Shown here in pieces: positions 1 through 64,000 of a stretch of 64,000 nt of DNA. The stretch lies in the NCBI RefSeq assembly GCF_000953015.1, contig NZ_LN794158.1:248001-312000 (forward strand), read 5' to 3'. Origin of the DNA: Candidatus Methylopumilus turicensis (GTDB taxonomy: Bacteria > Pseudomonadota > Gammaproteobacteria > Burkholderiales > Methylophilaceae). Under the pieces are notes generated by a model. The model did not search any database and was not told the DNA's origin. It saw only the letters and a list, made by a program, of their open reading frames with translations. The position numbers and the translations under genes were made by a program. Within the stretch, counting starts at the first letter, position 1, and each line of letters begins with the position of its first letter.

Positions 1-544
1 TGAGTTGGGCACTTTGTTTGGCGCCTTTAATCAATAGACCCATTAGAATCAAAATAATCGCCGACGCAGGTAAGTTGATGATCCCACCTAACTCTGGTGA
101 CTTAGTCAGTGCATCAGGAAGTCCCATGCCAATGGCGTGCAGTGCGTTATTAAAATAGCCTGACCAGCCATTAGCAACCGCCGCCACGGATACGCTGTAT
201 TCAAGCAATAAAATCCAGCCGATAATCCAAGCAACAATCTCACCAAATGCCACATAACTATAGCCGTAAGCGCTACCACAACCACCTACTGATGCGGCTA
301 GTTCAGCGTACGCAAGCGCAGCAAAAGCGCAAGCGGTGCCAGACACCACAAACGAGAGAATCACAGCAGGGCCAGCTTGATTGGCCGCCGCAATGCCGGT
401 GAGCACAAAAATACCTGTACCAATAATCGCCCCTACCCCAAGTAATGTCAGGTCAAACGCACTCAGGCATCGTTTTAATTCACCGTGATCTTTTGAAGAC
501 ACGGCTTTGGTGCGGAAAATTTGCTTCATTAGTTGAGCGAACAC
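1..544 (-). CDS. APC-superfamily amino-acid permease, N-terminal part (runs off the window)
   Basis: The reverse strand reads as the first ~181 residues of an inner-membrane amino-acid/polyamine transporter. After a short basic N-terminus (KQIFRTKAVSSKDHGELKR) comes the hallmark first helix LGVGAIIGTGIFVLTG. Further hydrophobic segments follow, including a Gly/Ser-rich one (SVGGCGSAYGYSYVAFGE) typical of cationic amino-acid transporter (CAT/YfnA) relatives. The chosen start is a GTG at 544 preceded by AAGGGGAAGC. An internal ATG at 529 is possible but has no clear ribosome site. It lies 29 bases after the apeB stop on the same strand, so a peptidase and an amino-acid transporter may be co-expressed. 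Substrate cannot be told. The C-terminal half is outside the window. Confidence 0.85.
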   Translation of the reverse strand, partial: MFAQLMKQIFRTKAVSSKDHGELKRCLSAFDLTLLGVGAIIGTGIFVLTGIAAANQAGPAVILSFVVSGTACAFAALAYAELAASVGGCGSAYGYSYVAFGEIVAWIIGWILLLEYSVSVAAVANGWSGYFNNALHAIGMGLPDALTKSPELGGIINLPASAIILILMGLLIKGAKQSAQL

Positions 545-573
545 GAGCTTCCCCTTTATTAAAGGTGTATTTT

Positions 574-1869
574 TTAGGAGTAGAAACTGGTCAAGGCCTT
601 TATCATGTAGGCGTGGTCAAGAACCCCTGCGCTTTCACGAAGGCTATGCATCGCCCACATCGGCGACCCAACATCAACCGTTTGTACGCCAAGGCGAGAG
701 GCAACAATTGGCCCGATCGTGCTACCACACCCCAAATCTGTTCGATGCGCATATTGTTGGTAAGGGACGCCGGCTTGTTCGCAAAGTCTGATAAATCTTG
801 CAGCACTGTCTGCGTTGGTGGCATAACGCTGATTCGCGTTGGTTTTAATCACTGGACCTTGATTGATGAGCACATGGTGGCACGGCTCATAACTGGCGGC
901 ATGATTCGGGTGAAAAGCATGGCCCATATCAGCGCTAATGAAAAAGCTTTTAGCTAATGCCCTTAGTTTCTCTTCATCCTTCAGCGATTGACTAATTGAA
1001 ATGCGCTCGATGACATCGGCTAAAAAGCTTCCGCTTGCACCAGTAGCACTTTCGCTTCCGACCTCTTCGTGGTCGAACAGGGCGCAGACGGCTGTCGCCT
1101 TAGGCTTTTTATTGGCCAGTAAAGCAGTGAGTGCTGCGTGGCATGAAGCCAAATTATCAAGCTGGCTGTTGGCAATGAATTCTTGATTGGCTCCCCAGAC
1201 GACTCCCTTTTGCGTGTCAAAAACATTTAATTCAAAGTTAATGATGTCTTCAATTTTTACATTGAGTGCTTCAGCAATATGGCCTAAAAATGCGGTATCG
1301 GCTTCTATGTGATTTGCACTTTCGCCAAAGAGTAAAGGAAGCTCTGTTTGTTTGTTGAACTTGAGTCCTTTTTCATTCACCTCACGGTTCATATGAATTG
1401 CCAAGTTGGGCAGTCTTAAAATTGGCTGATCAAATTTGACTAAGTGCGACTCAAAGCCCTCGACAGTGCGGACATTAACTCGCCCCGCCATGCTTAAGTC
1501 TCGATCTGCAAAAGTAGCTAATATCGGCCCCCCGTATACCTCAACCCCGATGCGAATTAAGCCATCGCCGCTATGCGCTGGGTTTGGTTTGAGGCGAAGG
1601 CCAGGTGAGTCTGTATGGGCTCCAACCATATTGAAGCCCGTGGTCGGTAAGGCATTTTGGCCCACGGTAAAAGCGATGATTGAACTGCCGCCACGTGTGA
1701 CAAAATAGCGACCACCGATTTCCAGTTTCCAGGCTTCATGTTCAGTTAGGGCGCTAAACCCAGCATCAATTAGCCATTTTGTTGTTGTCGACACAACATG
1801 CCAAGGACTTGGGCTGGCATCAATAAAGTCGAGAAGATCTTGAATGTTGGAACTAGCAATCGTTGTCAT
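574..1869 (-). CDS. apeB: M18 family aminopeptidase
   Basis: This is a 431-residue cytosolic zinc aminopeptidase of family M18 (aspartyl aminopeptidase/DAP2 type), which removes N-terminal, often acidic, residues from peptides. The metal-ligand and catalytic motifs are visible: [12 protein letters not shown] around residues 84-95 (His85, Asp87), SQLDN near 235-239, DHEEVGS around 266-272 with the Glu pair, [12 protein letters not shown] near 320, and a C-terminal GCGSTIGP segment. The length matches the family. The ATG overlaps the hemF stop as ATGA, so it is translationally coupled as a late gene of the dusB-to-apeB directon. A specific role beyond peptide turnover cannot be inferred. Confidence 0.93.
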
Positions 1870-2792
1870 AGACCTAACCAGTTTTTATCAATTAAAAAGT
1901 CAGTATAGAGTTTTGCTTCAGCGCTTCCAGCTTCAGGCTTCCAATCATATCGCCATTTCACGATAGGCGGCATGGAAAGCAAGATGGATTCTGTGCGTCC
2001 ATTCGACTGTAATCCAAATAATGTGCCGCGGTCGAATACCAAATTAAATTCCACATAGCGACCACGACGATATGCTTGGAAATCTCGCTCTCTTTCACCG
2101 AATGGCAAGTCCTTACGGCGTTGTACGATAGGTAAGTACGCGCTAACAAAAGCATCACCTACTGCTTTTTGCATCGCAAAGCTTTGCTCAAATCCCAGTT
2201 TATTAAAGTCATCAAAGAAAATGCCACCGATACCGCGTGGTTCATTACGATGTTTAAGATGAAAGTATTCATCACAATGTTGTTTGAAACTTGGATATAA
2301 ATCTTCACCAAAAGGCGCTAGCGCATCGCGACATGTTCTATGAAAATGCACGGCGTCCTCTTCGAAGCCATAGTAAGGGGTTAAATCCATACCGCCACCA
2401 AACCACCAAATATCTTGCTCATCAGAATCTTGTCGGGCTTTTGCTACAAAAAATCTGACATTCATATGCACTGTCGGAATGTATGGATTGCGTGGATGAA
2501 ACACTAAAGACACTCCCATAGCCTCCCACGATCTTCCCGCGGCTTCAGGATGGGCTAAGGTTGCTGCAGGCGGTAGCTTATTTCCTTTAACATGTGAAAA
2601 GCCAACGCCGGCTCTTTCAAATACGTTGCCCTCTTCCAGCATGCAAGAGGTTCCACCACCACCCTCGGGACGTTGCCAGCTGTCATTTAAAAAGTTTTTT
2701 CCATCAATGAGTTCAACTGCTTCAACGATACGATTTTGTAAGCCCTGAAGATATTCATAAACGGCGTTTAGATTAATGTGTTGTTCAGCCAT
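1866..2792 (-). CDS. hemF: Oxygen-dependent coproporphyrinogen III oxidase
   Basis: This 308-residue enzyme oxidatively decarboxylates coproporphyrinogen III to protoporphyrinogen IX with O2, a late heme-synthesis step in the cytosol. The N-terminal Gly-rich signature [19 protein letters not shown] (about residues 44-62) is present. So are the substrate-binding [17 protein letters not shown] region and the C-terminal [16 protein letters not shown] and [12 protein letters not shown] motifs. Its length is that of E. coli HemF. It follows tsaC by 3 bases and overlaps apeB by 4, so it sits deep in a tightly packed directon. An O2-dependent form fits an aerobic water-column organism. The oxygen-independent HemN is not in this window. 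Confidence 0.97.
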
Positions 2793-2795
2793 GAC

Positions 2796-3347
2796 TTACT
2801 TCCTAAGGATTTTTCCAGTCAACAAATCTTGTATAGTCGATGGTTTCTTAGCGCCAGATGTTTTGCCTGTCATGATTTGGATTTGATGCCCAAAAACCTG
2901 ATGACATTGCTTAGCTGTTTTCGCGGCTTGATGTCCGCTGTGGTTTGCGCTGGTGGAGACTAAGGCCATCCCAGTATCTTTACATAGTTTAGCGGTTAAT
3001 GGGTGACTGCTAACGCGAATTGCAATGCTGGTATGTCTACCGGTGAGCCATTTAGGGCAATGTTTAGCGGCGGGGACTATCCAGGTATGAGGCTTTTTGG
3101 CATTGCCCCATGATTGCTGCATGTTGTGTATTTGAGATGGGCTAAGGGGCGCGATAAATCGTTCAAGATGATCAAAGCAATCGGCAACCAAGATTAAGCC
3201 TTTGTGTTGCGGCCTGCCTTTTAATCTCAAGATTTTTTGTACCGCTTTTCGGTTGGTAGGGTCGCAGCCAAGTCCAAATACAGCTTCGGTTGGATAGGCG
3301 AAAACCCCACCAATTTTTAAATAATGCCTAAGGCCACGGGCATTCAA
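2796..3347 (-). CDS. tsaC: Threonylcarbamoyl-AMP synthase, short (TsaC/YrdC) type
   Basis: This 183-residue single-domain YrdC/TsaC protein makes L-threonylcarbamoyladenylate from threonine, bicarbonate and ATP for the tRNA t6A37 modification. Visible family marks are AYPTEAVFGLGCDPTN near the N-terminus, LKGRPQHKGLILV around residues 43-55, and the SVSTSAN-type motif here read as LVSTSANHSG. The C-terminal Sua5 domain is absent, as in E. coli TsaC. It is 6 bases after purD and 3 bases before hemF. TsaB of the same pathway is encoded at 39657 in this window. YciO paralogues share the fold, but the length and motifs favour TsaC. Confidence 0.9.
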   Translation of the reverse strand: MNARGLRHYLKIGGVFAYPTEAVFGLGCDPTNRKAVQKILRLKGRPQHKGLILVADCFDHLERFIAPLSPSQIHNMQQSWGNAKKPHTWIVPAAKHCPKWLTGRHTSIAIRVSSHPLTAKLCKDTGMALVSTSANHSGHQAAKTAKQCHQVFGHQIQIMTGKTSGAKKPSTIQDLLTGKILRK

Positions 3348-3353
3348 CGGGCA

Positions 3354-4622
3354 TTAACCTTTAACTGCGCGGTAGCCAATGTCTTTGCGATATTGCGCGC
3401 CTGCAAATTTGATTCCATCAAGCGCTTGATAGGCTTGTGTTTGTGCATACTTCACTGTTTCACCTAGCGCTGTGACGCATAGAACACGACCGCCACTTGT
3501 CACTACTTGATCCCCATTTAAGGCGGTGCCAGCATGAAATACTTGCATATCATCCGAGCCAGTAGGTAAACCTGTAATCTCATCACCTGCACGTGGCGTG
3601 TCAGGATAGTTGGCAGCGGCCATGACAACGCCTAAAGCAGTACGCCTGTCCCATTCAGCTTCAATGGTGTTGAGCGTCCCATTCACTGCATGTTCCGCTA
3701 ATTTGACCAAATCACTCTTTAATCGAAGCATGATGGGTTGTGTTTCAGGGTCGCCCATGCGGCAATTAAATTCTAATGTTTTAACATCGCCATTCGGACT
3801 AATCATGAGGCCTGCATATAAAAAGCCTGTGTACGGAATGCCATCAGCCGCCATGCCTTCGACAGTTGGCTTGATGATTTCGCGCATGACTTTTGCATGG
3901 ATGGTCGGTGTGACAACAGGGGCTGGGGAGTACGCGCCCATGCCGCCAGTATTAGGGCCTTGATCACCATCAAGTAAGCGTTTGTGATCTTGGCTAGTGG
4001 CGAGTGGCAAGATATTTTTGCCATCTACCATCACAATAAAGCTAGCTTCTTCACCGGTTAAAAACTCTTCAATCACCACGCGTGCACCAGCACTGCCTAG
4101 TTTGTTATCTGAAAGCATAGAGTCAATAGCCGCGTGCGCTTCATCTAGTGACATCGCTACAACCACGCCTTTACCAGCAGCCAAGCCATCGGCTTTAATG
4201 ACAATTGGAGCACCTTGTGCATTCACGTAATCATGCGCGGCATTTGCATCCGTGAAGGTGGCGTAAGCAGCGGTAGGAATGTTGTGACGAATCATGAAAG
4301 CTTTTGCAAAGTCTTTAGAACTTTCAAGTTGTGCAGCCGCCTTGGTTGGCCCGAAAATTTTAAGGTCAGCAGCACGAAATGCATCTACTACCCCTTGAGA
4401 AAGGGTGGCTTCAGGGCCAACAATAGTGAGGCCAATTTGTTCTTCTTGTGCAAATTTGACCAATTCTGGCACGCTGGTTATTGCGACGTTCACCATGTCT
4501 GGATTAAGGGCTGTGCCTGCATTACCTGGGGCGACAAAAACTCGGCTAACGGATTTGTTTTGCGCCACTTTCCAAGCTAACGCATGTTCACGTCCGCCAC
4601 CACCAATAATCATGACTTTCAT
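3354..4622 (-). CDS. purD: Phosphoribosylamine-glycine ligase (GAR synthetase)
   Basis: This 422-residue ATP-grasp enzyme joins phosphoribosylamine and glycine to give GAR, the second step of purine synthesis. The N-terminal loop IGGGGREHALAWK, the VAPGNAGT segment, and the ATP-grasp KADGLAAGKGVVVA lysine region (around residues 143-156) are all seen. So are the metal-binding EFNCRMGDPETQ motif and a C-terminal domain ending in RKDIGYRAVKG. It starts 20 bases after purH, its usual partner, and is followed by tsaC after 6 bases. Length is normal for the family. Confidence 0.98.
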   Translation of the reverse strand: MKVMIIGGGGREHALAWKVAQNKSVSRVFVAPGNAGTALNPDMVNVAITSVPELVKFAQEEQIGLTIVGPEATLSQGVVDAFRAADLKIFGPTKAAAQLESSKDFAKAFMIRHNIPTAAYATFTDANAAHDYVNAQGAPIVIKADGLAAGKGVVVAMSLDEAHAAIDSMLSDNKLGSAGARVVIEEFLTGEEASFIVMVDGKNILPLATSQDHKRLLDGDQGPNTGGMGAYSPAPVVTPTIHAKVMREIIKPTVEGMAADGIPYTGFLYAGLMISPNGDVKTLEFNCRMGDPETQPIMLRLKSDLVKLAEHAVNGTLNTIEAEWDRRTALGVVMAAANYPDTPRAGDEITGLPTGSDDMQVFHAGTALNGDQVVTSGGRVLCVTALGETVKYAQTQAYQALDGIKFAGAQYRKDIGYRAVKG

Positions 4623-4642
4623 TGTTTATTCCTAATACTTAA

Positions 4643-6205
4643 TTAATGACGGAAGTGACGGAAGCCTGTGAGCACCATTGCTAACCCATGTTCATCTGCC
4701 GCTGCAATGACCTCTTCGTCACGCATACTGCCGCCGGGTTGAATCACACATGAAGCGCCGGCTTCAGCAAGGACGTCTACACCGTCACGGAATGGGAAGA
4801 ATGCATCAGAAGCAACCGCTGCGCCCTGCAATGCAAGGTTTGCGTTTTGCGCTTTGATGGCAGCAATCTTAGTGCTGTCCACACGGCTCATTTGCCCTGC
4901 GCCCACACCTAATGTCATGCCATTGCCACAGAATACAATCGCGTTAGATTTAACAAATTTAGCGACACGCCAAGCGAAGAGCAAATCTTCTAATTGTTTT
5001 GGGGTCGGTTGTTTTTTAGTCACAATTTTGAATTGCGCCGGGGTCACGTTTAACGCGTCTGGTGTTTGTACCAATAAGCCGCCACCAACACGTTTATATT
5101 CAAGCGTATTGAGTTCGCTACCAAGCGCAACGGTTAATACACGCACATTGGTTTTTGCGGCAAAAATTTCTTTTGCGGCAAATGACACTGCTGGCGCAAT
5201 GACCACCTCAACGAATTGCTTTACCAAGGGTTCTGCCGTTGCCGCATCAATTTCACGGTTGAACGCGATGATGCCGCCAAATGCAGAAGTTGGGTCTGTG
5301 CTAAATGCTTTTTGATAGGTCTCAAGCAAAGTTGCGCCAATCGCAACGCCGCATGGATTGGCATGCTTCACAATCACGCAAGCTGGCACATCGAATGTTT
5401 TTACGCATTCCCAAGCCGCATCAGCATCGCCAATGTTGTTGTATGAAAGCTCTTTACCTTGTAGTTGCGTAAAGCTTGCAAGCGCGCCTGCCGGTACAGT
5501 TGCATCTCGATAGAAAGCAGCTTCTTGGTGTGGATTTTCGCCGTAACGTAAATCCATCACTTTAGTGAGCTGTGTTGAGTATTTATCTGGGAATGCTTGT
5601 TTCTCGCCAGTCGTAGTGAGGCTGGTGAGATAGTTGCTAATTGCACCATCGTATTCAGCCGTATGTGAAAAGGCCTTTTTCGCCAACATAATGCGTGTTT
5701 CAGCACCGACTGCGCCTTTGGTAGAAGTCATTTCGCGGGCAATAATAGCGTAATCTGCTGGGTCAGTCACAATCGCAACATGATGATAGTTCTTAGCCGC
5801 AGCACGTACCATGGTTGGGCCGCCGATGTCGATGTTTTCAATCGCGTCTTCTAAGCTACAGTTTGGTTTGGCAATGGTTTCGCGGAATGGATAAAGATTC
5901 ACGACCACCATGTCGATGTTAGGAATGTTCGCTTCTTGCATGGCAGTCACATGCTCAGGCAAGTCACGACGGCCTAAAATACCACCGTGGACTTTAGGGT
6001 GTAGGGTTTTAACACGGCCATCTAACATTTCTGGGAAGCCTGTGTAGTCGCTGACTTCAATCACTGGAATGTTGTTTTCACGGAATAGTTTCGCAGTGCC
6101 GCCTGTTGATAAAATTTCTACGCCAAAGCTTTGCAAGTTTTTTGCAAACTCTAGAATACCTTGTTTGTCTGAAACGCTGATAAGTGCTCTTTTAATGACT
6201 GCCAT
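4643..6205 (-). CDS. purH: Bifunctional AICAR transformylase/IMP cyclohydrolase
   Basis: This 520-residue enzyme catalyses the last two steps to IMP: formyl transfer to AICAR and ring closure. An N-terminal MGS-like cyclohydrolase domain ([28 protein letters not shown]) is followed by the transformylase domain, with the [11 protein letters not shown] motif near residue 265 and the C-terminal [18 protein letters not shown] stretch ending FRHFRH. It lies 59 bases downstream of fis and 20 upstream of purD. The dusB-fis-purH-purD order suggests that purine synthesis is read from, or partly shares, the fis transcript. Confidence 0.98.
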
Positions 6206-6264
6206 GATGAAAGATTTCGATAAAAGTAATTGGAATGGAAAAGGGCTGAGTAAGCGGTGTACGC

Positions 6265-6501
6265 TTATTCAATATTGTATTGCTGTAATTTTTTTCTGAG
6301 GGTGTTGCGGTTTAAACCCAAGATTTCAGCAGCTTTGCTTTGGTTGCCACCAGCACGTTTCATAATGTGCTCAATCATTGGTTTCTCGATACAAGCAAGC
6401 ACCATGTCATATACCGCATGCGGTGGTTGACCGTCTAAATCCTTGAAATACTCATTGAGCGCAAGCTCCACGCTCATCGCTAGTTCACATTTTGAACTCA
6501 T
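6265..6501 (-). CDS. fis: Fis-family nucleoid-associated DNA-binding protein
   Basis: This 78-residue protein is almost entirely a Fis domain. The C-terminal helix-turn-helix [25 protein letters not shown] (shown here in two parts: [13 protein letters not shown] and [12 protein letters not shown]) covers roughly residues 50-75 and is nearly identical to enterobacterial Fis. Fis bends DNA and controls rRNA and growth-phase genes. It is shorter than E. coli Fis (98 residues), as in other betaproteobacteria, because the N-terminal arm is reduced. The start overlaps the dusB stop as ATGA, the conserved dusB-fis arrangement. Confidence 0.92.
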
Positions 6502-7529
6502 GCTGCGAGCACCTCGCCGTTAGCTTCCACTTCATCAGTGGCATATTGAATGCGTGTATCTTGTGATTGCAGATGGTTAAAAAAGTCGTTAATCGCGTTC
6601 AATTGTTCATCAATCGTTTGCAATTGATTCATTGCATGACGGAAATTAGACGAATCTTTCAAGCCTTTGGTGTACCAGGAGATGTGCTTACGAGCGACCC
6701 GCATTCCTGTTAAGTCACCATAAAATTCATATAAATCGTGTAAATGGCCTAGCATCACGCTACGGATTTCTTCAACCTCTGGTGCAGGCATATGCTCGCC
6801 AGTGGCTAAATAATGTTCAATTTCGCGGAAAATCCAAGGGCGGCCTTGTGCGGCACGACCAATCATGACCCCGTCAGCGCCTGTGTACTCTAGGACGAAT
6901 TTAGCCTTTTCAGGGGTGGTAATATCGCCATTGGCGATGAGTGGAATGTTGATGGCTTGTTTAACTTCCGCAATGGTGTCGTACTCAGCATCGCCCATGT
7001 AAGCGCAAGCGCGAGTGCGGCCGTGCATGGCTAAGGCTTGTATACCAATATCTTCCGCCATTCTTGCGACCGCAACGGCATTGCGATTTTGCTTATCCCA
7101 GCCAGTGCGAATTTTAAGTGTGACTGGCACATCAACCGCAGCAACGACCGCTTTGAGAATTTGAGAAACGAGGGGCTCGTCTTTTAAAAGCGCTGAACCC
7201 GCCATGACGTTACAGATTTTTTTGGCTGGGCAGCCCATATTGATATCAATGACTTGTGCGCCATGGTCTACATTATATCGAGCAGCATCCGCCAGAATTT
7301 TTGGATCTGCACCTGCAATTTGCACTGAGATCGGTGCTACTTCACCTTCATGATTGGCGCGTCTCAAGGTCTTTTCACTGCCATATAGTAGGGAGTTTGA
7401 CGTCACCATTTCGGATACGGCATACCCTGCACCTAGCTTTTTACAAAGCATGCGGAAAGGCCTGTCGGTTACGCCCGCCATAGGGGCAACGACAAGGTTG
7501 TTACGCAGTTTGTATGGACCAATTTGCAC
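6498..7529 (-). CDS. dusB: tRNA-dihydrouridine synthase B
   Basis: This 343-residue FMN enzyme reduces uridines in the tRNA D-loop. The TIM-barrel start has MAGVTDRPFRMLCKKLGAG (residues 17-35), the catalytic Cys100 is in NMGCPAKK, and the FMN-phosphate segments IANGDI and GADGVMIGRAAQGRPW are present. The start is GTG at 7529, the only reasonable start next to GPYKLRNN. It heads the directon dusB-fis-purH-purD-tsaC-hemF-apeB and is preceded by 134 AT-rich bases that contain a TATAAAAT box about 45 bases upstream of the start, a plausible promoter with a poor -35 element. Confidence 0.96.
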   Translation of the reverse strand: MQIGPYKLRNNLVVAPMAGVTDRPFRMLCKKLGAGYAVSEMVTSNSLLYGSEKTLRRANHEGEVAPISVQIAGADPKILADAARYNVDHGAQVIDINMGCPAKKICNVMAGSALLKDEPLVSQILKAVVAAVDVPVTLKIRTGWDKQNRNAVAVARMAEDIGIQALAMHGRTRACAYMGDAEYDTIAEVKQAINIPLIANGDITTPEKAKFVLEYTGADGVMIGRAAQGRPWIFREIEHYLATGEHMPAPEVEEIRSVMLGHLHDLYEFYGDLTGMRVARKHISWYTKGLKDSSNFRHAMNQLQTIDEQLNAINDFFNHLQSQDTRIQYATDEVEANGEVLAA

Positions 7530-7663
7530 GGGTGATTTTAAACCTTACGAGAAAGCTGCCTATTTTATACGCAAACTGCCCTTCTTAAAACCTAAATTTG
7601 CTTATTTTTTGAACAGCTTAGCAATTTTTTCCGTGCGATATTTTTTCTTAGCGCGTTTTAGCT

Positions 7664-8425
7664 TTATTTAGGGAGTTCTGACCAGGCGTAACCTAATACA
7701 GTCATTTTTTCTTTTATTTCTGACATCGCAGTGTCGATGGACGTTAAATCGCCCTTCATGCCAAGTTCAATTGTGCGCCTTGTATCCAAGCGGGGGAGGC
7801 TAAAGAGCTTGAGTTGAGGATATTTGCTTGTCATTTCATTCATGAAGTCTAACAAACTACTTTCCCCTGCATCCATCACTAAAATAGATAACTCGCTAAT
7901 GATGACTTGGTGAAAAAAATGTTGGTAGTGCGTATCTAGCACCCACTCCATCATCGGGTGAGACATTTGTGGAAAGCCGGGCATAAAGTAATGCTGTTTT
8001 ACACTAAAGCCTGCAATCCGATTGACTGGATTTGGAATTAAATCAGCCCCTTTGGGAAAGTCTGCCATCAAAACCCTTTTAGGATAAGCGGCTTCACCAA
8101 ATTGCGCTTCAATTTCAGCCACTGCGCCAGCATGACGCTCGATGGGTACATTGATTGCCTCTGCTGCCGCTTGCCTTGTAAAGTCATCGGGCGTGGCACC
8201 AATACCGCCAAAGGAAAATACGATATCGTTGGTGGCTAAACTGCGTTTGAATGAAGCCACTAAACGCGCTGGGTCATCGCCTAAATACTCAGCCCAGCTT
8301 AATTGTAAGCCGCGTGCTTTTAAGATTTCAATGGCTTTGCTTAAATGGGCATCTTGGCGTTTGCCTGAGAGAATCTCATCGCCAATCACGTAAATGCCGA
8401 TATTTGGAATGTCTTTAGTCATCAT
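7664..8425 (-). CDS. CinA/MoaB-like molybdopterin-binding domain protein
   Basis: This protein of about 253 residues opens with IGIYVIGDEILSGKRQDAHL, the MoCF_biosynth (MoaB/CinA N-terminal) signature. FSFGGIGATPDDFTRQA follows near residues 70-86, matching the molybdopterin-binding loop. Stand-alone proteins of this type are annotated competence/damage-inducible protein A; the deamidase domain of full CinA is absent. The start is the ATG at 8425 (or the adjacent one at 8422) overlapping the polA stop by one base; upstream in-frame codons to 8443 lie inside polA. The gene ends with ELPK and a TAA, after which a basic reading frame continues in another phase (see findings). Enzymatic role unknown. 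Confidence 0.85.
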   Translation of the reverse strand: MMTKDIPNIGIYVIGDEILSGKRQDAHLSKAIEILKARGLQLSWAEYLGDDPARLVASFKRSLATNDIVFSFGGIGATPDDFTRQAAAEAINVPIERHAGAVAEIEAQFGEAAYPKRVLMADFPKGADLIPNPVNRIAGFSVKQHYFMPGFPQMSHPMMEWVLDTHYQHFFHQVIISELSILVMDAGESSLLDFMNEMTSKYPQLKLFSLPRLDTRRTIELGMKGDLTSIDTAMSEIKEKMTVLGYAWSELPK

Positions 8426-11202
8426 TAATGCGCCGCTTCCCAATTGTTACCCACGCCAACCTCAGCCAATAATGGCACATCAAGTTTGGCCACGTTCTGC
8501 ATGAGCTGTGGCAACATTGTTTTGACTAAATCTAATTCTGCTTCAGGCACTTCAAGTACCAGCTCATCGTGAACTTGCATGATGAGTTTGGTTTGTAGTT
8601 GTTGAGCGGCGATCCAATTCTGAACGGCAATCATGGCAAGTTTAATCAGGTCGGCTGCGGTGCCTTGCATAGGGGCGTTAATGGCAGCTCGTTCTGCGCC
8701 AGCGCGACGCATGCCGTTGCTGCTATTAATTTCTGGTACCCATAGGCGTCTGCCAAAGTAGGTCTCTACATACCCTTTTTGTTTGGCGAGTTCGCGCGTG
8801 TCTTGCATGTAAGCTCGGACGCCTGGATAACGCGCAAAATAGCGTTCGATATAGCTTTGGGCGGCGCTACGGTCGATGTTGAGGTTTTGCGCTAAACCAA
8901 ATGCACTCATGCCATAAATCAACCCAAAGTTAATCACTTTGGCATAACGACGTTGTTCGCTGGTGACGGCTTCACGCTCGCATCCGAAAATCTCAGCGGC
9001 TGTTGCTCTGTGAATATCTTCGTTGTTAGCAAATGCGCTCAGCATGCCGTCATCTTGTGAAAGATGTGCCATGATGCGGAGCTCAATCTGTGAATAGTCG
9101 GCAGAGACAATGACGCTGCCAGTAGGCGCGATAAATGCTTCACGAATACGGCGACCTTCAGCGGTTCGTACAGGAATGTTTTGTAAGTTGGGATCTGAGC
9201 TTGCTAGACGGCCCGTAATGGCTACCGCTTGGTTGTAGCTTGTATGTACGCGCCCAGTTTGCGTATTAATCATTTTTGGCAGCTTGTCTGTATAGGTCGA
9301 CTTTAGTTTTGCCAACCCACGATACTCCAGTAGTACCTTGGGTAACGGGTAATCAAGCGCTAACTCTTGAAGTACGTCCTCATCGGTTGAAGGGGCGCCA
9401 GAAGGTGTTTTTTTGGTAGGCTTAATGCCAAGCTTGCCGAACAAAATCTCTTGTAGTTGTTTTGGGGAGGCTAAATTAAAAGGCTGGCCTGCAAGCTCGA
9501 AGGCTTGTTTTTCCAAGTCCATTAACTTCATGCCGATTTCATTGCTTTGGCGGTTAAGCATGCCTTGGTCGATCAGCACGCCATTGCGCTCAATCGTAAA
9601 AAGCACTTCGCGAGATGGCATTTCAACTTGGCTGTAAATGAAGTCTAACTTGTCATCAGCTTGAATGACTGGATACATGGCTTGGTGTAATTGCAGGGTA
9701 ATGTCTGCATCTTCTGCTGCGTAAGCTGCAGCCACCTCAACAGTGACTTGATTAAATCCAACCTGCTTAGCTCCCTTGCCAGCGATTTCATCAAAGCTGA
9801 TGGTTTTGATGCCCAAATGGCGCATCGCCAGGTCATCCATATTGTGCGTTTTATGTGATTCAAACACATATGACTGCAGCAACGTGTCATGCGCAATGCC
9901 ACGTAGGGCAATGCCATGATTAGCTAATACATGTTGGTCATATTTTAGATTCTGCCCAACTTTCTTGATGGCTGAATTTTCTAGAATGGGCCTCACTTTG
10001 GCTAAAGTTGCTGCTAAGTTAAGTTGAGCTGGTGCATCAAAATAATCATGCGTCAGTGGCAAATAAGCCCCCGAGCCAGCCTCAATGCTAAATGACATGC
10101 CGACGATTTTTGCAGTCATCGGGTCTAGTGACGTTGTTTCGGTATCAAAGCAAACTAGTTTAGCTTGGTTGATTTTGTCGAGCCAAACATCTAAATCAGC
10201 TTCACTCAGAATGGTTGCATAATTGCGGGTAGTGATTGGGGTGTAATCAACAGTCGTTTCTGTTGGGGGTGTATTAACAGTTTCGCTGGTGGGCGCGAAT
10301 AAATCGCCACTACTTGTTGGCACGGTAAGTGGTGTCACACTCACAGGCTCACCACCCATTGAATCTAATTCACGGCGCCAAGACTTAAAATCAAAGTGCT
10401 CAAACAATTCCGCCAGTTTATTTTTGTCCATTGCTCGTGGTGCAAGATCGCCTAAAGATTCTTGTATGCCGACATCACAACGAATCGTAATCAGTTCGCG
10501 CGCAGTTGGTATCCAAGGCAAGGCTTTACGTAAGTTTTCACCCACGACACCTGTAATTTCATCGGCATGCGCAACAATATTATCCAACGTGCCATATTGG
10601 GTGAGCCATTTGACCGCTGTTTTTGGGCCAACTTTTTCCACCCCTGGCACATTGTCGGAAGTGTCGCCGATTAAGGTGAGGTAATCAATAATGCGTTCAG
10701 GAGGCAAACCAAACTTATTGGTCACGCCAGCGATATCAAGGACTTCGTTGCTCATGGTATTCACGATGGTGACGTGTTCATTCACCAACTGAGCAATGTC
10801 TTTATCACCTGTAGAAATAATGACGCGGATACCTTCGCGTTCAGCTTGTTTAGCAAGCGCGCCGATAACATCGTCCGCCTCAACGCCTTCTTCCATAATC
10901 AGGGGCCATCCCATTGCCTTGATTGCCTCGTGCAGTGGCTCAACTTGTGCACGTAAATCGTCAGGCATTGAGGCGCGATTGGCTTTATATTCTGGATAAA
11001 TGTCGTCGCGGAAGGTTTTGCCTTTTGCATCAAAAATACACGCGCTATAATCAGCTGGGTATTCTTTATGTAAGCGTCTTAGCATGTTGAGTACGCCTTG
11101 AATCGCGCCAGTTGGCTCGTTTTGCCGATTGCGTAAATCTGGCATGGCGTGAAAGGCACGATAAAGGTAGGATGAACCATCCACTAACAACAATGTTTTC
11201 AT
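8425..11202 (-). CDS. polA: DNA polymerase I
   Basis: This 925-residue replication/repair polymerase has all three domains. The 5' nuclease starts MKTLLLVDGSSYLYRAFHA. A 3'-5' exonuclease around residue 350 keeps the DxE motif in CFDTETTSLD. The C-terminal polymerase has SADYSQIELRIMAHLS, the finger helix RRYAKVINFGLIYGMSAFGL and the palm MQVHDELVLEVPE. The start at 11202 is chosen because it gives the universal N-terminus; an open frame continues 66 codons further but has no homology-like sequence and runs into the divergent LOG gene. The stop overlaps the CinA-like start by one base. Only 15 bases separate its ATG from the divergent ATG at 11218. Confidence 0.98.
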   Translation of the reverse strand: MKTLLLVDGSSYLYRAFHAMPDLRNRQNEPTGAIQGVLNMLRRLHKEYPADYSACIFDAKGKTFRDDIYPEYKANRASMPDDLRAQVEPLHEAIKAMGWPLIMEEGVEADDVIGALAKQAEREGIRVIISTGDKDIAQLVNEHVTIVNTMSNEVLDIAGVTNKFGLPPERIIDYLTLIGDTSDNVPGVEKVGPKTAVKWLTQYGTLDNIVAHADEITGVVGENLRKALPWIPTARELITIRCDVGIQESLGDLAPRAMDKNKLAELFEHFDFKSWRRELDSMGGEPVSVTPLTVPTSSGDLFAPTSETVNTPPTETTVDYTPITTRNYATILSEADLDVWLDKINQAKLVCFDTETTSLDPMTAKIVGMSFSIEAGSGAYLPLTHDYFDAPAQLNLAATLAKVRPILENSAIKKVGQNLKYDQHVLANHGIALRGIAHDTLLQSYVFESHKTHNMDDLAMRHLGIKTISFDEIAGKGAKQVGFNQVTVEVAAAYAAEDADITLQLHQAMYPVIQADDKLDFIYSQVEMPSREVLFTIERNGVLIDQGMLNRQSNEIGMKLMDLEKQAFELAGQPFNLASPKQLQEILFGKLGIKPTKKTPSGAPSTDEDVLQELALDYPLPKVLLEYRGLAKLKSTYTDKLPKMINTQTGRVHTSYNQAVAITGRLASSDPNLQNIPVRTAEGRRIREAFIAPTGSVIVSADYSQIELRIMAHLSQDDGMLSAFANNEDIHRATAAEIFGCEREAVTSEQRRYAKVINFGLIYGMSAFGLAQNLNIDRSAAQSYIERYFARYPGVRAYMQDTRELAKQKGYVETYFGRRLWVPEINSSNGMRRAGAERAAINAPMQGTAADLIKLAMIAVQNWIAAQQLQTKLIMQVHDELVLEVPEAELDLVKTMLPQLMQNVAKLDVPLLAEVGVGNNWEAAH

Positions 11203-11217
11203 ATTTGGGTCTACATT

Positions 11218-11947
11218 ATGTCTGTTACAAAAAAAGTACCAAAAATCGCCGATCCTGATTTTCAGGGCGACCATCAAACAGCAAACGAATCCTGGCACGC
11301 ATTTGAGATTATGGCAGAATTCGTCGGTGCAACGGAAAGCCTGAAAGAAATCACACCAGCCGTTTCTATTTTTGGCAGTGCTCGCACAAAACCAAAGCAC
11401 GCTGATTATCTGTTAGCTGAAAAAATTGCACGGCTACTTTCCGATGCAGGTTTTACAGTCATATCGGGGGGGGGGGCCAGGCATCATGGAAGCGGCTAAT
11501 AAAGGCGCGCATCCCGGTATATCTCCAAGTGTTGGGCTCAATATTAATTTGCCACATGAGCAAACCAGCAATCCTTATCAAGACATCAGTCTGGATTTCA
11601 AACATTTTTTTATGCGTAAAGTGATGTTTGTGAAATACGCATCTGCTTATGTGGTCATGCCGGGGGGCTTCGGCACTTTGGATGAATTGCTCGAGGCGAT
11701 GACGCTGGTGCAAACAGGAAAGTCACGTCGTATTCCAATTATTCTAGTGGGCACCAAATTTTGGGGTGGTTTGGTTGACTGGTTTCGTAAAACCTTGATC
11801 TCAGAAGCCATGATTGAGGCCGATGATATGGACTTAATCCAAGTGATTGACGATCCTCATGAGGTGGTTGCAGCGATATTTAAGCATTACGAAACGCGTG
11901 GCTTTGAGCTTTCCGCCGCTGAACGTAAGACGCAGCTTTATCTCTAG
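11218..11947 (+). pseudogene. LOG-family (TIGR00730) Rossmann-fold protein, frame broken at a G11 tract
   Basis: Two overlapping frames together encode a complete LOG-like protein of about 242 residues. The first (11218-11499) gives the usual N-terminal ESWHAFEIMAEFVGATESL and AVSIFGSARTKPKH. The second continues with PGIMEAANKGAHPG, MPGGFGTLDELLEAMT and a normal C-terminus to 11947. The break is exactly in the SGGGPGIMEAA motif, where 11 G occur (11466-11476); 10 would restore the frame. LOG proteins are nucleotide-5'-monophosphate phosphoribohydrolases. As given the gene is inactive, but the rest is intact, which suggests a very recent slip, phase-variable slippage, or a sequencing error. 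It is divergent from polA with a 15-base gap. Confidence 0.85.
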
Positions 11948-12030
11948 GACAAAAACGCTTTACCGACAAGCATAGCTTTTTGATAGAATGAAATTTATCT
12001 TAGTTTTTGCGCATTAAGCGCGGGAATCCT

Positions 12031-12390
12031 ATGCGTATTCAACATTTGTTTTTGCTTTTAGTGTTAGCTTCCCCCATCACTTACATGTCTGCTCAAGCGG
12101 CAGATAAAAAGCCAGTGCCCGCGGATGTAGAGCCCTTGCCTGAAGCGTTGCCACCACCGGGTGTGATTGAGGCTAATCCGAATGATGAGCCAGAAATCAC
12201 CATTGTCAAAAAAGGTGAAACAACTGTTGAAGAATACCGCATGCATGGTGAGCTTTACATGCAAAAAATCACGCCTTCAACTGGCAAGCCTTATTATTTG
12301 ATGAAGCAAGATCAAGAAGGAGGATGGTCTAAGTTTGATGGGCCAGCAGCCCCTTTAGTCATTCCTAAGTGGGTGATTTTTAGATTCTAA
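12031..12390 (+). CDS. DUF2782 family periplasmic protein
   Basis: A small protein of 119 residues, recognised as DUF2782, a family common in betaproteobacteria with no known function. It begins MRIQHLFLLLVLASPITYM with a signal peptide ending near AQA (residue 23). A Pro/Glu-rich stretch follows (PVPADVEPLPEALPPPG). The conserved part EITIVKKGETTVEEYRMHG, then LYMQKITPSTGKPYYLM, ends at IPKWVIFRF. The ATG at 12031 is preferred over an upstream TTG at 12007 because it starts the signal peptide directly. It sits upstream of thrB, as in many relatives, 83 bases after the broken LOG gene. Confidence 0.85.
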   Translation: MRIQHLFLLLVLASPITYMSAQAADKKPVPADVEPLPEALPPPGVIEANPNDEPEITIVKKGETTVEEYRMHGELYMQKITPSTGKPYYLMKQDQEGGWSKFDGPAAPLVIPKWVIFRF

Positions 12391-12464
12391 ATTTTGCTTC
12401 ATGACGGGGGTTTATTTCCATTGAAAACGCCTGTTTAATTTAAAGCATTTAACGTAAAGCTGTT

Positions 12465-13415
12465 ATGTCCGTATTTACCACCGTCTCTAAAGATGAATTA
12501 ATTCCTTGGCTCCAAGCATACCCATTAGGGGAGTTACTTGAGCTCCAAGGTATTTCATCTGGCATCTCGAATACCAACTACTTTGTGACCACGACCACGG
12601 GTCGCTATGTGCTGACTTTATTTGAAGAGCATGGCGCAGAAGAGTTGCCGTACTTTTTAAGCTTGATGACCCACTTAGCAGAGCGTGGTGTGCCGTGTCC
12701 GCACCCAGTGATGCGCCTCGACGGCGTCATGTTAGATGAGCTCAATGGCAAGCCAGCGGCTATGGTCACTTGCCTTGCTGGCCGTGATGTTGTTAAGCCA
12801 TCTGTTGCGCAGTGTGCCGAATTAGGCAAAGTGCTCGCCAATTTGCATGTGGCCGGTGCCAGTTTTACTGGCAATAATCAAGATACGCGAGATGTCGTTT
12901 GGCGTGAAGCAGCGGCTAAGAGCGTTTTAGATTTTTTGAGCGCTGATGATCAAGTGATGCTCAAGCAAATGATGGATCGCCAAGCGCGATTAGATCTTCA
13001 AGTACTACCACAGGGCGTCATTCATGCGGATTTATTCCGTGATAATGTTTTATTTGATGGCGACAAAATCGGTGGTGTGATTGATTTTTATTACGCTTGT
13101 CGTGGCGCTTATCTTTACGATGTTGCGATTGCAGTGAATGATTGGTGCGTCAACGATGATGGTTCATTAGATGCATCACGCGTGAAAGCGTTGATCACAA
13201 ATTATCATCAGATAAGGCCATTCACCCAAGCGGAACATGCTGCCTGGCCAAGCATGCTAACCATTGCTGCGCTTCGATTTTGGTTATCGCGCTTAAAAGA
13301 TAAGCACTTTCCTCAAGCGGGGGAATTGACACACGCGAAAGACCCGCAGCACTTTAAGAAAATATTACAATGGGGCATTACGCATCAAGCTGAAATCTCA
13401 GCGATGTGGGTTTAA
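12465..13415 (+). CDS. thrB: Homoserine kinase, aminoglycoside-phosphotransferase type
   Basis: This 316-residue cytosolic kinase phosphorylates homoserine in threonine synthesis. It belongs to the APH/choline-kinase-like ThrB class, not the GHMP class of E. coli. Evidence is the N-terminus MSVFTTVSKDELIPWLQAYP, the phosphate-binding loop ISSGISNTNYFVTTT, the Brenner motif GVIHADLFRDNVLF (about residues 184-197) and the GGVIDFYYACRGAYLYDVA metal segment. Length is normal. It follows DUF2782 by 74 bases and precedes a BPSS1780-type membrane protein by 21 bases. No threonine attenuator was seen upstream. Confidence 0.95.
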   Translation: MSVFTTVSKDELIPWLQAYPLGELLELQGISSGISNTNYFVTTTTGRYVLTLFEEHGAEELPYFLSLMTHLAERGVPCPHPVMRLDGVMLDELNGKPAAMVTCLAGRDVVKPSVAQCAELGKVLANLHVAGASFTGNNQDTRDVVWREAAAKSVLDFLSADDQVMLKQMMDRQARLDLQVLPQGVIHADLFRDNVLFDGDKIGGVIDFYYACRGAYLYDVAIAVNDWCVNDDGSLDASRVKALITNYHQIRPFTQAEHAAWPSMLTIAALRFWLSRLKDKHFPQAGELTHAKDPQHFKKILQWGITHQAEISAMWV

Positions 13416-13436
13416 TAGATTGAAATTGGAAAAAAT

Positions 13437-14264
13437 ATGACGTTTAGATCAAAAGTGAAACTAGGTTTTAGCTGGGTGACTGACAGTTTAGCGCTTTTCA
13501 AACAGCATCCTGCTAAGTGGATGGGTTTGTCTTCCCTGTATCTCGTTTTTTTTCAGTTCTTACCCATTCTGCTACTCGGCATTATTGAGCAAATTAATCA
13601 AGCGCATGGCTCGATCATTATCTTGTTTTTGGTTGGTTTATTGGGTTTGGCGTTAACGTTTAGCTGGCCAATTTTTACTTCAGTCGTGATTGGTGTTTGT
13701 CGCGAAACGCACGCCGAAAGAACGACCTCAGTGACAGAAATTTTTCATCGAGTGAAGCCACACGCGCAACAATTAATCTTCTTGGGGGTGGTTTTCTTTG
13801 TCTATCGTTTAATTATGATTGCACTGACAGAAGCTGACATTCAATCGATGGATATCCAACAGATGGATAAAGAGGTGATGCCTATTGGTTTTTGGTGGTT
13901 AATGCTTAAATTGTTGATCTTGCAAGTACCACTTTTATTAGCCACCTGGTACTCTCCGCTGCTGATTTCCTATCATCAATATTCTGTATTTAAGTCTATT
14001 GGGCACAGTGTTTGGGCTGCCTTACACAATATCACGGCATTGGTTACCGCTTGGGTCGCCCTGACATTAGCGGTTGTGGGCGTGATGTTAGTCCTTGGCC
14101 TTGTGATTGGTGTGATCGCAATTTTCGCAAAAGGGATTGCGGCGTTTCTAGGCATGATGCTCATTATGTTTGTGTCGTTAATGGCAACGGCCTTCTTATT
14201 CTCCATCCAATACTTCAGTTTCTTGTCGATGTATTACAAAAAAGGCGAAGATTTCGTTAGCTAA
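13437..14264 (+). CDS. BPSS1780-family inner-membrane protein
   Basis: A 275-residue protein with about six membrane segments and no enzymatic motif. The N-terminus VTDSLALFKQHPAKWMGL precedes the first helix, and long hydrophobic runs lie near residues 32-52, 60-85, 115-128, 150-175, 205-235 and 240-262. It resembles the BPSS1780 family of betaproteobacteria, usually found close to thrB and uvrD as here. Function is unknown. It starts 21 bases after thrB and is likely co-transcribed. It converges on uvrD with 26 bases between stops, across a 13-base inverted repeat. Confidence 0.75.
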   Translation: MTFRSKVKLGFSWVTDSLALFKQHPAKWMGLSSLYLVFFQFLPILLLGIIEQINQAHGSIIILFLVGLLGLALTFSWPIFTSVVIGVCRETHAERTTSVTEIFHRVKPHAQQLIFLGVVFFVYRLIMIALTEADIQSMDIQQMDKEVMPIGFWWLMLKLLILQVPLLLATWYSPLLISYHQYSVFKSIGHSVWAALHNITALVTAWVALTLAVVGVMLVLGLVIGVIAIFAKGIAAFLGMMLIMFVSLMATAFLFSIQYFSFLSMYYKKGEDFVS

Positions 14265-14271
14265 GCTGATG

Positions 14272-14313
14272 ATGCAAAACTAGATCTGAATTACGCTTTT
14301 TCTAGTTTTGCAT
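14272..14313. terminator. 13-bp inverted repeat between convergent genes
   Basis: The arms ATGCAAAACTAGA (14272-14284) and its exact complement (14301-14313) enclose a 16-base loop. The right arm lies inside the last codons of uvrD and the loop contains the uvrD stop, so both convergent transcripts would fold here. There is no long U tract after either side, so it may work as a weak bidirectional terminator or a 3'-end stabiliser. The perfect pairing is directly visible; the function is inferred. Confidence 0.5.
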
Positions 14314-16498
14314 ATTCCATCGCAAGCCACTTAAGGCCTTCCCGTCCAAAGTTAATTTGGATGCGCATATCGCTGGCATTCCCCTCGTAGCTCACCACCA
14401 CACCTTGCCCAAATTTAGCATGTGTTACGGCTTGGCCTATCTTCCAAGGCATCGCCGATTTTTGTTCGCTACTGCTCACTGTTGGTGCGCCTTGATAGCT
14501 GTTGTCATAATGACTAGACATGCTTGGTTTTGGGGCTGGTTTGCTGTTCAGGCGTTTTAACAAAGCATCAGGAATCTCATCTAAAAATCGCGAAGCAATG
14601 CCATAACGAATTTGCCCATGGAGCATGCGGCTTTGCGCGTGGCTCAAGTAAAGTCGTTGTCTTGCGCGGGTCACTGCTACATACATCAAGCGACGTTCTT
14701 CCTCTAAGCCGTTATTTTCGTACAGGCTATTTTCATGCGGGCATAAGCCCTCTTCTAGCCCGCTGATAAATACTCCTTTAAACTCCAATCCTTTTGCGGC
14801 ATGAACCGTCATCATCTGCAAAGCGTCAGCCCCAACATCTGCTTGGTGTTCACCTGCCTCAAGACTGGCATGGGTTAAGAATTCAGTCAGGCCGCTGCTA
14901 TTATCTTCTAGGGCATCGCTATTATTATTCATAAAGCTTACCGCGGCGTTAATCAACTCATCCAAGTTGGCGATACGGTCTTCGCCTTCTTTTTCTAGTT
15001 GATAGAAGTTTTTGAGGCCAGACATCGTGGTTGCAATCTCAGTCATTTCAGTGAGCGTTATGCCTTTTGCATCATCTTGAATTTGCTTAATCAACGACAC
15101 AAAGCCCTCCAAGCCTTTACCTGGACGCCCATTGCCAACCTTGTTAATCGCGGCTTGCCACAGGCTACAATCCTGCGCGCGTGCTGATTCTTGAAGTTGC
15201 TCCAAGCTACGCGCACCAATGCCGCGAGTTGGGAAATTAATTACGCGTAATAAAGCGACATCATCTTCTGGATTGTTAATCAGCCGTAAATACGCCATAG
15301 CATGTTTAATTTCGGCACGCTCAAAAAAGCGCAGCCCACCGTAAACGCGATAAGGAATATTGTTTGAAAATAGCGCATGTTCAATCACACGAGATTGCGC
15401 GTTGGATCGATAGAGTAGGGCGATATCATTAAGCGCCCAGCCATCGCTGTGGAGCATCTTGACTTCATCAACAATAAAGCTCGCTTCATCTATGTCGTTA
15501 TAGGCTTGATAAACACGGACCGGCTCTCCCTCGCCAGCGGATGTCCATAAGTTCTTACCCAAGCGATTTTTGTTATTTGAAATAATCGCATTGGCCGCAT
15601 CCAAAATATTGCTGTGTGAGCGGTAGTTTTCTTCGAGTTTTACAATGTTCTGTACTTTAAAATCCACCTCAAAGTCACGCATATTGCCCACGCGCGCACC
15701 GCGGAAAGCGTAAATCGATTGGTCATCGTCCCCCACTGCAAAAATACAGTTATTCGGTTCTTCTTTGCCCATGCCAGCAAATAACTTGAGCCACATATAT
15801 TGCAGTTTGTTGGTGTCTTGAAACTCATCGACCAAGATGTATTTAAAGCGTGCTTGGTAATGCTTGCGAATATTGGTGTCGCGACTTAAAAGCTCATAGC
15901 AACGCAACAATAACTCCGCAAAATCCACCACGCCTTCGCGTTGGCATTGCTTGTCGTATTCTTCAAAAATCTCACGCATGCGCTGTGAGTGTGGGTCATA
16001 AGCATCCACGCTGTGCGCACGCAGGCCTTCTTCTTTGCAGCTATTGATATAGCCCATTACTTGTTTAGGTGGGAATTTCTCATCATCTACATTCATGACT
16101 TTCATCAGGCGCTTAATCGCAGAAAGCTGATCGGCAGAATCTAAAATCTGGAAAGTAGCAGGCAATAAAGCTTCACGATGGTGGGCTCTTAGTAAGCGAT
16201 TGCATAGCCCGTGAAAAGTCCCCACCCACATACCGCGCGTATTAATCGGCAACATTGCGGTCAGTCTTGTGAGCATTTCTTTCGCGGCTTTATTGGTGAA
16301 CGTGACCGCTAATAATCCAGTAGGCGAAACCTGACCTGTTTGAATCAACCAAGCAATCCGCGTCGTGAGCACGCGTGTTTTGCCACTGCCAGCACCCGCT
16401 AAAATGAGCGCGGATTGATGTGGCAAAGTCACCGCTTCTAATTGCTTGTTATTGAGTCCGGTAAGGAGTGAATCTTGAGATGCGTTTGATGTTGTCAT
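14291..16498 (-). CDS. uvrD: ATP-dependent DNA helicase UvrD/PcrA type
   Basis: This superfamily 1A helicase of 735 residues acts in nucleotide excision and mismatch repair. Motifs in order are Walker A LAGAGSGKTRVLTTRIAWL (near residue 35), VTFTNKAAKEM, Walker B ILVDEFQDTN, GDDDQSIYAFRGA, the LEENYRSHSNIL arginine motif, and C-terminal MTVHAAKGLEFKGVF and YVAVTRARQRLYLSHAQ. The tail keeps the QAVTHAKFGQGVVVSYEG Tudor-like segment that binds RNA polymerase. The start at 16498 (MTTSNASQ) is preferred; 13 further in-frame codons upstream look random. It is convergent with the BPSS1780 gene. Confidence 0.96.
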   Translation of the reverse strand: MTTSNASQDSLLTGLNNKQLEAVTLPHQSALILAGAGSGKTRVLTTRIAWLIQTGQVSPTGLLAVTFTNKAAKEMLTRLTAMLPINTRGMWVGTFHGLCNRLLRAHHREALLPATFQILDSADQLSAIKRLMKVMNVDDEKFPPKQVMGYINSCKEEGLRAHSVDAYDPHSQRMREIFEEYDKQCQREGVVDFAELLLRCYELLSRDTNIRKHYQARFKYILVDEFQDTNKLQYMWLKLFAGMGKEEPNNCIFAVGDDDQSIYAFRGARVGNMRDFEVDFKVQNIVKLEENYRSHSNILDAANAIISNNKNRLGKNLWTSAGEGEPVRVYQAYNDIDEASFIVDEVKMLHSDGWALNDIALLYRSNAQSRVIEHALFSNNIPYRVYGGLRFFERAEIKHAMAYLRLINNPEDDVALLRVINFPTRGIGARSLEQLQESARAQDCSLWQAAINKVGNGRPGKGLEGFVSLIKQIQDDAKGITLTEMTEIATTMSGLKNFYQLEKEGEDRIANLDELINAAVSFMNNNSDALEDNSSGLTEFLTHASLEAGEHQADVGADALQMMTVHAAKGLEFKGVFISGLEEGLCPHENSLYENNGLEEERRLMYVAVTRARQRLYLSHAQSRMLHGQIRYGIASRFLDEIPDALLKRLNSKPAPKPSMSSHYDNSYQGAPTVSSSEQKSAMPWKIGQAVTHAKFGQGVVVSYEGNASDMRIQINFGREGLKWLAMEYAKLEKA

Positions 16499-16636
16499 GT
16501 TGAGATTATCGCAGGTCGGTGCTACTTCGAGAACCACTTAAACGTGATTAAATAATCTTGAACTTTACTCAAGTATTGTCGGTCTTTAGTAGTGCGATGG
16601 TGATGTTGAATATTCAATGAATAATCAAGTCACTGT

Positions 16637-16712
16637 CCCACGCTTCCCTCCCTGAGCGTGGCGCCTTTTAAGGCATTTCGCCCCGACCGATCCCCTTGGT
16701 CGGGGCTTTTTT
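16637..16712 (+). ncRNA. Candidate small regulatory RNA with C-rich loops
   Basis: There is no open frame here, yet the plus strand ends in a strong intrinsic terminator that no upstream plus-strand gene can explain, since uvrD is transcribed away. Three consecutive hairpins are seen. The first is CCACGCT pairing with AGCGTGG around a ten-base loop containing CCCTCCCT. The second is GCCT/AGGC around TTTA. The third is the terminator at 16681-16705. A loop rich in CUCCC could pair with Shine-Dalgarno sequences, as in several trans-acting sRNAs. The 5' end is not defined; it may begin anywhere from about 16590. No clear promoter was found. Existence is inferred. Confidence 0.4.
16681..16712 (+). 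terminator. Intrinsic terminator, orphan on the plus strand
   Basis: The stem CCCCGACC/GGTCGGGG (16681-16688 with 16698-16705) is followed directly by C and seven or more T. Geometry is that of a classic Rho-independent terminator for plus-strand transcription. No protein gene precedes it on that strand for over 2 kb, which is why a small RNA is suspected. Confidence 0.7.
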
Positions 16713-16725
16713 TCACACTTTACTT

Positions 16726-16886
16726 GCCAGTTTACTGGCTTATGGCATGTGAACAATCGGCTTCAGCTGATATGTTCCATGGACACAACCCTTGCGGTTG
16801 GTAAATTGGGGAAGCCCCTTGCGGGCTTGGCGCAAAACAAATCGCTTTAGCGATTATGATTTTGCGGACAAGCCACTTGCTGGCTT
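16726..16886. repeat. Array of six short hairpins at 27-31 nt pitch
   Basis: Six perfect or near-perfect hairpins follow one another at 16726-16739, 16756-16771, 16786-16800, 16812-16828, 16840-16855 and 16870-16886. Stems are 5-6 bp and all different, but loops are conserved: TTTA, TTCA, CTTGC, CTTGC, TTTA, CTTGC. Two are nested in longer stems (GAACA/TGTTC around the second; CGCAAAA/TTTTGCG around the fifth). Differing stems with kept pairing suggest selection for structure. The units are not identical, so this is not a CRISPR or simple tandem repeat. Function unknown. Confidence 0.65.
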
Positions 16887-17000
16887 TGGTGAAATTCTCG
16901 GCGAAGATAAACTTGATAATTAGTAAATCCGAAAACTTCTCTTGATGTCATTCCAGCCTAAGAGCCAATATTCATTTTAATTAGCACATCAACTTCAAAA

Positions 17001-17029
17001 TGGACCCCGCATTAGATGCGGGGTGACGG
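17001..17029. repeat. REP-like palindromic element
   Basis: The 8-bp stem CCCCGCAT/ATGCGGGG around a TAG loop is flanked by TGGA on the left and TGACGG on the right. This is the general layout of dispersed extragenic palindromes in many proteobacteria. A lone GTCATTCC about 50 bases upstream may be the remnant of a partner end. Only one copy is seen in this window, so its repeat nature is inferred from form. Confidence 0.45.
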
Positions 17030-17065
17030 TGTGCAGTCTTGTTGGCTTTGATGAATCTAGACAAT

Positions 17066-17091
17066 AAAAAACCCGCCGAAGCGGGTTTTTT
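17066..17091 (-). terminator. Intrinsic terminator of groEL
   Basis: AAAAAACCCGC, loop CGAA, GCGGGTTTTTT: an 11-bp symmetrical stem with T runs on both strands, 26 bases after the groEL stop. It would end the groES-groEL transcript and could act in both directions. Confidence 0.85.
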
Positions 17092-17116
17092 ATTTCGATG
17101 CTTAAGCAAGCAAAGA

Positions 17117-18775
<1,659 letters not shown>

Positions 18776-18824
18776 TTACTTAATTAATTACTAAAATTCT
18801 TTAATGCAAAAAGGGAAGAAGCGA

Positions 18825-19115
18825 TTAAGCCTCGATTACACCCATGAGGTCTGACTCAGTCATCACCAAGAATTCGTCACCGTCGATTTTGACGGTTTGG
18901 CCAGCGTATTTGCCGAACAACACTTTATCGCCCACTTTAACGTCAAGTGTCATCACTTTGCCGTTGTCATCTTTTTTACCTGGACCCACTGCGATTACTT
19001 CGCCTTGATCTGGTTTTTCAGTGGCTGTGTCTGGAATCACAATGCCAGATGCAGTGGTACGCACTTCTTCTAAACGCTTAACGATCACGCGATCGTGTAA
19101 AGGACGAATTTTCAT
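18825..19115 (-). CDS. groES: Co-chaperonin GroES (Hsp10)
   Basis: This 96-residue heptameric lid of GroEL begins [17 protein letters not shown] and has the mobile loop [20 protein letters not shown], followed by [18 protein letters not shown]. Length is standard. It is the first gene of the operon. The leader upstream holds an inverted repeat matching CIRCE and a sigma-32-like promoter, so both HrcA repression and RpoH activation are likely. The ribosome site TAAGGAG is 6 bases before the ATG. Confidence 0.99.
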
Positions 19116-19172
19116 AAACGAACTCCTTAATAATTGAATAAATAACGAATAACAAAAATCTTAAAATGCATT

Positions 19173-19199
19173 TTAGCACTCCTGTCCATCGACTGCTAA
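19173..19199 (-). promoter_or_regulatory. CIRCE operator (HrcA site) of groESL
   Basis: TTAGCACTC, nine-base spacer, GACTGCTAA. The consensus is TTAGCACTC-N9-GAGTGCTAA, so there is one mismatch in the right arm. It lies 58 bases upstream of the groES start. HrcA itself is not encoded in the window; repression is inferred from the operator. Confidence 0.88.
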
Positions 19200-19201
19200 T
19201 A

Positions 19202-19228
19202 CTTTGGGGCGGGGTTGGGAATTTCAAG
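19202..19228 (-). promoter_or_regulatory. Sigma-32 (RpoH)-type heat-shock promoter of groESL
   Basis: On the minus strand CTTGAAA is followed after 12 bases by CCCCAAAG, close to the heat-shock consensus TTGAAA-N11-16-CCCCATNT. The -10 element lies 2 bases before the CIRCE repeat, so bound HrcA would cover the transcription start. The site overlaps the predicted leader of the divergent gene at 19236. Confidence 0.7.
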
Positions 19229-19235
19229 AGGAAGG

Positions 19236-19961
19236 ATGAAATCTTTTGACACGAAAATGTTGGAAATAAAATCTATCGGCAAATTCAACGCAATTTCTAC
19301 GCAATCAGCGATAATAAGGGTATTGCCAGTGTTGGGTGAAAGGATACGCATTTTGAGTGAAATCGTGGGACAAATAGGTATGCAGCCAGCGGTCATTGAA
19401 CAATTGAATTTAGCATTTGATGCTGACCAAGACCGTTTGTTATTCAAAGTAGGTTTGTCGGACAATACCGAGCTTGCAATTTGGATTACGCGGCGGATTG
19501 CAAAGTCGATTACTGCTTGGTTGCAAGGGAGCCAAGCTGCGGTTGATTTGCCTATGCAAGTCGTGGTGATGAATGCCCAAGGTGGCTTAGATCCGGTTAC
19601 TCCTAACACGATTTCTGCGACATCAATTAGCCCGGAGGCTAGTTCAGGCGCAGAAGCACAATTACAAGCTGCAGCACCAAATTTAGACTTTAGTAAGCAA
19701 TATTTGGCAAATCGTACATCACGCCTTCAAGCCCCTATGTTGGCGACCATATGCAAAGTATTGAGTGATAACGCAACCCAATTTGTACTGGAATTTACTG
19801 CTAAAGAAGGCATTAATGCCCAAGTTTCTTTTAATGCGGAGCTGAAGATTGCCTTTGGCAATATGTTGCAATTAGCCGCAAAAGAGGCGGCTTGGGATAT
19901 TGGCGTGCAAAACAGCCACTTTGTGACCCCGCAAATGCGTTCAAATCAGGTTTTACATTAG
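19236..19961 (+). CDS. Uncharacterised protein upstream of bioA
   Basis: I do not recognise this 241-residue protein. It has no signal peptide or membrane helix. The first ~100 residues are mixed hydrophobic/acidic with the phrase LDNTELAIWITRRIAKSI-like (here SDNTELAIWITRRIAKSITAW, residues about 80-100). A Ser/Ala/Pro-rich linker follows, then a second domain with ANRTSRLQAPMLATICKVLSDN. The start ATG at 19236 follows AAGAGGAAGG closely; a TTG at 19215 is less likely. The stop overlaps the bioA GTG by one base, so it is coupled to bioA and dacB. It is divergent from groES and its leader overlaps the heat-shock promoter. Confidence 0.75.
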   Translation: MKSFDTKMLEIKSIGKFNAISTQSAIIRVLPVLGERIRILSEIVGQIGMQPAVIEQLNLAFDADQDRLLFKVGLSDNTELAIWITRRIAKSITAWLQGSQAAVDLPMQVVVMNAQGGLDPVTPNTISATSISPEASSGAEAQLQAAAPNLDFSKQYLANRTSRLQAPMLATICKVLSDNATQFVLEFTAKEGINAQVSFNAELKIAFGNMLQLAAKEAAWDIGVQNSHFVTPQMRSNQVLH

Positions 19962-21265
19962 TGAACAATCAAGACTTACTTAATCGAAGCTTAAAGTCTG
20001 TTTGGCATCCTTGCACACAGATGAAAGCGCACGAAACTTTGCCATTGCTACCCATTGCCAGTGGCGAGGGTGTCTGGCTTAAGGATTTTGAGGGTAAGCG
20101 TTATTTAGATGGTGTAAGTTCATGGTGGGTTAATTTATTTGGGCATAACGAGCCGCGCATTAAAGCTGCCATTAGTGAGCAGTTGAACACCTTAGAGCAC
20201 GTTATGTTGGCAGGCTTTACGCATGCGCCAGTGGTGCAGTTATCGGAAAAGCTAGGTGTGCTCACTGGGCTTGGTCATTGTTTTTATGCTTCGGATGGTG
20301 CCTCTGCGACTGAAATAGCGCTCAAAATGAGCTTTCATTATTGGCGCAACATTGGTCAGCCAGAAAAGAATCAATTTTTAAGTCTACAAAATAGCTATCA
20401 CGGTGAAACCATCGGTGCTTTATCGGTGACAGATGTCGCTATTTTCAAAGATACTTATGCGCCCTTGCTTCGTCAAAGTGCACAAATGCCATCACCAGAT
20501 GCACGCCTGGCTGAATCGGGTGAGAGCGCCGAAGCTTACGCAAATCGCTGTGCAGATTTTTTAGAAGCCTATATAAAGCAACATCATGCTGACATTGCAG
20601 CATTTATTATTGAGCCATTGATTCAATGTGCTGCTGGTATGGGGATGTACTCCTCGGTTTATCTCAAGCGTGCGGGAGAAATCTGTTCGCAATATCAAGT
20701 GCATTTGATTGCGGATGAAATTGCGGTGGGCTTTGGTCGAACAGGGACGATGTTTGCTTGTGAACAAGCCAATATTAAGCCTGATTTTATTTGTCTTTCA
20801 AAAGGCATTACCGCCGGTTACTTGCCTTTATCAGTCACGCTGACGACGGATAAAATTTATGAGGCATTTTATGACGATAGCGTGGCGCGGGGCTTTTTAC
20901 ATTCACATAGTTACACTGGCAATGCTTTGGCTTGTAGTGCGGCTTTGGCGACCTTGGCGATCTTTGAGCAAGACGATGTGCTCTCTAAAAACCAAACCAA
21001 GACGGCTTATATCAATAATCAAATTAGCACGTGGCATGATCTGCCAATCGCGCATGTCCGTAATCAAGGCATGATTTGGGCATTTGATGTGCAAACAAAT
21101 AATCAGCAATTTCAACGCGCGTTTTATCAACAAGGTTTGGAAAAAGGCTTATTGCTGAGACCGATTGGTCATACTGTCTATTGGATGCCACCCTATGTGA
21201 TTAGCCAGGATGAAATAGATTTTATGGTCAATACAACCAAGCAATTGGTCACTGCGTGCGCTTAA
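19961..21265 (+). CDS. bioA: Adenosylmethionine-8-amino-7-oxononanoate aminotransferase
   Basis: This 434-residue PLP enzyme makes 7,8-diaminopelargonate for biotin synthesis, using S-adenosylmethionine as amino donor. Family marks are SVWHPCTQMKAHE at the N-terminus, DGVSSWWVNLFGHNEPRI, YASDGASATEIALKMSFHYW, the PLP-Lys region DFICLSKGITAGYLPLS, and GFLHSHSYTGNALACSAALA. The start is taken as GTG at 19961, overlapping the preceding TAG; an ATG at 19892 in the same frame would lie inside the upstream gene. The other biotin genes are not next to it. The stop overlaps the dacB start region by 10 bases. Confidence 0.95.
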   Translation: MNNQDLLNRSLKSVWHPCTQMKAHETLPLLPIASGEGVWLKDFEGKRYLDGVSSWWVNLFGHNEPRIKAAISEQLNTLEHVMLAGFTHAPVVQLSEKLGVLTGLGHCFYASDGASATEIALKMSFHYWRNIGQPEKNQFLSLQNSYHGETIGALSVTDVAIFKDTYAPLLRQSAQMPSPDARLAESGESAEAYANRCADFLEAYIKQHHADIAAFIIEPLIQCAAGMGMYSSVYLKRAGEICSQYQVHLIADEIAVGFGRTGTMFACEQANIKPDFICLSKGITAGYLPLSVTLTTDKIYEAFYDDSVARGFLHSHSYTGNALACSAALATLAIFEQDDVLSKNQTKTAYINNQISTWHDLPIAHVRNQGMIWAFDVQTNNQQFQRAFYQQGLEKGLLLRPIGHTVYWMPPYVISQDEIDFMVNTTKQLVTACA

Positions 21266-22665
21266 TCTTCGTCCTTTTATTGGTGATTTCCTCCGAGCTA
21301 ACCTTCGCTCAAAGTTCGCTATTACCTACGCCTGTTATGCAAGCACTGCAATCGGAAAATGTGCCAGTAGAAAATGTCAGTATTTATGTTCAGCGCGTAG
21401 ACGCCCCGCAAGCATTATTAACTTATCAGTCGGATGTGCCGCGTAATCCAGCATCCGTGATGAAGTTAGTGACAAGCTATGCAGCGCTTGATTTGCTCGG
21501 CCCATCTTATCGTTGGAAAACACAATTTTATGGCTTAAATCAGCCTCAGCAAGGCAAGCTAAAAGGTGGGATTTGGATTAAGGGTTCAGGTGACCCCGCC
21601 TTAAATACGGCACATTTAATTGAAGCGGCCAGTGAGCTTAAACAAAAGTATGGATTGGATGAAATTTGCTGTGAAATCTATTTGGATAACAGCGCTTATG
21701 CACCCCAAAACTTTGATCCGGCTTCCTTTGATGGGAAGCCCACTCGTGCTTACAACGCGCCAGCAGAGGCCTTGATGGTGAATCAGCAGGCCATTCGTTT
21801 GCAACTTATTCCTAGTAGCGAAAAAGTAACGGTGGTCGCTTACCCCAGTTGGCAGTGGTTGATTAAGCGCACAGATATTAAGCCTGTGGTGGGCGAGTGT
21901 GGGGATTGGAAAAACGGCCTTCAAATTAAGCGTGAGGGACGGGTATTAAATCTTCGTGGTGAATATCCCATGAGTTGTGGAAATAAGTATTTAGATGTGA
22001 ATTGGCAAGGGACAGAATACGTCGGTGGGCTTTTTTATAGCGCTTGGGAGCAGGCGGGTGGACGCTGGGCGCTGGCAGATGGAACGCAAACACGCATGGA
22101 GAGTGTGCCAGAAAATGCAACCTTGCTTGTAGAACATACGTCCCCAACGCTAGCAGAAATGCTGCGTGAAATGAATAAGACCAGTAACAATGTGATGGCA
22201 CGTGCCCTTTATTTAAGCTTGAGTCGTTTGAATGACCCATTACAAGCAGCTTCGATTGCTAAAAGTGAATTGATGATGAAGACTTGGTTACAAAATAAAG
22301 GATTTAATTTTGATGAATTGGTGCTTGAAAACGGTGCAGGGCTCTCAAGGATTGAGCGAATTAGTGCTTCACATTTAGGCGTTTTACTTGGCGATGCTTT
22401 CCGAAGCCCAGTCATGGCCGAACTTACGGCTTCTTTGCCTATCTACGGTGTAGATGGGTCACTAAGCAAACGTAAAGACGCCGGTGTGTTCGGACGCGCG
22501 CACTTAAAAACAGGCTCATTAGATAGCGTAAGAAGTCTCGCTGGTTATGTACTCGATGCTAAAGGCCGTTATTGGTCGGTCGTCTTTATCGCAAATGGCG
22601 CTAAGTCAGAAGCCACCCGGCCAGCTCAAGATGCACTGTTAAACTGGGTATATCAACAGGATTAA
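21256..22665 (+). CDS. dacB: D-Ala-D-Ala carboxypeptidase/endopeptidase (PBP4, DacB)
   Basis: This 469-residue periplasmic class C penicillin-binding protein trims peptidoglycan cross-links. A signal peptide (LIFVLLLVISSELTFAQ) is followed by the catalytic SxxK as SVMK (Ser67, Lys70). The SxN motif is in NKTSNNVMARALY and KTG in LKTGSLDSVRSLAGYV. The PBP4-type inserted domain lies between the first two motifs. The start is a GTG at 21256 inside the last codons of bioA, so translation is coupled. Length agrees with E. coli DacB (477). Confidence 0.93.
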   Translation: MRLIFVLLLVISSELTFAQSSLLPTPVMQALQSENVPVENVSIYVQRVDAPQALLTYQSDVPRNPASVMKLVTSYAALDLLGPSYRWKTQFYGLNQPQQGKLKGGIWIKGSGDPALNTAHLIEAASELKQKYGLDEICCEIYLDNSAYAPQNFDPASFDGKPTRAYNAPAEALMVNQQAIRLQLIPSSEKVTVVAYPSWQWLIKRTDIKPVVGECGDWKNGLQIKREGRVLNLRGEYPMSCGNKYLDVNWQGTEYVGGLFYSAWEQAGGRWALADGTQTRMESVPENATLLVEHTSPTLAEMLREMNKTSNNVMARALYLSLSRLNDPLQAASIAKSELMMKTWLQNKGFNFDELVLENGAGLSRIERISASHLGVLLGDAFRSPVMAELTASLPIYGVDGSLSKRKDAGVFGRAHLKTGSLDSVRSLAGYVLDAKGRYWSVVFIANGAKSEATRPAQDALLNWVYQQD

Positions 22666-22756
22666 ATGATTGGAGCTTGGTCAATCAAGTCAGTTTGATT
22701 GAATCCGATCTTGTAACTCGGGTATGATAATTAAGATTTTTATTTTGGAGCGAAAT

Positions 22757-23215
22757 ATGAAAAAAAGTACCTTAATGGCAAGCGCTTTAATGATTGCCAT
22801 GCTCGCTATCACTGGCTGTAAAGCCGATTCAAAAACATCCACGAAGGAAACTGCAATGACACAAAATATCACAGAACTCGTCAAAAATGACACGGTCGTT
22901 GGTGAGGGTCGCGAGGCTGAAGCTGGCTTTAATGTGACCGTGCACTATACAGGCTGGTTATATGACCCAAGCAAGGCAGAGGGTAAAGGCACTAAGTTTG
23001 ATAGTTCATTAGATCGTCATGAGCCTTTTGTGTTTTTCTTAGGTGGTGGCCAAGTGATTCAAGGATGGGATGAAGGCTTTGCTGGCATGAAAGTGGGCGG
23101 TAAACGTACGCTCATCATCCCGCCAAACATGGGTTATGGTGTTCACGGCGCTGGTAGTGTGATTCCGCCAAATGCAACATTGATTTTTGATGTTGAGTTG
23201 TTAGGGATTAAATAA
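22757..23215 (+). CDS. FKBP-type peptidyl-prolyl isomerase, lipoprotein
   Basis: A 152-residue cis-trans prolyl isomerase. A lipoprotein signal ends in the lipobox ITGC near residue 23, so it should be anchored in a cell-envelope membrane. The FKBP domain is complete: VTVHYTGWLYDPSKAEGKGT, FDSSLDRHEPFVFFLGGGQVI, QGWDEGFAGMKVGGKRTL, IPPNMGYG and IPPNATLIFDVELLGIK. The ATG at 22757 is preferred to an upstream start at 22724 because it begins the signal peptide (MKKSTLMAS). It is monocistronic or followed by the osmC-like gene 41 bases later. Confidence 0.92.
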   Translation: MKKSTLMASALMIAMLAITGCKADSKTSTKETAMTQNITELVKNDTVVGEGREAEAGFNVTVHYTGWLYDPSKAEGKGTKFDSSLDRHEPFVFFLGGGQVIQGWDEGFAGMKVGGKRTLIIPPNMGYGVHGAGSVIPPNATLIFDVELLGIK

Positions 23216-23256
23216 GGCACACAATTTCAACCTTTTGTTTTGGTAAGGGCAACGCA

Positions 23257-23676
23257 ATGAAAGTAAGAGTGAAATGGGTGGAAGACGTCTGTTTTATGGG
23301 CGAGGCGGAAAGTAGTCATGCAGTCATCATGGATGGCTCGCCAGAGATTGGCGGACGTAATCTCGGCATGCGTCCAATGGAAATGTTGCTGCTCGCAATG
23401 GGGGGATGTTCGTCTATTGATGTGGTGACGATTCTTAAAAAATCACGTCAACCAATTACCAATTGCGTTGCTGAAATTACTGCTGAACGTGCGGATGAAA
23501 TTCCAAAAGTATTTACCAAGATTCACGCACATTTTGTGGTCACGGGTAAAAATCTCAATGCCACGCAGGTTGAGCGTGCGGTGAGTTTATCTGCTGATAA
23601 GTATTGTTCAGCCTCTATTATGCTCGGCAAAGCGGCGGAAATGAGCCACAGCTTTGAGATTCAAGAGGCTGAATAG
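23257..23676 (+). CDS. OsmC/Ohr family protein (YhfA-like)
   Basis: A 139-residue OsmC-fold protein. Two cysteines fit the peroxidase pair of the family: Cys51 in LAMGGCSSIDVVTIL and Cys117 in SADKYCSASIML. The sequence resembles the E. coli YhfA subgroup (GGRNLGMRPMEML) more than Ohr itself. Members reduce organic or fatty-acid peroxides, or have no assigned substrate, so the exact role is uncertain. It faces a convergent DUF2322 gene only 3 bases away. Confidence 0.88.
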   Translation: MKVRVKWVEDVCFMGEAESSHAVIMDGSPEIGGRNLGMRPMEMLLLAMGGCSSIDVVTILKKSRQPITNCVAEITAERADEIPKVFTKIHAHFVVTGKNLNATQVERAVSLSADKYCSASIMLGKAAEMSHSFEIQEAE

Positions 23677-23679
23677 CTT

Positions 23680-24003
23680 TTAGTTGCTTGCTTCAATGAT
23701 TGAAACAGTCAGTACATCGCCTGTTTCAATCACTTCAAATAGTCGGTCGATATTTGGGTGCTTGCCTGGATTTTCTTCTGCATCTTGCGTGTGTTCTGCA
23801 TAAATTTCCAAGCCATCTGTTGCAGCATCTTTGTTGATGCTGCCCCATTTTTTCAATAAATGATGGTACACCTTCACCGAGCCTTGGCTCCCAGGTTTGT
23901 TTTCAATCAAGCCTGCATTTGACCCATCAGCTTTAGCCAATTCAATTTTTTGAATATGATCGCTGTTTTCTAAACTGGCTAAAACTTCGCTAAATTTCTT
24001 CAT
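23680..24003 (-). CDS. DUF2322 family protein
   Basis: A small acidic cytosolic protein of 107 residues matching, from memory, the DUF2322 family: IENKPGSQGSVKVYHHL, GLEIYAEHTQDAEENPGKHP and NIDRLFEVIETGDVLTV. The conserved NPGKHPNIDRL stretch is the clearest mark. No function is known for the family. It lies 35 bases downstream of coq7 on the same strand and could be co-transcribed with it. Confidence 0.75.
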   Translation of the reverse strand: MKKFSEVLASLENSDHIQKIELAKADGSNAGLIENKPGSQGSVKVYHHLLKKWGSINKDAATDGLEIYAEHTQDAEENPGKHPNIDRLFEVIETGDVLTVSIIEASN

Positions 24004-24038
24004 GTGTCTTTGCTGACGCTTTCTTTTTTACGATTGAT

Positions 24039-24662
24039 TTATAAATGGTAGGTGGTTGAAGTCATGACTTTTGACATACCCTGCATTGCCGCTTTAATGG
24101 GGCTTGGTAGTTCTGCCCCACCTAAGTGTATCGCTGTAGCTGCATGTTCGGCTTCGTCTATTTTCATTTGTTCTAGAATGGCCCGGCTTTTGTCATCGTT
24201 AGTAGGTAGCGCATCTAAATGTTGATTGAGATGCTCGCCGACTTGGCGTTCCGTTTCGGCTAGAAAACCTAAATTCCATTTGTCACCAAGTGCGCCAGCA
24301 ATTGCCCCAAGCGTGAAGGATCCAGCATACCAAATCGGATTTAGAAAACTGGTGTGGCCACCAAGTTCGTGTATGCGCTTTTCACACCAAGCCAAATGTT
24401 CGGTTTCTTCTTTTGATGCATGTTCTAAGGCGCGCACAGTTTGAGGATTTTGGGTCGTCAGCGCCTGGCCGTTATAAAGCGCTTGGGCACACACCTCGCC
24501 ACAATGATTAATCCGCATCAGTGCAGCAGCATGTCGCTTCTCTTCAGCGTTTAACTCGGTAGTTTGCGAAATGTTTTGATCTGGATGTGGGCGAACGCTA
24601 CGCGCAGTTGCCGCTAAGGTTTTTAAGCCTTTGTCGAATTCGATAATGAGTCGGTCTAGCAT
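24039..24662 (-). CDS. coq7: Demethoxyubiquinone hydroxylase (Coq7)
   Basis: This 207-residue di-iron monooxygenase performs the C6 hydroxylation of the ubiquinone ring. The carboxylate/His ligands are visible: [38 protein letters not shown], the middle [14 protein letters not shown] and C-terminal [12 protein letters not shown]. The N-terminal extension before [13 protein letters not shown] is common in proteobacterial versions. It implies oxygen-dependent ubiquinone synthesis. It is followed by DUF2322 and preceded by ctpA across 69 bases, on the same strand. Confidence 0.94.
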
Positions 24663-24731
24663 GGGTTATACCAGTGAGGTCTTAATAAAACTAAGCCTGA
24701 GGGTAGCATTGCCTACCCTCAGGGAAGATGA

Positions 24732-26129
24732 TTATTTCTTACTCGGCGCTAAAATATCAATACCTTTTAGCAAGTTAACTGCTTGCATAAATTGGTAGTC
24801 AGTTTTAGTGCCAGCTTCCATTGGTGCTTTATCAGCAGACTGTTTGTCGTCTTTTTTCACTGTAGGCGGTTTAGGTGTTTCTTTTGCTGGGGCTTCCGCT
24901 TCTTTAGGATTAGATAAGTGATTGCTTAAATCCGCTTCGCGCAAGTTCATGCCTTGATCAGCAGTATTCACCGTTGCATCCTCTACGATGATGTCTGGCA
25001 CGATCCCTTTGGCTTGAATAGAGCGGCCGTTTGGTGTGAAGTAGCGAGCAGTCGTGAGTTTGATCGCAGTGCCATTATTCATCGGTAGAATGGTTTGCAC
25101 AGAGCCTTTACCAAAACTTTGTGTGCCCATGATGACTGCACGTTTGTGATCTTGCAACGCACCAGACACAATTTCTGAAGCAGAAGCAGAACCGCCGTTG
25201 ATTAACACCACCATCGGTACCGTTTTGATGTCAGCAGGCAAGTCCTTCAGGAAGTCACCAGCTTCGCCACCACGTGAATAGTTTGCGGCATTCGCAGTCA
25301 AACGCATTTTCGCGTCTTCTGTTCGGCCTTCTGTGTAAACCACAAGTGCATCTTTTGGCACAAATGCAGAAGTAATGCCAACTGCAGCAGTAATTAAACC
25401 GCCTGGATTGTTACGCAAATCGAGCACTAAGCCTTTCAGTGGTGCTTTGTTTTGCTCACGCAGTGTTTTAATTGCTTTAGCTAAATCAGCAGCTGAGTGT
25501 TCTTGGAATTGCGTAACTCGAAGATATGCGTAACCAGGCTCTGGCAATTTGTACTTTACACTCTGAGTTTTGATGATTGCACGTACTAAGGTGATGTAAA
25601 GTGGTTTAACTTCACCTTTACGTAAAATAGTTAGCTTGATTGGCGTGTTGGGTTTGCCGCGCATGAGCTTGACTGCATCATTGAGTGTCAAACCTTTCAC
25701 TAACTTATCATCTAGCTGCATAATCAAATCGCCAGATTTCACCCCTGCTTTGAACGCTGGAGAGTCTTCGATTGGAGAGATGACTTTCACCAAGCCATCC
25801 TCCATGCCAACCTCAATACCTAGGCCACCAAATTCGCCTTGTGTGCCAGCTTGCAAATCTTTGTAGCCATCAACATCTAAGAATGATGAGTGTGGATCTA
25901 ATCCGGTTAACATTCCGTTAATCGCTTCATTGATTAACTTCTTATCTGGTACTGTTTCTACGTAGTCACTTTTAATTTTGCCGTACACCTCAGCAAAGGT
26001 GCGTAGCTCATCAAGCGGAAGCTGAGGCTTCGCGTCTTTTTCGGCCACTGCCGGATAGTTGAGACTTAAGCTGACGCCTAAAACTGCGCCTATCACTACT
26101 AAGCTGATTTTTTCAAATTTTGTACGCAT
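24732..26129 (-). CDS. ctpA: S41 family C-terminal processing peptidase
   Basis: This 465-residue periplasmic serine protease starts with a signal anchor (ISLVVIGAVLGVSLSLN). A PDZ domain follows around residues 95-170 (GGLGIEVGMEDGLVKVISP). The protease core has GLVLDLRNNPGGL, the catalytic Ser in NGGSASASEIVSGAL and Lys in GTQSFGKGSVQTI. A Lys/Pro-rich linker (about residues 410-440) separates a short C-terminal tail. The length and layout match CtpA of betaproteobacteria. Likely substrates are envelope proteins or peptidoglycan hydrolases; none can be named from the sequence. Confidence 0.94.
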   Translation of the reverse strand: MRTKFEKISLVVIGAVLGVSLSLNYPAVAEKDAKPQLPLDELRTFAEVYGKIKSDYVETVPDKKLINEAINGMLTGLDPHSSFLDVDGYKDLQAGTQGEFGGLGIEVGMEDGLVKVISPIEDSPAFKAGVKSGDLIMQLDDKLVKGLTLNDAVKLMRGKPNTPIKLTILRKGEVKPLYITLVRAIIKTQSVKYKLPEPGYAYLRVTQFQEHSAADLAKAIKTLREQNKAPLKGLVLDLRNNPGGLITAAVGITSAFVPKDALVVYTEGRTEDAKMRLTANAANYSRGGEAGDFLKDLPADIKTVPMVVLINGGSASASEIVSGALQDHKRAVIMGTQSFGKGSVQTILPMNNGTAIKLTTARYFTPNGRSIQAKGIVPDIIVEDATVNTADQGMNLREADLSNHLSNPKEAEAPAKETPKPPTVKKDDKQSADKAPMEAGTKTDYQFMQAVNLLKGIDILAPSKK

Positions 26130-26272
26130 GAAATAAAAATTCCTTCACTGACTTTTAAATGACAAATAACCCAAAAGGGCAATTAAAAATGATGCTTGAG
26201 ATAATATCGTGTTGCACGACTTTAACCAATTGAAATAACATGTCCCCAGGTATTTTTGCATAGCAAGGTCAC

Positions 26273-26554
26273 ATGAAAACACAAACAAACAAGCTTGAAA
26301 TCGAATATTGCACACAATGTCATTGGTTACTTCGCGCTACCTGGATGGCACAGGAACTTTTAACGACCTTTAACACAGACATTACAAGTTTAGCGCTAGT
26401 TCCTGGCACCGGTGGTATTTTTGAAGTCAGACTCAATGATGCAGTCATATGCTCACGTAAAGCAACAGGGCGGTTCCCAGAGTCCAAGGAGTTAAAACAG
26501 TTAGTGCGCGATGTAATTGACCCTGAAAGGCCACTTGGGCACAGTGACCGTTAG
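26273..26554 (+). CDS. SelT/SelW/SelH-like thioredoxin-fold protein
   Basis: A 93-residue Rdx-type protein related to selenoprotein W. It keeps the CxxC motif as Cys13-TQ-Cys16 followed by WLLRATWMAQELL, then VPGTGGIFEVRLND and FPESKELKQLVRD. The site that is selenocysteine in animals is Cys here, and no in-frame UGA is present. The family is thought to act in redox, but the partner is unknown. It is divergent from ctpA by 143 bases and converges on the NlpC/P60 gene with a 12-base gap. Confidence 0.9.
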   Translation: MKTQTNKLEIEYCTQCHWLLRATWMAQELLTTFNTDITSLALVPGTGGIFEVRLNDAVICSRKATGRFPESKELKQLVRDVIDPERPLGHSDR

Positions 26555-26566
26555 AAATATTGGTGT

Positions 26567-27148
26567 TTACTTAGTCTGTTTGCTGAGGTCGGTGCTTGCA
26601 AGTTCTTTTGCATCAACACGACGAGCCCCAGTAAAGCGTTTTGACCAGTAACTATCATTCATGTCAGCAACGCTAATGCTGCTGCCCGCACTTGGTGAGT
26701 GAATAAAACGGTTGTTGCCAACGTAAATGCCAACGTGTGAATAAACAGATTTCATCGTGTTAAAAAACACTAAATCACCCGGCTTTAATTCTTTTTCTGG
26801 CACATTTTGACCCACTTGACTCATCGCCCTTGCACCGTGCGGCAAGGTTAGGTTTGCCGCCTCTTTAAATACATAACGAACGAAGCCACTGCAATCAAAG
26901 CCTGAGTCAGGATTAATGCCACCATATTTATATTTCACGCCTGTTTGGCTTAGGGCATGCAGAATAATTTCTTGTGCAACACTTGTCCAAGAGCTGTTTG
27001 ACTCAGCTTCTTGAACCTGGTTGGGCGTCGCAGGGGTCTCGTCATGGGTCGACGATAAGAACGGAAAATCAAATGCCAAGGCAATGTTTGACAGGCCTAA
27101 CAAGAGACTTAACACGACAAAGCATGATGTTTTTTTCCAATTTTTCAT
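26567..27148 (-). CDS. NlpC/P60 (C40) peptidoglycan hydrolase
   Basis: A secreted endopeptidase of 193 residues, with a signal peptide (KKTSCFVVLSLLLGLSNIALA) and a C40 domain. Catalytic Cys is in DSGFDCSGFVRYVF, the first His in YSHVGIYVGNNRFIHSPSAG and the second polar residue follows. GDLVFFNTMKS is also typical. It should cut stem peptides between D-Glu and the diamino acid. The start at 27148 is preferred over 27175, which adds nine residues that do not fit a signal peptide. No SH3 or LysM domain is attached. Confidence 0.9.
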   Translation of the reverse strand: MKNWKKTSCFVVLSLLLGLSNIALAFDFPFLSSTHDETPATPNQVQEAESNSSWTSVAQEIILHALSQTGVKYKYGGINPDSGFDCSGFVRYVFKEAANLTLPHGARAMSQVGQNVPEKELKPGDLVFFNTMKSVYSHVGIYVGNNRFIHSPSAGSSISVADMNDSYWSKRFTGARRVDAKELASTDLSKQTK

Positions 27149-27273
27149 CAGCATATTATAAAACGAAGCCGTCATTTTTCCTAATCCACCACTGGTTTTG
27201 GCCAGACATGGTATGGGTGAAGCATGTGCCGATAAATGCTATAGTTCGCACATCTTTTTGACAGCACCAAACC

Positions 27274-29193
27274 ATGAAAACTTCCCGCCGCCATCTCGAA
27301 CTGCTTGCCCCTGCAAAAAATGCCGATTTTGGTATTGAGGCGATTAATCACGGCGCAGATGCAGTCTATATTGGTGGCCCAGCCTATGGCGCACGTGCCA
27401 AAGCCCCAAATACAGTTGAAGATATCGCAAGATTAATCAAACACGCGCATCGTTTTAATGCTGAAGTGTTTGTAGCGCTTAATACTATTTTTCATGACAA
27501 TGAATTAGAAGGTGCGCGTGAGATCGTTTATCAGCTTTATGATGCTGGTGTCGATGCGCTCATTGTCCAGGACATGGGCCTACTGGAAATGGATTTGCCA
27601 CCTATTCAGCTTCATGCCAGCACACAAACTGATATTCGCACCGTTGAAAAAGCCAAGTTTCTAGATCAAGTGGGCTTCTCGCAAATCGTCTTAGCGCGTG
27701 AGCTAGACTTAAAAACCATTCAGCAAATCGCTGATGCAACTACCTGCAATTTAGAGTTTTTTGTGCATGGCGCTTTGTGTGTGGCGTTTAGCGGACAGTG
27801 TTTTATTAGCCATGCCCACACAGGTCGAAGCGCCAATCGTGGCGAGTGCTCGCAAGAGTGCCGTTTGCCTTACCGTTTAGAAGATTCCCAAGGCCGTGTA
27901 ATAGGCAACGACAAGCATTACTTATCCATGAAAGATAATGACCAAAGCGCAAACCTGCGTGCTTTGATTGGCGCGGGGATTAGCTCATTCAAAATTGAGG
28001 GGCGCTACAAAGATTTACCCTATGTAAAGAACGCCACCGCGCATTATCGTCAGCTGATAGATGAAATTTTGCTGGATATGCCTGAGTATGCAAAAACTTC
28101 TTCTGGCATCACCACGTTTAGCTTTACGCCTCAACCTGAAAAAACCTTTAACCGAAGCGCAACGGATTATTTTGTAAACGGTCGTCAAGATGATATTGGT
28201 GCATTTGATACCCCTAAATTTTCGGGGGAAGAAGTGGGCAAAGTCACTAAAGTGGCTAAAGATTCTTTTGAGGTTGATAGCCAAATTGCGCTTCATAACG
28301 GTGACGGCCTATGCTTTTTTGATGTGCATAAAGAGTTGGTCGGCATGCGTATTAACACCGTTGAAGGTAAGCGCTTAACACCCAATGAAATGCCTGAGGA
28401 TATGCGCCGTGGCATGACGCTTTATCGTAATCGCGACCAAGCTTTTATGCGCTTACTAGAAAAAGATTCGGCCACACGCAAAATTCCTGTAGAGATGCAT
28501 TTTTATGAAACGTCAGATGGCTTTGCACTTAGCGTGACGGATAGTGATGGGCTGAACGCCACTGCACTTTGCCAAGTAGAAAAGCAGCCTGCACAGCAAG
28601 CAGAAAAAGCTGAAGCCAGTTTGCGTGAGAATTTAGCAAAATTAGGCAGTACCGATTTTGTGGTGAGTGCCATTTCATTCGATTTATCGCAAGCGTGGTT
28701 TGTGCCAGCATCGAGCATTAATGCGCTTAGACGCGATGCCATTGAACAACTCACCGCAGTGCGTATTGCTAGCTATCAGCGTCCTGAAAAGCGCATGCCA
28801 GCGAATCCACCAGCCATTTATCCTGAAGATACTTTGAGCTACCTTGCCAATGTGTATAACAAAAAAGCCCGCGCTTTTTATGAGAAGCATGGCGTTAAAA
28901 TGATTGCGGCGGCTTACGAGGCAAACCAAGAGTTAGATGAAGTGCCGCTCATGATTACCAAACACTGTTTGCGCTTTAGTCACGGCATGTGTCCTAAAGA
29001 GGCCAAGGGCGTCATTGGTGTGCAAGGCACGGTGACTGCGGAGCCAATGACTTTGATTAATGGCAACGATAGGTTTACGCTTAAATTTGATTGTAAACCT
29101 TGCGAAATGCACGTGATGGGCAAGATTCGTAAGCCCATCCTGCAAATGCCGCCGCCGCAGCCTTTGCAGTTTATTCCAAGAGTTAAATCTTAG
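27274..29193 (+). CDS. rlhA: 23S rRNA 5-hydroxycytidine C2501 synthase (U32 family)
   Basis: This 639-residue protein aligns over its full length, as I recall it, with E. coli RlhA (YdcP, ~650 residues). That enzyme hydroxylates C2501 of 23S rRNA using prephenate-dependent chemistry. Markers are HLELLAPAKNADFGIEAINHG, IVQDMGLLEMDLPPI, the Cys-rich HGALCVAFSGQCF and RGECSQECRLPY, and SFKIEGRYKDL. The C-terminal ITKHCLRFSHGMCP and KFDCKPCEMHV stretches add four more Cys. The shorter U32 members TrhP and UbiU/UbiV lack this C-terminal part. The stop overlaps the convergent receptor gene by 4 bases. Confidence 0.88.
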   Translation: MKTSRRHLELLAPAKNADFGIEAINHGADAVYIGGPAYGARAKAPNTVEDIARLIKHAHRFNAEVFVALNTIFHDNELEGAREIVYQLYDAGVDALIVQDMGLLEMDLPPIQLHASTQTDIRTVEKAKFLDQVGFSQIVLARELDLKTIQQIADATTCNLEFFVHGALCVAFSGQCFISHAHTGRSANRGECSQECRLPYRLEDSQGRVIGNDKHYLSMKDNDQSANLRALIGAGISSFKIEGRYKDLPYVKNATAHYRQLIDEILLDMPEYAKTSSGITTFSFTPQPEKTFNRSATDYFVNGRQDDIGAFDTPKFSGEEVGKVTKVAKDSFEVDSQIALHNGDGLCFFDVHKELVGMRINTVEGKRLTPNEMPEDMRRGMTLYRNRDQAFMRLLEKDSATRKIPVEMHFYETSDGFALSVTDSDGLNATALCQVEKQPAQQAEKAEASLRENLAKLGSTDFVVSAISFDLSQAWFVPASSINALRRDAIEQLTAVRIASYQRPEKRMPANPPAIYPEDTLSYLANVYNKKARAFYEKHGVKMIAAAYEANQELDEVPLMITKHCLRFSHGMCPKEAKGVIGVQGTVTAEPMTLINGNDRFTLKFDCKPCEMHVMGKIRKPILQMPPPQPLQFIPRVKS

Positions 29194-31340
29194 AAGTGAT
29201 AGGTGAGTGTTGCGCGAGCAGTAAGCGGCGCACCAGGCGTGAGGTTGTTATTGGTATGCGCACTCGCCACGTAGTCTTTATTCGTAAGATTTTCTACGTT
29301 CAACTGTAGTTGCATTTTATCTGTGGCTTTCCAAAAAAGGGCTGCATCTACACGCGCGAAGCCAGGCAGTATTGTGCTTGCTGTTGTGCTTGGCGTAAGC
29401 GCGTACATTTGAGATCTGCTGACCACACCTATTGCGGCGCCCCAGGTCTCATTAAAGTCGTAGCGGTTCCACAATGAAAATGTATGGCTAGGCGTTTGGC
29501 CAAGCGTGGCGCCAGCAATATAACTAAGTCCACTGATGGTCATCGCTTTGGTAAACGTGGCATCTTGGTAGCTATAACCACCTACCATACTCCAGCGGTC
29601 AGTTATTTTTCCTGCAATACCAAACTCAGCGCCTTTTGTTAGCTGGCCGTCGATGATGGTATTTTGGGCGGTGTTGGCTGGATCTGTGATGGCTACGTTT
29701 TTTCGTTCTAGCTCATATATAGCCGCTGTTAGAGATAATTGAGGCGTGATGTCATATTTTGCGCCAAGCTCTTTGTTGATGAATTTTTCAGGCTGCAATG
29801 ACTTGGTCGTTGCCGTTAAGCTAATCAGTTGGTCGCCAGCGCGAGGCACATAAGAAAGGCTGTATGAACCATAAACAGAGAGATTTTCAAGTGGCTTGAA
29901 AATCAATCCGGCGCGCGGTGAAACAAGACTGTCTGTCACGTCAAAAGTCTGACTTGTTTTAATGTTGTCATAGTTTGTTTTTAGTTGATCATGACGGACA
30001 CCTACAATGGCCTCCCACTGCTCGCTAATCTTAATTTGATCCTGCACATACAACGCAAATATATCGATTTCGCTGGCCTGATTGCGTGAAGTATTGCTCA
30101 GGCTGATTGGGAGAGTGTAAGTCGGGCTGAGAGCTGAAACGCTAGATGAAATTCTTTCGCTATTGCCAGCAATGAATCTTGCGTTGGTGGTTTTTTGTGT
30201 GCCAACTTCCATGCCCGCCAAGAGTTGATGTTCAAAGCGACCGGTATTGATTTTGTAAATAATATCGGTTTGATTGATAAAGTTTTTTCGGTCAGTCGTA
30301 TCACGATACGCGCCGACAGCAAATAGATTGTTGGCCACAGCGCCGTCAGCATAAACGTTCTGATAAAACTTATCGTAACTTGCATAGCGGGTGCGATTTC
30401 GGATACTGAGATTGTCGTTGAAGGCATGCTCAATCATCGCGTTCAATGCTTTTGTTTCAGTTTCGTTTGGGCTTAAGCTCGCATTGCCATAAAACGTTTT
30501 GTAATCTTCCAAGCGATATGGACGATTGTTCAACTCACTCCCAATCGATGGAATGCCTCGGTCACCAATATGCTGATCTTTAAAATACTCAGCGCCAAAA
30601 GTAATTTTGGTGTTTTCAGTTGGCGTGATGGTAAACGTTGGATTAACCCCATATCGCTTTAGATTAACGCCGCTTCGATAGCTGTCTGATTCTTCATAAA
30701 CAGCATTCAGCCTAAAAGCGGCCACGTCATTAATACCATTGCCAATATCGATGCTGGTACGTTTTTGATTGTAAGCGCCATAAGTGGCTTTAATTTCTCT
30801 GACAGGATCCCAGCCAGCTTCTTTTGATACGCGATTAATCGCGCCGCCTGACGCTCCTCGACCAAAAGCCATGCCGTTTGGGCCTTTAAGAACCTCTACA
30901 CGATCGGTATTGTAAAAGTCTCGGTAAGTTTGCACATCATCGCGAATGCCATCTAAATAAAAGTCGCCGGTTGTAACGCCACTTCCTCGAAAGTTAAGTG
31001 CATCGCGGTTGCCTTCACCTTGCGATGCAGTAACGCCAGGCACATATCGAACGGCATCAGACATGCTTTGAACGGATTGGTCACTCATTTGCTCTTGGGT
31101 AACCACAGAAACGGATTGAGGAACATCAATAAGCGGCCTATCCGTTTTTGTAGCGGTTAAGGACCTTTTTGCTTGGTAACCTTTAACTGGCTTTGTGTCG
31201 CTGATCCGCTTGGCGGCTACCTCAACCTTATCAATATTGAGTGCGGCTACTTTTAATGTCTCAGCATGCGCTTGCCCAATTGATGCGCTCAGTACTGCAA
31301 AAGTGAAGTATCCAAGGGGTTTTGAATGACGATTTTTCAT
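29190..31340 (-). CDS. TonB-dependent siderophore receptor (catecholate type)
   Basis: A 716-residue outer-membrane receptor. The signal peptide ends near AHA (residue 26) and a TonB-box-like VEVAAKRI follows. The plug domain has DVPQSVSVVTQEQM, FYLDGIRDDVQTYRDFYN and GPNGMAFGRGASGGAINRVSK. The beta-barrel ends in the aromatic TLTYHF. The plug most resembles Fiu-like catecholate receptors, but the ligand cannot be fixed. Two Fur boxes lie just upstream (31356-31405), so iron repression is expected. Separate promoter from the tonB-piuC set, with the PepSY gene ending 99 bases upstream. Confidence 0.92.
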   Translation of the reverse strand: MKNRHSKPLGYFTFAVLSASIGQAHAETLKVAALNIDKVEVAAKRISDTKPVKGYQAKRSLTATKTDRPLIDVPQSVSVVTQEQMSDQSVQSMSDAVRYVPGVTASQGEGNRDALNFRGSGVTTGDFYLDGIRDDVQTYRDFYNTDRVEVLKGPNGMAFGRGASGGAINRVSKEAGWDPVREIKATYGAYNQKRTSIDIGNGINDVAAFRLNAVYEESDSYRSGVNLKRYGVNPTFTITPTENTKITFGAEYFKDQHIGDRGIPSIGSELNNRPYRLEDYKTFYGNASLSPNETETKALNAMIEHAFNDNLSIRNRTRYASYDKFYQNVYADGAVANNLFAVGAYRDTTDRKNFINQTDIIYKINTGRFEHQLLAGMEVGTQKTTNARFIAGNSERISSSVSALSPTYTLPISLSNTSRNQASEIDIFALYVQDQIKISEQWEAIVGVRHDQLKTNYDNIKTSQTFDVTDSLVSPRAGLIFKPLENLSVYGSYSLSYVPRAGDQLISLTATTKSLQPEKFINKELGAKYDITPQLSLTAAIYELERKNVAITDPANTAQNTIIDGQLTKGAEFGIAGKITDRWSMVGGYSYQDATFTKAMTISGLSYIAGATLGQTPSHTFSLWNRYDFNETWGAAIGVVSRSQMYALTPSTTASTILPGFARVDAALFWKATDKMQLQLNVENLTNKDYVASAHTNNNLTPGAPLTARATLTYHF

Positions 31341-31355
31341 TGCGCGGCTTTAGTT

Positions 31356-31405
31356 TGTAAATGATAATGATCCTCATCTTATAGTAAATGAGAATCATTA
31401 TCAAT
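31356..31405 (-). promoter_or_regulatory. Two Fur boxes upstream of the TonB receptor
   Basis: AAATGATAATGATCCTCAT (within 31358-31376) and AAATGAGAATCATTATCAA (within 31385-31403) both match the 19-bp Fur consensus GATAATGATAATCATTATC closely. They lie 15-65 bases before the receptor start, over the probable promoter. Fur with iron should repress the gene. Confidence 0.88.
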
Positions 31406-31439
31406 TAAAAGTTACGTACTCTGAGAGAATTGCCTGATC

Positions 31440-31721
31440 TTACTTTTCAATTTCCGCGGCCACAATCGCTAATAATTTCATGTCGAAATAGATTTCGACC
31501 TTTTTGTTTTGCTTGTTTTTACCGTACATCTCGTAGCAATTGTTCTCAATCTTTAAGGTTTTAATCGTGTAACCTTCCTCAATGAGCACTTGTTTCAAGT
31601 CATCTTGATTTGCCCATTCCGATTGAGGGTAAGCTTTGCAAGTAACTGCCGCTTGCACTTTGCTTACCATCAAGCCAAGCAATAAAACTAAGAATAAGCT
31701 TTTCATGTTTTTATTTTTCAT
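31440..31721 (-). CDS. PepSY-domain small secreted protein
   Basis: A 93-residue protein with a signal peptide (MKSLFLVLLLGLMVSKVQA) and one PepSY-like domain: WANQDDLKQVLIEEGYTIKT, then NNCYEMYGKNKQNKKVEIYFD. It has two cysteines after the signal. PepSY proteins are often found next to TonB receptors and iron reductases. The ATG directly follows the piuC TAA with no gap, so it is translationally coupled; an internal start five codons on would also give a good signal peptide. Role in iron handling is inferred from the operon. Confidence 0.75.
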   Translation of the reverse strand: MKNKNMKSLFLVLLLGLMVSKVQAAVTCKAYPQSEWANQDDLKQVLIEEGYTIKTLKIENNCYEMYGKNKQNKKVEIYFDMKLLAIVAAEIEK

Positions 31722-32402
31722 TTAAGTATCAGCCCACATGCGAATTAAATTATGGTAATTTCCAGTGAGTCGAATCACTGCCGCACTGTCGCCATGTTCT
31801 TGCCGTAATGTTGAAATGGCGGCATCCATGTCAAACAATAAAGTTCTCTGTGCGTCATCTCGAATCATGCTTTGTGTCCAAAAAAAGCAGGCAATTCTGG
31901 CACCTTTTGAGACAGGTCTTACATGATGCAAACTAGTACCGGGGTATAAAACCATATCGCCAGCTGGAAGCTTTACAGACTGAACGCCATAGGTGTCTTC
32001 AATCACTAACTCTCCTCCCTCATAGCTTTCTGGAGGGGAGATAAATAAAGTAGATGAAATATCCGTACGAACATGGTTGCCAGTTAAAGCGTGGGTTCTA
32101 ACTGCGTTATCAATATGTGCTCCAAAATCCATCCCTTCACGATATTGATTGAAAAGCGGTGGGTAGATTTTTTTAGGCAGTGCCGCTGAGAAAAATAGCG
32201 CATTTCGACTCAAGGCTTGCAACACAATTTTTCTGCTGGTTTCTGCAAACTCAGACTCTTCAGGTAGTTGCATATTCCGTTTGACCTGCGCTGACTGAGT
32301 GCCGGCCGTCACCTTGCCATCCACCCAGTTTGCCTTTGCCATTAAGTCTTGAAGCTTCGCTAGCTCCTCAGGGTTTAAAACATTAGGAATACGGAGAAGC
32401 AT
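31722..32402 (-). CDS. piuC: Fe(II)/2-oxoglutarate dioxygenase, PiuC/YbiX type
   Basis: A 226-residue PKHD-type hydroxylase. The iron ligands are seen as [10 protein letters not shown] (His-x-Asp) and the distal [20 protein letters not shown], whose Arg binds 2-oxoglutarate. The N-terminus [20 protein letters not shown] is typical. PiuC genes regularly follow PiuA/Fiu-type receptors, as here, and are iron-repressed, but the substrate is not established. It is 12 bases after the receptor stop and abuts the PepSY gene. Confidence 0.93.
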
Positions 32403-32414
32403 TGTGCTATTTCC

Positions 32415-34634
32415 TTAAAATTTAAATTCAGTCGTTAATATAATTGTACGACCATTGCCTGGGACGCTAAAGCCGCCATTGTCGTAAATGGCATCGTAGT
32501 AAACTTTATCTAGTAAGTTCTTAGCATTCAATTTAACAGCCCATTTTTTTTCTTCATAAGTCAGCATTGCATCTACACGGGCGTAACCTGGAAGCACATT
32601 TGGATCAAAGTTTCCATTAGTGAAATTAGAGCCCGCACTTCCAGATGGGTTATATCCGTATCGCTCACCCTTAGCCTCCAAGCCCATACCAAACTTCAAT
32701 TTGTCAGTGAGCTTGTAAGTGCTCCAAATGTTAAATGTGACCGGCGGAGTATTCCTAGGCCGTTGACCTTTATATCCCGCATAGGCAGGTGTGATGACAC
32801 CAGTGTTTGCGTTCACATTTTCCGCCACTTCTAGAATTTCAGCATCCATCAAAGCTAAGCCACTGAAGACTTCCCACTTATTAGTGATTCGGCCTGCGAG
32901 TTCAAATTCAACACCATTGGTACGACGTTTTTTGGTCAAAATTGCAGCAGTTGATTCGAGGTCAGTATTTCTTTCCCAATCTTTGGTTGTCGTGTAAATC
33001 GCAGTTCTTAAAGCGAGGTCGCCATCCAAAAGGAGCCATTTTGCACCAGCCTCAATAGTCTTGCTTCGCTCTGCTGGCATTGGGGCAACCGTTAATTGAT
33101 AAAGGTCGGCAGTTGGACTGAATGAGTCACTCCAGCTCAGATAATAGTGCTTTTCTGGAGTGTGGTGATACGACAATGCACTGCGATAGCTATTCTCACC
33201 ATAACTTAGTTTAGGGGAGGTTGCGCTCGAGTACTCTGCGCGGAGCTCATCTCTGCGTAAACCGAATAACACATCCCATTTAGGGGCAATGGTAATGGTG
33301 TCTTGCGCATAAACGGCGTAGTTGTCAGCATTAAACTTTGATGGATTCGTTGTTGTACTTTCTGCATCAGGCATATAAAGTGCGCCACTTCCTAAATCCA
33401 GATCGCGCAAACTATTGCGATAGTTTTTTTCTTTTAAGTATTCGACACCGCTTAAGAATTGATGCTTGAATCCTGCAAAATCAAACTTCGTGCTGAAGTC
33501 GGACTGTAGCGTTTGTGTTTGGTAATGCATCTTTCGACTTTGATTTCCACCTACGCTGTAATCATGGGCTGGTAAGCTCGAGGAGTTTGGGGTTTTAGCC
33601 CAGTAAGCGCGCTCATAGTCCGCCGCCCGCAATTGTGTCCGAACCTGGCTGTCTTCACTAAATTTATGGGTGTATATCCCAGTGGTGACTGAAGTGGTGC
33701 TGTTATCAAAGTTTTGGTTGCCACCGTAATAAATGCTGTTGTTGATTGATGGCGTGTTCACAGGCCTTTTGTTTACAAAAGAAACGCCGTAATCTGGCTT
33801 ATCGTCTGTTTTGGTTGTGACATGGTTAAAGAAAAACTCATCGTTTGTCCCGATGCCGGTGCCAAAGCTTAATGCAATTCCTTGTCGGTCTAATCTTGGG
33901 CGATCGCCATTGGTCGGGTTTTTACGATAGTTTTCTTCAGCCCTATCCATTACGTTGATGCGAATCGCAGTAGTATCAGCCAACTTTTTATTAAAGTCGC
34001 CCGTTACCAAGTAATAGTCTTGACTACCCAAAGCCGCACTGATTTTATTTTCATCTTTGAGTTCAGCCATTTTACTCACTTGATTGATGACCCCGCCAGC
34101 TTGGCCGCGTCCAAACAACATTGCAGCGGAGCCACGCAAAACGTCGACCTGTTCTAGGTTGAATAGTTCACGATTGTATTGAGCAGTGTCGCGGATGCCA
34201 TCTAAATAAATATCACCGAAAGTATAAAAGCCACGCAACATCATATTGTCGCCAGCGCGTCCGCCTTCAGCGGCGTTAAATGTCAAGCCAGCAACGTTGG
34301 ATAGCGCTTCACGCAACGAACTAAGTTGCTGATCTTTAATGAGGCTCTTTGTGATCGTGGTCACTGCTTGTGGGATATCATGCGGGTCTTGTAACACTTT
34401 ACCAACGCGCGTTTTAGTGGCCTGGTAGCCAGTACTTGATTGGATAGCCGTTGCTTTGACGGTGACCTCAGCTAATTCTTTTTCTGAGGTTGCTTTCTCC
34501 AATTCCTCTTGTTTTTTTTGCGCTGTTTTGATCAATGCAGTCTCTGGTTCAGCCTGAGCAGTCATCGATTGCAATGCGATAAGCACGGCAAGAGAAATAC
34601 TTTTTTTGTATAGCATATTTTTTTTCGAGAACAT
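32415..34634 (-). CDS. TonB-dependent siderophore receptor (PiuA/Fiu type)
   Basis: A 739-residue outer-membrane receptor with a signal peptide ending near MTAQA and a Lys/Glu-rich stretch before the TonB-box-like AEVTVKATA. The plug carries DIPQAVTTITKSLI, IYLDGIRDTAQYNRELF and GSAAMLFGRGQAGGVINQVSK. The barrel ends RTIILTTEFKF. PiuA/Fiu relatives import iron-catecholates, and the following piuC supports that grouping. It sits between tonB (24 bases upstream) and piuC (12 bases downstream) behind the Fur boxes at 35453-35500. Length is normal. Confidence 0.93.
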   Translation of the reverse strand: MFSKKNMLYKKSISLAVLIALQSMTAQAEPETALIKTAQKKQEELEKATSEKELAEVTVKATAIQSSTGYQATKTRVGKVLQDPHDIPQAVTTITKSLIKDQQLSSLREALSNVAGLTFNAAEGGRAGDNMMLRGFYTFGDIYLDGIRDTAQYNRELFNLEQVDVLRGSAAMLFGRGQAGGVINQVSKMAELKDENKISAALGSQDYYLVTGDFNKKLADTTAIRINVMDRAEENYRKNPTNGDRPRLDRQGIALSFGTGIGTNDEFFFNHVTTKTDDKPDYGVSFVNKRPVNTPSINNSIYYGGNQNFDNSTTSVTTGIYTHKFSEDSQVRTQLRAADYERAYWAKTPNSSSLPAHDYSVGGNQSRKMHYQTQTLQSDFSTKFDFAGFKHQFLSGVEYLKEKNYRNSLRDLDLGSGALYMPDAESTTTNPSKFNADNYAVYAQDTITIAPKWDVLFGLRRDELRAEYSSATSPKLSYGENSYRSALSYHHTPEKHYYLSWSDSFSPTADLYQLTVAPMPAERSKTIEAGAKWLLLDGDLALRTAIYTTTKDWERNTDLESTAAILTKKRRTNGVEFELAGRITNKWEVFSGLALMDAEILEVAENVNANTGVITPAYAGYKGQRPRNTPPVTFNIWSTYKLTDKLKFGMGLEAKGERYGYNPSGSAGSNFTNGNFDPNVLPGYARVDAMLTYEEKKWAVKLNAKNLLDKVYYDAIYDNGGFSVPGNGRTIILTTEFKF

Positions 34635-34658
34635 TCTAAACTTTCTATAACAATTACA

Positions 34659-35411
34659 CTAACTATCGAGTGAGAATCTAATTGGCACAATCACGACACC
34701 GCTGACTGGCTGGTTGTTGCTACTGGCCGGGATAAACTTCCATGTTTTTACAACGTCGATTGCTGATTTATCCAATAACTCGTAGCCACTGCCTTTTTCG
34801 AGCAAGACTTTTTCTGCGTTTCCTTGTACGGAGACAAAAACCTTGAGGAGCACTTTGCCTTGCTCCCCTCTTCGTCTTGCCATGCCTGGGTACTCTGGAG
34901 CTGGATTGCGTAAGTAATCAGCACCAAATTTTGGCGCTACATAAACTGGGTTAGGCTCAGCTTTTTCTTCCCCTTTTCTAGGGGGCTCTGACGTAATTGG
35001 TCCTGAAGATTGATCAGTCTTGATTTCTGTTTCCAGTGGGTTTTTTGGCGCAAGATCTTTGTGACTGACTTGCGGCTTCTCAGGGATGGTAAATGTACTT
35101 ATTTCGTGAGCGCTTATTACAGGGCTTTCTTGCACTTTGGGGCTTACTTTTTGAACGATCGGCTCAGAAGGTGCGATTAAATTTTTCGATTCATTCATTA
35201 ACTTGATGGTGATCGGTGATTGAAACGAATTTAGGTTGGTGGGCGTTATGTTAACTTGTTGAAAAAGTAACAAGGCAGCGACTAAGTGTGCAATAGCAGA
35301 CAGCACCATAAATTTGCTTGTTGAAAGCTCATGTGTTTTTGGGGCGCTAAGATTGAGCCCGCTTTCCGCCTTACCGAAAGGATTAATATTAAAGGAGAAA
35401 GTTGAACTCAT
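34659..35411 (-). CDS. tonB: TonB energy-transducing protein
   Basis: This 250-residue periplasm-spanning protein passes proton-motive force to outer-membrane receptors. It has a 30-residue cytoplasmic part, one membrane helix (FMVLSAIAHLVAALLLFQQ, about 34-52) and a Pro/Lys/Glu-rich linker. The C-terminal TonB domain reads EYPGMARRRGEQGKVLLKVF, then AIDVVKTWKFIPA. It is the first gene of a Fur-controlled operon with the PiuA-type receptor, piuC and the PepSY gene. No exbB or exbD is adjacent, so those must be encoded elsewhere. Confidence 0.9.
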   Translation of the reverse strand: MSSTFSFNINPFGKAESGLNLSAPKTHELSTSKFMVLSAIAHLVAALLLFQQVNITPTNLNSFQSPITIKLMNESKNLIAPSEPIVQKVSPKVQESPVISAHEISTFTIPEKPQVSHKDLAPKNPLETEIKTDQSSGPITSEPPRKGEEKAEPNPVYVAPKFGADYLRNPAPEYPGMARRRGEQGKVLLKVFVSVQGNAEKVLLEKGSGYELLDKSAIDVVKTWKFIPASSNNQPVSGVVIVPIRFSLDS

Positions 35412-35452
35412 GATTCTTTAGATGAAACTCACAATTTGTTATCAATTAGATT

Positions 35453-35500
35453 AAATGATAATCATTCTCATCTAAAAAGTAAATAAGAATTATTCTCAAA
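35453..35500 (-). promoter_or_regulatory. Two Fur boxes upstream of tonB operon
   Basis: AAATGATAATCATTCTCATC (from 35453) and AAATAAGAATTATTCTCAAA (35481-35500) each fit the Fur consensus well. They lie 42-89 bases before the tonB start, and the spacing suggests two adjacent Fur dimers. Iron-dependent repression of the tonB-receptor-piuC-PepSY operon is expected. Confidence 0.87.
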
Positions 35501-35561
35501 AAGAAGTTGCGAGAGTTTCAACTCAAAGAGTATTTTTTTCGAGTGCTAAGTGACGCTAATA

Positions 35562-36632
35562 TTAAGGTGCTGGATTCATCATTCGTAAATGGAGGTCTTC
35601 AATTTCCAGCATCACCTCTGGTGATAGTTTTGTATCCCAAGCCGCCATATTTTCTTTGAGCTGGTGCATCTTCGTGGCACCAATAATGGTGCTGGTGACA
35701 AACCAACGGTGATACACAAAAGATAAAGCGAGTTGCGTTGGCGTTAGTCCATGCGCACGGGCCAGTTCTGCATATGCTTTGCTGGCTGGCGTGACATTTG
35801 GTTTTTTGTAGCGCTGTGAATAGCCCAGGAACTCAGTAATACGTCCAGGCGCTGCAGGGTCATCAATATACTTGCCAGTTAAATGTCCAAATGCCAAAGG
35901 TGAATAAGCAAGTAATCCCACATTCTCGCGGAATAACACTTCGGACATCCCAAATTCCATGCCACGATTAATTAAGTTATAGCAGTTTTGTACTGTGGCA
36001 ACGCGCGGTAAATCATATTCTTTGGCGATGCGTAAGAACTCCATTAGTCCCCAGGGCTGTTCATTGGATAGTCCGATGTATCTTATTTTTCCTTCTTTCA
36101 CCAATTCGGCCAAGGTTTCTAACTGGTTTCGAATCGTCACCCACTCTTTACGTTCGCCTTCGCCAAATTTACCTGAGACATATTCATTCGCAGGGTCGAA
36201 TAAATATTGCCCAAACATCGGCACGTTACGTTCAGGCCAATGCAATTGGTAAATATCGATGTAATCCGTTTGCATACGCTTGAGAGAGCCTTCAATTGCC
36301 TCGCGAATATTGGTGCTATCTAAGCATGGTGGGCCACCGCGTATCCAATCCATCCCTCGTCTTGGGCCAGCCACTTTGCCACCTAAAATAATCTTGTCGC
36401 GAGGCTGATTTTTGAGCCAATGGCCAATGATGGTTTCAGTTTTGGTATAAGTATCTGCCTTCGGTGGCACAGGATACATTTCTGCCGTGTCGATAAAGTT
36501 AATGCCTTGCGACATGGCATAATCGAGCTGGTTGAAAGCTTCGGCTTGTGTGTTTTGGTCGCCATAGGTCATGGTGCCCAAACAGATGGCAGAAACGTTT
36601 AAATCAGTGTTGGCTAACTTTCTATATTCCAT
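35562..36632 (-). CDS. tas: Aldo/keto reductase, Tas family
   Basis: A 356-residue NADPH-dependent reductase of the AKR superfamily. It matches E. coli Tas (346 residues) over its length: CLGTMTYGDQNTQAEAFNQLD, FIDTAEMYPVPPKADTYT (catalytic Asp/Tyr), DYIDIYQLHWPERNVP, GKIRYIGLSNEQPWG and STIIGATKMHQL. Tas suppresses a tyrosine requirement in starved E. coli, but its real substrate is unknown. It ends next to the iron block but lacks its own Fur box and is read towards it. Divergent from yoaA by 101 bases. Confidence 0.92.
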   Translation of the reverse strand: MEYRKLANTDLNVSAICLGTMTYGDQNTQAEAFNQLDYAMSQGINFIDTAEMYPVPPKADTYTKTETIIGHWLKNQPRDKIILGGKVAGPRRGMDWIRGGPPCLDSTNIREAIEGSLKRMQTDYIDIYQLHWPERNVPMFGQYLFDPANEYVSGKFGEGERKEWVTIRNQLETLAELVKEGKIRYIGLSNEQPWGLMEFLRIAKEYDLPRVATVQNCYNLINRGMEFGMSEVLFRENVGLLAYSPLAFGHLTGKYIDDPAAPGRITEFLGYSQRYKKPNVTPASKAYAELARAHGLTPTQLALSFVYHRWFVTSTIIGATKMHQLKENMAAWDTKLSPEVMLEIEDLHLRMMNPAP

Positions 36633-36733
36633 ATTTTGCCTATTAATTAATCTTTACCAACATTGTACCTGTAAGGCCGCCTCATAAAAGCATTACAATA
36701 TGGTCTTTGCAGTTCTTACTCTAAGAGTCAGCT

Positions 36734-38677
36734 TTGTCCGCGTCAGATTCAAAACTCAATTTTATCTTTTCCGAAAAAGGGCCGCTCGCAGAGGGCATCC
36801 CAGGATATCGCACGCGTCAACAACAGCTAGAAATGGCCTTGGCGATTGAAACGGCTATTCAAGAAAACAAACAATTAGTGGCTGAAGCGGGCACCGGCAC
36901 CGGCAAAACCTTTGCTTATTTAGTGCCAGCCTTACTTTCTGGCGGTAAAGTCATCGTTTCAACTGGTACCAAAACCCTGCAAGACCAATTATTTCATCGC
37001 GATTTGCCTGCCGTGCGTGATGCACTCAAAGTGCCTGTCACGGTTGAAATGCTTAAAGGCCGTGCTAATTACGTGTGTCATTTTCATTTAGAACGCTCAG
37101 CTAACGAAGGCCGTTTTGTTTCGCGTGAAGATGCCAACTATGTCCATGTAATTCGCAACTTTGTTGAGAACAGTAAAACAGGCGACAAAGCCGAGTTAAT
37201 TGAAGTTCCAGAGAACGCGACCATTTGGCCCAGTGTGACCTCGACACGTGATAACTGCATGGGGCAAGAATGTAATTTTTACAAAGATTGTTTTGTGATG
37301 GATGCCCGCAAAAGGGCGTTAGCTGCTGATGTGGTGGTGGTGAATCATCATCTATTTTTTGCAGATGTGATGTTGCGCGATGAAGGCGTGTCTGAATTAT
37401 TGCCATCAGCCAATACGGTGATCTTTGACGAAGCCCATCAATTGCCTGAAGTGGCGGGACTATTCTTTGGTGAAGATGTTTCGACTAGTCAGCTTTTAGA
37501 GTTAGCACGTGATGCTGAGGCTGAATACATCACTACCGCTAAAGATTGTCCTGCTTTGCAAGAAGCCGCCAATGCGCTAGAAAAATCCGTCCGAGATTTT
37601 AGGCTGGTATTTGCTTATGAAGGCTCTCGTATGCCTGTGCAAAAAGCCTTGGCTTTGAAGGGTTTTGATAGCGCTTATATTGAGATGCAAGCCAAGCTTC
37701 AAGCCTTGACCAATGTATTAGAAACGCAAGCCCCGCGTGACCCTGCACTCGAAAATTGCTGGCAACGTGGCGCAGGACTAATGGTGCAATTGCAACGCTG
37801 GCTTGCCGCTGAAAATGCTAACTTAGTGCGCTGGGTGGAAGTTTTTACACAAAGCGTTCAGCTTCATGCCACGCCTTTATCGGTGGCTGAAGGTTTTGGT
37901 AAGCAACTGAACGCATCGCCACGTGCTTGGATTTTTACTTCAGCCACGCTCGCGGTAAAAAGTGACTTTAGTCATTACATCGGCCAAATGGGTTTGAGTA
38001 ATGCCAACACAGGTTATTGGGAAAGCCCGTTTGATTATGGCAAGCAAGCCCTTTTTTATGTGCCAGAAAATATGCCAGAGCCGAATAGCCCAGGCTATTC
38101 CGCAGCGGTTGCGACGGTGGCGTTACCTGTCATTCAAGCCAGTGGAGGACGTGCCTTTGTTTTGTGCACATCATTAAGAGCCATGCGTGAAATTCATGCT
38201 TTACTCAAAGATGCGTTTGAACAAAATGGCATTGAATATCCATTGATGATGCAGGGCGAAAGTTCACGAAGCGAATTGCTAGAGCGTTTCCGTAAGCGCG
38301 GCAATGCTGTGCTGGTGGGTAGTCAAAGCTTTTGGGAGGGTGTGGACGTTCGCGGCGAAGCGCTTTCCTGCGTGATTATCGACAAACTCCCTTTTGCTCC
38401 ACCTGATGATCCTGTGCTGGCTGCGCGTATCGACAAGATGAATGAAGAAGGCAAAAATGCCTTTATGGAATATCAATTGCCTTATGCGGTGATTACGCTC
38501 AAGCAGGGTGCAGGTCGATTAATTCGAGATGAAGCGGATAGTGGCGTACTCATGATTTGCGACCCGCGTTTGATTTCTAAGCCTTATGGTCGCCGCATTT
38601 GGCAGAGCTTACCGCCATTTAAACGCTCACGCTTTTTGGCGGATGTGCAGGCGTTCTTTGAAAACATTAAGCATTAA
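36734..38677 (+). CDS. yoaA: ATP-dependent DNA helicase, DinG/YoaA family
   Basis: A 647-residue XPD-like superfamily 2 helicase with an iron-sulfur cluster. Walker A AEAGTGTGKTFAYLVPALL is near residue 50. The four cluster cysteines appear in RANYVCHFHL and DNCMGQECNFYKDC, and the Walker B box is FDEAHQLPEV. C-terminal helicase motifs are GSQSFWEGVDVRGEAL and LKQGAGRLIRDEADSG. Length fits YoaA (636) better than DinG (716). YoaA helps replication-damage repair with the chi subunit of the polymerase III holoenzyme. The start is taken as TTG at 36734. Confidence 0.92.
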   Translation: MSASDSKLNFIFSEKGPLAEGIPGYRTRQQQLEMALAIETAIQENKQLVAEAGTGTGKTFAYLVPALLSGGKVIVSTGTKTLQDQLFHRDLPAVRDALKVPVTVEMLKGRANYVCHFHLERSANEGRFVSREDANYVHVIRNFVENSKTGDKAELIEVPENATIWPSVTSTRDNCMGQECNFYKDCFVMDARKRALAADVVVVNHHLFFADVMLRDEGVSELLPSANTVIFDEAHQLPEVAGLFFGEDVSTSQLLELARDAEAEYITTAKDCPALQEAANALEKSVRDFRLVFAYEGSRMPVQKALALKGFDSAYIEMQAKLQALTNVLETQAPRDPALENCWQRGAGLMVQLQRWLAAENANLVRWVEVFTQSVQLHATPLSVAEGFGKQLNASPRAWIFTSATLAVKSDFSHYIGQMGLSNANTGYWESPFDYGKQALFYVPENMPEPNSPGYSAAVATVALPVIQASGGRAFVLCTSLRAMREIHALLKDAFEQNGIEYPLMMQGESSRSELLERFRKRGNAVLVGSQSFWEGVDVRGEALSCVIIDKLPFAPPDDPVLAARIDKMNEEGKNAFMEYQLPYAVITLKQGAGRLIRDEADSGVLMICDPRLISKPYGRRIWQSLPPFKRSRFLADVQAFFENIKH

Positions 38678-38680
38678 AAG

Positions 38681-38899
38681 CTAGCGCTGACGAAGCGGCT
38701 TAAGCAAGTCTGATAATCCGTTGTGGTCGATTTCTTGCATCAGTTGCAATAATCGGCCAATCTCTCCTGGTGGAAACCCCTCACGCGCAAACCAATTAAG
38801 ATAGTTGCCAGGTAAGTCGGCAATTATGCGACCTTTGTGTTTGCCGAACGGCATTTCCATGCTGACAAGTTTTTTAAGATCTTCGGGGTGCATTGCCAA
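38681..38899 (-). CDS. DUF3820 family protein
   Basis: A 72-residue cytosolic protein with the conserved MPFGKHKGRIIADLPGNYLNW core, followed by GFPPGEIGRLLQLMQEI. DUF3820 proteins are sometimes labelled quorum-sensing-regulated factors but have no proven activity. The Pro-Phe-Gly-Lys-His-Lys-Gly signature also occurs in exonuclease-associated domains. It converges with yoaA (3 bases) and follows the Trp-rich small gene by 9 bases. Confidence 0.85.
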   Translation of the reverse strand: MAMHPEDLKKLVSMEMPFGKHKGRIIADLPGNYLNWFAREGFPPGEIGRLLQLMQEIDHNGLSDLLKPLRQR

Positions 38900-38908
38900 T
38901 TATGCTGA

Positions 38909-39127
38909 TTAAAGCCAGCCAGCTTTCCAAAGTGTTTCGTCCGATAAAACACGCCAATGCAAGGTTTGATGACGTTTGCTCAGCACAGCTTCTAATGTCA
39001 CCTCGGTGACAATTTGCGGGTCAGTTTCATCTTGCGTGACGCGCACCACAATGAAATGCATTTCACGGTTTTGTGGAGCAGTGGCCGTCCATTTTGAGTG
39101 CAATAATTTTTTCGGACTAAGTGCCAT
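38909..39127 (-). CDS. Trp-rich small protein, TIGR02450 type
   Basis: A 72-residue basic protein: PKKLLHSKWTATAPQNREMHF, VTEVTLEAVLSKRHQTLHWRV and ETLWKAGWL. Four Trp, most near conserved Lys/Arg, match the TIGR02450 family of conserved small proteins, whose function is unknown. It is the first of a two-gene set with DUF3820 and is divergent from arfB by 77 bases. Confidence 0.85.
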   Translation of the reverse strand: MALSPKKLLHSKWTATAPQNREMHFIVVRVTQDETDPQIVTEVTLEAVLSKRHQTLHWRVLSDETLWKAGWL

Positions 39128-39204
39128 GTCGTGCCATCCAGTAAATAGCTTGTCAGTTTATCAGCCAAATGATTTTTGAGCAGTTTTCTTGTTAAAATCC
39201 AATC

Positions 39205-39630
39205 ATGAAACCAAGCCCTATTCTCATTCCAGAAAGTGAATACGTGCTCACCGCGATGCGCTCGCAGGGTGCGGGTGGGCAAAATGTGAACAAGGTATCT
39301 AGCGCCATTCATTTGCGCTTTGATATTCGGGCTTCATCGCTATCGCTGCCGCATCAATTGCGCCTCATGGCACTCCGCGATTCTCGTATTACAGCGGAAG
39401 GAGTGTTGATTATTAAAGCGCAACAGCATCGCAGCCAAGAACTCAACAAACAAGATGCGATTGAGCGACTTCATGCGCTGGTGAATAGTGTGGCAAAAGC
39501 GCCTGAAATAAGAAGACCAACAAGGCCAACCCTAGGCTCACAAAAAAGACGGCTCGCGAGCAAAAGTCAGCGTGGTGAAATCAAAGCCAATCGTACCCGC
39601 TTGGGTTATGGCAAAATAGAGGCTGATTAA
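39205..39630 (+). CDS. arfB: Alternative ribosome-rescue factor ArfB
   Basis: A 141-residue stand-alone peptidyl-tRNA hydrolase that frees ribosomes stalled on non-stop mRNA. The catalytic GGQ is in RSQGAGGQNVNKVSSAIHL (residues ~15-33). A basic C-terminal tail (QKRRLASKSQRGEIKANRTR) inserts into the empty mRNA channel in known ArfB. Length equals E. coli YaeJ (140). It begins a plus-strand run ahead of tsaB, 26 bases away. Confidence 0.94.
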   Translation: MKPSPILIPESEYVLTAMRSQGAGGQNVNKVSSAIHLRFDIRASSLSLPHQLRLMALRDSRITAEGVLIIKAQQHRSQELNKQDAIERLHALVNSVAKAPEIRRPTRPTLGSQKRRLASKSQRGEIKANRTRLGYGKIEAD

Positions 39631-39656
39631 CCTTTCACGTTTTTATGTAGAGCCTT

Positions 39657-40346
39657 ATGCAAATCCTCGCCATCGACACTTCCACTGAATTTTTGTCATT
39701 AGCCTTGTGGCTGGATGGCCGTGTGTTGTCGCGCGATATTCATGCCGGGCAAACGCATTCACAGCAGATTTTGCCCACTCTCCGCGAATTGCTTGATGAA
39801 GCGAATATCGAATTAACAGCGCTAGATGGTATTGCTTTTGGGGCTGGCCCCGGTTCTTTTACAGGTTTGCGTATTGCTTGCGGCGTGGCACAAGGCTTGG
39901 CATTTGGTGCCAACTTGCCAGTAGTCGCGGTGAGCACATTACAGGCCTTGGCCCAGCAAAGCGGGGCAGATAAAGTAATCGCCTGCCTCGATGCACGTAT
40001 GGGGGAAATCTACCATGCGGCTTATGAGAAGCAAAACAATGCCTGGATTGAGGTGAGCGCCCCAGCATTATTTAAGCCTGAAGAAGCACCCAAAGTAACT
40101 GGTAATGATTGGGTGGGGGTAGGCACGGGTTGGCTAGTTTATCCTGAGGTATTGCAAACTGTGTATGGCGAGCAATTGCGCGAAATGCCCAAGCCTGACC
40201 ATAGCTCACATCCAACTGCTACCTCCATTGCAGAACTCGCTTTACCCACTTTTGAGGCAGGCTTGGCACGACCAGCCCATGAAGCTGCACCGATTTATAT
40301 CCGCAACAAAGTCGCGCTTAAAATGAGCGAACGGGTAAACCGCTAA
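39657..40346 (+). CDS. tsaB: tRNA t6A synthesis protein TsaB
   Basis: A 229-residue ASKHA-fold partner of TsaD in the t6A37 threonylcarbamoyl transfer. MQILAIDTSTEFLSLALWLDG starts the first strand pair, and GAGPGSFTGLRIACGVAQGLA is the family hallmark. It is one base from rimI, the usual pairing. TsaC of the same pathway is at 2796. Normal length. Confidence 0.95.
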   Translation: MQILAIDTSTEFLSLALWLDGRVLSRDIHAGQTHSQQILPTLRELLDEANIELTALDGIAFGAGPGSFTGLRIACGVAQGLAFGANLPVVAVSTLQALAQQSGADKVIACLDARMGEIYHAAYEKQNNAWIEVSAPALFKPEEAPKVTGNDWVGVGTGWLVYPEVLQTVYGEQLREMPKPDHSSHPTATSIAELALPTFEAGLARPAHEAAPIYIRNKVALKMSERVNR

Positions 40347-40347
40347 C

Positions 40348-40812
40348 ATGAACGCGCCGTTAAATCAGCCGAATGTCAGTTTTCGGGAAATGCAGATTGA
40401 CGATTTGGACGCTGTTATCCAAATCGAAACCGTCAACTTTCCTTTCCCTTGGACTGCGGGTAATTTCAAAGACTCCATCAACTCAGGGCACATTTGCTTG
40501 GTGTTGGAGATTGATGAATTGATGATTGGCTATGCCATCTTGATGATGGTGCTCGATGAAGCGCACTTGCTTAATATTAGTATTTCAGCGGATTGGAAAG
40601 GCAAAGGCTGGGGACGTCATCTGCTTAACCACATGATGCAAATCAGCCGCGAACAAGGCGGCCTCAATATGTTTTTAGAAGTGCGCCCATCGAATGTTTC
40701 TGCCATCACGCTTTATGAAAGCATAGGCTTTAATGAAATGGGCGTTCGCCCTGGCTACTACCCAGCGCACAATGGCCGAGAAAACGCGGTATTAATGGGA
40801 GTCGCGCTATGA
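40348..40812 (+). CDS. rimI: Ribosomal protein S18 alanine N-acetyltransferase (RimI)
   Basis: A 154-residue GNAT acetyltransferase. The acetyl-CoA loop appears in SADWKGKGWGRHLLNHMM, preceded by LLNISI. LEVRPSNVSAITLYESIGF is the typical RimI continuation. The N-terminal NFPFPWTAGNFKDSINSG is likewise typical. It lies one base after tsaB, and its last codons overlap the next gene by 4 bases. Confidence 0.93.
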   Translation: MNAPLNQPNVSFREMQIDDLDAVIQIETVNFPFPWTAGNFKDSINSGHICLVLEIDELMIGYAILMMVLDEAHLLNISISADWKGKGWGRHLLNHMMQISREQGGLNMFLEVRPSNVSAITLYESIGFNEMGVRPGYYPAHNGRENAVLMGVAL

Positions 40813-41471
40813 GTTTGACCCGTGAAGATATGTTGCGCGAATTAGAACTATTGCCTGTGTGGCGCTTAAATGGGACTCTAGAAGCTAAGCAGGAAGCGGC
40901 TGATGCGACTGTTGCGCCACCAATAGAACCGGTTGTTGAATTGATGGCTGAAATAAAAGAAGAGCCAACACAAGCATTAGCAACTCAAGACCTAGAAACT
41001 CAAGCGCCTGAAATTCAAGCACCAGCTTTACCCGATATTGCGAATATGGATTGGGCAGAACTCAAACAATTCGTGGTGGGCACTGGAGACCAAAATGCCG
41101 AATGGGTGTTTGTGGGCGATGTGCCTACCGATGGCGATACAGGCGTATTGCTCGATAAAATGCTCATCGCCATTCAGCTACAGCGTGGCAAAAATGTGTA
41201 CCTCACACCGCTATCTGAACCAGATTATTTCAAACGCCAAATCGCACTCATTCAGCCAAAATTGATTGTCGCTTTTGGTGAAAAAGCCGCCCAAACTTTG
41301 CTGGTCTCAAATGAGCCGCTCGATGCCTTGCGTGACACAGTTCATCAATATCAAGGTATTTCTTTTGTGGTTAGCTACGCACCATCTCACTTGCTAGAAC
41401 ACACGCAAGACAAAGCTAAAGCTTGGGCAGATTTGTGTTTAGCGCGAAGCACAATGGAAACCTTTAAATAG
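40809..41471 (+). CDS. Uracil-DNA-glycosylase-fold protein, probably non-catalytic; possible polymerase III psi
   Basis: A 220-residue protein in three parts. Residues 1-22 (SLTREDMLRELELLPVWRLNG) look like the chi-binding N-terminus of E. coli HolD (psi), which reads LQQLGITQWSLRRP. Residues ~26-78 are an Ala/Glu/Gln/Pro linker with repeated QAPEIQAP-like units. Residues ~80-220 follow the family 4 uracil-glycosylase fold (WVFVGDVPT, LLDKMLIAIQLQRGKNVYLT, LIQPKLIVAFGEKAAQTLL, SYAPSHLLEHTQDKAKAW). The catalytic GEAPG box is GDVPT, and the four cluster cysteines are missing. It is overlapped by rimI, and E. coli holD also adjoins rimI. A psi role is inference; a divergent glycosylase is the alternative. 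Confidence 0.7.
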   Translation: MSLTREDMLRELELLPVWRLNGTLEAKQEAADATVAPPIEPVVELMAEIKEEPTQALATQDLETQAPEIQAPALPDIANMDWAELKQFVVGTGDQNAEWVFVGDVPTDGDTGVLLDKMLIAIQLQRGKNVYLTPLSEPDYFKRQIALIQPKLIVAFGEKAAQTLLVSNEPLDALRDTVHQYQGISFVVSYAPSHLLEHTQDKAKAWADLCLARSTMETFK

Positions 41472-41539
41472 GCTGACGCTGAGTTGATTTAGCTATAAAA
41501 TTCCACCCCTTATTACTTGTTACTTGAAAAGAAGTCGTT

Positions 41540-43252
41540 ATGCGCGCCTCACAGTTTTTTATTGCCACTCAAAAAGAAGCTCCACAAGAAGCGGAGCTTG
41601 CTAGCCATCGCTTAATGTTGCGCGCTGGGTTTATTAAGCGTTTAGGTTCTGGTCTTTACACTTGGATGCCACTTGGTTTGCGTGTGTTGCGCAAAGTGGA
41701 AGCGGTGGTGCGTGATGAGATGAATAAGGCCGGCGCGCTAGAGCTTTTGATGCCTGCCGTTCAGCCAAAAGAGTTGTGGGAAGAAACCGGTCGCTGGGCG
41801 GTGTTTGGCCCACAAATGCTCAAGATTAACGATAGACATGAGCGCGAGTTTTGCTTTGGTCCAACGCATGAAGAGGTGATTACCGATATCGCCCGCCGTG
41901 AGATTAAGAGTTATAAGCAATTGCCGCTTAATTTTTACCAAGTACAAACCAAGTTCCGTGACGAGATTCGCCCACGTTTTGGGGTGATGCGTGCACGCGA
42001 ATTTATGATGAAAGATGCGTATTCATTCCATACCAATTTAGCTTCGCTTGAGCAAACTTACGCGCGTATGTTCCAAGCTTATTCAAATGTATTTACCCGT
42101 TTAGGCTTGGAGTTCCGCGCTGTGCGTGCTGATACTGGCGCGATTGGCGGCGATGGTTCACATGAGTTTCATGTATTGGCTGATTCTGGTGAAGATGGTT
42201 TGGCGTATTGCCCAAATTCAGATTACGCGGCAAACGTGGAATTGGCTGAAGCCCTCGCACCAAGCACGCCACGTGCGGCGGCTAGCGAAGAAATGAAGTT
42301 AGTAGAAACGCCAAAACAAACGACCTGCGAAGCCGTTGCAGAATTATTAGGCGTGAGCTTGCAACGCACGGTGAAATCCATCGCGTTAATGGCGAATGAC
42401 AAGTTCTATTTGCTCTTGCTGCGTGGCGACCACAGCTTAAATGAGATTAAAGTTGGCAAGTTAGAAGGCTTGGCTGATTTCCGTTTTGCAACGCCTGAAG
42501 AAGTGCGTGCGAATTTGAATGATTGCCCGCCTGGCTTTATCGGTCCGGTAAAAGTGGGTGCGAATGTGACAGTGATTGCGGACCGCACAGTAGCTACGAT
42601 GAGCGATTTTATTTGCGGTGCAAACCAACCAAAACTCCATTTATCAGGCGTGAACTTTGGCCGTGATTTGCCAGAGCCTAGTTTGGTGGCAGATATTCGT
42701 AATGTGATTGATGGCGATGCGAGCCCAGATGGCAAGGGCGTTTTGGCTTTATGTCGCGGGATTGAAGTAGGTCATATTTTCCAATTACGCACTAAGTACG
42801 CACAAGCGATGAATGCGACTTACCTTGATGAGCAAGGTCAAACGCAAGTCATGGAAATGGGTTGTTATGGCATCGGCGTATCACGTATTGTGGGCGCGGC
42901 GATTGAGCAGGGTAACGATGAGCGCGGAATTGTGTTCCCAACCAGCCTTGCGCCTTTCCAAGTGGCGATTGCACCAATTGGCATGGATAAGAGTGACGCG
43001 GTAAAAGAGGCCGCGACCAAGCTTTATAATGATTTGCTTGCGGCGGGTGTGGATGTTTTACTGGATGACCGCGGTGAGCGACCAGGTGTCATGTTTGCGG
43101 AGATGGAGCTGATTGGGATTCCGCATCGTATTGTGATTGGTGACCGTGGTTTGAAAGAAAACCAAGTGGAATATCAAGCGCGTACCTCCACTGAAGCACA
43201 ATTGATTCCGCTTGATGAAGTGTTTGGATTTATCACCAACACATTGCGCTGA
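41540..43252 (+). CDS. proS: Prolyl-tRNA synthetase
   Basis: A 570-residue class II synthetase of the bacterial type. [21 protein letters not shown] starts the catalytic domain. Motif 2 lies in [22 protein letters not shown], and a YbaK-like editing domain (residues ~230-400: [21 protein letters not shown]) is inserted. Motif 3 is [17 protein letters not shown], and the anticodon-binding domain ends in [11 protein letters not shown]. It starts 68 bases after the psi-like gene and is followed by a transglycosylase 16 bases later. Normal length (572 in E. coli). Confidence 0.98.
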
Positions 43253-43268
43253 GTGAGCAGGGTAAATT

Positions 43269-43868
43269 ATGCAAAAGCGCTTTTGTATAATTGCCCTATT
43301 TTTTAGTGCTTATTTAATCAGTCATTTTGCCTTTGCAGGGGCTCAGCAAGAGGAGCCCCTATCTAATAGCGTCAAATCCTTGATGCAACAATCGGTCAGC
43401 GATCGTGCCGTGCCTAAGTTGTTTTTTAGCAATGAAGTTGAAGCCCAAAAATGGCTGGATACCATGTCCGAACGCCTCAAAAAGCGTATGCCAGATCAAT
43501 CCTTGCGTGAAGATTTTTTACGTACAGTGCATTACGAAGCCACCCGTGCAGGCTTAGATCCGCAGTTAGTATTGGGCCTAATTCAAGTAGAAAGTGGCTT
43601 TAAGAAGTATGCAGTTTCATCCGTTGGCGCGCGCGGTTTTATGCAAGTGATGCCATTTTGGGTAAATAGCATAGGCTCGCCTGAGCATGATTTGTTTCAT
43701 TTACGACTCAATTTGCGCTATGGCTGCACGATATTAAGGCACTATCTAGACATTGAGCATGGGGATTTATACCGTGCTTTAGGTCGATATAATGGCAGTT
43801 TAGGTCAGCCACAATATCCTAATGCGGTGCTCGGAGTCTGGCGTCGTTATTGGAGTTACGCGCATTAG
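43269..43868 (+). CDS. Lytic transglycosylase (SLT domain)
   Basis: A 199-residue secreted muramidase-like enzyme with a signal peptide (RFCIIALFFSAYLISHFAFAG). In the SLT domain the catalytic Glu is in LGLIQVESGFKKYAVSSVGARG, then GFMQVMPFW and the closing ALGRYNGSLGQPQYPNAVLGVW. It cleaves glycan strands to form anhydromuramyl ends. It lies 16 bases after proS, a common betaproteobacterial pairing. Confidence 0.92.
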   Translation: MQKRFCIIALFFSAYLISHFAFAGAQQEEPLSNSVKSLMQQSVSDRAVPKLFFSNEVEAQKWLDTMSERLKKRMPDQSLREDFLRTVHYEATRAGLDPQLVLGLIQVESGFKKYAVSSVGARGFMQVMPFWVNSIGSPEHDLFHLRLNLRYGCTILRHYLDIEHGDLYRALGRYNGSLGQPQYPNAVLGVWRRYWSYAH

Positions 43869-44074
43869 GCAGTATTTTCACAGATTTTCTCTGCACTTAT
43901 TTAGTGCAAATAGTTTACACATTCCTCTTTTTCGTACTAGTATCACATTCAGCGGTTTTGATGGTGCAACAGCACTACAACGAAATAAACGCTTTTGCAC
44001 CTGTCGCTATAGCTGTTCTATTTTTTAAATTTTAACTAGAAGTAAAAATAGAAGTACAACTAGAGGAGATAAGC

Positions 44075-44578
44075 ATGTCTAAAGTAACTGCACTATCTGT
44101 AAGTATCGCTTTGCTTGGTGGTCTATGGGCGTTTCTAGCATTAGGTCCATTGGCCGGTTCCGTTTTAGTTTGGGCCGGCTTTATTGCTTGGGGAAGTTTC
44201 TTCCATTCTGGTGGTGACGCTGCTGCACTTCAAAAAACAATCGTCGGAATGATTTATGGTGCTGTCATCGCTGGTGTTGCCTTGTACTTGGTTGGCTTGA
44301 ACCCATTAGGTTTAGCCGCTCCAGTGGGTCCAGCCGTTTATATCGCCGTGACAGTCTTTTTCTTAGTCATCGTTGCCAATATTGAACCACTTTCATGCGT
44401 GCCAGCCAACGTATATGGCTATGCAGCAACGGCAGCTTATGCCTTACAAACAGCAAATGCAGGGAGTGTAACAGCCACTGATCTGACTAACCCAGTGGTA
44501 TTAGTGGCAGTTTCAGCGGTGCTTGGTGCTGTGTTTGGTTTGATATCAGGCAAGCTTGCAGGGGCATTAGGGAAATAA
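44075..44578 (+). CDS. DUF1097 family membrane protein
   Basis: A 167-residue inner-membrane protein with five to six hydrophobic segments: ALSVSIALLGGLWAFLALGPL, VLVWAGFIAWGSFF, GMIYGAVIAGVALYLVG, VYIAVTVFFLVIVAN and VLGAVFGLISGKLAGALG. The WGSFFHSGGD segment after helix 2 is characteristic of DUF1097. Function unknown. A good ribosome site (AGAGGAG) precedes the ATG, and a strong terminator follows at 44601, so it is probably monocistronic. The 200 bases upstream hold no other gene. Confidence 0.8.
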   Translation: MSKVTALSVSIALLGGLWAFLALGPLAGSVLVWAGFIAWGSFFHSGGDAAALQKTIVGMIYGAVIAGVALYLVGLNPLGLAAPVGPAVYIAVTVFFLVIVANIEPLSCVPANVYGYAATAAYALQTANAGSVTATDLTNPVVLVAVSAVLGAVFGLISGKLAGALGK

Positions 44579-44600
44579 GCATTTCACATCACTTAAATTA

Positions 44601-44627
44601 AAAAAACCGCCTTTGGGCGGTTTTTTT
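44601..44627 (+). terminator. Intrinsic terminator after the DUF1097 gene
   Basis: A run of A, CCGCC, loop TTTG, GGCGG, then seven T. The A and T runs make it useful on both strands, so it also suits the convergent gene ending at 44658. Confidence 0.85.
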
Positions 44628-44657
44628 ATTGGCTGATATATAGCGATTTAATGATGC

Positions 44658-45545
44658 TTATCTGGCTAAATCGGACACCTTAAAGCCATAAAAAGTACCA
44701 AATTCACTCTCAGGTTCGTGATACACAAAGAACAAACCGTTTGTATAACCGAGCCCAGCGATGTGGTTTTGTGAGCGCAGTTTCAATGTGCTTGGTAAAG
44801 CACTCTTGGCCACAAAGCTACCTTTAATATCGAACACCAAGACTGCTTTGTGATCGACGTCTAACAAGGCAAGCTCTTCGCCTTTAATGCCTGTATAGGC
44901 AACATAATAGTCAGTGATATCATCAAATTGAACACCGGCTGTTTTTAGGTCGAGTTTAATCTCTTCTACTTTTTCATCTTTATTTAAATCAACCACCCAC
45001 ACCAAATTACTGCGGCCTTGTTTGGCGTAATAAAGGTTGGTTTCAGGGTTATGAGTTGGAATGGTCGAAGCGTCGCCAAATGCCGCATTAAAGCCCGAAA
45101 TGTCTTTAGAGTTTCCCGTGAGGTTGCCTTTGTCATCAAGCTCTAATGAAAAAAGGCCGGTATTTGGAGAGAAGCCTGCATTGCTAGAGATGTTGTAAGT
45201 AATCGTCTCAAGTTGTTTGGTGACTTGATTGAAGTAAATCGAGCGATTGTCATAGCCAGGTTTTGCGGATTGAATATACTGACCGCCATCACCATAAACA
45301 TGCACCTGTGATTTTGAAATCGGCGCTTCCATTTCTGAGCCCATCGGCGCTAAGCCGCCATCTGCCACATAGTAACGTTGATGAATCGGCACGTAAGCGA
45401 TTGACATGGGTTTAGAGCTTGGCATTTTAGCGAGGGTGATTTTAGTCACGACTTCAGCTTCAGGCAAAACAGCCGCTTGGGCTTGAAGCCCAATTAAAGG
45501 CAAGCATAAAAGACTCAGGCTAGATAATGATTTTAGAATTTTCAT
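44658..45545 (-). CDS. Secreted protein of unknown function, probable beta-propeller
   Basis: A 295-residue exported protein I do not recognise. The signal peptide is MKILKSLSSLSLLCLPLIGLQ (ending near AQA). The rest is beta-rich, with spaced phrases such as IAYVPIHQRYYVADGG, YFNQVTKQLETITYN, LFSLELDDKGN and NLVWVVDLNKDE. LALLDVDHKAVLVFD follows the same pattern, as expected of a propeller or NHL-type repeat. The start at 45545 is chosen for the signal peptide; 15 more in-frame codons upstream are basic and unlike one. It lies 69 bases downstream of queA. No catalytic motif is seen. Confidence 0.75.
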   Translation of the reverse strand: MKILKSLSSLSLLCLPLIGLQAQAAVLPEAEVVTKITLAKMPSSKPMSIAYVPIHQRYYVADGGLAPMGSEMEAPISKSQVHVYGDGGQYIQSAKPGYDNRSIYFNQVTKQLETITYNISSNAGFSPNTGLFSLELDDKGNLTGNSKDISGFNAAFGDASTIPTHNPETNLYYAKQGRSNLVWVVDLNKDEKVEEIKLDLKTAGVQFDDITDYYVAYTGIKGEELALLDVDHKAVLVFDIKGSFVAKSALPSTLKLRSQNHIAGLGYTNGLFFVYHEPESEFGTFYGFKVSDLAR

Positions 45546-45614
45546 AAACGCTTTCTTCTTACGGTGAACACATTGTCGTTTAGTGGGCACAACTTCTCTT
45601 GAAGAGTTCCCAGT

Positions 45615-46652
45615 TTATTGTCTTGTCTCGGTTCGCTCTAGTAACATCGCGTCGCCGTAGCTAAAGAAACGGTACTTTTGTTCGATCGCGTGTTGGTAGG
45701 CTTTTTGGATATTTTCCAAACCAGCAAAGGCTGACACTAACATCAGTAAGGTGCTTTTTGGTAAATGGAAGTTGGTCAGCAATCTATCCACCACTTTGAA
45801 TTGATAGCCTGGGGTAATAAAAATATCGGTTTCACCATTACCAGCCACTAGCTCACCAGAGCGCGCCGCACTCTCAAGCGCCCTAAGGACTGTGGTGCCA
45901 ACCGCGGTGACTTTTTTGCCTGCATTATGCGTAGATTGAATTAAGGCCAGCGTTTCTGCGGGCACGGAATAAAGCTCAGAATGCATTTTATGCTCGTTGA
46001 TATCATCGACACGCACAGGTTGAAAAGTTCCGGCGCCAACGTGGAGTGTCACATAAGCGACATTCACGCCTTGCGCTTTTAAACGTTCAATTACTTCCTC
46101 ATCAAAATGCAGGCCTGCTGTTGGCGCCGCCACAGCGCCTGGGTCCTTGGCAAAGACAGTTTGGTAACGCTCATCATCAAACTCATCTGCGGCATGCGTA
46201 ATATAAGGTGGCAAAGGCAGTGCGCCGTATTCATCTAGCAAATCTAAAATAGGGCGTGGTGAATCAATACGCAGTAAAAAAAGGTCATCCTGACGCGCTT
46301 CCACCTCAGCTTCAAAAGCATTCGCAAAAATCAAACGTGCGCCAGGCTTGGGTGATTTAGACGCACGAACATGTGCCAACACATGATGCTCATCAATAAT
46401 GCGCTCAAATAAGGCTTCAATCGCACCACCTGATGCTTTCTGCCCAGCAAGGCGCGCCTTGATGACTTTAGTATTGTTAAAAATCAGTAAATCACCTGCA
46501 TCAATGAATTGGCAGATATCAATAAAGTGCTCGTCACTGATGATGCCGCTATTGCCATTGAGTCTCAGTAATCTACTGGCTGAGCGCTCTTTGGTTGGAA
46601 ATTGTGCAATCAGCTCCGTTGGTAAATAAAAATCGAATTCAGTAGTTCGCAT
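45615..46652 (-). CDS. queA: S-adenosylmethionine:tRNA ribosyltransferase-isomerase
   Basis: A 345-residue enzyme that makes epoxyqueuosine from preQ1-tRNA in the queuosine pathway. It begins [19 protein letters not shown] and contains [34 protein letters not shown] and [34 protein letters not shown] is also present. These are the standard QueA blocks in the right order, at normal length. The tgt gene is not adjacent. It is divergent from tRNA-Leu by 35 bases. Confidence 0.97.
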
Positions 46653-46687
46653 AAACGCCAGTGTTTGTTATAATATTTGACTTCGTT

Positions 46688-46774
46688 GCCGGGGTGGCGG
46701 AATTGGTAGACGCACTGGACTCAAAATCCAGCGAGGGCAACTTCATGGGGGTTCGATTCCCCCCCCCGGCACCA
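46688..46774 (+). tRNA. tRNA-Leu (anticodon CAA)
   Basis: An 87-base class II tRNA with the 3' CCA encoded. The acceptor stem is GCCGGGG/CCCCGGC. The D arm contains AATTGGTAGACGC and the anticodon loop is CTCAAAA, reading UUG codons. A short variable arm with GAGGGCAACTTC follows, then the T arm GGGGG-TTCGATT-CCCCC. All stems pair. A terminator hairpin follows at 46783. It marks the edge of the rhodopsin/carotenoid block. Confidence 0.97.
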
Positions 46775-46782
46775 AGTAAATT

Positions 46783-46812
46783 AAAAGCTTACCAATTGGT
46801 AGGCTTTTTTTA
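46783..46812 (+). terminator. Terminator after tRNA-Leu
   Basis: AAAGCTTACC and GGTAGGCTTT pair around an AATT loop with one mismatch, followed by a run of T. It begins 9 bases after the CCA end. Confidence 0.7.
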
Positions 46813-46942
46813 CGTCTAAAAATTCTTGTGGCACATCACTCAGTATTATTCGACATTTTACCCGAAGTGGGCTGTCAAAAGTTTTGCTGCTTGGAAATGT
46901 CAGGCATATTTAAGTGCTATCTCCATTGATATGGAAATGGCT

Positions 46943-47632
46943 TTACCAAGCAATTGATTTGCCTTGATAGTCAATAAATCGGCCAGTGTTTGCAAGGGAT
47001 AAATTGTCAATCACCAGCCTTAAACCATTCACACTTGTTGGTATGTCAATTAAACCATCCGGACCGCCCATATCCGTTTGCACCCAACCAGGATGTAAAG
47101 TCGCAACGCTAATGCCAAGGTGCTTTAAATCAATACTTGCAGTTTTAATTGCCATATTAACAGCGGCTTTGCTACTGCGATAAAGGTAACTTCCACCCTT
47201 AGTATTGTCATCAATACTCCCCATCTTACTACTCAAAGTGACCGCCTTTTTAAGCGTACTATTTGCTAGATGGTTTTTAAATGCATTCAATAAGATGACA
47301 GGCGCAATACTATTCACTTTGAAAGTTTGCACCCAGTCATCGACATTCATTTGATCAGTTGCTCGGTCAAGATAGATGCCTGCATTATTAATGAGCAGAT
47401 CGATCGTGACATGCTTGAGAGAGTCTGCAACCTGATGAATTTCATCAAAATTCGCGACATCTAATTTGATGATAGAAATATTCGCGTAACTTGTTTTAAG
47501 GGACTGCAACGCGTGAGCTTCATCAGAATTCCTGCAACTTGCGATTACTTGCCAGCCATCAATTGCATATTGCCTCACAAATTCCAAACCCAAGCCTCGG
47601 TTGGCGCCTGTTATAAATAATGTATGTGCCAC
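46943..47632 (-). CDS. Short-chain dehydrogenase/reductase
   Basis: A classical SDR of 229 residues. The cofactor loop is ITGANRGLGLEFVRQ, then LLINNAGIYLDRATDQ, catalytic Ser in AVTLSSKMGSI, and the active-site pair YRSSK (YxxxK). HPGWVQTDMGG follows. It resembles the C-factor/CsgA-like subgroup. The GTG at 47632 with AAAGG upstream is preferred; the frame is open to 47713 but that part looks untranslated. It is the last minus-strand gene before the tRNA. Its substrate is unknown; a retinoid role is only a positional guess. Confidence 0.85.
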   Translation of the reverse strand: MAHTLFITGANRGLGLEFVRQYAIDGWQVIASCRNSDEAHALQSLKTSYANISIIKLDVANFDEIHQVADSLKHVTIDLLINNAGIYLDRATDQMNVDDWVQTFKVNSIAPVILLNAFKNHLANSTLKKAVTLSSKMGSIDDNTKGGSYLYRSSKAAVNMAIKTASIDLKHLGISVATLHPGWVQTDMGGPDGLIDIPTSVNGLRLVIDNLSLANTGRFIDYQGKSIAW

Positions 47633-47791
47633 GAGCAAAACCTTTGAAAAGTTAAAAATATATAAAGTAAAAAAGCCCCATTTTATTAGAGGACTGGACT
47701 TCACCGACTCCAATCAATATTTGATATTGTCGATTGAGCTTCCCAGGTCTTTGTAACATTATCTAGACCATCACTTGCATGATGCCGCCAC

Positions 47792-48532
47792 TTATTTAAC
47801 TAAAGGCCTGATGGCTGAAAAGCCACCATCAATTGACCAAATTTGACCAGTCACTCTTTGTGCTTTTTCAGATAACAACCAAGCCATTAAATCAGCCACA
47901 TCGTCTGGATTTCCAATCCCTTTAATCGGGTATTGTTTTGCCGCTATTTCTCTCATCAGTTCACTACTCAAAAGATTTGCGGATGCGGGCGTGTTCAATA
48001 TTCCAGGAGAAACAGCATTAATACGAATATTAGAGGCTGCATAGGTTGCGGCGGCGCTTCTCACTAGCGCCTCGAGACCACCCTTGGCAGCAGATACGGC
48101 TTCATGATTTTGAATGCCTATGCTGGCGGCAGCAGATGAAACAAACACTGCGGCACCATCACTAGAGGTTTGTTTCAAATGCGAAATAAAAGATGACAAG
48201 GTGAATATCGCACTCAATAGGTTTGTTGAAATACAATCTAACAAGTCCGCTTCGGAGGTTCTGTGAAGCGCGCCAAGCTTGATGTTACCAACACAATGTG
48301 CCAAGCTATTTAAAGTGATACTTCTTTTTTCAATTTCATCAAAGAGGTGTTTAACCCCATCAATGGTTGAGCAGTCTGCAGTAATTTGAGTGTGTTGATC
48401 GCCATATATCTCTTCAAGTTTTTCTGAGTTTCTACTCACTAAAACGAGCTGCCAATTACCTATGACCAACTTTTTAGCTAAAGCCTGCGCTAATCCACCT
48501 GTCGCACCGGTTATTAATACTGTTTTGTTCAT
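47792..48532 (-). CDS. Short-chain dehydrogenase/reductase (FabG-like)
   Basis: An SDR of about 246 residues. Cofactor motif ITGATGGLAQALAKKL, LAHCVGNIKLG in place of the NNAG motif, catalytic VFVSSAAASIG, then AVSAAKGGLEALVRSA. The usual Tyr of YxxxK is read as VSAAK (no Tyr), so activity is doubtful. NAVSPGILNTP and GQIWSIDGGFSA are normal. The start at 48532 (MNKTVLI) is preferred to two short upstream starts. It lies 125 bases beyond a small ORF, after blh. Confidence 0.82.
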   Translation of the reverse strand: MNKTVLITGATGGLAQALAKKLVIGNWQLVLVSRNSEKLEEIYGDQHTQITADCSTIDGVKHLFDEIEKRSITLNSLAHCVGNIKLGALHRTSEADLLDCISTNLLSAIFTLSSFISHLKQTSSDGAAVFVSSAAASIGIQNHEAVSAAKGGLEALVRSAAATYAASNIRINAVSPGILNTPASANLLSSELMREIAAKQYPIKGIGNPDDVADLMAWLLSEKAQRVTGQIWSIDGGFSAIRPLVK

Positions 48533-48657
48533 ATCGATATCCATCATTTTGAATTAAGTTTTCTTACTGCGTTCTACGAAGATTAATGCACTTGGGCGGC
48601 CTGACTTTAAAAGCGACGTTGGCGTGCAAACCTACTTATCGCCTCAGAAAGATCTCC

Positions 48658-48726
48658 TTAGGCTGCCGAGGCTTCCACATCAAGCACTGCAGCAGGAATG
48701 TCTCTAATGGTTTGTATTTTACTCAT
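48658..48726 (-). CDS. Possible 22-residue peptide between blh and the SDR gene
   Basis: A short frame MSKIQTIRDIPAAVLDVEAS (then AA and stop) begins with an ATG that has a strong AATAAGGAG ribosome site 6 bases upstream, 22 bases after the blh stop. It is too short to be found by ORF callers. It may be a true small protein, the leftover N-terminus of a lost gene, or chance. The good ribosome site and the unbroken frame are the evidence. No homologue is recognised. Confidence 0.35.
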   Translation of the reverse strand: MSKIQTIRDIPAAVLDVEASAA

Positions 48727-48748
48727 ACAAACTCCTTATTAGATTTTA

Positions 48749-49624
48749 TTAACGCGTGCGGTGTGCTTGAAACTTTGATTGTTTTAGGACCCAAGCGTGA
48801 GGAACAGTGAGTGCGGCGAGGCCAACAAAAACAATCCGGATTAAGTCAATTTCTAGCGGTTTTTTTGGGCCTAGCCACCAAATCACGAGGCCCATCAAAA
48901 TCACTGCAATCGTTGGTAAGATTAATGCATTTAGAAATGCCTGTCGCGTAAATTGACGCAAAAAATAGCGGCTTCTGATGAGGTGCCTTGCGCTATGCAT
49001 GCCACAGAAATAAATCCCAAATGCCAAGATGGGATTAAGTAGTAAAAATAGAGCGCAAGTGCAAAATAATTCTAATTTTGTTCGCAGGTCTATTTTTTTT
49101 GTCACAAGATAAAAAGCAATGACCAAGCCAGCAGGGATGCTGATCAATTGAGAGGTTTTGACGATGCTGGTGGCGATGTCGATGTGAATGATCATTGCAT
49201 ATAAATCAATTAATTCATGCCCAAAGAATACGCTAGGGAGGCTAATAATAGCAGCGCCATCACTCCATTTTAGCAATGTAAAGCCGGATAAGTTGAGATC
49301 ATCCGAAAAGTGCAGGGCTGACAATATTAAGAATACAATAAAGAACGCATTCGGCACGAGCCACCACACTAAAATCACTGCCAACGCCGCTGCCATGTAA
49401 TAAGCGATAAATTTCAGCCAATGCTTGATGTGTCTGAGGTCGTAAGTTTGGCTGGCAAATAATACATCGAGTGAGCCGTGAGGGACGCCCAGCAAAACGA
49501 CAAAGACCAAGGTCATCAGTAATCCATAGGGATTAGCATTAAGGTCAAATGCGAATCCCAAGACCAAAGCGAGACTACTAATTAACATGAATAGATTGCT
49601 CTGAAATATCATGGGTTTGTTCAT
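48749..49624 (-). CDS. blh: Beta-carotene 15,15'-dioxygenase, Brp/Blh family
   Basis: A ~291-residue integral membrane enzyme that splits beta-carotene into two retinal molecules. It has about eight hydrophobic segments and the family His ligands: LGVPHGSLDVLFA, LSALHFSDDLNL, CGMHSARHLIRSRYFLR and TVPHAWVLKQ. The start at 49624 overlaps the crtY stop as ATGA; an ATG at 49633 would add three residues. It is the fifth gene of the carotenoid run and provides the rhodopsin chromophore. Confidence 0.92.
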   Translation of the reverse strand: MNKPMIFQSNLFMLISSLALVLGFAFDLNANPYGLLMTLVFVVLLGVPHGSLDVLFASQTYDLRHIKHWLKFIAYYMAAALAVILVWWLVPNAFFIVFLILSALHFSDDLNLSGFTLLKWSDGAAIISLPSVFFGHELIDLYAMIIHIDIATSIVKTSQLISIPAGLVIAFYLVTKKIDLRTKLELFCTCALFLLLNPILAFGIYFCGMHSARHLIRSRYFLRQFTRQAFLNALILPTIAVILMGLVIWWLGPKKPLEIDLIRIVFVGLAALTVPHAWVLKQSKFQAHRTR

Positions 49625-50802
49625 TTCGCCCATCCTAGACGATGAAAAATCTTTTGAATCACAAAGCCTGGGAGCGCTTTTATGAAGGGTCCAGGTGGCA
49701 GTGATTTGATGATCCTAAAGTAATCGCCAAGTGTTGCTTGGTCTGACATGAATTTCACAACCGTATTCAACTCACATCGATTAAATAAATCCTCAAAAAG
49801 TGAGGCCGCCCGCGTTGGGTTATTTTTAATCACGTTTAGGAAAAGCCCATCCATGGAAGACTGTACCCACTGTTCTTTTGGCGATGCGTAAAGCTTTTGC
49901 TCGCTCACAATTGATTGCGCACATTTGTTTGCCCAGGACTGTATGCGTTGAAAGGCATAGCCAGAACTGGGCCTCGCCGCCCCCGCAAACAATCCTGCAT
50001 ACAGGTAAGTGGAGGCTTTGTATTGTTGGGTTAATGTATAACCCATGGGAAGCGTGCCGTGTTCAACCCTTAAAAGTTCGTATGGCTGGCGATCAATCTT
50101 TTGAGTAATAGATTTTTTTAGACGTGTAATTAATTGCTGCTTGGGAATAATGTTTTCAGAAAAAACGGTGTACTCGATTAATGCCTTTTTCTCGGATGTG
50201 GGCAAAATATAAATAAATGCTAGGCCATGTTCAAACGTATGGTCAAAGTCCATTAACACCATTTTTTCGGGTGAAAAACAATCTGATTGCGTTTGAATCT
50301 CATAGCCCACAAAGCACTGCCAGAGCACAGAGTCCTGAGGGTTAATTTTCTTTGGTGGCCGAGTGTCGATGACTTGTCTTGCTGTGAATACTGTATGCGC
50401 AGTGCTGATATGCCAGCCTTGATCTGTGTTGATCGGAGCTGATAGCACTTCTTGGCCAAGCATCAATTGTATTTTCGGATGATTGCTAATTTGTTTGATT
50501 GCCGCCTCGTAAAAGTGCTGACTTTCCAACATGAGATATGGATGTTGGTTGCAATCAAAATGATGAACGCGTTCTCGATTCGCCACTTCAAATGTGGACC
50601 ATGCATGGCTAGCGAGGGATTGATATGCCGGATGATCGATATCCCAAAAACACCAGGTCCGATCATTGGTGTAGTTTTTTCGTTGTTCGAGGATCAGTAC
50701 CTTAGGCGCTTTTTCGCCATACTCAGATAGCTTACTTGCAAGACTAAAGCCAGCACAGCCACCACCTATGATCACTAAATCGTAATGCGGAAGCTCAGCC
50801 AT
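49621..50802 (-). CDS. crtY: Lycopene beta-cyclase, CrtY type
   Basis: A 393-residue flavin-dependent cyclase that turns lycopene into beta-carotene. The N-terminal dinucleotide fold YDLVIIGGGCAGFSLASKL is followed by NDRTWCFWDIDHPAYQSL. FAGAARPSSGYAFQRIQSW, the substrate-side region, is near residues 270-288. It ends KIFHRLGWAK. Its start overlaps crtB by 8 bases and its stop overlaps blh, so the five enzymes are translationally linked. The CrtY class, not CrtL, is usual in proteorhodopsin clusters of proteobacteria. Confidence 0.94.
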   Translation of the reverse strand: MAELPHYDLVIIGGGCAGFSLASKLSEYGEKAPKVLILEQRKNYTNDRTWCFWDIDHPAYQSLASHAWSTFEVANRERVHHFDCNQHPYLMLESQHFYEAAIKQISNHPKIQLMLGQEVLSAPINTDQGWHISTAHTVFTARQVIDTRPPKKINPQDSVLWQCFVGYEIQTQSDCFSPEKMVLMDFDHTFEHGLAFIYILPTSEKKALIEYTVFSENIIPKQQLITRLKKSITQKIDRQPYELLRVEHGTLPMGYTLTQQYKASTYLYAGLFAGAARPSSGYAFQRIQSWANKCAQSIVSEQKLYASPKEQWVQSSMDGLFLNVIKNNPTRAASLFEDLFNRCELNTVVKFMSDQATLGDYFRIIKSLPPGPFIKALPGFVIQKIFHRLGWAK

Positions 50803-51730
50803 TTAGATGAGCCATTTCCTGAATGGCATGATGCAAGCGCTGTTGATGGACCTTAGCGTGAACATAAAATGATTTATTCATTAAGCTTTGCGTTAATATT
50901 TTGAGGGTTAGCCAAACTTTTAACGGTTTGCTCACCACCGATCTAAATGCCCAACATGCGTAATTTTTATTGGCAAGTTGCGTCCCAATATGACGATATA
51001 AACCTGACGCAATCACAATCCCTAAACGCGCTCGTATCGGCAAAAAACATAACCCATCATGCCCGCTTTGGTAATAGGCATCAGCATCATTTAGCATTTT
51101 AATTAATGTGCTTCTTATTTTATCTTGTGTTTGTCCATCAGGCGTAATGAGCGCAGCCGGCTCAACATCCCCAATGAGCGATGCAGGCAGGTATCTTCTA
51201 TTCATTAAGGCATCTTCAGCAACATCTCGACAGATGTTGGTTAATTGCATCGCCATGCCCAAATCAATCGCATGCGCGAAAGCACGTTTATCTTTGATGT
51301 CTAGAATTTTGCTCATCATCAATCCTACCGTTCCCGCGACTTGGTAGCAGTAAACCATCAGTGCGGTTTCATCTTTAAATCTCACCAGAGCCAAGTCAGA
51401 AATCACGCCTTCGATCAACGAAATAGGAATATGTATGTTGATCTGAGCTTCATGAAAGAGGGCAATTGCATCGCTGATAATGGGATGGGCTGATCGACCC
51501 GCGGTTAATTCCTCAATCATCTGTAACAGCATTTGACGAGCGACAGATTGATCTTCGGTGTCATCAGCAACATCATCAACATGCCGGCAAAATCGATATA
51601 ACCTGACCGCTTGCGTGGCATGTTTTTGGTTAAGTAAAAACTTAGCCCAAAAAAAGGTTTTGCCTTTTTGAGCCAACACCACATTTGACTCTTTAATATA
51701 TTCTGCTTGATTACGCTTAGCTTGACTCAT
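50795..51730 (-). CDS. crtB: Phytoene synthase
   Basis: A 311-residue isoprenoid synthase that joins two geranylgeranyl-PP to phytoene. The first Asp-rich site is LYRFCRHVDDVADD and the second ICRDVAEDALMNRRYLP, both in place. SFFWA-like KTFFWAKFLL near the N-terminus marks the substrate pocket. The start ATG overlaps the crtI stop as ATGA. Length is typical. Confidence 0.95.
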   Translation of the reverse strand: MSQAKRNQAEYIKESNVVLAQKGKTFFWAKFLLNQKHATQAVRLYRFCRHVDDVADDTEDQSVARQMLLQMIEELTAGRSAHPIISDAIALFHEAQINIHIPISLIEGVISDLALVRFKDETALMVYCYQVAGTVGLMMSKILDIKDKRAFAHAIDLGMAMQLTNICRDVAEDALMNRRYLPASLIGDVEPAALITPDGQTQDKIRSTLIKMLNDADAYYQSGHDGLCFLPIRARLGIVIASGLYRHIGTQLANKNYACWAFRSVVSKPLKVWLTLKILTQSLMNKSFYVHAKVHQQRLHHAIQEMAHLNG

Positions 51731-53220
51731 TTAAAATCAGCGGCGGCGGGGATCAGCTGATCAATCACTTTTGCCGAACATAGAACGCCGGGCAATCCTG
51801 CGCCTGGATGGGTGCCAGCGCCGGTAATGTATAAATTTTTAATGCCTTCGGCTTTATTATGAAATCTAAACCAAGCCGACTGCCTGAATAAAGGCGCAAT
51901 AGAAAAGCCTGCACCATGCATGCTTAGATAGTCTGTTTTGAAATCGCTAGGCGTCATGAAAAAGTCATCAGTGATATGCTTTTTCAAGTCGGGCAGGATG
52001 GTTTGATCCAGGGCCTCGATGATTTTATTTTTTAAGATTTCGCCTTCAATAGACCAATCAATGTCGGCTTTTAAATTAGGCACGGGACACAGTACATAAA
52101 AGCTATCGCACCCAGTTGGCGCAAAGCTCTCATCCGTTGCTGTGGGTCGATGGATGTAAAGTGAGAAATCTTCCGATAATATTTTTTTATCGAAAATGTT
52201 TGAGAGGAGCGTTTTGTAGGTTTTTCCTAACCAAATGGTATGGTGAACGACCTCTGGATATTGTTTTGTGGTGCCAAAATAAATCACAAACAAACCCATG
52301 GAGTAGTGCGCTGCTTTTATTTTGAGTTTTGAAGATAAAGCGACCTGGCTTGGCTTAATCATCTTCTGATAAAGGTAAGCAGCATCTGCATTTGACACAA
52401 TAATGTCTGCACTAAGTGTTGTTCCGTCTTCTAGCAAGAGCCCTGTTGCTTTTCCATTATCAATGACGATGTTTTTCACGGTCGTGTTCAGACAAATCTC
52501 AATACCATGTCTTTCCATGAGGCTTTTTAGAGCATTTACAATTGCCCCCGTGCCTCCCATTGCAAAAAATACACCATACGCACGCTCAAGGTAGTGGATC
52601 AGGCCATAAATACTGGTTGTCGAGAAAGGGTTGCCGCCAACCAGCAATGGCTGGATAGAAAAGGCTTGGCGTAGTTTTGGGCTAATGAGGTGTCGTGACA
52701 CCGTTCCCCATACCGTCTCGTAACTTCTCAAGATAATGAGCTTTGGGATTAACGAAAGCATTAAAAAAAATCGATGAAAAGGGATGGCTGAAAGCTGCGT
52801 AAAAGCAACGTCAAAAATATTTTTTGAATGATTGAGTAGTTTTAAATAGCCGGCTTTATCTTTTGGCTCAATCTTTTCAATTTCTGATAGCGTTTGCTCG
52901 AGTGTCCCGCCGTAATCAAACGTGGTTTTATCCGAAAAATAAAATCGATACCAAGGGGTCAGTGGAACGAGCTTAATATGATCTTCAAGTTTTTCTTGGA
53001 AAAGGTCAAAAAGCTCTTCGAATAAAAAGGGGGCTGTAATAACGGTTGGACCCGCATCATGTTTGAACCCGTTTCTGGTGAATACTTGCGCCCTACCACC
53101 AAGCATTGGGGCGCGATCAATGATTTTGACGGCATAGCCTTTGGCTCTGAGTCTTAATGCTGAAGCGATTCCACCAAAGCCAGATCCAATAACGATGGCT
53201 TGTTTAACTTCCAATGTCAT
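51727..53220 (-). CDS. crtI: Phytoene desaturase (lycopene-forming)
   Basis: A 497-residue FAD enzyme performing four desaturations of phytoene to lycopene. It opens with IVIGSGFGGIASALRLRAKGY and the FAD segment DAGPTVITAPFLFEELFDL. DADIIVSNADAAYLY-like ADIIVSNADAAYLYQKMI lies mid-protein, and the CrtI end signature GAGTHPGAGLPGVLCSAKV is complete. It overlaps crtE by 17 bases and crtB by 4. Lycopene is expected because crtY follows. Confidence 0.96.
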   Translation of the reverse strand: MTLEVKQAIVIGSGFGGIASALRLRAKGYAVKIIDRAPMLGGRAQVFTRNGFKHDAGPTVITAPFLFEELFDLFQEKLEDHIKLVPLTPWYRFYFSDKTTFDYGGTLEQTLSEIEKIEPKDKAGYLKLLNHSKNIFDVAFTQLSAIPFHRFFLMLSLIPKLIILRSYETVWGTVSRHLISPKLRQAFSIQPLLVGGNPFSTTSIYGLIHYLERAYGVFFAMGGTGAIVNALKSLMERHGIEICLNTTVKNIVIDNGKATGLLLEDGTTLSADIIVSNADAAYLYQKMIKPSQVALSSKLKIKAAHYSMGLFVIYFGTTKQYPEVVHHTIWLGKTYKTLLSNIFDKKILSEDFSLYIHRPTATDESFAPTGCDSFYVLCPVPNLKADIDWSIEGEILKNKIIEALDQTILPDLKKHITDDFFMTPSDFKTDYLSMHGAGFSIAPLFRQSAWFRFHNKAEGIKNLYITGAGTHPGAGLPGVLCSAKVIDQLIPAAADFK

Positions 53221-54136
53221 GTTTTATTTGTCCTTGAAGCTGTTGTGCCAGTGAGATGAGCAAAGTCCCGAGAGAGTGAGGGAGCTGTTCTGCTAATCTG
53301 ACTGCTTCGGACAAAGATTGTTCTGCAAGACGCGTTGCATCTGCAACTGGATCGCTTGAATGCGCATCTGCTAATACAAACACAATATTTAATGATTTTG
53401 AGCGTCCATTTTGCGGCGCATCTTTTGTGATGTCGTCTAGGTCATCCACTACTTGATAACCCACCGCAAATGCGCTGGTTGCTTGTTGCGCTAAACGTAA
53501 ATATTCCGTCTGGCCTGATAGCGTCAATGCCAGCTCAATGGGAAGTCCAAGCAATGCGCCAGACTTTGCTTGGGCGATATTTTTGTAGGTTTCGATTGAG
53601 TTGATTGGTTTGTTTTTGTACTCAATATCGTCACACTGCCCTTTAATGACAGAGGTGGTACGCTTGGCGATCAGTGAGATTAATTGCTGTAATTTTTTTA
53701 CGTCACTGATGCCAGCTAAAACGCCATAAGCGCTTGATAGCAGTAAGTCGCCAGCACAAATAGCAACACTGACCCCGAATTTTTTCCATACGGTTTCTAC
53801 GCCGCGGCGGGTTTCATCCATGTCTTGAATGTCGTCATGAATAAGTGATGCATTGTGCAGTAATTCTGAGACTGCTGAAATAATCAGCATGTCATTATAT
53901 TGGATGTTGAGATCGAGGCAGGCCGCTAGGCAAAGTCTCGCTCTTACTTTGTGTCCTGGGGTGGCCAGATGATATTTCGCCGCATATTCAGCAGCATTAA
54001 CATGACGTTGATTTGAATCTGAGGCGGATGATAGATGTTTACTAGTGAAGTCGTCTAATTCAGACAAAAGCATATCAAGCGATATTTGAGACGACTGTAA
54101 TTCGTTTGGTAAGTTAACTAATGCTTGAGCTGACAT
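53204..54136 (-). CDS. crtE: Geranylgeranyl diphosphate synthase (polyprenyl synthetase)
   Basis: A 310-residue chain-elongating prenyltransferase that supplies C20 diphosphate for carotenoids. The two Asp motifs are LIHDDIQDMDETRRG (FARM) and YQVVDDLDDITKD (SARM). Conserved Lys/Arg HKVRARLCLAACL precedes them. It is 95 bases downstream of the rhodopsin, with no terminator between, so it may begin the carotenoid part of one transcript. Chain length C20 is inferred from the cluster, not proven by sequence alone. Confidence 0.92.
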   Translation of the reverse strand: MSAQALVNLPNELQSSQISLDMLLSELDDFTSKHLSSASDSNQRHVNAAEYAAKYHLATPGHKVRARLCLAACLDLNIQYNDMLIISAVSELLHNASLIHDDIQDMDETRRGVETVWKKFGVSVAICAGDLLLSSAYGVLAGISDVKKLQQLISLIAKRTTSVIKGQCDDIEYKNKPINSIETYKNIAQAKSGALLGLPIELALTLSGQTEYLRLAQQATSAFAVGYQVVDDLDDITKDAPQNGRSKSLNIVFVLADAHSSDPVADATRLAEQSLSEAVRLAEQLPHSLGTLLISLAQQLQGQIKHDIGS

Positions 54137-54231
54137 CTTTTAACCTCAATAAATACGGACACATTTTTAAAGGACTGCTTTTACTTTGAATAAAAATGTG
54201 TCCGCTTGGTTAATATTTAATTAACTAATGA

Positions 54232-55023
54232 TTACTTCTTTTCGCTTTCTGATACTGCAACAGACCAGATGATCACACCGAAAGCAATTTTGTTTAGAAC
54301 GTCAGCAAGGTTATAAACAATGTTTAGTGCTTTCATGCTATCAGCAGGATCTGAACCTGTTAGGTAGCCGAAGTAGTAACCAATTGGGTAAATTGCCCAA
54401 CCAATTGTCACAATCCAACGCATTAAACTAAATGCAGATTGAACATTTTTTGGTGCTTGGCCAGCATTGATCTTGCTTGCTTCGCCAGCGAAAATTTCCC
54501 AAAGAATGTAGAACCAACCCACCATACCAATAATGAATGCTGGCATAACAGAAAGGTAACCAGCTTCACCTGCATAGCCACCAACCAACATGACTAAAGT
54601 ACCAATCATTAGGCGCCAGAATACGCCAACTGGCACTTTTGCAATTGCAGCAAGAATTAAGTAGAACTCAATCATGAGCAATGGCACTGTAATGAGCCAA
54701 TCGATATAGCGATAAACAGTTGGTGTTGAACCTGTTGCCACCCATACATCACGCATGTAGAAGTAGTGAACAGCTGCAACAAGCGTTACAAGGCCAGAAA
54801 CAGTTAATGAAGTTTTCCATTTACCTGCAACACGGTCGCGCTCAAGAAAGAAGAACGCTGTTGAAGCAATTAATGCCATTGAGATTAACCAAAATGAAAT
54901 ACCAACGAAGTCACTAGATTGAAGTACAGAGCTATGTTCAGCAAAAGCTGGTGCTGAAAAACCAAGCAACGCGACTACGCCCAACCACATACGCTTACTA
55001 GAAATTTTTAAATCTTTAATCAT
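54232..55023 (-). CDS. Proteorhodopsin, green-tuned proton pump
   Basis: A 263-residue seven-helix retinal protein with an N-terminal signal (cleavage near AFA, residue 28). The proton-pump triad is intact: Asp108 (acceptor), Thr112 and Glu119 (donor) in RYIDWLITVPLLMIEFYLIL. His86 pairs with Asp108, and Lys245 in DVLNKIAFGVIIW binds retinal. Position 116 (GPR 105) is Leu, the green-absorbing state. It resembles marine SAR86 proteorhodopsin over its length. The AGGAG site stands 7 bases before the ATG. The last residues SESEKK match the typical end. Confidence 0.97.
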   Translation of the reverse strand: MIKDLKISSKRMWLGVVALLGFSAPAFAEHSSVLQSSDFVGISFWLISMALIASTAFFFLERDRVAGKWKTSLTVSGLVTLVAAVHYFYMRDVWVATGSTPTVYRYIDWLITVPLLMIEFYLILAAIAKVPVGVFWRLMIGTLVMLVGGYAGEAGYLSVMPAFIIGMVGWFYILWEIFAGEASKINAGQAPKNVQSAFSLMRWIVTIGWAIYPIGYYFGYLTGSDPADSMKALNIVYNLADVLNKIAFGVIIWSVAVSESEKK

Positions 55024-55087
55024 TTAATTCTCCTAAAGGATAATTTTAGTGTAGATACAACTTTTAACACTTTTTTACAGCATTGAT

Positions 55088-55116
55088 ACAATATGCCTAA
55101 AATTTAGTATTAACAA
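55088..55116 (-). promoter_or_regulatory. Candidate sigma-70 promoter of the rhodopsin-carotenoid genes
   Basis: On the minus strand TTGTTA, 17 bases, TATTGT lies about 65 bases upstream of the rhodopsin ATG in an AT-rich leader. The spacing is ideal and both hexamers are near consensus. No light- or redox-regulator site was recognised. Confidence 0.5.
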
Positions 55117-55366
55117 CCTTAAATTTTTTATGGGTATATAGCGTCTATTTCGGACATTCAAAAACGTCGATGGAAGCCATGCTGGGCCTCATTGGGGGCA
55201 TTTAAGTGACGGATGACAATCAGAGTGTTGCTGTTTGGGAGGCTGTTGCTAAGAGTGAAAACTCAGCAAATTCTCAAATAAAAGTGACGGAAACAGCGAT
55301 AGAATTCGATCACAATTAAAGTGTTTAGGCGTTTAAATCAGACTTATTTCTGTTGAGTGATCGGTG
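55117..55366. other. Intergenic region upstream of the rhodopsin
   Basis: About 250 bases between the rhodopsin promoter and the MORN-repeat gene. There is no recognisable gene. On the plus strand a short frame of 37 codons (GTG 55206 to TAA 55319), immediately after another frame ending in TGA at 55209, has protein-like composition (VTDDNQSVAVWEAVAKS). It may be the remnant of a decayed gene. No terminator was seen. Confidence 0.4.
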
Positions 55367-55837
55367 TTACTTTACTTCTTTGCCGTCAATGTAAGTGCTT
55401 TTGTACTTAAGGCTGCCATCTTTATTCCAAGCCGTTTCTTCGCCTTCTTTTTTGCCATTAACGAGTGTGCTTTGAACGCGCTTCTGGCCATTTTCGTACC
55501 ACAGCGTAAAAGTGCCATGTTCAAGGCCCGCTTTGTAGTTGGCTTCTAATTTGATTTGACCATTTTCGTACCATTGCTTCCAAACGCCATCTTCTTTGTC
55601 ATCGAGATAATTCGTTTGAATATAAAGACCGCCACTCGCATACCAAAAGGTTTCGAGACCTTGCTTTTTACCTTTGATGACATTCACTTCATATTTTGGT
55701 TTGCCATCCGCGTAATGCTCTTTCTGAACGCCAGTAAAATTTTTATCAAAAATCGTTTGTGCGAAACTGGTGCTAATAGATAAAACAAAAAATAAGGTCA
55801 TTGCTAAGGTTATTACATAGTGGCTGAGTGTTTTCAT
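55367..55837 (-). CDS. Secreted MORN-variant repeat protein
   Basis: A 156-residue exported protein with a signal peptide (TLAMTLFFVLSISTSFAQ-like, ending near residue 26). About five MORN-like/YwqK repeats of 22-23 residues follow. Each has the xGxxxxxWYENGQxxxxxxY pattern, e.g. GVWKQWYENGQIKLEANY and GTFTLWYENGQKRVQSTL. Such proteins are widely annotated as YwqK-family antitoxins, but no toxin is adjacent here. It lies on the minus strand between sbtA and the rhodopsin. Confidence 0.8.
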   Translation of the reverse strand: MKTLSHYVITLAMTLFFVLSISTSFAQTIFDKNFTGVQKEHYADGKPKYEVNVIKGKKQGLETFWYASGGLYIQTNYLDDKEDGVWKQWYENGQIKLEANYKAGLEHGTFTLWYENGQKRVQSTLVNGKKEGEETAWNKDGSLKYKSTYIDGKEVK

Positions 55838-55903
55838 GGCTAAGTTCTTTAATAAGTCAGTTTTTAAGATAGCCTATTCAGATATTTGTTCCAAGTTTTT
55901 TAA

Positions 55904-56863
55904 CTATAAAAAGGTCTTAGCTAGATAAGTATAAACAGGGATGCCGATCAAGATATTCAGGGGAAAGGTAATGCCTAGCGACATCCCCATATAAAGTGCT
56001 GGCTTAACCTCGGGAAGCGCATGCTTCAGTACCGCAGGTACTGCAATATAAGAAGCGCTCGCTGCAAGTACCATGAGCAAGATCGTCTCACCCAAACCAA
56101 ACCCCAATAGCTTGGAGATGATGAGTGCGATTGAGGCATGGACAAAAGGTGCCACGAGGCCATAAACCAAAGTGAGCTTTGGTGTGTTCTTTAAATAACC
56201 GAAACTTTTTGCGGCTTGTAGGCCCATATCCAATAAAAAGAAAGAAAGCATGCCTTTGAATAAATCAATTGAAAATGGAGCCATGACTGTATGGCCTGCG
56301 TCGCCGCTTAAGTAGCCAACTAACATCGATCCAAGTAACAAAATTTGACCGCCATCGGTAAATGATTCATGTAATATTTTTGAAAGGCCTTTTCCTTGAT
56401 GACGGTCAGCAGAAGTCGATGACCTGGCTTTATTGGCAAGAATGATGGCTAAAATAATCGCGGGTGATTCCATTAACGCCATGGCTGCAGCCATGTAGCC
56501 TCCATATTGAATGTCAGCCAGATCAAGCGTTTGAGTGGCAGTGATAAAAGTAACCGCACTGATGGATCCGTAAGTCGCAGCAATCGCGGCTGCATCTAAT
56601 TTATTTAGGTGGTGGCTAAGTAAAGCGTAGGCAAGCAGCGGCACTAACACGGCCAGTAAGATCGCACTCCCCAGTACTAATGTGATTTCTGCAGTAATGC
56701 CTGATTGATGAAGCGCAAATCCGCCCTTCAATCCCAGTGCCATTAATAAATACAAAGATAAAAATCTTGTGACTGGCTGAGGAATTTCTAAGTTTGATTT
56801 TAATAAGCCAGCGCTCACGCCAAAGATAAAAAAGAGGATGGCTGGATCTAAAAAGTTATGCAT
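55904..56863 (-). CDS. sbtA: SbtA-type sodium-dependent bicarbonate transporter
   Basis: A 319-residue inner-membrane permease of the DUF897/SbtA family with about ten helices arranged as two inverted repeats. Marks are DPAILFFIFGVSAGLLKSNL, ALGLKGGFALHQSG, TYGSISAVTFITATQTL, and ALMESPAIILAIILA. The second half has SYIAVPAVLKHALPEVKPAL and SLGITFPLNIL. Cyanobacterial SbtA imports HCO3- with Na+. The PII-like SbtB partner is not present. It is divergent from a LysR gene, which likely controls it. Confidence 0.9.
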   Translation of the reverse strand: MHNFLDPAILFFIFGVSAGLLKSNLEIPQPVTRFLSLYLLMALGLKGGFALHQSGITAEITLVLGSAILLAVLVPLLAYALLSHHLNKLDAAAIAATYGSISAVTFITATQTLDLADIQYGGYMAAAMALMESPAIILAIILANKARSSTSADRHQGKGLSKILHESFTDGGQILLLGSMLVGYLSGDAGHTVMAPFSIDLFKGMLSFFLLDMGLQAAKSFGYLKNTPKLTLVYGLVAPFVHASIALIISKLLGFGLGETILLMVLAASASYIAVPAVLKHALPEVKPALYMGMSLGITFPLNILIGIPVYTYLAKTFL

Positions 56864-56957
56864 TATTTTTTCTTGGTGATTTTAATGGCTGAATTTTAAG
56901 TAAGAATTAAAATAGAGTAAAATCAATAATTATTAATAAAGCTATAGATAAAAATCT

Positions 56958-57872
56958 ATGAACATTAGTTTTAGACAACTTAGACTTTTTAAAGCATTTG
57001 CAGAGACAGGCAGTGTGACAGCGGCTGCTAAGTTAATGCATGTGACTCAGCCGACTGCGTCAATGCAACTTAAAGACCTAAGCAATGCGGTTGGTCTTCC
57101 ATTGTTTGAATTCGTTGGAAAAAAAGTTTACTTAACAGAAGCCGGAAAAAAATTGGCGGTCACGGCGCAATCTATTGCTCAAGAGTGGGAAGCCTTTGAT
57201 CAAACTATTTCATCAATTAAGGGATTGGAGAGAGGTACGCTCAAAATTTCTGTGGTGAGTACTGCAAAATATTTCATTCCAAAATTAGTGGGAAATTTTT
57301 GTGCAGATCATCCAGGGGTGGATATTGCTTTGGAGGTGTTGAACAGAGATGCAGTGATTGCAAGATTAGAAAACAATTTAGATGACATGGCCATCATGAC
57401 TCAGCCGCCGGCGCATTTAGAGATTCAGGATGAGGTGTTTTTGGACAATCCTTTGGTTTGTATCGCAGCAAAGAATCACCCTTTAGTAGGTAAGAAAATA
57501 AGTCTTAACGATATTGCCCATGAGTTTTTTGTGATGCGTGAAGTCGGATCTGGCACGAGGATGTCTTGTGACTTATTCTTTAAAAATAAAAGAATTTCGC
57601 CCAATGTGAGGTTGACGCTTGGCAGTAATGAAGCCATTAAACATGCTGTTGGAAGTGGCTTGGGACTCTCGATTGTTTCAATGCATTCACTGACTGAGCA
57701 CGACTTGAAAGTCTTAGTGTCCGTATTAAATATGAGTGATTTCCCAATTAAATCTCAATGGCACATTGTGAGTTTGAAAGGCAAGAAGATGAGTCCTATT
57801 GCCCAAATATTCCATGATCATTTGCTCGAAAAAGTCAGCGAAATTAATGAGAGTCTAGAACACATCTACTAA
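56958..57872 (+). CDS. LysR-type regulator, CbbR/CmpR-like
   Basis: A 304-residue transcription factor. The N-terminal winged helix reads SFRQLRLFKAFAETGSVTAA, then MHVTQPTASMQLKDLSNAVG. The effector domain begins near residue 90 (GTLKISVVSTAKYFIPKLVG), which is the CbbR-type segment. CmpR/CbbR relatives sense carbon status and control CO2/HCO3- uptake or fixation. It is divergent from sbtA by 94 bases of AT-rich DNA, the classical arrangement of a LysR gene and its target. Confidence 0.92.
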   Translation: MNISFRQLRLFKAFAETGSVTAAAKLMHVTQPTASMQLKDLSNAVGLPLFEFVGKKVYLTEAGKKLAVTAQSIAQEWEAFDQTISSIKGLERGTLKISVVSTAKYFIPKLVGNFCADHPGVDIALEVLNRDAVIARLENNLDDMAIMTQPPAHLEIQDEVFLDNPLVCIAAKNHPLVGKKISLNDIAHEFFVMREVGSGTRMSCDLFFKNKRISPNVRLTLGSNEAIKHAVGSGLGLSIVSMHSLTEHDLKVLVSVLNMSDFPIKSQWHIVSLKGKKMSPIAQIFHDHLLEKVSEINESLEHIY

Positions 57873-57935
57873 CATCTTCGCAAAGTAAACTGATACTTGA
57901 ATTCAACGCATTTCAAAGAGTTCAAGTCAAAGAAT

Positions 57936-58274
57936 TCAAGGGTTCTGGATACGTCTGATTTTCTCAACGCGAAGCTGACGTGTAATCGTTCTAACTTCTA
58001 ATTTTTGCTTATTTTTAGCATAGTAAAACCAGCAGCCATCTAACTCCATTGAGACACAATCAACAACTTCTAGCATTCCCTGCGCATAAAGTTCTTGCGC
58101 ATATAAACTACTGTTTGAAATCTTGAGGTTAGGAATGGGCTTCCATTGATGCGCGATTAAGCCCTTTTTGACCTCCTCGTATGTCGTGCCTTGATCAAAA
58201 CTAGGAAGCCCTGCTTCAGCCTGTGCATCAGCAGCCAGAAAAGTGCCTAACAACAATATAAGTATCTTCATCAA
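57936..58274 (-). CDS. Small secreted protein, unknown function
   Basis: A 112-residue protein with a signal peptide (MMKILILLLGTFLAADAQA). The mature part contains FDQGTTYEEVKKGLIAHQW, VDCVSMELDGCWFYYAKN and a basic C-terminus. Two Cys (about residues 73 and 80) could form a disulfide in the periplasm. Similar one-domain exported proteins occur in betaproteobacteria, but I cannot name the family. A second ATG is the next codon. It lies 23 bases after the membrane coiled-coil gene. Confidence 0.7.
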   Translation of the reverse strand: MMKILILLLGTFLAADAQAEAGLPSFDQGTTYEEVKKGLIAHQWKPIPNLKISNSSLYAQELYAQGMLEVVDCVSMELDGCWFYYAKNKQKLEVRTITRQLRVEKIRRIQNP

Positions 58275-58297
58275 TTTTTACCCACTCCCTTAGCGAC

Positions 58298-58585
58298 TTA
58301 TTTTTTCTTTGGTAGTTTTGTAATGAGGTCGTCGATATTTTGACCTTGTTCTTGCGTTTTGATAATGAGATCAGCAATCAAAGCTGACGTTGCAGCCTCT
58401 TTTTTTTCTTGTTCGACTTCATGCAATTTGATGGTGGTAATGGAGGCATCAATTTTCTCAACCGCACTCGATGAATCTAACAGCAGACTATCTAGTTGCT
58501 GTTTAGTCTCATAGGCGTTGATTGCTAGTGCTACGACGGCGATTGATAAAACAGTATTGATCACCGAGCTAATTTTGGTTTGCAT
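58298..58585 (-). CDS. Small membrane-anchored coiled-coil protein
   Basis: A 95-residue protein from the ATG at 58585. One N-terminal membrane helix (SSVINTVLSIAVVALAINAY, about 6-25) is followed by a charged, likely coiled-coil region (QQLDSLLLDSSSAVEKIDAS, then VEQEKKEAATSALIADLIIK) ending in KLPKKK. The frame stays open upstream to 58666 (27 more codons, Ser-rich) but that part does not look like a signal. Function unknown. Confidence 0.6.
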   Translation of the reverse strand: MQTKISSVINTVLSIAVVALAINAYETKQQLDSLLLDSSSAVEKIDASITTIKLHEVEQEKKEAATSALIADLIIKTQEQGQNIDDLITKLPKKK

Positions 58586-58899
58586 GCTAAATCCTGAAAG
58601 TTGTGAATGTGATTGGGAACTACAGGACGGAATTGCCTGAGTGCTTATTTTACTCGATACAGGCAACTTAACGTCACGTACGACGATAATTTAATTGCTG
58701 GCAATGCTTGGTTTGGCGCGTATTAAATCAGGCTAGATTATTCTATGACGCTTCAAATGCAAAGGAGTTGCCTTAGATGAGGATCTTTCAATTGATTGCA
58801 TTGGTATCAATGCGAATTTGTTTGATGATGTTGCAAGTCTTATGATTAAATTCATTTCAATTTCATCACTCTGTCTATTTAACTTTCAAAAGGAATTGT

Positions 58900-59910
58900 A
58901 TGCAAAATAAATCCATTATCCTGCTTACAGGAGGAGGTTATGACAAGGTCACCGTTGGCGTTCGAGATGCAGACGAGCCCAAAGCCGGTGAGATAACGGT
59001 TCGTTTGCATGCGAACTCACTGAATTATCATGACTTTGCCGTTGTAAGCGGGATGTGGGGCCCCTCTGAAGCCAGAATTCCAATGGCTGATGGCGCTGGT
59101 GTTGTGACTGCGGTGGGAGATGGTGTTTCGGATTTTGTGGTCGGCGATCATGTCGTCAGTACATTTTTCCCGACCTGGCTTGCTGGGGAGCCGCTTGTTG
59201 AGGGATTTGCAACCACGCCGGGCGATGGGGTTGATGGTTATGCACGAGAAACTGTCACCGCATCCACGCAAGCGTTCACACTTGCCCCAAAAGGCTGGAG
59301 CCACGTTGAAGCATCTACGCTGACTACTGCTGCGCTTACCTCATGGCGTGCCCTCATGTCAGATGATGCGCTAAAACCTGGCGATACCGTTTTAGTTCAA
59401 GGCACAGGTGGGGTTTCTATTTTTGCGCTGCAGTTTGCAAAAATGGCTGGCGCCAAAGTGATTGCCACATCTTCTAGTGATGAAAAGCTGGAACGTTTGA
59501 AGGCACTTGGTGCGGATCATCTGATTAATTATCGTAAAACAGCCAATTGGGGTGAAGTTGCACGCGAAATAACAGGTGGAAGGGGCGTTGATCATATTGT
59601 TGAGGTGGGTGGGCCGTCCACGCTTGACCAATCAATGATGGCGGCTCGCGTTGGTGCACACATTTCGGTGATTGGAATATTGACTGGTCTTGGTGGTGAG
59701 CTGTCTATTGTGACTGCCTTGATTAAACAGCTGCGTTTACAGGGGCTAATTGTTGGCAATCGCACGCAACAGCAGGAAATGGTGAGGGCCATTGACGCCA
59801 ATCATATGCGGCCGATTGTCGATAAAGTCTTTCCGCTAGAAAATATAGTAGAAGCATTTCAATACCAAGAAAGTAATCAGCACTTTGGTAAAATTTGCCT
59901 AGAAATGTAA
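58900..59910 (+). CDS. MDR-family NAD(P)-dependent oxidoreductase (quinone reductase-like)
   Basis: A 336-residue medium-chain dehydrogenase/reductase. GroES-like fold at the N-terminus (VRLHANSLNYHDFAVVSGMW, ADGAGVVTAVGDGVSDFVVG) and Rossmann domain with VLVQGTGGVSIFALQFAKMAG. GGRGVDHIVEVGGPSTL follows. It has no cysteine at all, so neither catalytic nor structural zinc can bind; this points to a quinone-oxidoreductase or enoyl-reductase type, not alcohol dehydrogenase. It is monocistronic, 233 bases from the previous gene. Confidence 0.88.
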   Translation: MQNKSIILLTGGGYDKVTVGVRDADEPKAGEITVRLHANSLNYHDFAVVSGMWGPSEARIPMADGAGVVTAVGDGVSDFVVGDHVVSTFFPTWLAGEPLVEGFATTPGDGVDGYARETVTASTQAFTLAPKGWSHVEASTLTTAALTSWRALMSDDALKPGDTVLVQGTGGVSIFALQFAKMAGAKVIATSSSDEKLERLKALGADHLINYRKTANWGEVAREITGGRGVDHIVEVGGPSTLDQSMMAARVGAHISVIGILTGLGGELSIVTALIKQLRLQGLIVGNRTQQQEMVRAIDANHMRPIVDKVFPLENIVEAFQYQESNQHFGKICLEM

Positions 59911-60054
59911 TAGATCATTAACCACGCTTTACCTGTCAACAAAGCTTCTCATTGGATTAGAGGCTTTGTCTTTCTGATACCGACTTAAACCGTATGCTTT
60001 GATCGTATGATTTGTTGGTTCACGGTAACCAAATAAATAGAAGACTATACATTG

Positions 60055-61545
60055 ATGAACGCTCCAACCAATCTTACGCCAGATCAATATGGCTTTTGTT
60101 TCGATCACTCTTACTCGAAACTACCTGAAGTCTTATTTTCTCGTGCAAATCCCAAGCGATTTAACCATCCAAGCTTCGTGATTTTTAATGTCTCCCTAGC
60201 CAAAACGCTTGGCTTGAATGCGAACGTGATTGAATCCTCCAATTGGGCCTGTTTCTCAGGTCTAGAAATTCCAGTGATGGCTTACCCTATTGCGCAAGCT
60301 TATGCAGGGCATCAATTTGGCGGCTTCAATAATTTGGGCGATGGACGAGCCGTATTGCTCGGTGAGCACATTTTGCCGGATGCCACGCGTGTTGATATTC
60401 AGCTCAAAGGTGCTGGCCAAACACCGTATTCGCGTTCTGGAGATGGTCTGGCTGGTTTAGGGCCCATGTTGCGTGAGTATTTAATTAGCGAGGCCATGCA
60501 TGCCTTGGGCGTGCCAACGACACGAAGTCTTGCTGTGATGTTGACCGGAGAGGTCGTTTACAGAGCCCAGCCACAAAGCGGCGCAGTGCTCACTCGGGTA
60601 GCGGCTAGCCATATTCGTGTTGGCACGTTTCAGTATGCGGCAGCCATCAATCAAGTGGATGTATTAAAAGCCTTAGCTGACTATACAATAAATCGTCATT
60701 ATCCAGCGATAAAAGATCATCCCAATCCTTATGTGGCTTTGCTTGATGCGGTGATCAACGCGCAAGCCTCATTAATTACCAACTGGATGCGGCTAGGCTT
60801 TATTCATGGCGTGATGAATACAGATAATATGAGCATTGCTGGAGAAACCATTGATTATGGCCCATGCGCTTTTGTAAATGCTTATTCACCCAACACCGTA
60901 TTTAGTTCGATCGATCAAAATGGCCGTTACGCGTTCGGTAATCAGCCCAAGATGGGGGAATGGAATCTAACCCGATTTGCTGAAAGCCTTTTACCTTTGT
61001 TGGCTAAAGATCGTGAAGAGGCGATTCGTATCGCAACCGATCGCTTGAATTTATATCAGACGCAATATAGAGATTGTTGGCTAAATGCAATGCGAAATAA
61101 ACTCGGGATTTTTGATGCTGCAGCAATTAACGCGGAGCCTAGTGACTTGAATCTGGTGGAAGATTTGTTGATGTTGATGTACAAACACCAAGCGGATTTT
61201 ACGAATACCTTTAGGCAGCTCAATAACCCCGGTCAATTGGATGAAGGCCTTGTTAGCGATGTCGGCTTTCAACATTGGCAGACGCGTTGGAAAGAGCGTC
61301 TGGCTAAGCAAAAACAAACGATGGCAGAGGTTGTTGAATTAATGAATGCACACAACCCTCAGGTGATTCCAAGAAATCATTTGGTAGAAGAAGTGTTGGA
61401 ATCTGCGGCCCAAGGCAATATGACCCCATTTCATGACTTTCTCGAAGTGCTACAAAATCCATACAACCTGCCTATGAATGACAAATATTTATCAGGCGCA
61501 GGATCAGGTTTTGACGAAACCTACCAGACCTTCTGTGGTACGTAG
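60055..61545 (+). CDS. selO: Protein adenylyltransferase SelO (YdiU)
   Basis: A 496-residue pseudokinase-fold enzyme that transfers AMP to protein Ser/Thr/Tyr, linked to redox stress. Blocks seen are YAGHQFGGFNNLGDGRAVLLGE, DIQLKGAGQTPYSRSGDGL, and MLREYLISEAMHALGVPTTRSL. The metal and active site are in FIHGVMNTDNMSIAGETIDYGP. The C-terminus ends QTFCGT with Cys where eukaryotic SelO has selenocysteine. ATG at 60055 is preferred to the adjacent TTG at 60052. A terminator follows at 61616. Confidence 0.95.
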   Translation: MNAPTNLTPDQYGFCFDHSYSKLPEVLFSRANPKRFNHPSFVIFNVSLAKTLGLNANVIESSNWACFSGLEIPVMAYPIAQAYAGHQFGGFNNLGDGRAVLLGEHILPDATRVDIQLKGAGQTPYSRSGDGLAGLGPMLREYLISEAMHALGVPTTRSLAVMLTGEVVYRAQPQSGAVLTRVAASHIRVGTFQYAAAINQVDVLKALADYTINRHYPAIKDHPNPYVALLDAVINAQASLITNWMRLGFIHGVMNTDNMSIAGETIDYGPCAFVNAYSPNTVFSSIDQNGRYAFGNQPKMGEWNLTRFAESLLPLLAKDREEAIRIATDRLNLYQTQYRDCWLNAMRNKLGIFDAAAINAEPSDLNLVEDLLMLMYKHQADFTNTFRQLNNPGQLDEGLVSDVGFQHWQTRWKERLAKQKQTMAEVVELMNAHNPQVIPRNHLVEEVLESAAQGNMTPFHDFLEVLQNPYNLPMNDKYLSGAGSGFDETYQTFCGT

Positions 61546-61615
61546 TTGCATTGAAATCTAACTAACAAGCGTTAAGTGTTGTTAAGTAAAACGCGATGAA
61601 ATTGACTTTCACCAC

Positions 61616-61639
61616 GGCACCCTCAGGTGCCATTTTTTT
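61616..61639 (+). terminator. Intrinsic terminator of selO
   Basis: GGCACC, loop CTCA, GGTGCC, then A and seven T, 70 bases past the selO stop. Confidence 0.85.
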
Positions 61640-62020
61640 GAGTTAATTTAATTGCGATTCCACTCATTTAAAAAAGTAAATTTCTAATGATGCTGTTCTA
61701 GAAGCCCTTCATTTTACGCGCGCATATGTCCATATTTTTGTCACATTGCCTGAGTTTTTTAACACCTTAATTCATTATTTTCATCACTATGGTATGTTAA
61801 AAAAATAAAAAGCTAAGTTGGAATATAGATACTTTTTTAGGCATAAAGACGCTATCAGCAGCTATCGATTTCCGCGATGCTGACGGTCATTCGAAAAGAT
61901 AAGCCAATTTCATCAGGCTTAGGTGGTCGGGTTGAGCTGCTCGAGCCGATTCGGTCGGGGAGCCCTTTAGCTCTTTTTGTACAGACCCATCAAGATATCT
62001 AATTGCTTAATTAGCAATTA
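61640..62020. other. Non-coding stretch before the M23 remnant
   Basis: AT-rich spacer of about 380 bases with no intact gene, RNA or repeat that I could recognise. Around 61918-62000 a short plus-strand frame (GLGGRVELLEPIRSGSP) could be a further remnant of the adjacent decayed peptidase, ending in TAA. Confidence 0.4.
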
Positions 62021-62298
62021 GATCACGGGGTCTTCGACACTAGGCGTTTTATCGAGTGGCTTAAATCGAAACCCATCGATGTTCCTCTGTATGGCACGCT
62101 TTTTTTGCGACTGCGAGCGGGCGAGTGACGGAAGCTGATTGGCAGCAAGGTGCGCGTGTTGAAAAAGGGATGATTTTAGGTGCAATCGGCAGTTCAGGTA
62201 GGTCAACTGGACCGCACCTTCATTACGAAGTTATCAAGTATGGAAATAAGCAAGATCCTACTGAATATATCAATATTCAACCATTTCTCGCCCATTGA
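62021..62298 (+). pseudogene. Decayed M23 metallopeptidase fragment
   Basis: The 3' end of a LytM/M23 peptidase survives without a start. One frame from 62107 to TGA at 62296 reads ATASGRVTEADWQQGARVEKG, then ILGAIGSSGRSTGPHLHYEV, and ends IQPFLAH. The left piece KPIDVPLYGT (62069-62098) is in another frame, joined across a T7 run. The family normally has about 30 residues between the ATASGRV strand and GARVEKG, so an internal deletion occurred; the zinc-ligand part before it is missing. Left limit uncertain. Confidence 0.75.
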
Positions 62299-62482
62299 TT
62301 TTTTGATTCAATGAAATGATTCATGGCTACTCAAGTTCACACTACTTTGAGTTTTAACGGGTGATATAATCTTCAAAAAACAGAGCTTATCACTCAACAG
62401 TATTTAGAGTGGTTTGATTCTTCACATAGACCAATGCGATTGTCTGATCTGCATTCACGAAGATTTTCAATAAGGAAAAAAC

Positions 62483-63004
62483 ATGCGATTTTTTGAACAT
62501 GTATTAGAAGTCATTATGTTTCGAAGCCGTTGGCTTTTAGCCCCCATGTATATTGGACTAGTGGGCGGCTTGGTTCTCATGTTGGTTAAATTCGTTCAAG
62601 AGTTTTTACATATTTTTACGCATATTGTAGATACTCCCGAGAAGGAAGTGGTGTTATCAATTTTGGGCTTGGTGGACATCACCTTGGTTGCCAATTTGCT
62701 CATCATGGTGATTTTTAGTGGTTACGAAAACTTTGTTTCTAAAATTGATGTTGCCACGCATGAAGATAGACCCAGCTGGATGGGACATGTGGATTACTCA
62801 GGGCTAAAACTGAAGCTGATTGGTTCTATCGTGGCGATTTCTGCGATTGATTTATTGAAAGCATTTATGCATCAATCTCAGGTGGGTATTGAGCATCAAA
62901 GCAATACGCAAATGGCATGGATGGTCGGTATTCACTTTATCTTGATATTGTCCGGCGTGTTATTTGCTGTGATGGATAAGATTTCAGAATCTACCAAACA
63001 CTAA
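62483..63004 (+). CDS. UPF0114/YqhA family membrane protein
   Basis: A 173-residue inner-membrane protein with four helices (PMYIGLVGGLVLMLVKFVQEF, ILGLVDITLVANLLIMVIF, LIGSIVAISAIDLLKAF, GIHFILILSGVLFAVMDKI). Features of TIGR00645/UPF0114 are FRSRWLLAPMYIGL at the N-terminus and FSGYENFVSKID after helix 2. Function unknown. It precedes the histidine kinase by 30 bases on the same strand. A ribosome site AAGGA is 8 bases before the ATG. Confidence 0.88.
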   Translation: MRFFEHVLEVIMFRSRWLLAPMYIGLVGGLVLMLVKFVQEFLHIFTHIVDTPEKEVVLSILGLVDITLVANLLIMVIFSGYENFVSKIDVATHEDRPSWMGHVDYSGLKLKLIGSIVAISAIDLLKAFMHQSQVGIEHQSNTQMAWMVGIHFILILSGVLFAVMDKISESTKH

Positions 63005-63034
63005 TCTTCTAAGTAAGCCTTAGGGCAATCAATT

Positions 63035-64000
63035 ATGCTTCTTGACATAAAAACAGCTTATTTCTTACTTGGGCTTTTTTATGTCGTGATGCCTCTTACC
63101 GCCTATCTATATTTGCGCGGTCATAGAACGATACCGGTAAAGTTGTGGTGTCTTGGTGGGCTTCTTAATGGTATTGGCTTCATTATCATCAGTCTCAGGC
63201 CGCTATTGCATGGGCATCTTTCTGAATTCTTTACGTTCACGCTAGCTAATGTTCTCCTTGTTACAGGGTATTTAACGCGTATTAAATCGCTACGTTCAGA
63301 AATGAATCGAGCACTTCCTTTGGCGATGCTTGTTGCTTTCGTGATGCTGTACGGATTTATTTATCATTTGATTGTTCTCTTCTCAGACGAGTTGGAAACG
63401 AGAGTTTTGTTGGGTCTCGTCGTGGTTGGTGTGTTGACATTTACGCTGTCTTTTGAAGTGCAGAGGTATGTCCGCTACTTTGCAATTACAAGATTGAGTT
63501 ATCTTGGGTTAGCGTATTTTGTCTTAGGCGTCACTGTATTCATTAAATTTATTTTGCTGATTTCTGGGCATGATGAAGCCAATATTTTGAAAAGCTCTTT
63601 GATTAACTCCGTCATGACGCTCACGGGTATCTTTACAGTGATCTACTCTAACATTGGCTATATTGCTATTGTTTTATCTAAGGTTGAGAAGGAGTATCAA
63701 CTAAGTGTCAGGGAAAATGAAATGATGTTCAATCTTCTCGAGAAACGTAATTCCCTAATTAAGGACCTAATGAAAATGCAGGCTTTTTCTACCGTTGGTA
63801 GCTATGGGGCGACGGTTGTTCATGAGGTGCTTCAGCCTTTGACTGCATTGCGTTTTGGCCTTGAGAATCTAGAGTCTTATTTCTTAAAGAACAACCAAGA
63901 TCCTATTGCAACTGAGCGGTTGGCTGCCGTCAGAAAGCCAGCTGAAAAAGCAATTGATGTCATTGAAAATTTACGTAATTTTATGGTTGAACGGAATGTG
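63035..64000 (+). CDS. Membrane sensor histidine kinase, N-terminal part (runs off the window)
   Basis: The first 322 residues of a sensor kinase. About seven hydrophobic segments fill residues 8-210 (TAYFLLGLFYVVMPLTAYLY first, LTGIFTVIYSNIGYIAIVLS last), so it has an integral membrane sensor domain. A coiled-coil linker (KVEKEYQLSVRENEMMFNLL) leads to the dimerisation/His domain with VGSYGATVVHEVLQPLTALR, whose His is the likely phosphoacceptor. The ATPase domain is beyond the end. Start ATG at 63035, 30 bases after UPF0114. The partner regulator is not seen. Signal unknown. Confidence 0.85.
   Translation, partial: MLLDIKTAYFLLGLFYVVMPLTAYLYLRGHRTIPVKLWCLGGLLNGIGFIIISLRPLLHGHLSEFFTFTLANVLLVTGYLTRIKSLRSEMNRALPLAMLVAFVMLYGFIYHLIVLFSDELETRVLLGLVVVGVLTFTLSFEVQRYVRYFAITRLSYLGLAYFVLGVTVFIKFILLISGHDEANILKSSLINSVMTLTGIFTVIYSNIGYIAIVLSKVEKEYQLSVRENEMMFNLLEKRNSLIKDLMKMQAFSTVGSYGATVVHEVLQPLTALRFGLENLESYFLKNNQDPIATERLAAVRKPAEKAIDVIENLRNFMVERNV

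Follow-up and report, generated by a model that had tools for sequence, protein, structure and literature searches.

Three copies of a two-hairpin unit, probably a REP-like mobile element, behind the anti-hemB sRNA of Candidatus Methylopumilus turicensis

The genome of Candidatus Methylopumilus turicensis consists of one contig of 1,754,988 bases, of which we analysed a window of 64,000 nucleotides (positions 248,001 to 312,000). A run of six hairpins begins directly 3' of the T-tract of a terminator in this window (Table 1). The terminator belongs to a match to the anti-hemB sRNA family, which was found in 51 of the 61 genomes searched, our own included (E <= 0.001), and which is here located between uvrD and groEL. 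The anti-hemB sRNA appears in tables of PMC5688073 and PMC3521395. Like groEL, groES is located downstream of the run. The same spacer harbors a CGTC-type REP palindrome, the tag and tail of which were assigned by comparing its letters with those given in PMC3733652. Elsewhere, CGTC-type REPs are insertion targets of the units described below.

Table 1. Position of the genes, hairpins and repeat units at the locus, in window coordinates.
Feature	Position	Strand	Remarks
UvrD-type helicase gene	14291-16537	minus	upstream; best match TIGR01075, below the cut-off of that model
anti-hemB sRNA (RF02837) with terminator	16636-16713	plus	58.6 bits, gathering cut-off 49.5
U1, left part	16714-16742	plus	TTTA hairpin 16726-16739 and 5' half of outer stem
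Hairpin 1	16726-16739		loop TTTA
R2 match to U2	16740-16801		78.0 bits
U2	16743-16800	plus	58 nt; hairpin 2 (with an outer stem) and hairpin 3
Hairpin 2	16756-16771		loop TTCA
Hairpin 3	16786-16800		loop CTTGC
U1, right part	16801-16830	plus	3' half of outer stem and hairpin 4
Hairpin 4	16812-16828		loop CTTGC
R2 match to U3	16825-16886		70.2 bits
U3	16829-16886	plus	TTTA hairpin 16840-16855 in 7-bp outer stem, CTTGC hairpin 16870-16886
Hairpin 5	16840-16855		loop TTTA
Hairpin 6	16870-16886		loop CTTGC
CGTC-type REP palindrome	17001-17028	minus	same spacer; 8-bp stem, 5-nt loop; exact palindrome 17004-17024
Direct repeat of the 3' end of U3 (16876-16893)	17038-17055	plus	89% repeat
groEL	17117-18760	minus	downstream of the run

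The six hairpins at 16726-16886 that had been pointed out in the initial annotation are real, with stems of 5-6 bp and at most one G-T pair each. Their pairing had been called perfect, which is true of the other stems, while the TTCA hairpin contains one G-T pair. Start-to-start distances are 30, 30, 26, 28 and 30 nt, against the 27-31 nt given earlier. Nesting in a longer stem, as described for two hairpins, applies to hairpin 2 (TTCA) and hairpin 5 (the second with TTTA); hairpin 1 likewise has an outer stem, but this is split by an insertion.

Region 16715-16886 contains six non-overlapping hairpins, a number reached by none of 1000 dinucleotide shuffles (mean 1.06, maximum 4). Counting Watson-Crick-only hairpins, there are five, whereas the shuffles averaged 0.37 and never exceeded 3. 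When 3192 positions of the window were scanned in steps of 20, six hairpins were found at a single position, 16721, and five in two other regions, near 20301 and 34901. The shuffles and the scan rule out chance as the origin of the run. When both strands were folded against controls, 16636-16910, which includes the anti-hemB sRNA, gave z = -5.62 for the plus and -4.16 for the minus strand, and the plus strand of 16714-16890 gave z = -4.56. None of the Rfam models reached its gathering cut-off in 16714-16890; the best was AaHKsRNA82, on the minus strand, at 32.2 bits versus 51.4. We also considered the run as a part of the anti-hemB RNA and rejected this: the model match stops at 16713, short of the array. 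Of 30 anti-hemB loci, taken from 30 of the 51 genomes with a match, one only, our own, has a run of TTTA/CTTGC hairpins downstream by the criteria used.

The six hairpins are not one array, but three copies (U1, U2 and U3) of a unit of approximately 58 nt. In brief, the unit consists of a long bulged hairpin with the loop TTTA or TTCA, directly followed by a short hairpin, which in the window has the loop CTTGC. The two parts of U1, when joined (59 nt), are identical in 59 of 59 positions to an uninterrupted U1 in genome G008 of the same genus, where it is located at the orthologous site directly after the anti-hemB terminator. G008 thus provides the empty site, and U2 is a 58-nt insertion into U1 without target duplication, with CTTA before and GTAA after the insertion point. 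The loop order TTTA, TTCA, CTTGC, CTTGC, TTTA, CTTGC in the window is therefore that of U1a, U2a, U2b, U1b, U3a and U3b. The border between the right part of U1 and U3 is uncertain by a few bases.

The orthologous anti-hemB site was compared in seven other genomes of the genus. U1 alone is present in G008, U3 alone in G009 and a broken U3 in G001, and no unit was found at the site in G002, G003, G005 and G007 (four of the seven genomes with the site). Genomes G002, G003 and G005 have one CTTGC-loop hairpin by groEL, not counted as a unit, which we read as the groEL terminator on the minus strand. Genomes G004 and G006 gave no match to anti-hemB. The direct repeat at 17038-17055, beside the groEL terminator, is perhaps a remnant of an older U3 copy; a comparable stretch is located between U3 and the groEL terminator in G009.

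A search of the C. M. turicensis genome with 16715-16900 showed that approximately 16742-16799 is copied at four further places, and that bases 2-136 of the query are present in a diverged version (75%) at 1,710 kb, behind another terminator. The same filled and empty pattern was found at this second locus, with U2 present in G000 (L046) and absent in G006 (L056). Based on the like terminator and a matching downstream ORF, L046 and L056 are likely to be orthologous, the distance to this ORF being different. The two filled loci have a common insertion point and are therefore not counted as independent; one of them may have been copied from the other. One array at a fixed pitch, as read from the hairpins initially, is not supported, given the nesting of U2 in U1 with U3 following, the single units elsewhere and the patchy orthologous sites.

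A covariance model, R1, was built from seven U2 copies. It finds U3, absent from its training set, at 49 bits, and intact copies of U1 with 23.5 bits in G008 and 20 bits at 716 kb. A further model, R2, was built from 17 units; L066:1432-1487, the 18th row of alignment A2, is terminator-like and was left out. After U2 and U3, the next R2 match in the window is at 16812-16872 on the minus strand (15.8 bits, E 0.071). U1 is not matched as a whole by R2 in the window, because it is split.

The covariation strongly supports the proposed selection on structure. Two-sided compensatory changes are found at 8 of 20 base pairs in the U2 copies alone, at 17 of 20 in the alignment of 17 units, and again at 17 of 20 (122 of 613 cells) in an alignment of 31 units drawn from 25 further genomes, none of which belongs to the genus; these and all other covariation counts are inflated by kinship among the units, and the 17-unit and 31-unit alignments were fitted to models, the latter (A4) being nearly gap-free. 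The covariation score of the 31-unit alignment is 0.595, against 0.175 in shuffles and at most 0.115 in slid versions. For both the 17-unit and the 31-unit alignment, none of 500 shuffles reached the observed value.

Positions 5 and 45 are unpaired in both R1 and R2, and thus lie outside the models. Among 101 distinct 62-nt units they are C-G in 55 and G-C in 38, and Watson-Crick in 95, against 47.4 in shuffles. After merging, the pair is Watson-Crick in 24 of 25 units at 80% identity and in 10 of 12 at 70%; 0 of 1000 shuffles reached the observed count in each case. Positions 4/46 are T-A in 97 of the 101, a near-invariance that is no evidence either way, and positions 6/44 are mostly G.A (36) or A.G (34). 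At its base, the first stem therefore has a G.A-type mismatch followed by a two-pair foot, which forms the left edge of the unit.

The two constant loop classes of the initial annotation hold within the window; in the wider family this is true of the first loop alone, the second being variable. Among 100 units of 62 nt, TTTA forms loop 1 in 66 and TTCA in 26 (92 together), while loop 2 is CTTGC in 29, TTTAC in 28, AGCAC in 11 and something else in the rest. On the given strand, G-T exceeds A-C by 103 to 20 in 130 distinct units, an excess that fades to 21 to 12 and 12 to 11 when units are merged at 80% and 70% identity; if real, it would show which strand is folded. Folding with single-stranded DNA parameters gave z = -3.22 on the plus and -2.04 on the minus strand for U2, and about equal values for the two strands of U3 (-4.96 and -5.24).

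Searches of the genome and its relatives for like hairpins, as had been proposed, revealed that the units are dispersed. The C. M. turicensis genome (1.75 Mb) contains 12 units with E below 1e-10 and four weak matches with E 0.4-4. In the family, 41 of 120 genomes, from 9 of 24 genera, have units (E <= 0.01), with most copies in G069 (37) and G110 (29). In the order, 7 of 250 genomes have units at E <= 0.001, our own included. The other six are outside the family and score 31-49 bits; several have the same architecture with different stems, and others align poorly. A scan of named assemblies with the family-unit pattern gave at least 80 records, and the 80 listed were all from Methylotenera, Methylophilaceae, Methylophilales or class- or phylum-level bins. 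The unit is most likely a mobile element of the Methylophilaceae. No description of a unit of approximately 58 nt like this one was found in searches of open PubMed Central papers.

By mechanical ORF calls, 11 of the 12 own units and 27 of 31 other units are located outside ORFs of at least 100 aa (2 of the 31 could not be assigned), on either strand relative to the neighbouring ORFs. One unit, L090:1100-1161, is in frame within an 822-aa ORF carrying DNIKLGRGGIREIEF, which we take to be glnE. It seems to insert approximately 21 residues just before the DNIKLGRGGIREIEF motif.

Insertion sites were compared using 142 aligned units (A3 17, A4 31 and A5 94). Units of odd length, units whose flanks were short or contained N, and duplicates of a unit or flank were dropped, which left 120 units with 40-nt flanks. 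In 79 of the 120, CT is found among the three bases to the left, and in 41 it is absent there; in 50 these bases are CTT. When the two flanks are joined, 14 of 120 form a hairpin of score >= 18 across the junction, whereas 300 re-pairings gave 0.8% on average and 3.4% at most; at score >= 14 the count is 19 of 120, against 3.8% (maximum 9.4%). A smaller set gave 9 of 47 units at score >= 14 (47 of 48 used), against 6.5% (maximum 15.6% in 200 re-pairings). A minority of the units thus sit in the loop of another hairpin, more than the re-pairings give, and most (101 of 120) lie outside a clear hairpin loop (score below 14); some of the loop cases have common flanks and are therefore not all independent, and composites also spread together.

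Among the loops hit are those of CGTC-type REPs. For one orientation of entry the site is CTT^GA (L049, L050, L070, L081 and L085), and for the other it is a loop of the kind CTA^C or TTT^C. The target in L048 was the loop of a terminator, in L084 and L201 the TTTA loop of the unit itself, and in L139 its CTTGC loop. One Methylotenera oryzisoli assembly holds four letter-identical units in the loops of REPs that differ in their stems, with three different wider flanks.

A search for the mobilising enzyme was centred on Y1 (PF01797), which is absent from the C. M. turicensis genome and from all of 10 same-genus genomes, and present in 39 of the 120 family genomes. The association with units is weak, with Y1 in 17 of 41 unit-bearing genomes and 22 of 79 others, assuming that the unit and Y1 tables drew the same 120 genomes. 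The 39 do not include G069, in which units are most numerous. We examined 30 of the 67 Y1 matches listed, with up to approximately 1.5 kb on each side, and in none of these loci is the Y1 gene flanked by units on both sides. Only one, L128, holds a unit, which is single and weak (33.5 bits). In G120 a unit (C31:2742-2803) is located approximately 1.9 kb from a Y1 gene (C31:4741-5061), beyond the stretch searched. Inverted repeats were found at 13 of the 30 loci by the thresholds used; these are other sequences, including GTAG REPs and GGGGTCAG-type TIRs. Attachment of the unit to GTAG REPs or their RAYTs was rejected, as there is no Y1 in the 10 same-genus genomes and no locus flanked by units on both sides among the 30 examined.

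L128 encodes a 180-aa RAYT-like gene (L128:1345-1887) among GTAG REPs and an outer inverted repeat, CGACTTTGCAAG...GCAAATCGGAGTG. This outer repeat has a unit-like layout, and the weak unit is inside one of its arms. The units in L176 and L197 are bordered by an outer repeat similar to that of L128. In L110, L113, L114, L117, L119, L123 and L129, the Y1 genes are flanked by inverted repeats with GGGGTCA- or GGGGAAA-like motifs, as reported for TIRtrons (PMC3733652).

A recurring neighbour gene was searched for by all-against-all BLASTP of ORFs of at least 90 codons from 42 unit loci. This gave small groups only, which we read as probable orthologous neighbours or ORFs running through repeats. 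The mobilising enzyme was not found, and may have been lost, may be of a non-Y1 type or may act from elsewhere.

REPs tagged with GTAG or CGTC are described in PMC3733652 as short dispersed palindromes with variable stems and few loop types, forming dimers or clusters. The same source gives REP families inside palindromes for A. variabilis, T. roseum and H. neapolitanus, and treats the CGTC REPs as having no known transposase. Like REPs, the unit is short, dispersed, palindromic, mostly extragenic and present in many copies. A CGTC REP is a single hairpin with a stem of 8-9 bp and a loop of 4-5 nt, marked by a CGTC, TGTC or CCTC tag and a CCA-type tail, whereas the unit has 15 model pairs with a bulge and a second hairpin, and itself enters the loops of CGTC-type REPs as well as its own. 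On the minus strand around hairpin 1, TGTC is found in 32, CCA in 31 and both in 27 of 100 units; CGTC is found in none. The type with TGTC before and CCA after hairpin 1 (the 27 units), which includes U2 and not U1, resembles the variant tag and tail of the CGTC REPs, in part because of the covarying closing pair. The length and bulge of the first stem, the presence of another hairpin and the lack of a tag in most units speak against counting the unit as an ordinary CGTC REP.

A GTAG or GTGG tetranucleotide 5' of the hairpin is the mark of a REP mobilised by a RAYT (PMC6006769). U1, U2 and U3 have no GTAG on either strand, and GTAG or CTAC occurs somewhere, at any place, in 15 of 100 units of 62 nt. 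TIRtrons are described in PMC3733652 as RAYT-like genes flanked by long TIRs, some of them double-palindromic, copies of which form moderately abundant dispersed families. Like some of these TIRs, the unit is a double palindrome, and the TIR motif GGGGWSAS resembles some units; the one in L088 holds GGGGACAG, which fits the motif. Unlike TIRtron TIRs, no pair of units surrounds a Y1 gene in the 30 loci examined.

IS200/IS605 elements have structured ends, are mobilised by a Y1 HUH transposase and insert 3' of a short fixed target without duplication. TnpAREP cuts single-stranded REP DNA at C|T, and the E. coli REP needs an unpaired bulge (PMC8266576). The unit resembles both systems in its bulged hairpin, in the CT at many of its junctions and in the lack of a duplication in the one exact case; unlike TnpAREP REPs, the units of the window have no GTAG. 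The IS elements IS1397, ISKpn1, IS621 and ISPsy8 target REPs, and ISPsy8 sits at the symmetry axis of the predicted REP hairpin and makes a 3-bp duplication (PMC1525189). The unit likewise uses REP palindromes as a target, but unlike these four elements it is of approximately 58 nt, non-coding and without duplication at the exact empty site.

Based on these observations, we suggest that the run probably consists of three partly nested copies of a REP-like mobile element, which is non-autonomous and moves as folded single-stranded DNA. We class the unit as a new form of REP/TIR-type palindromic repeat and not as a protein-binding RNA array. The protein-binding RNA or DNA array of the initial annotation is not supported, the loop order following from nested insertion. 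We infer a single-strand mechanism and an HUH/Y1-like enzyme. The folded shape of the single-stranded unit would be recognised by this enzyme, which would cut near CT, and the unit would then be inserted 3' of CT(T), sometimes into the loop of another hairpin. U1 and U3 would have come behind the anti-hemB terminator, and U2 landed inside U1.

The strong covariation of the stems, the location of units behind terminator T-tracts at the anti-hemB and 1,710-kb sites and their mostly intergenic position could also be expected if the units were retained as transcribed 3' structures of anti-hemB and other genes, acting as terminator back-up, RNA stabiliser or protein-binding RNA. Such a functional RNA is nevertheless quite unlikely, as four of the seven other same-genus genomes with the site have no unit, identical units occur at different sites, units are found in both orientations relative to neighbouring ORFs with one in frame in the 822-aa ORF, and the array gives no Rfam match above the cut-off of the respective family. 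Still less probable, to a degree that we give it little weight, is that the units are selected DNA-protein sites with a chromosome function, similar to the BIME-like sites for gyrase, IHF or nucleoid proteins. They are dispersed, structured and mostly intergenic, and REPs are reported to bind such proteins (PMC1525189, PMC2817692), but the copies are few (12 in 1.75 Mb), the distribution is patchy (41 of 120 genomes) and the stem sequences are variable.

The units could also be the terminal repeats of a larger autonomous, TIRtron-like transposon, of which the solo units would be relics. Such a reading agrees with the mobile element preferred here and would complete it, and the dispersing, sometimes double-palindromic TIRs around RAYT-like genes described in PMC3733652 and the GGGGWSAS match in L088 point in this direction. 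We regard it as doubtful, though the least so of the alternatives: no transposase-like ORF group was recognised in the 42 unit loci compared, and the inverted repeats at 13 of the 30 Y1 loci of the family are other sequences. A somewhat bolder and rather unlikely version of the mobile element itself is an undescribed class of structure-recognised single-strand transposable elements, which can select hairpin loops, including those of CGTC REPs and their own, use an enzyme other than Y1/RAYT and build nested hairpin arrays behind terminators. The same enzyme might then mobilise the CGTC REPs, whose tag and tail are echoed by some units.

Returning to the REP-like mobile element, nested insertion explains how runs of unlike hairpins with like loops can come about, and no array function is needed. 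The covariation tells what would be recognised, namely the bulged stem, the closing mismatch and the fixed first loop, and not the letters of the stem. How CGTC-class REPs spread without an associated transposase is treated as an open question in PMC3733652, and the units record insertions inside the loops of such REPs. For the enzyme search, the units offer a concrete substrate and a concrete target.
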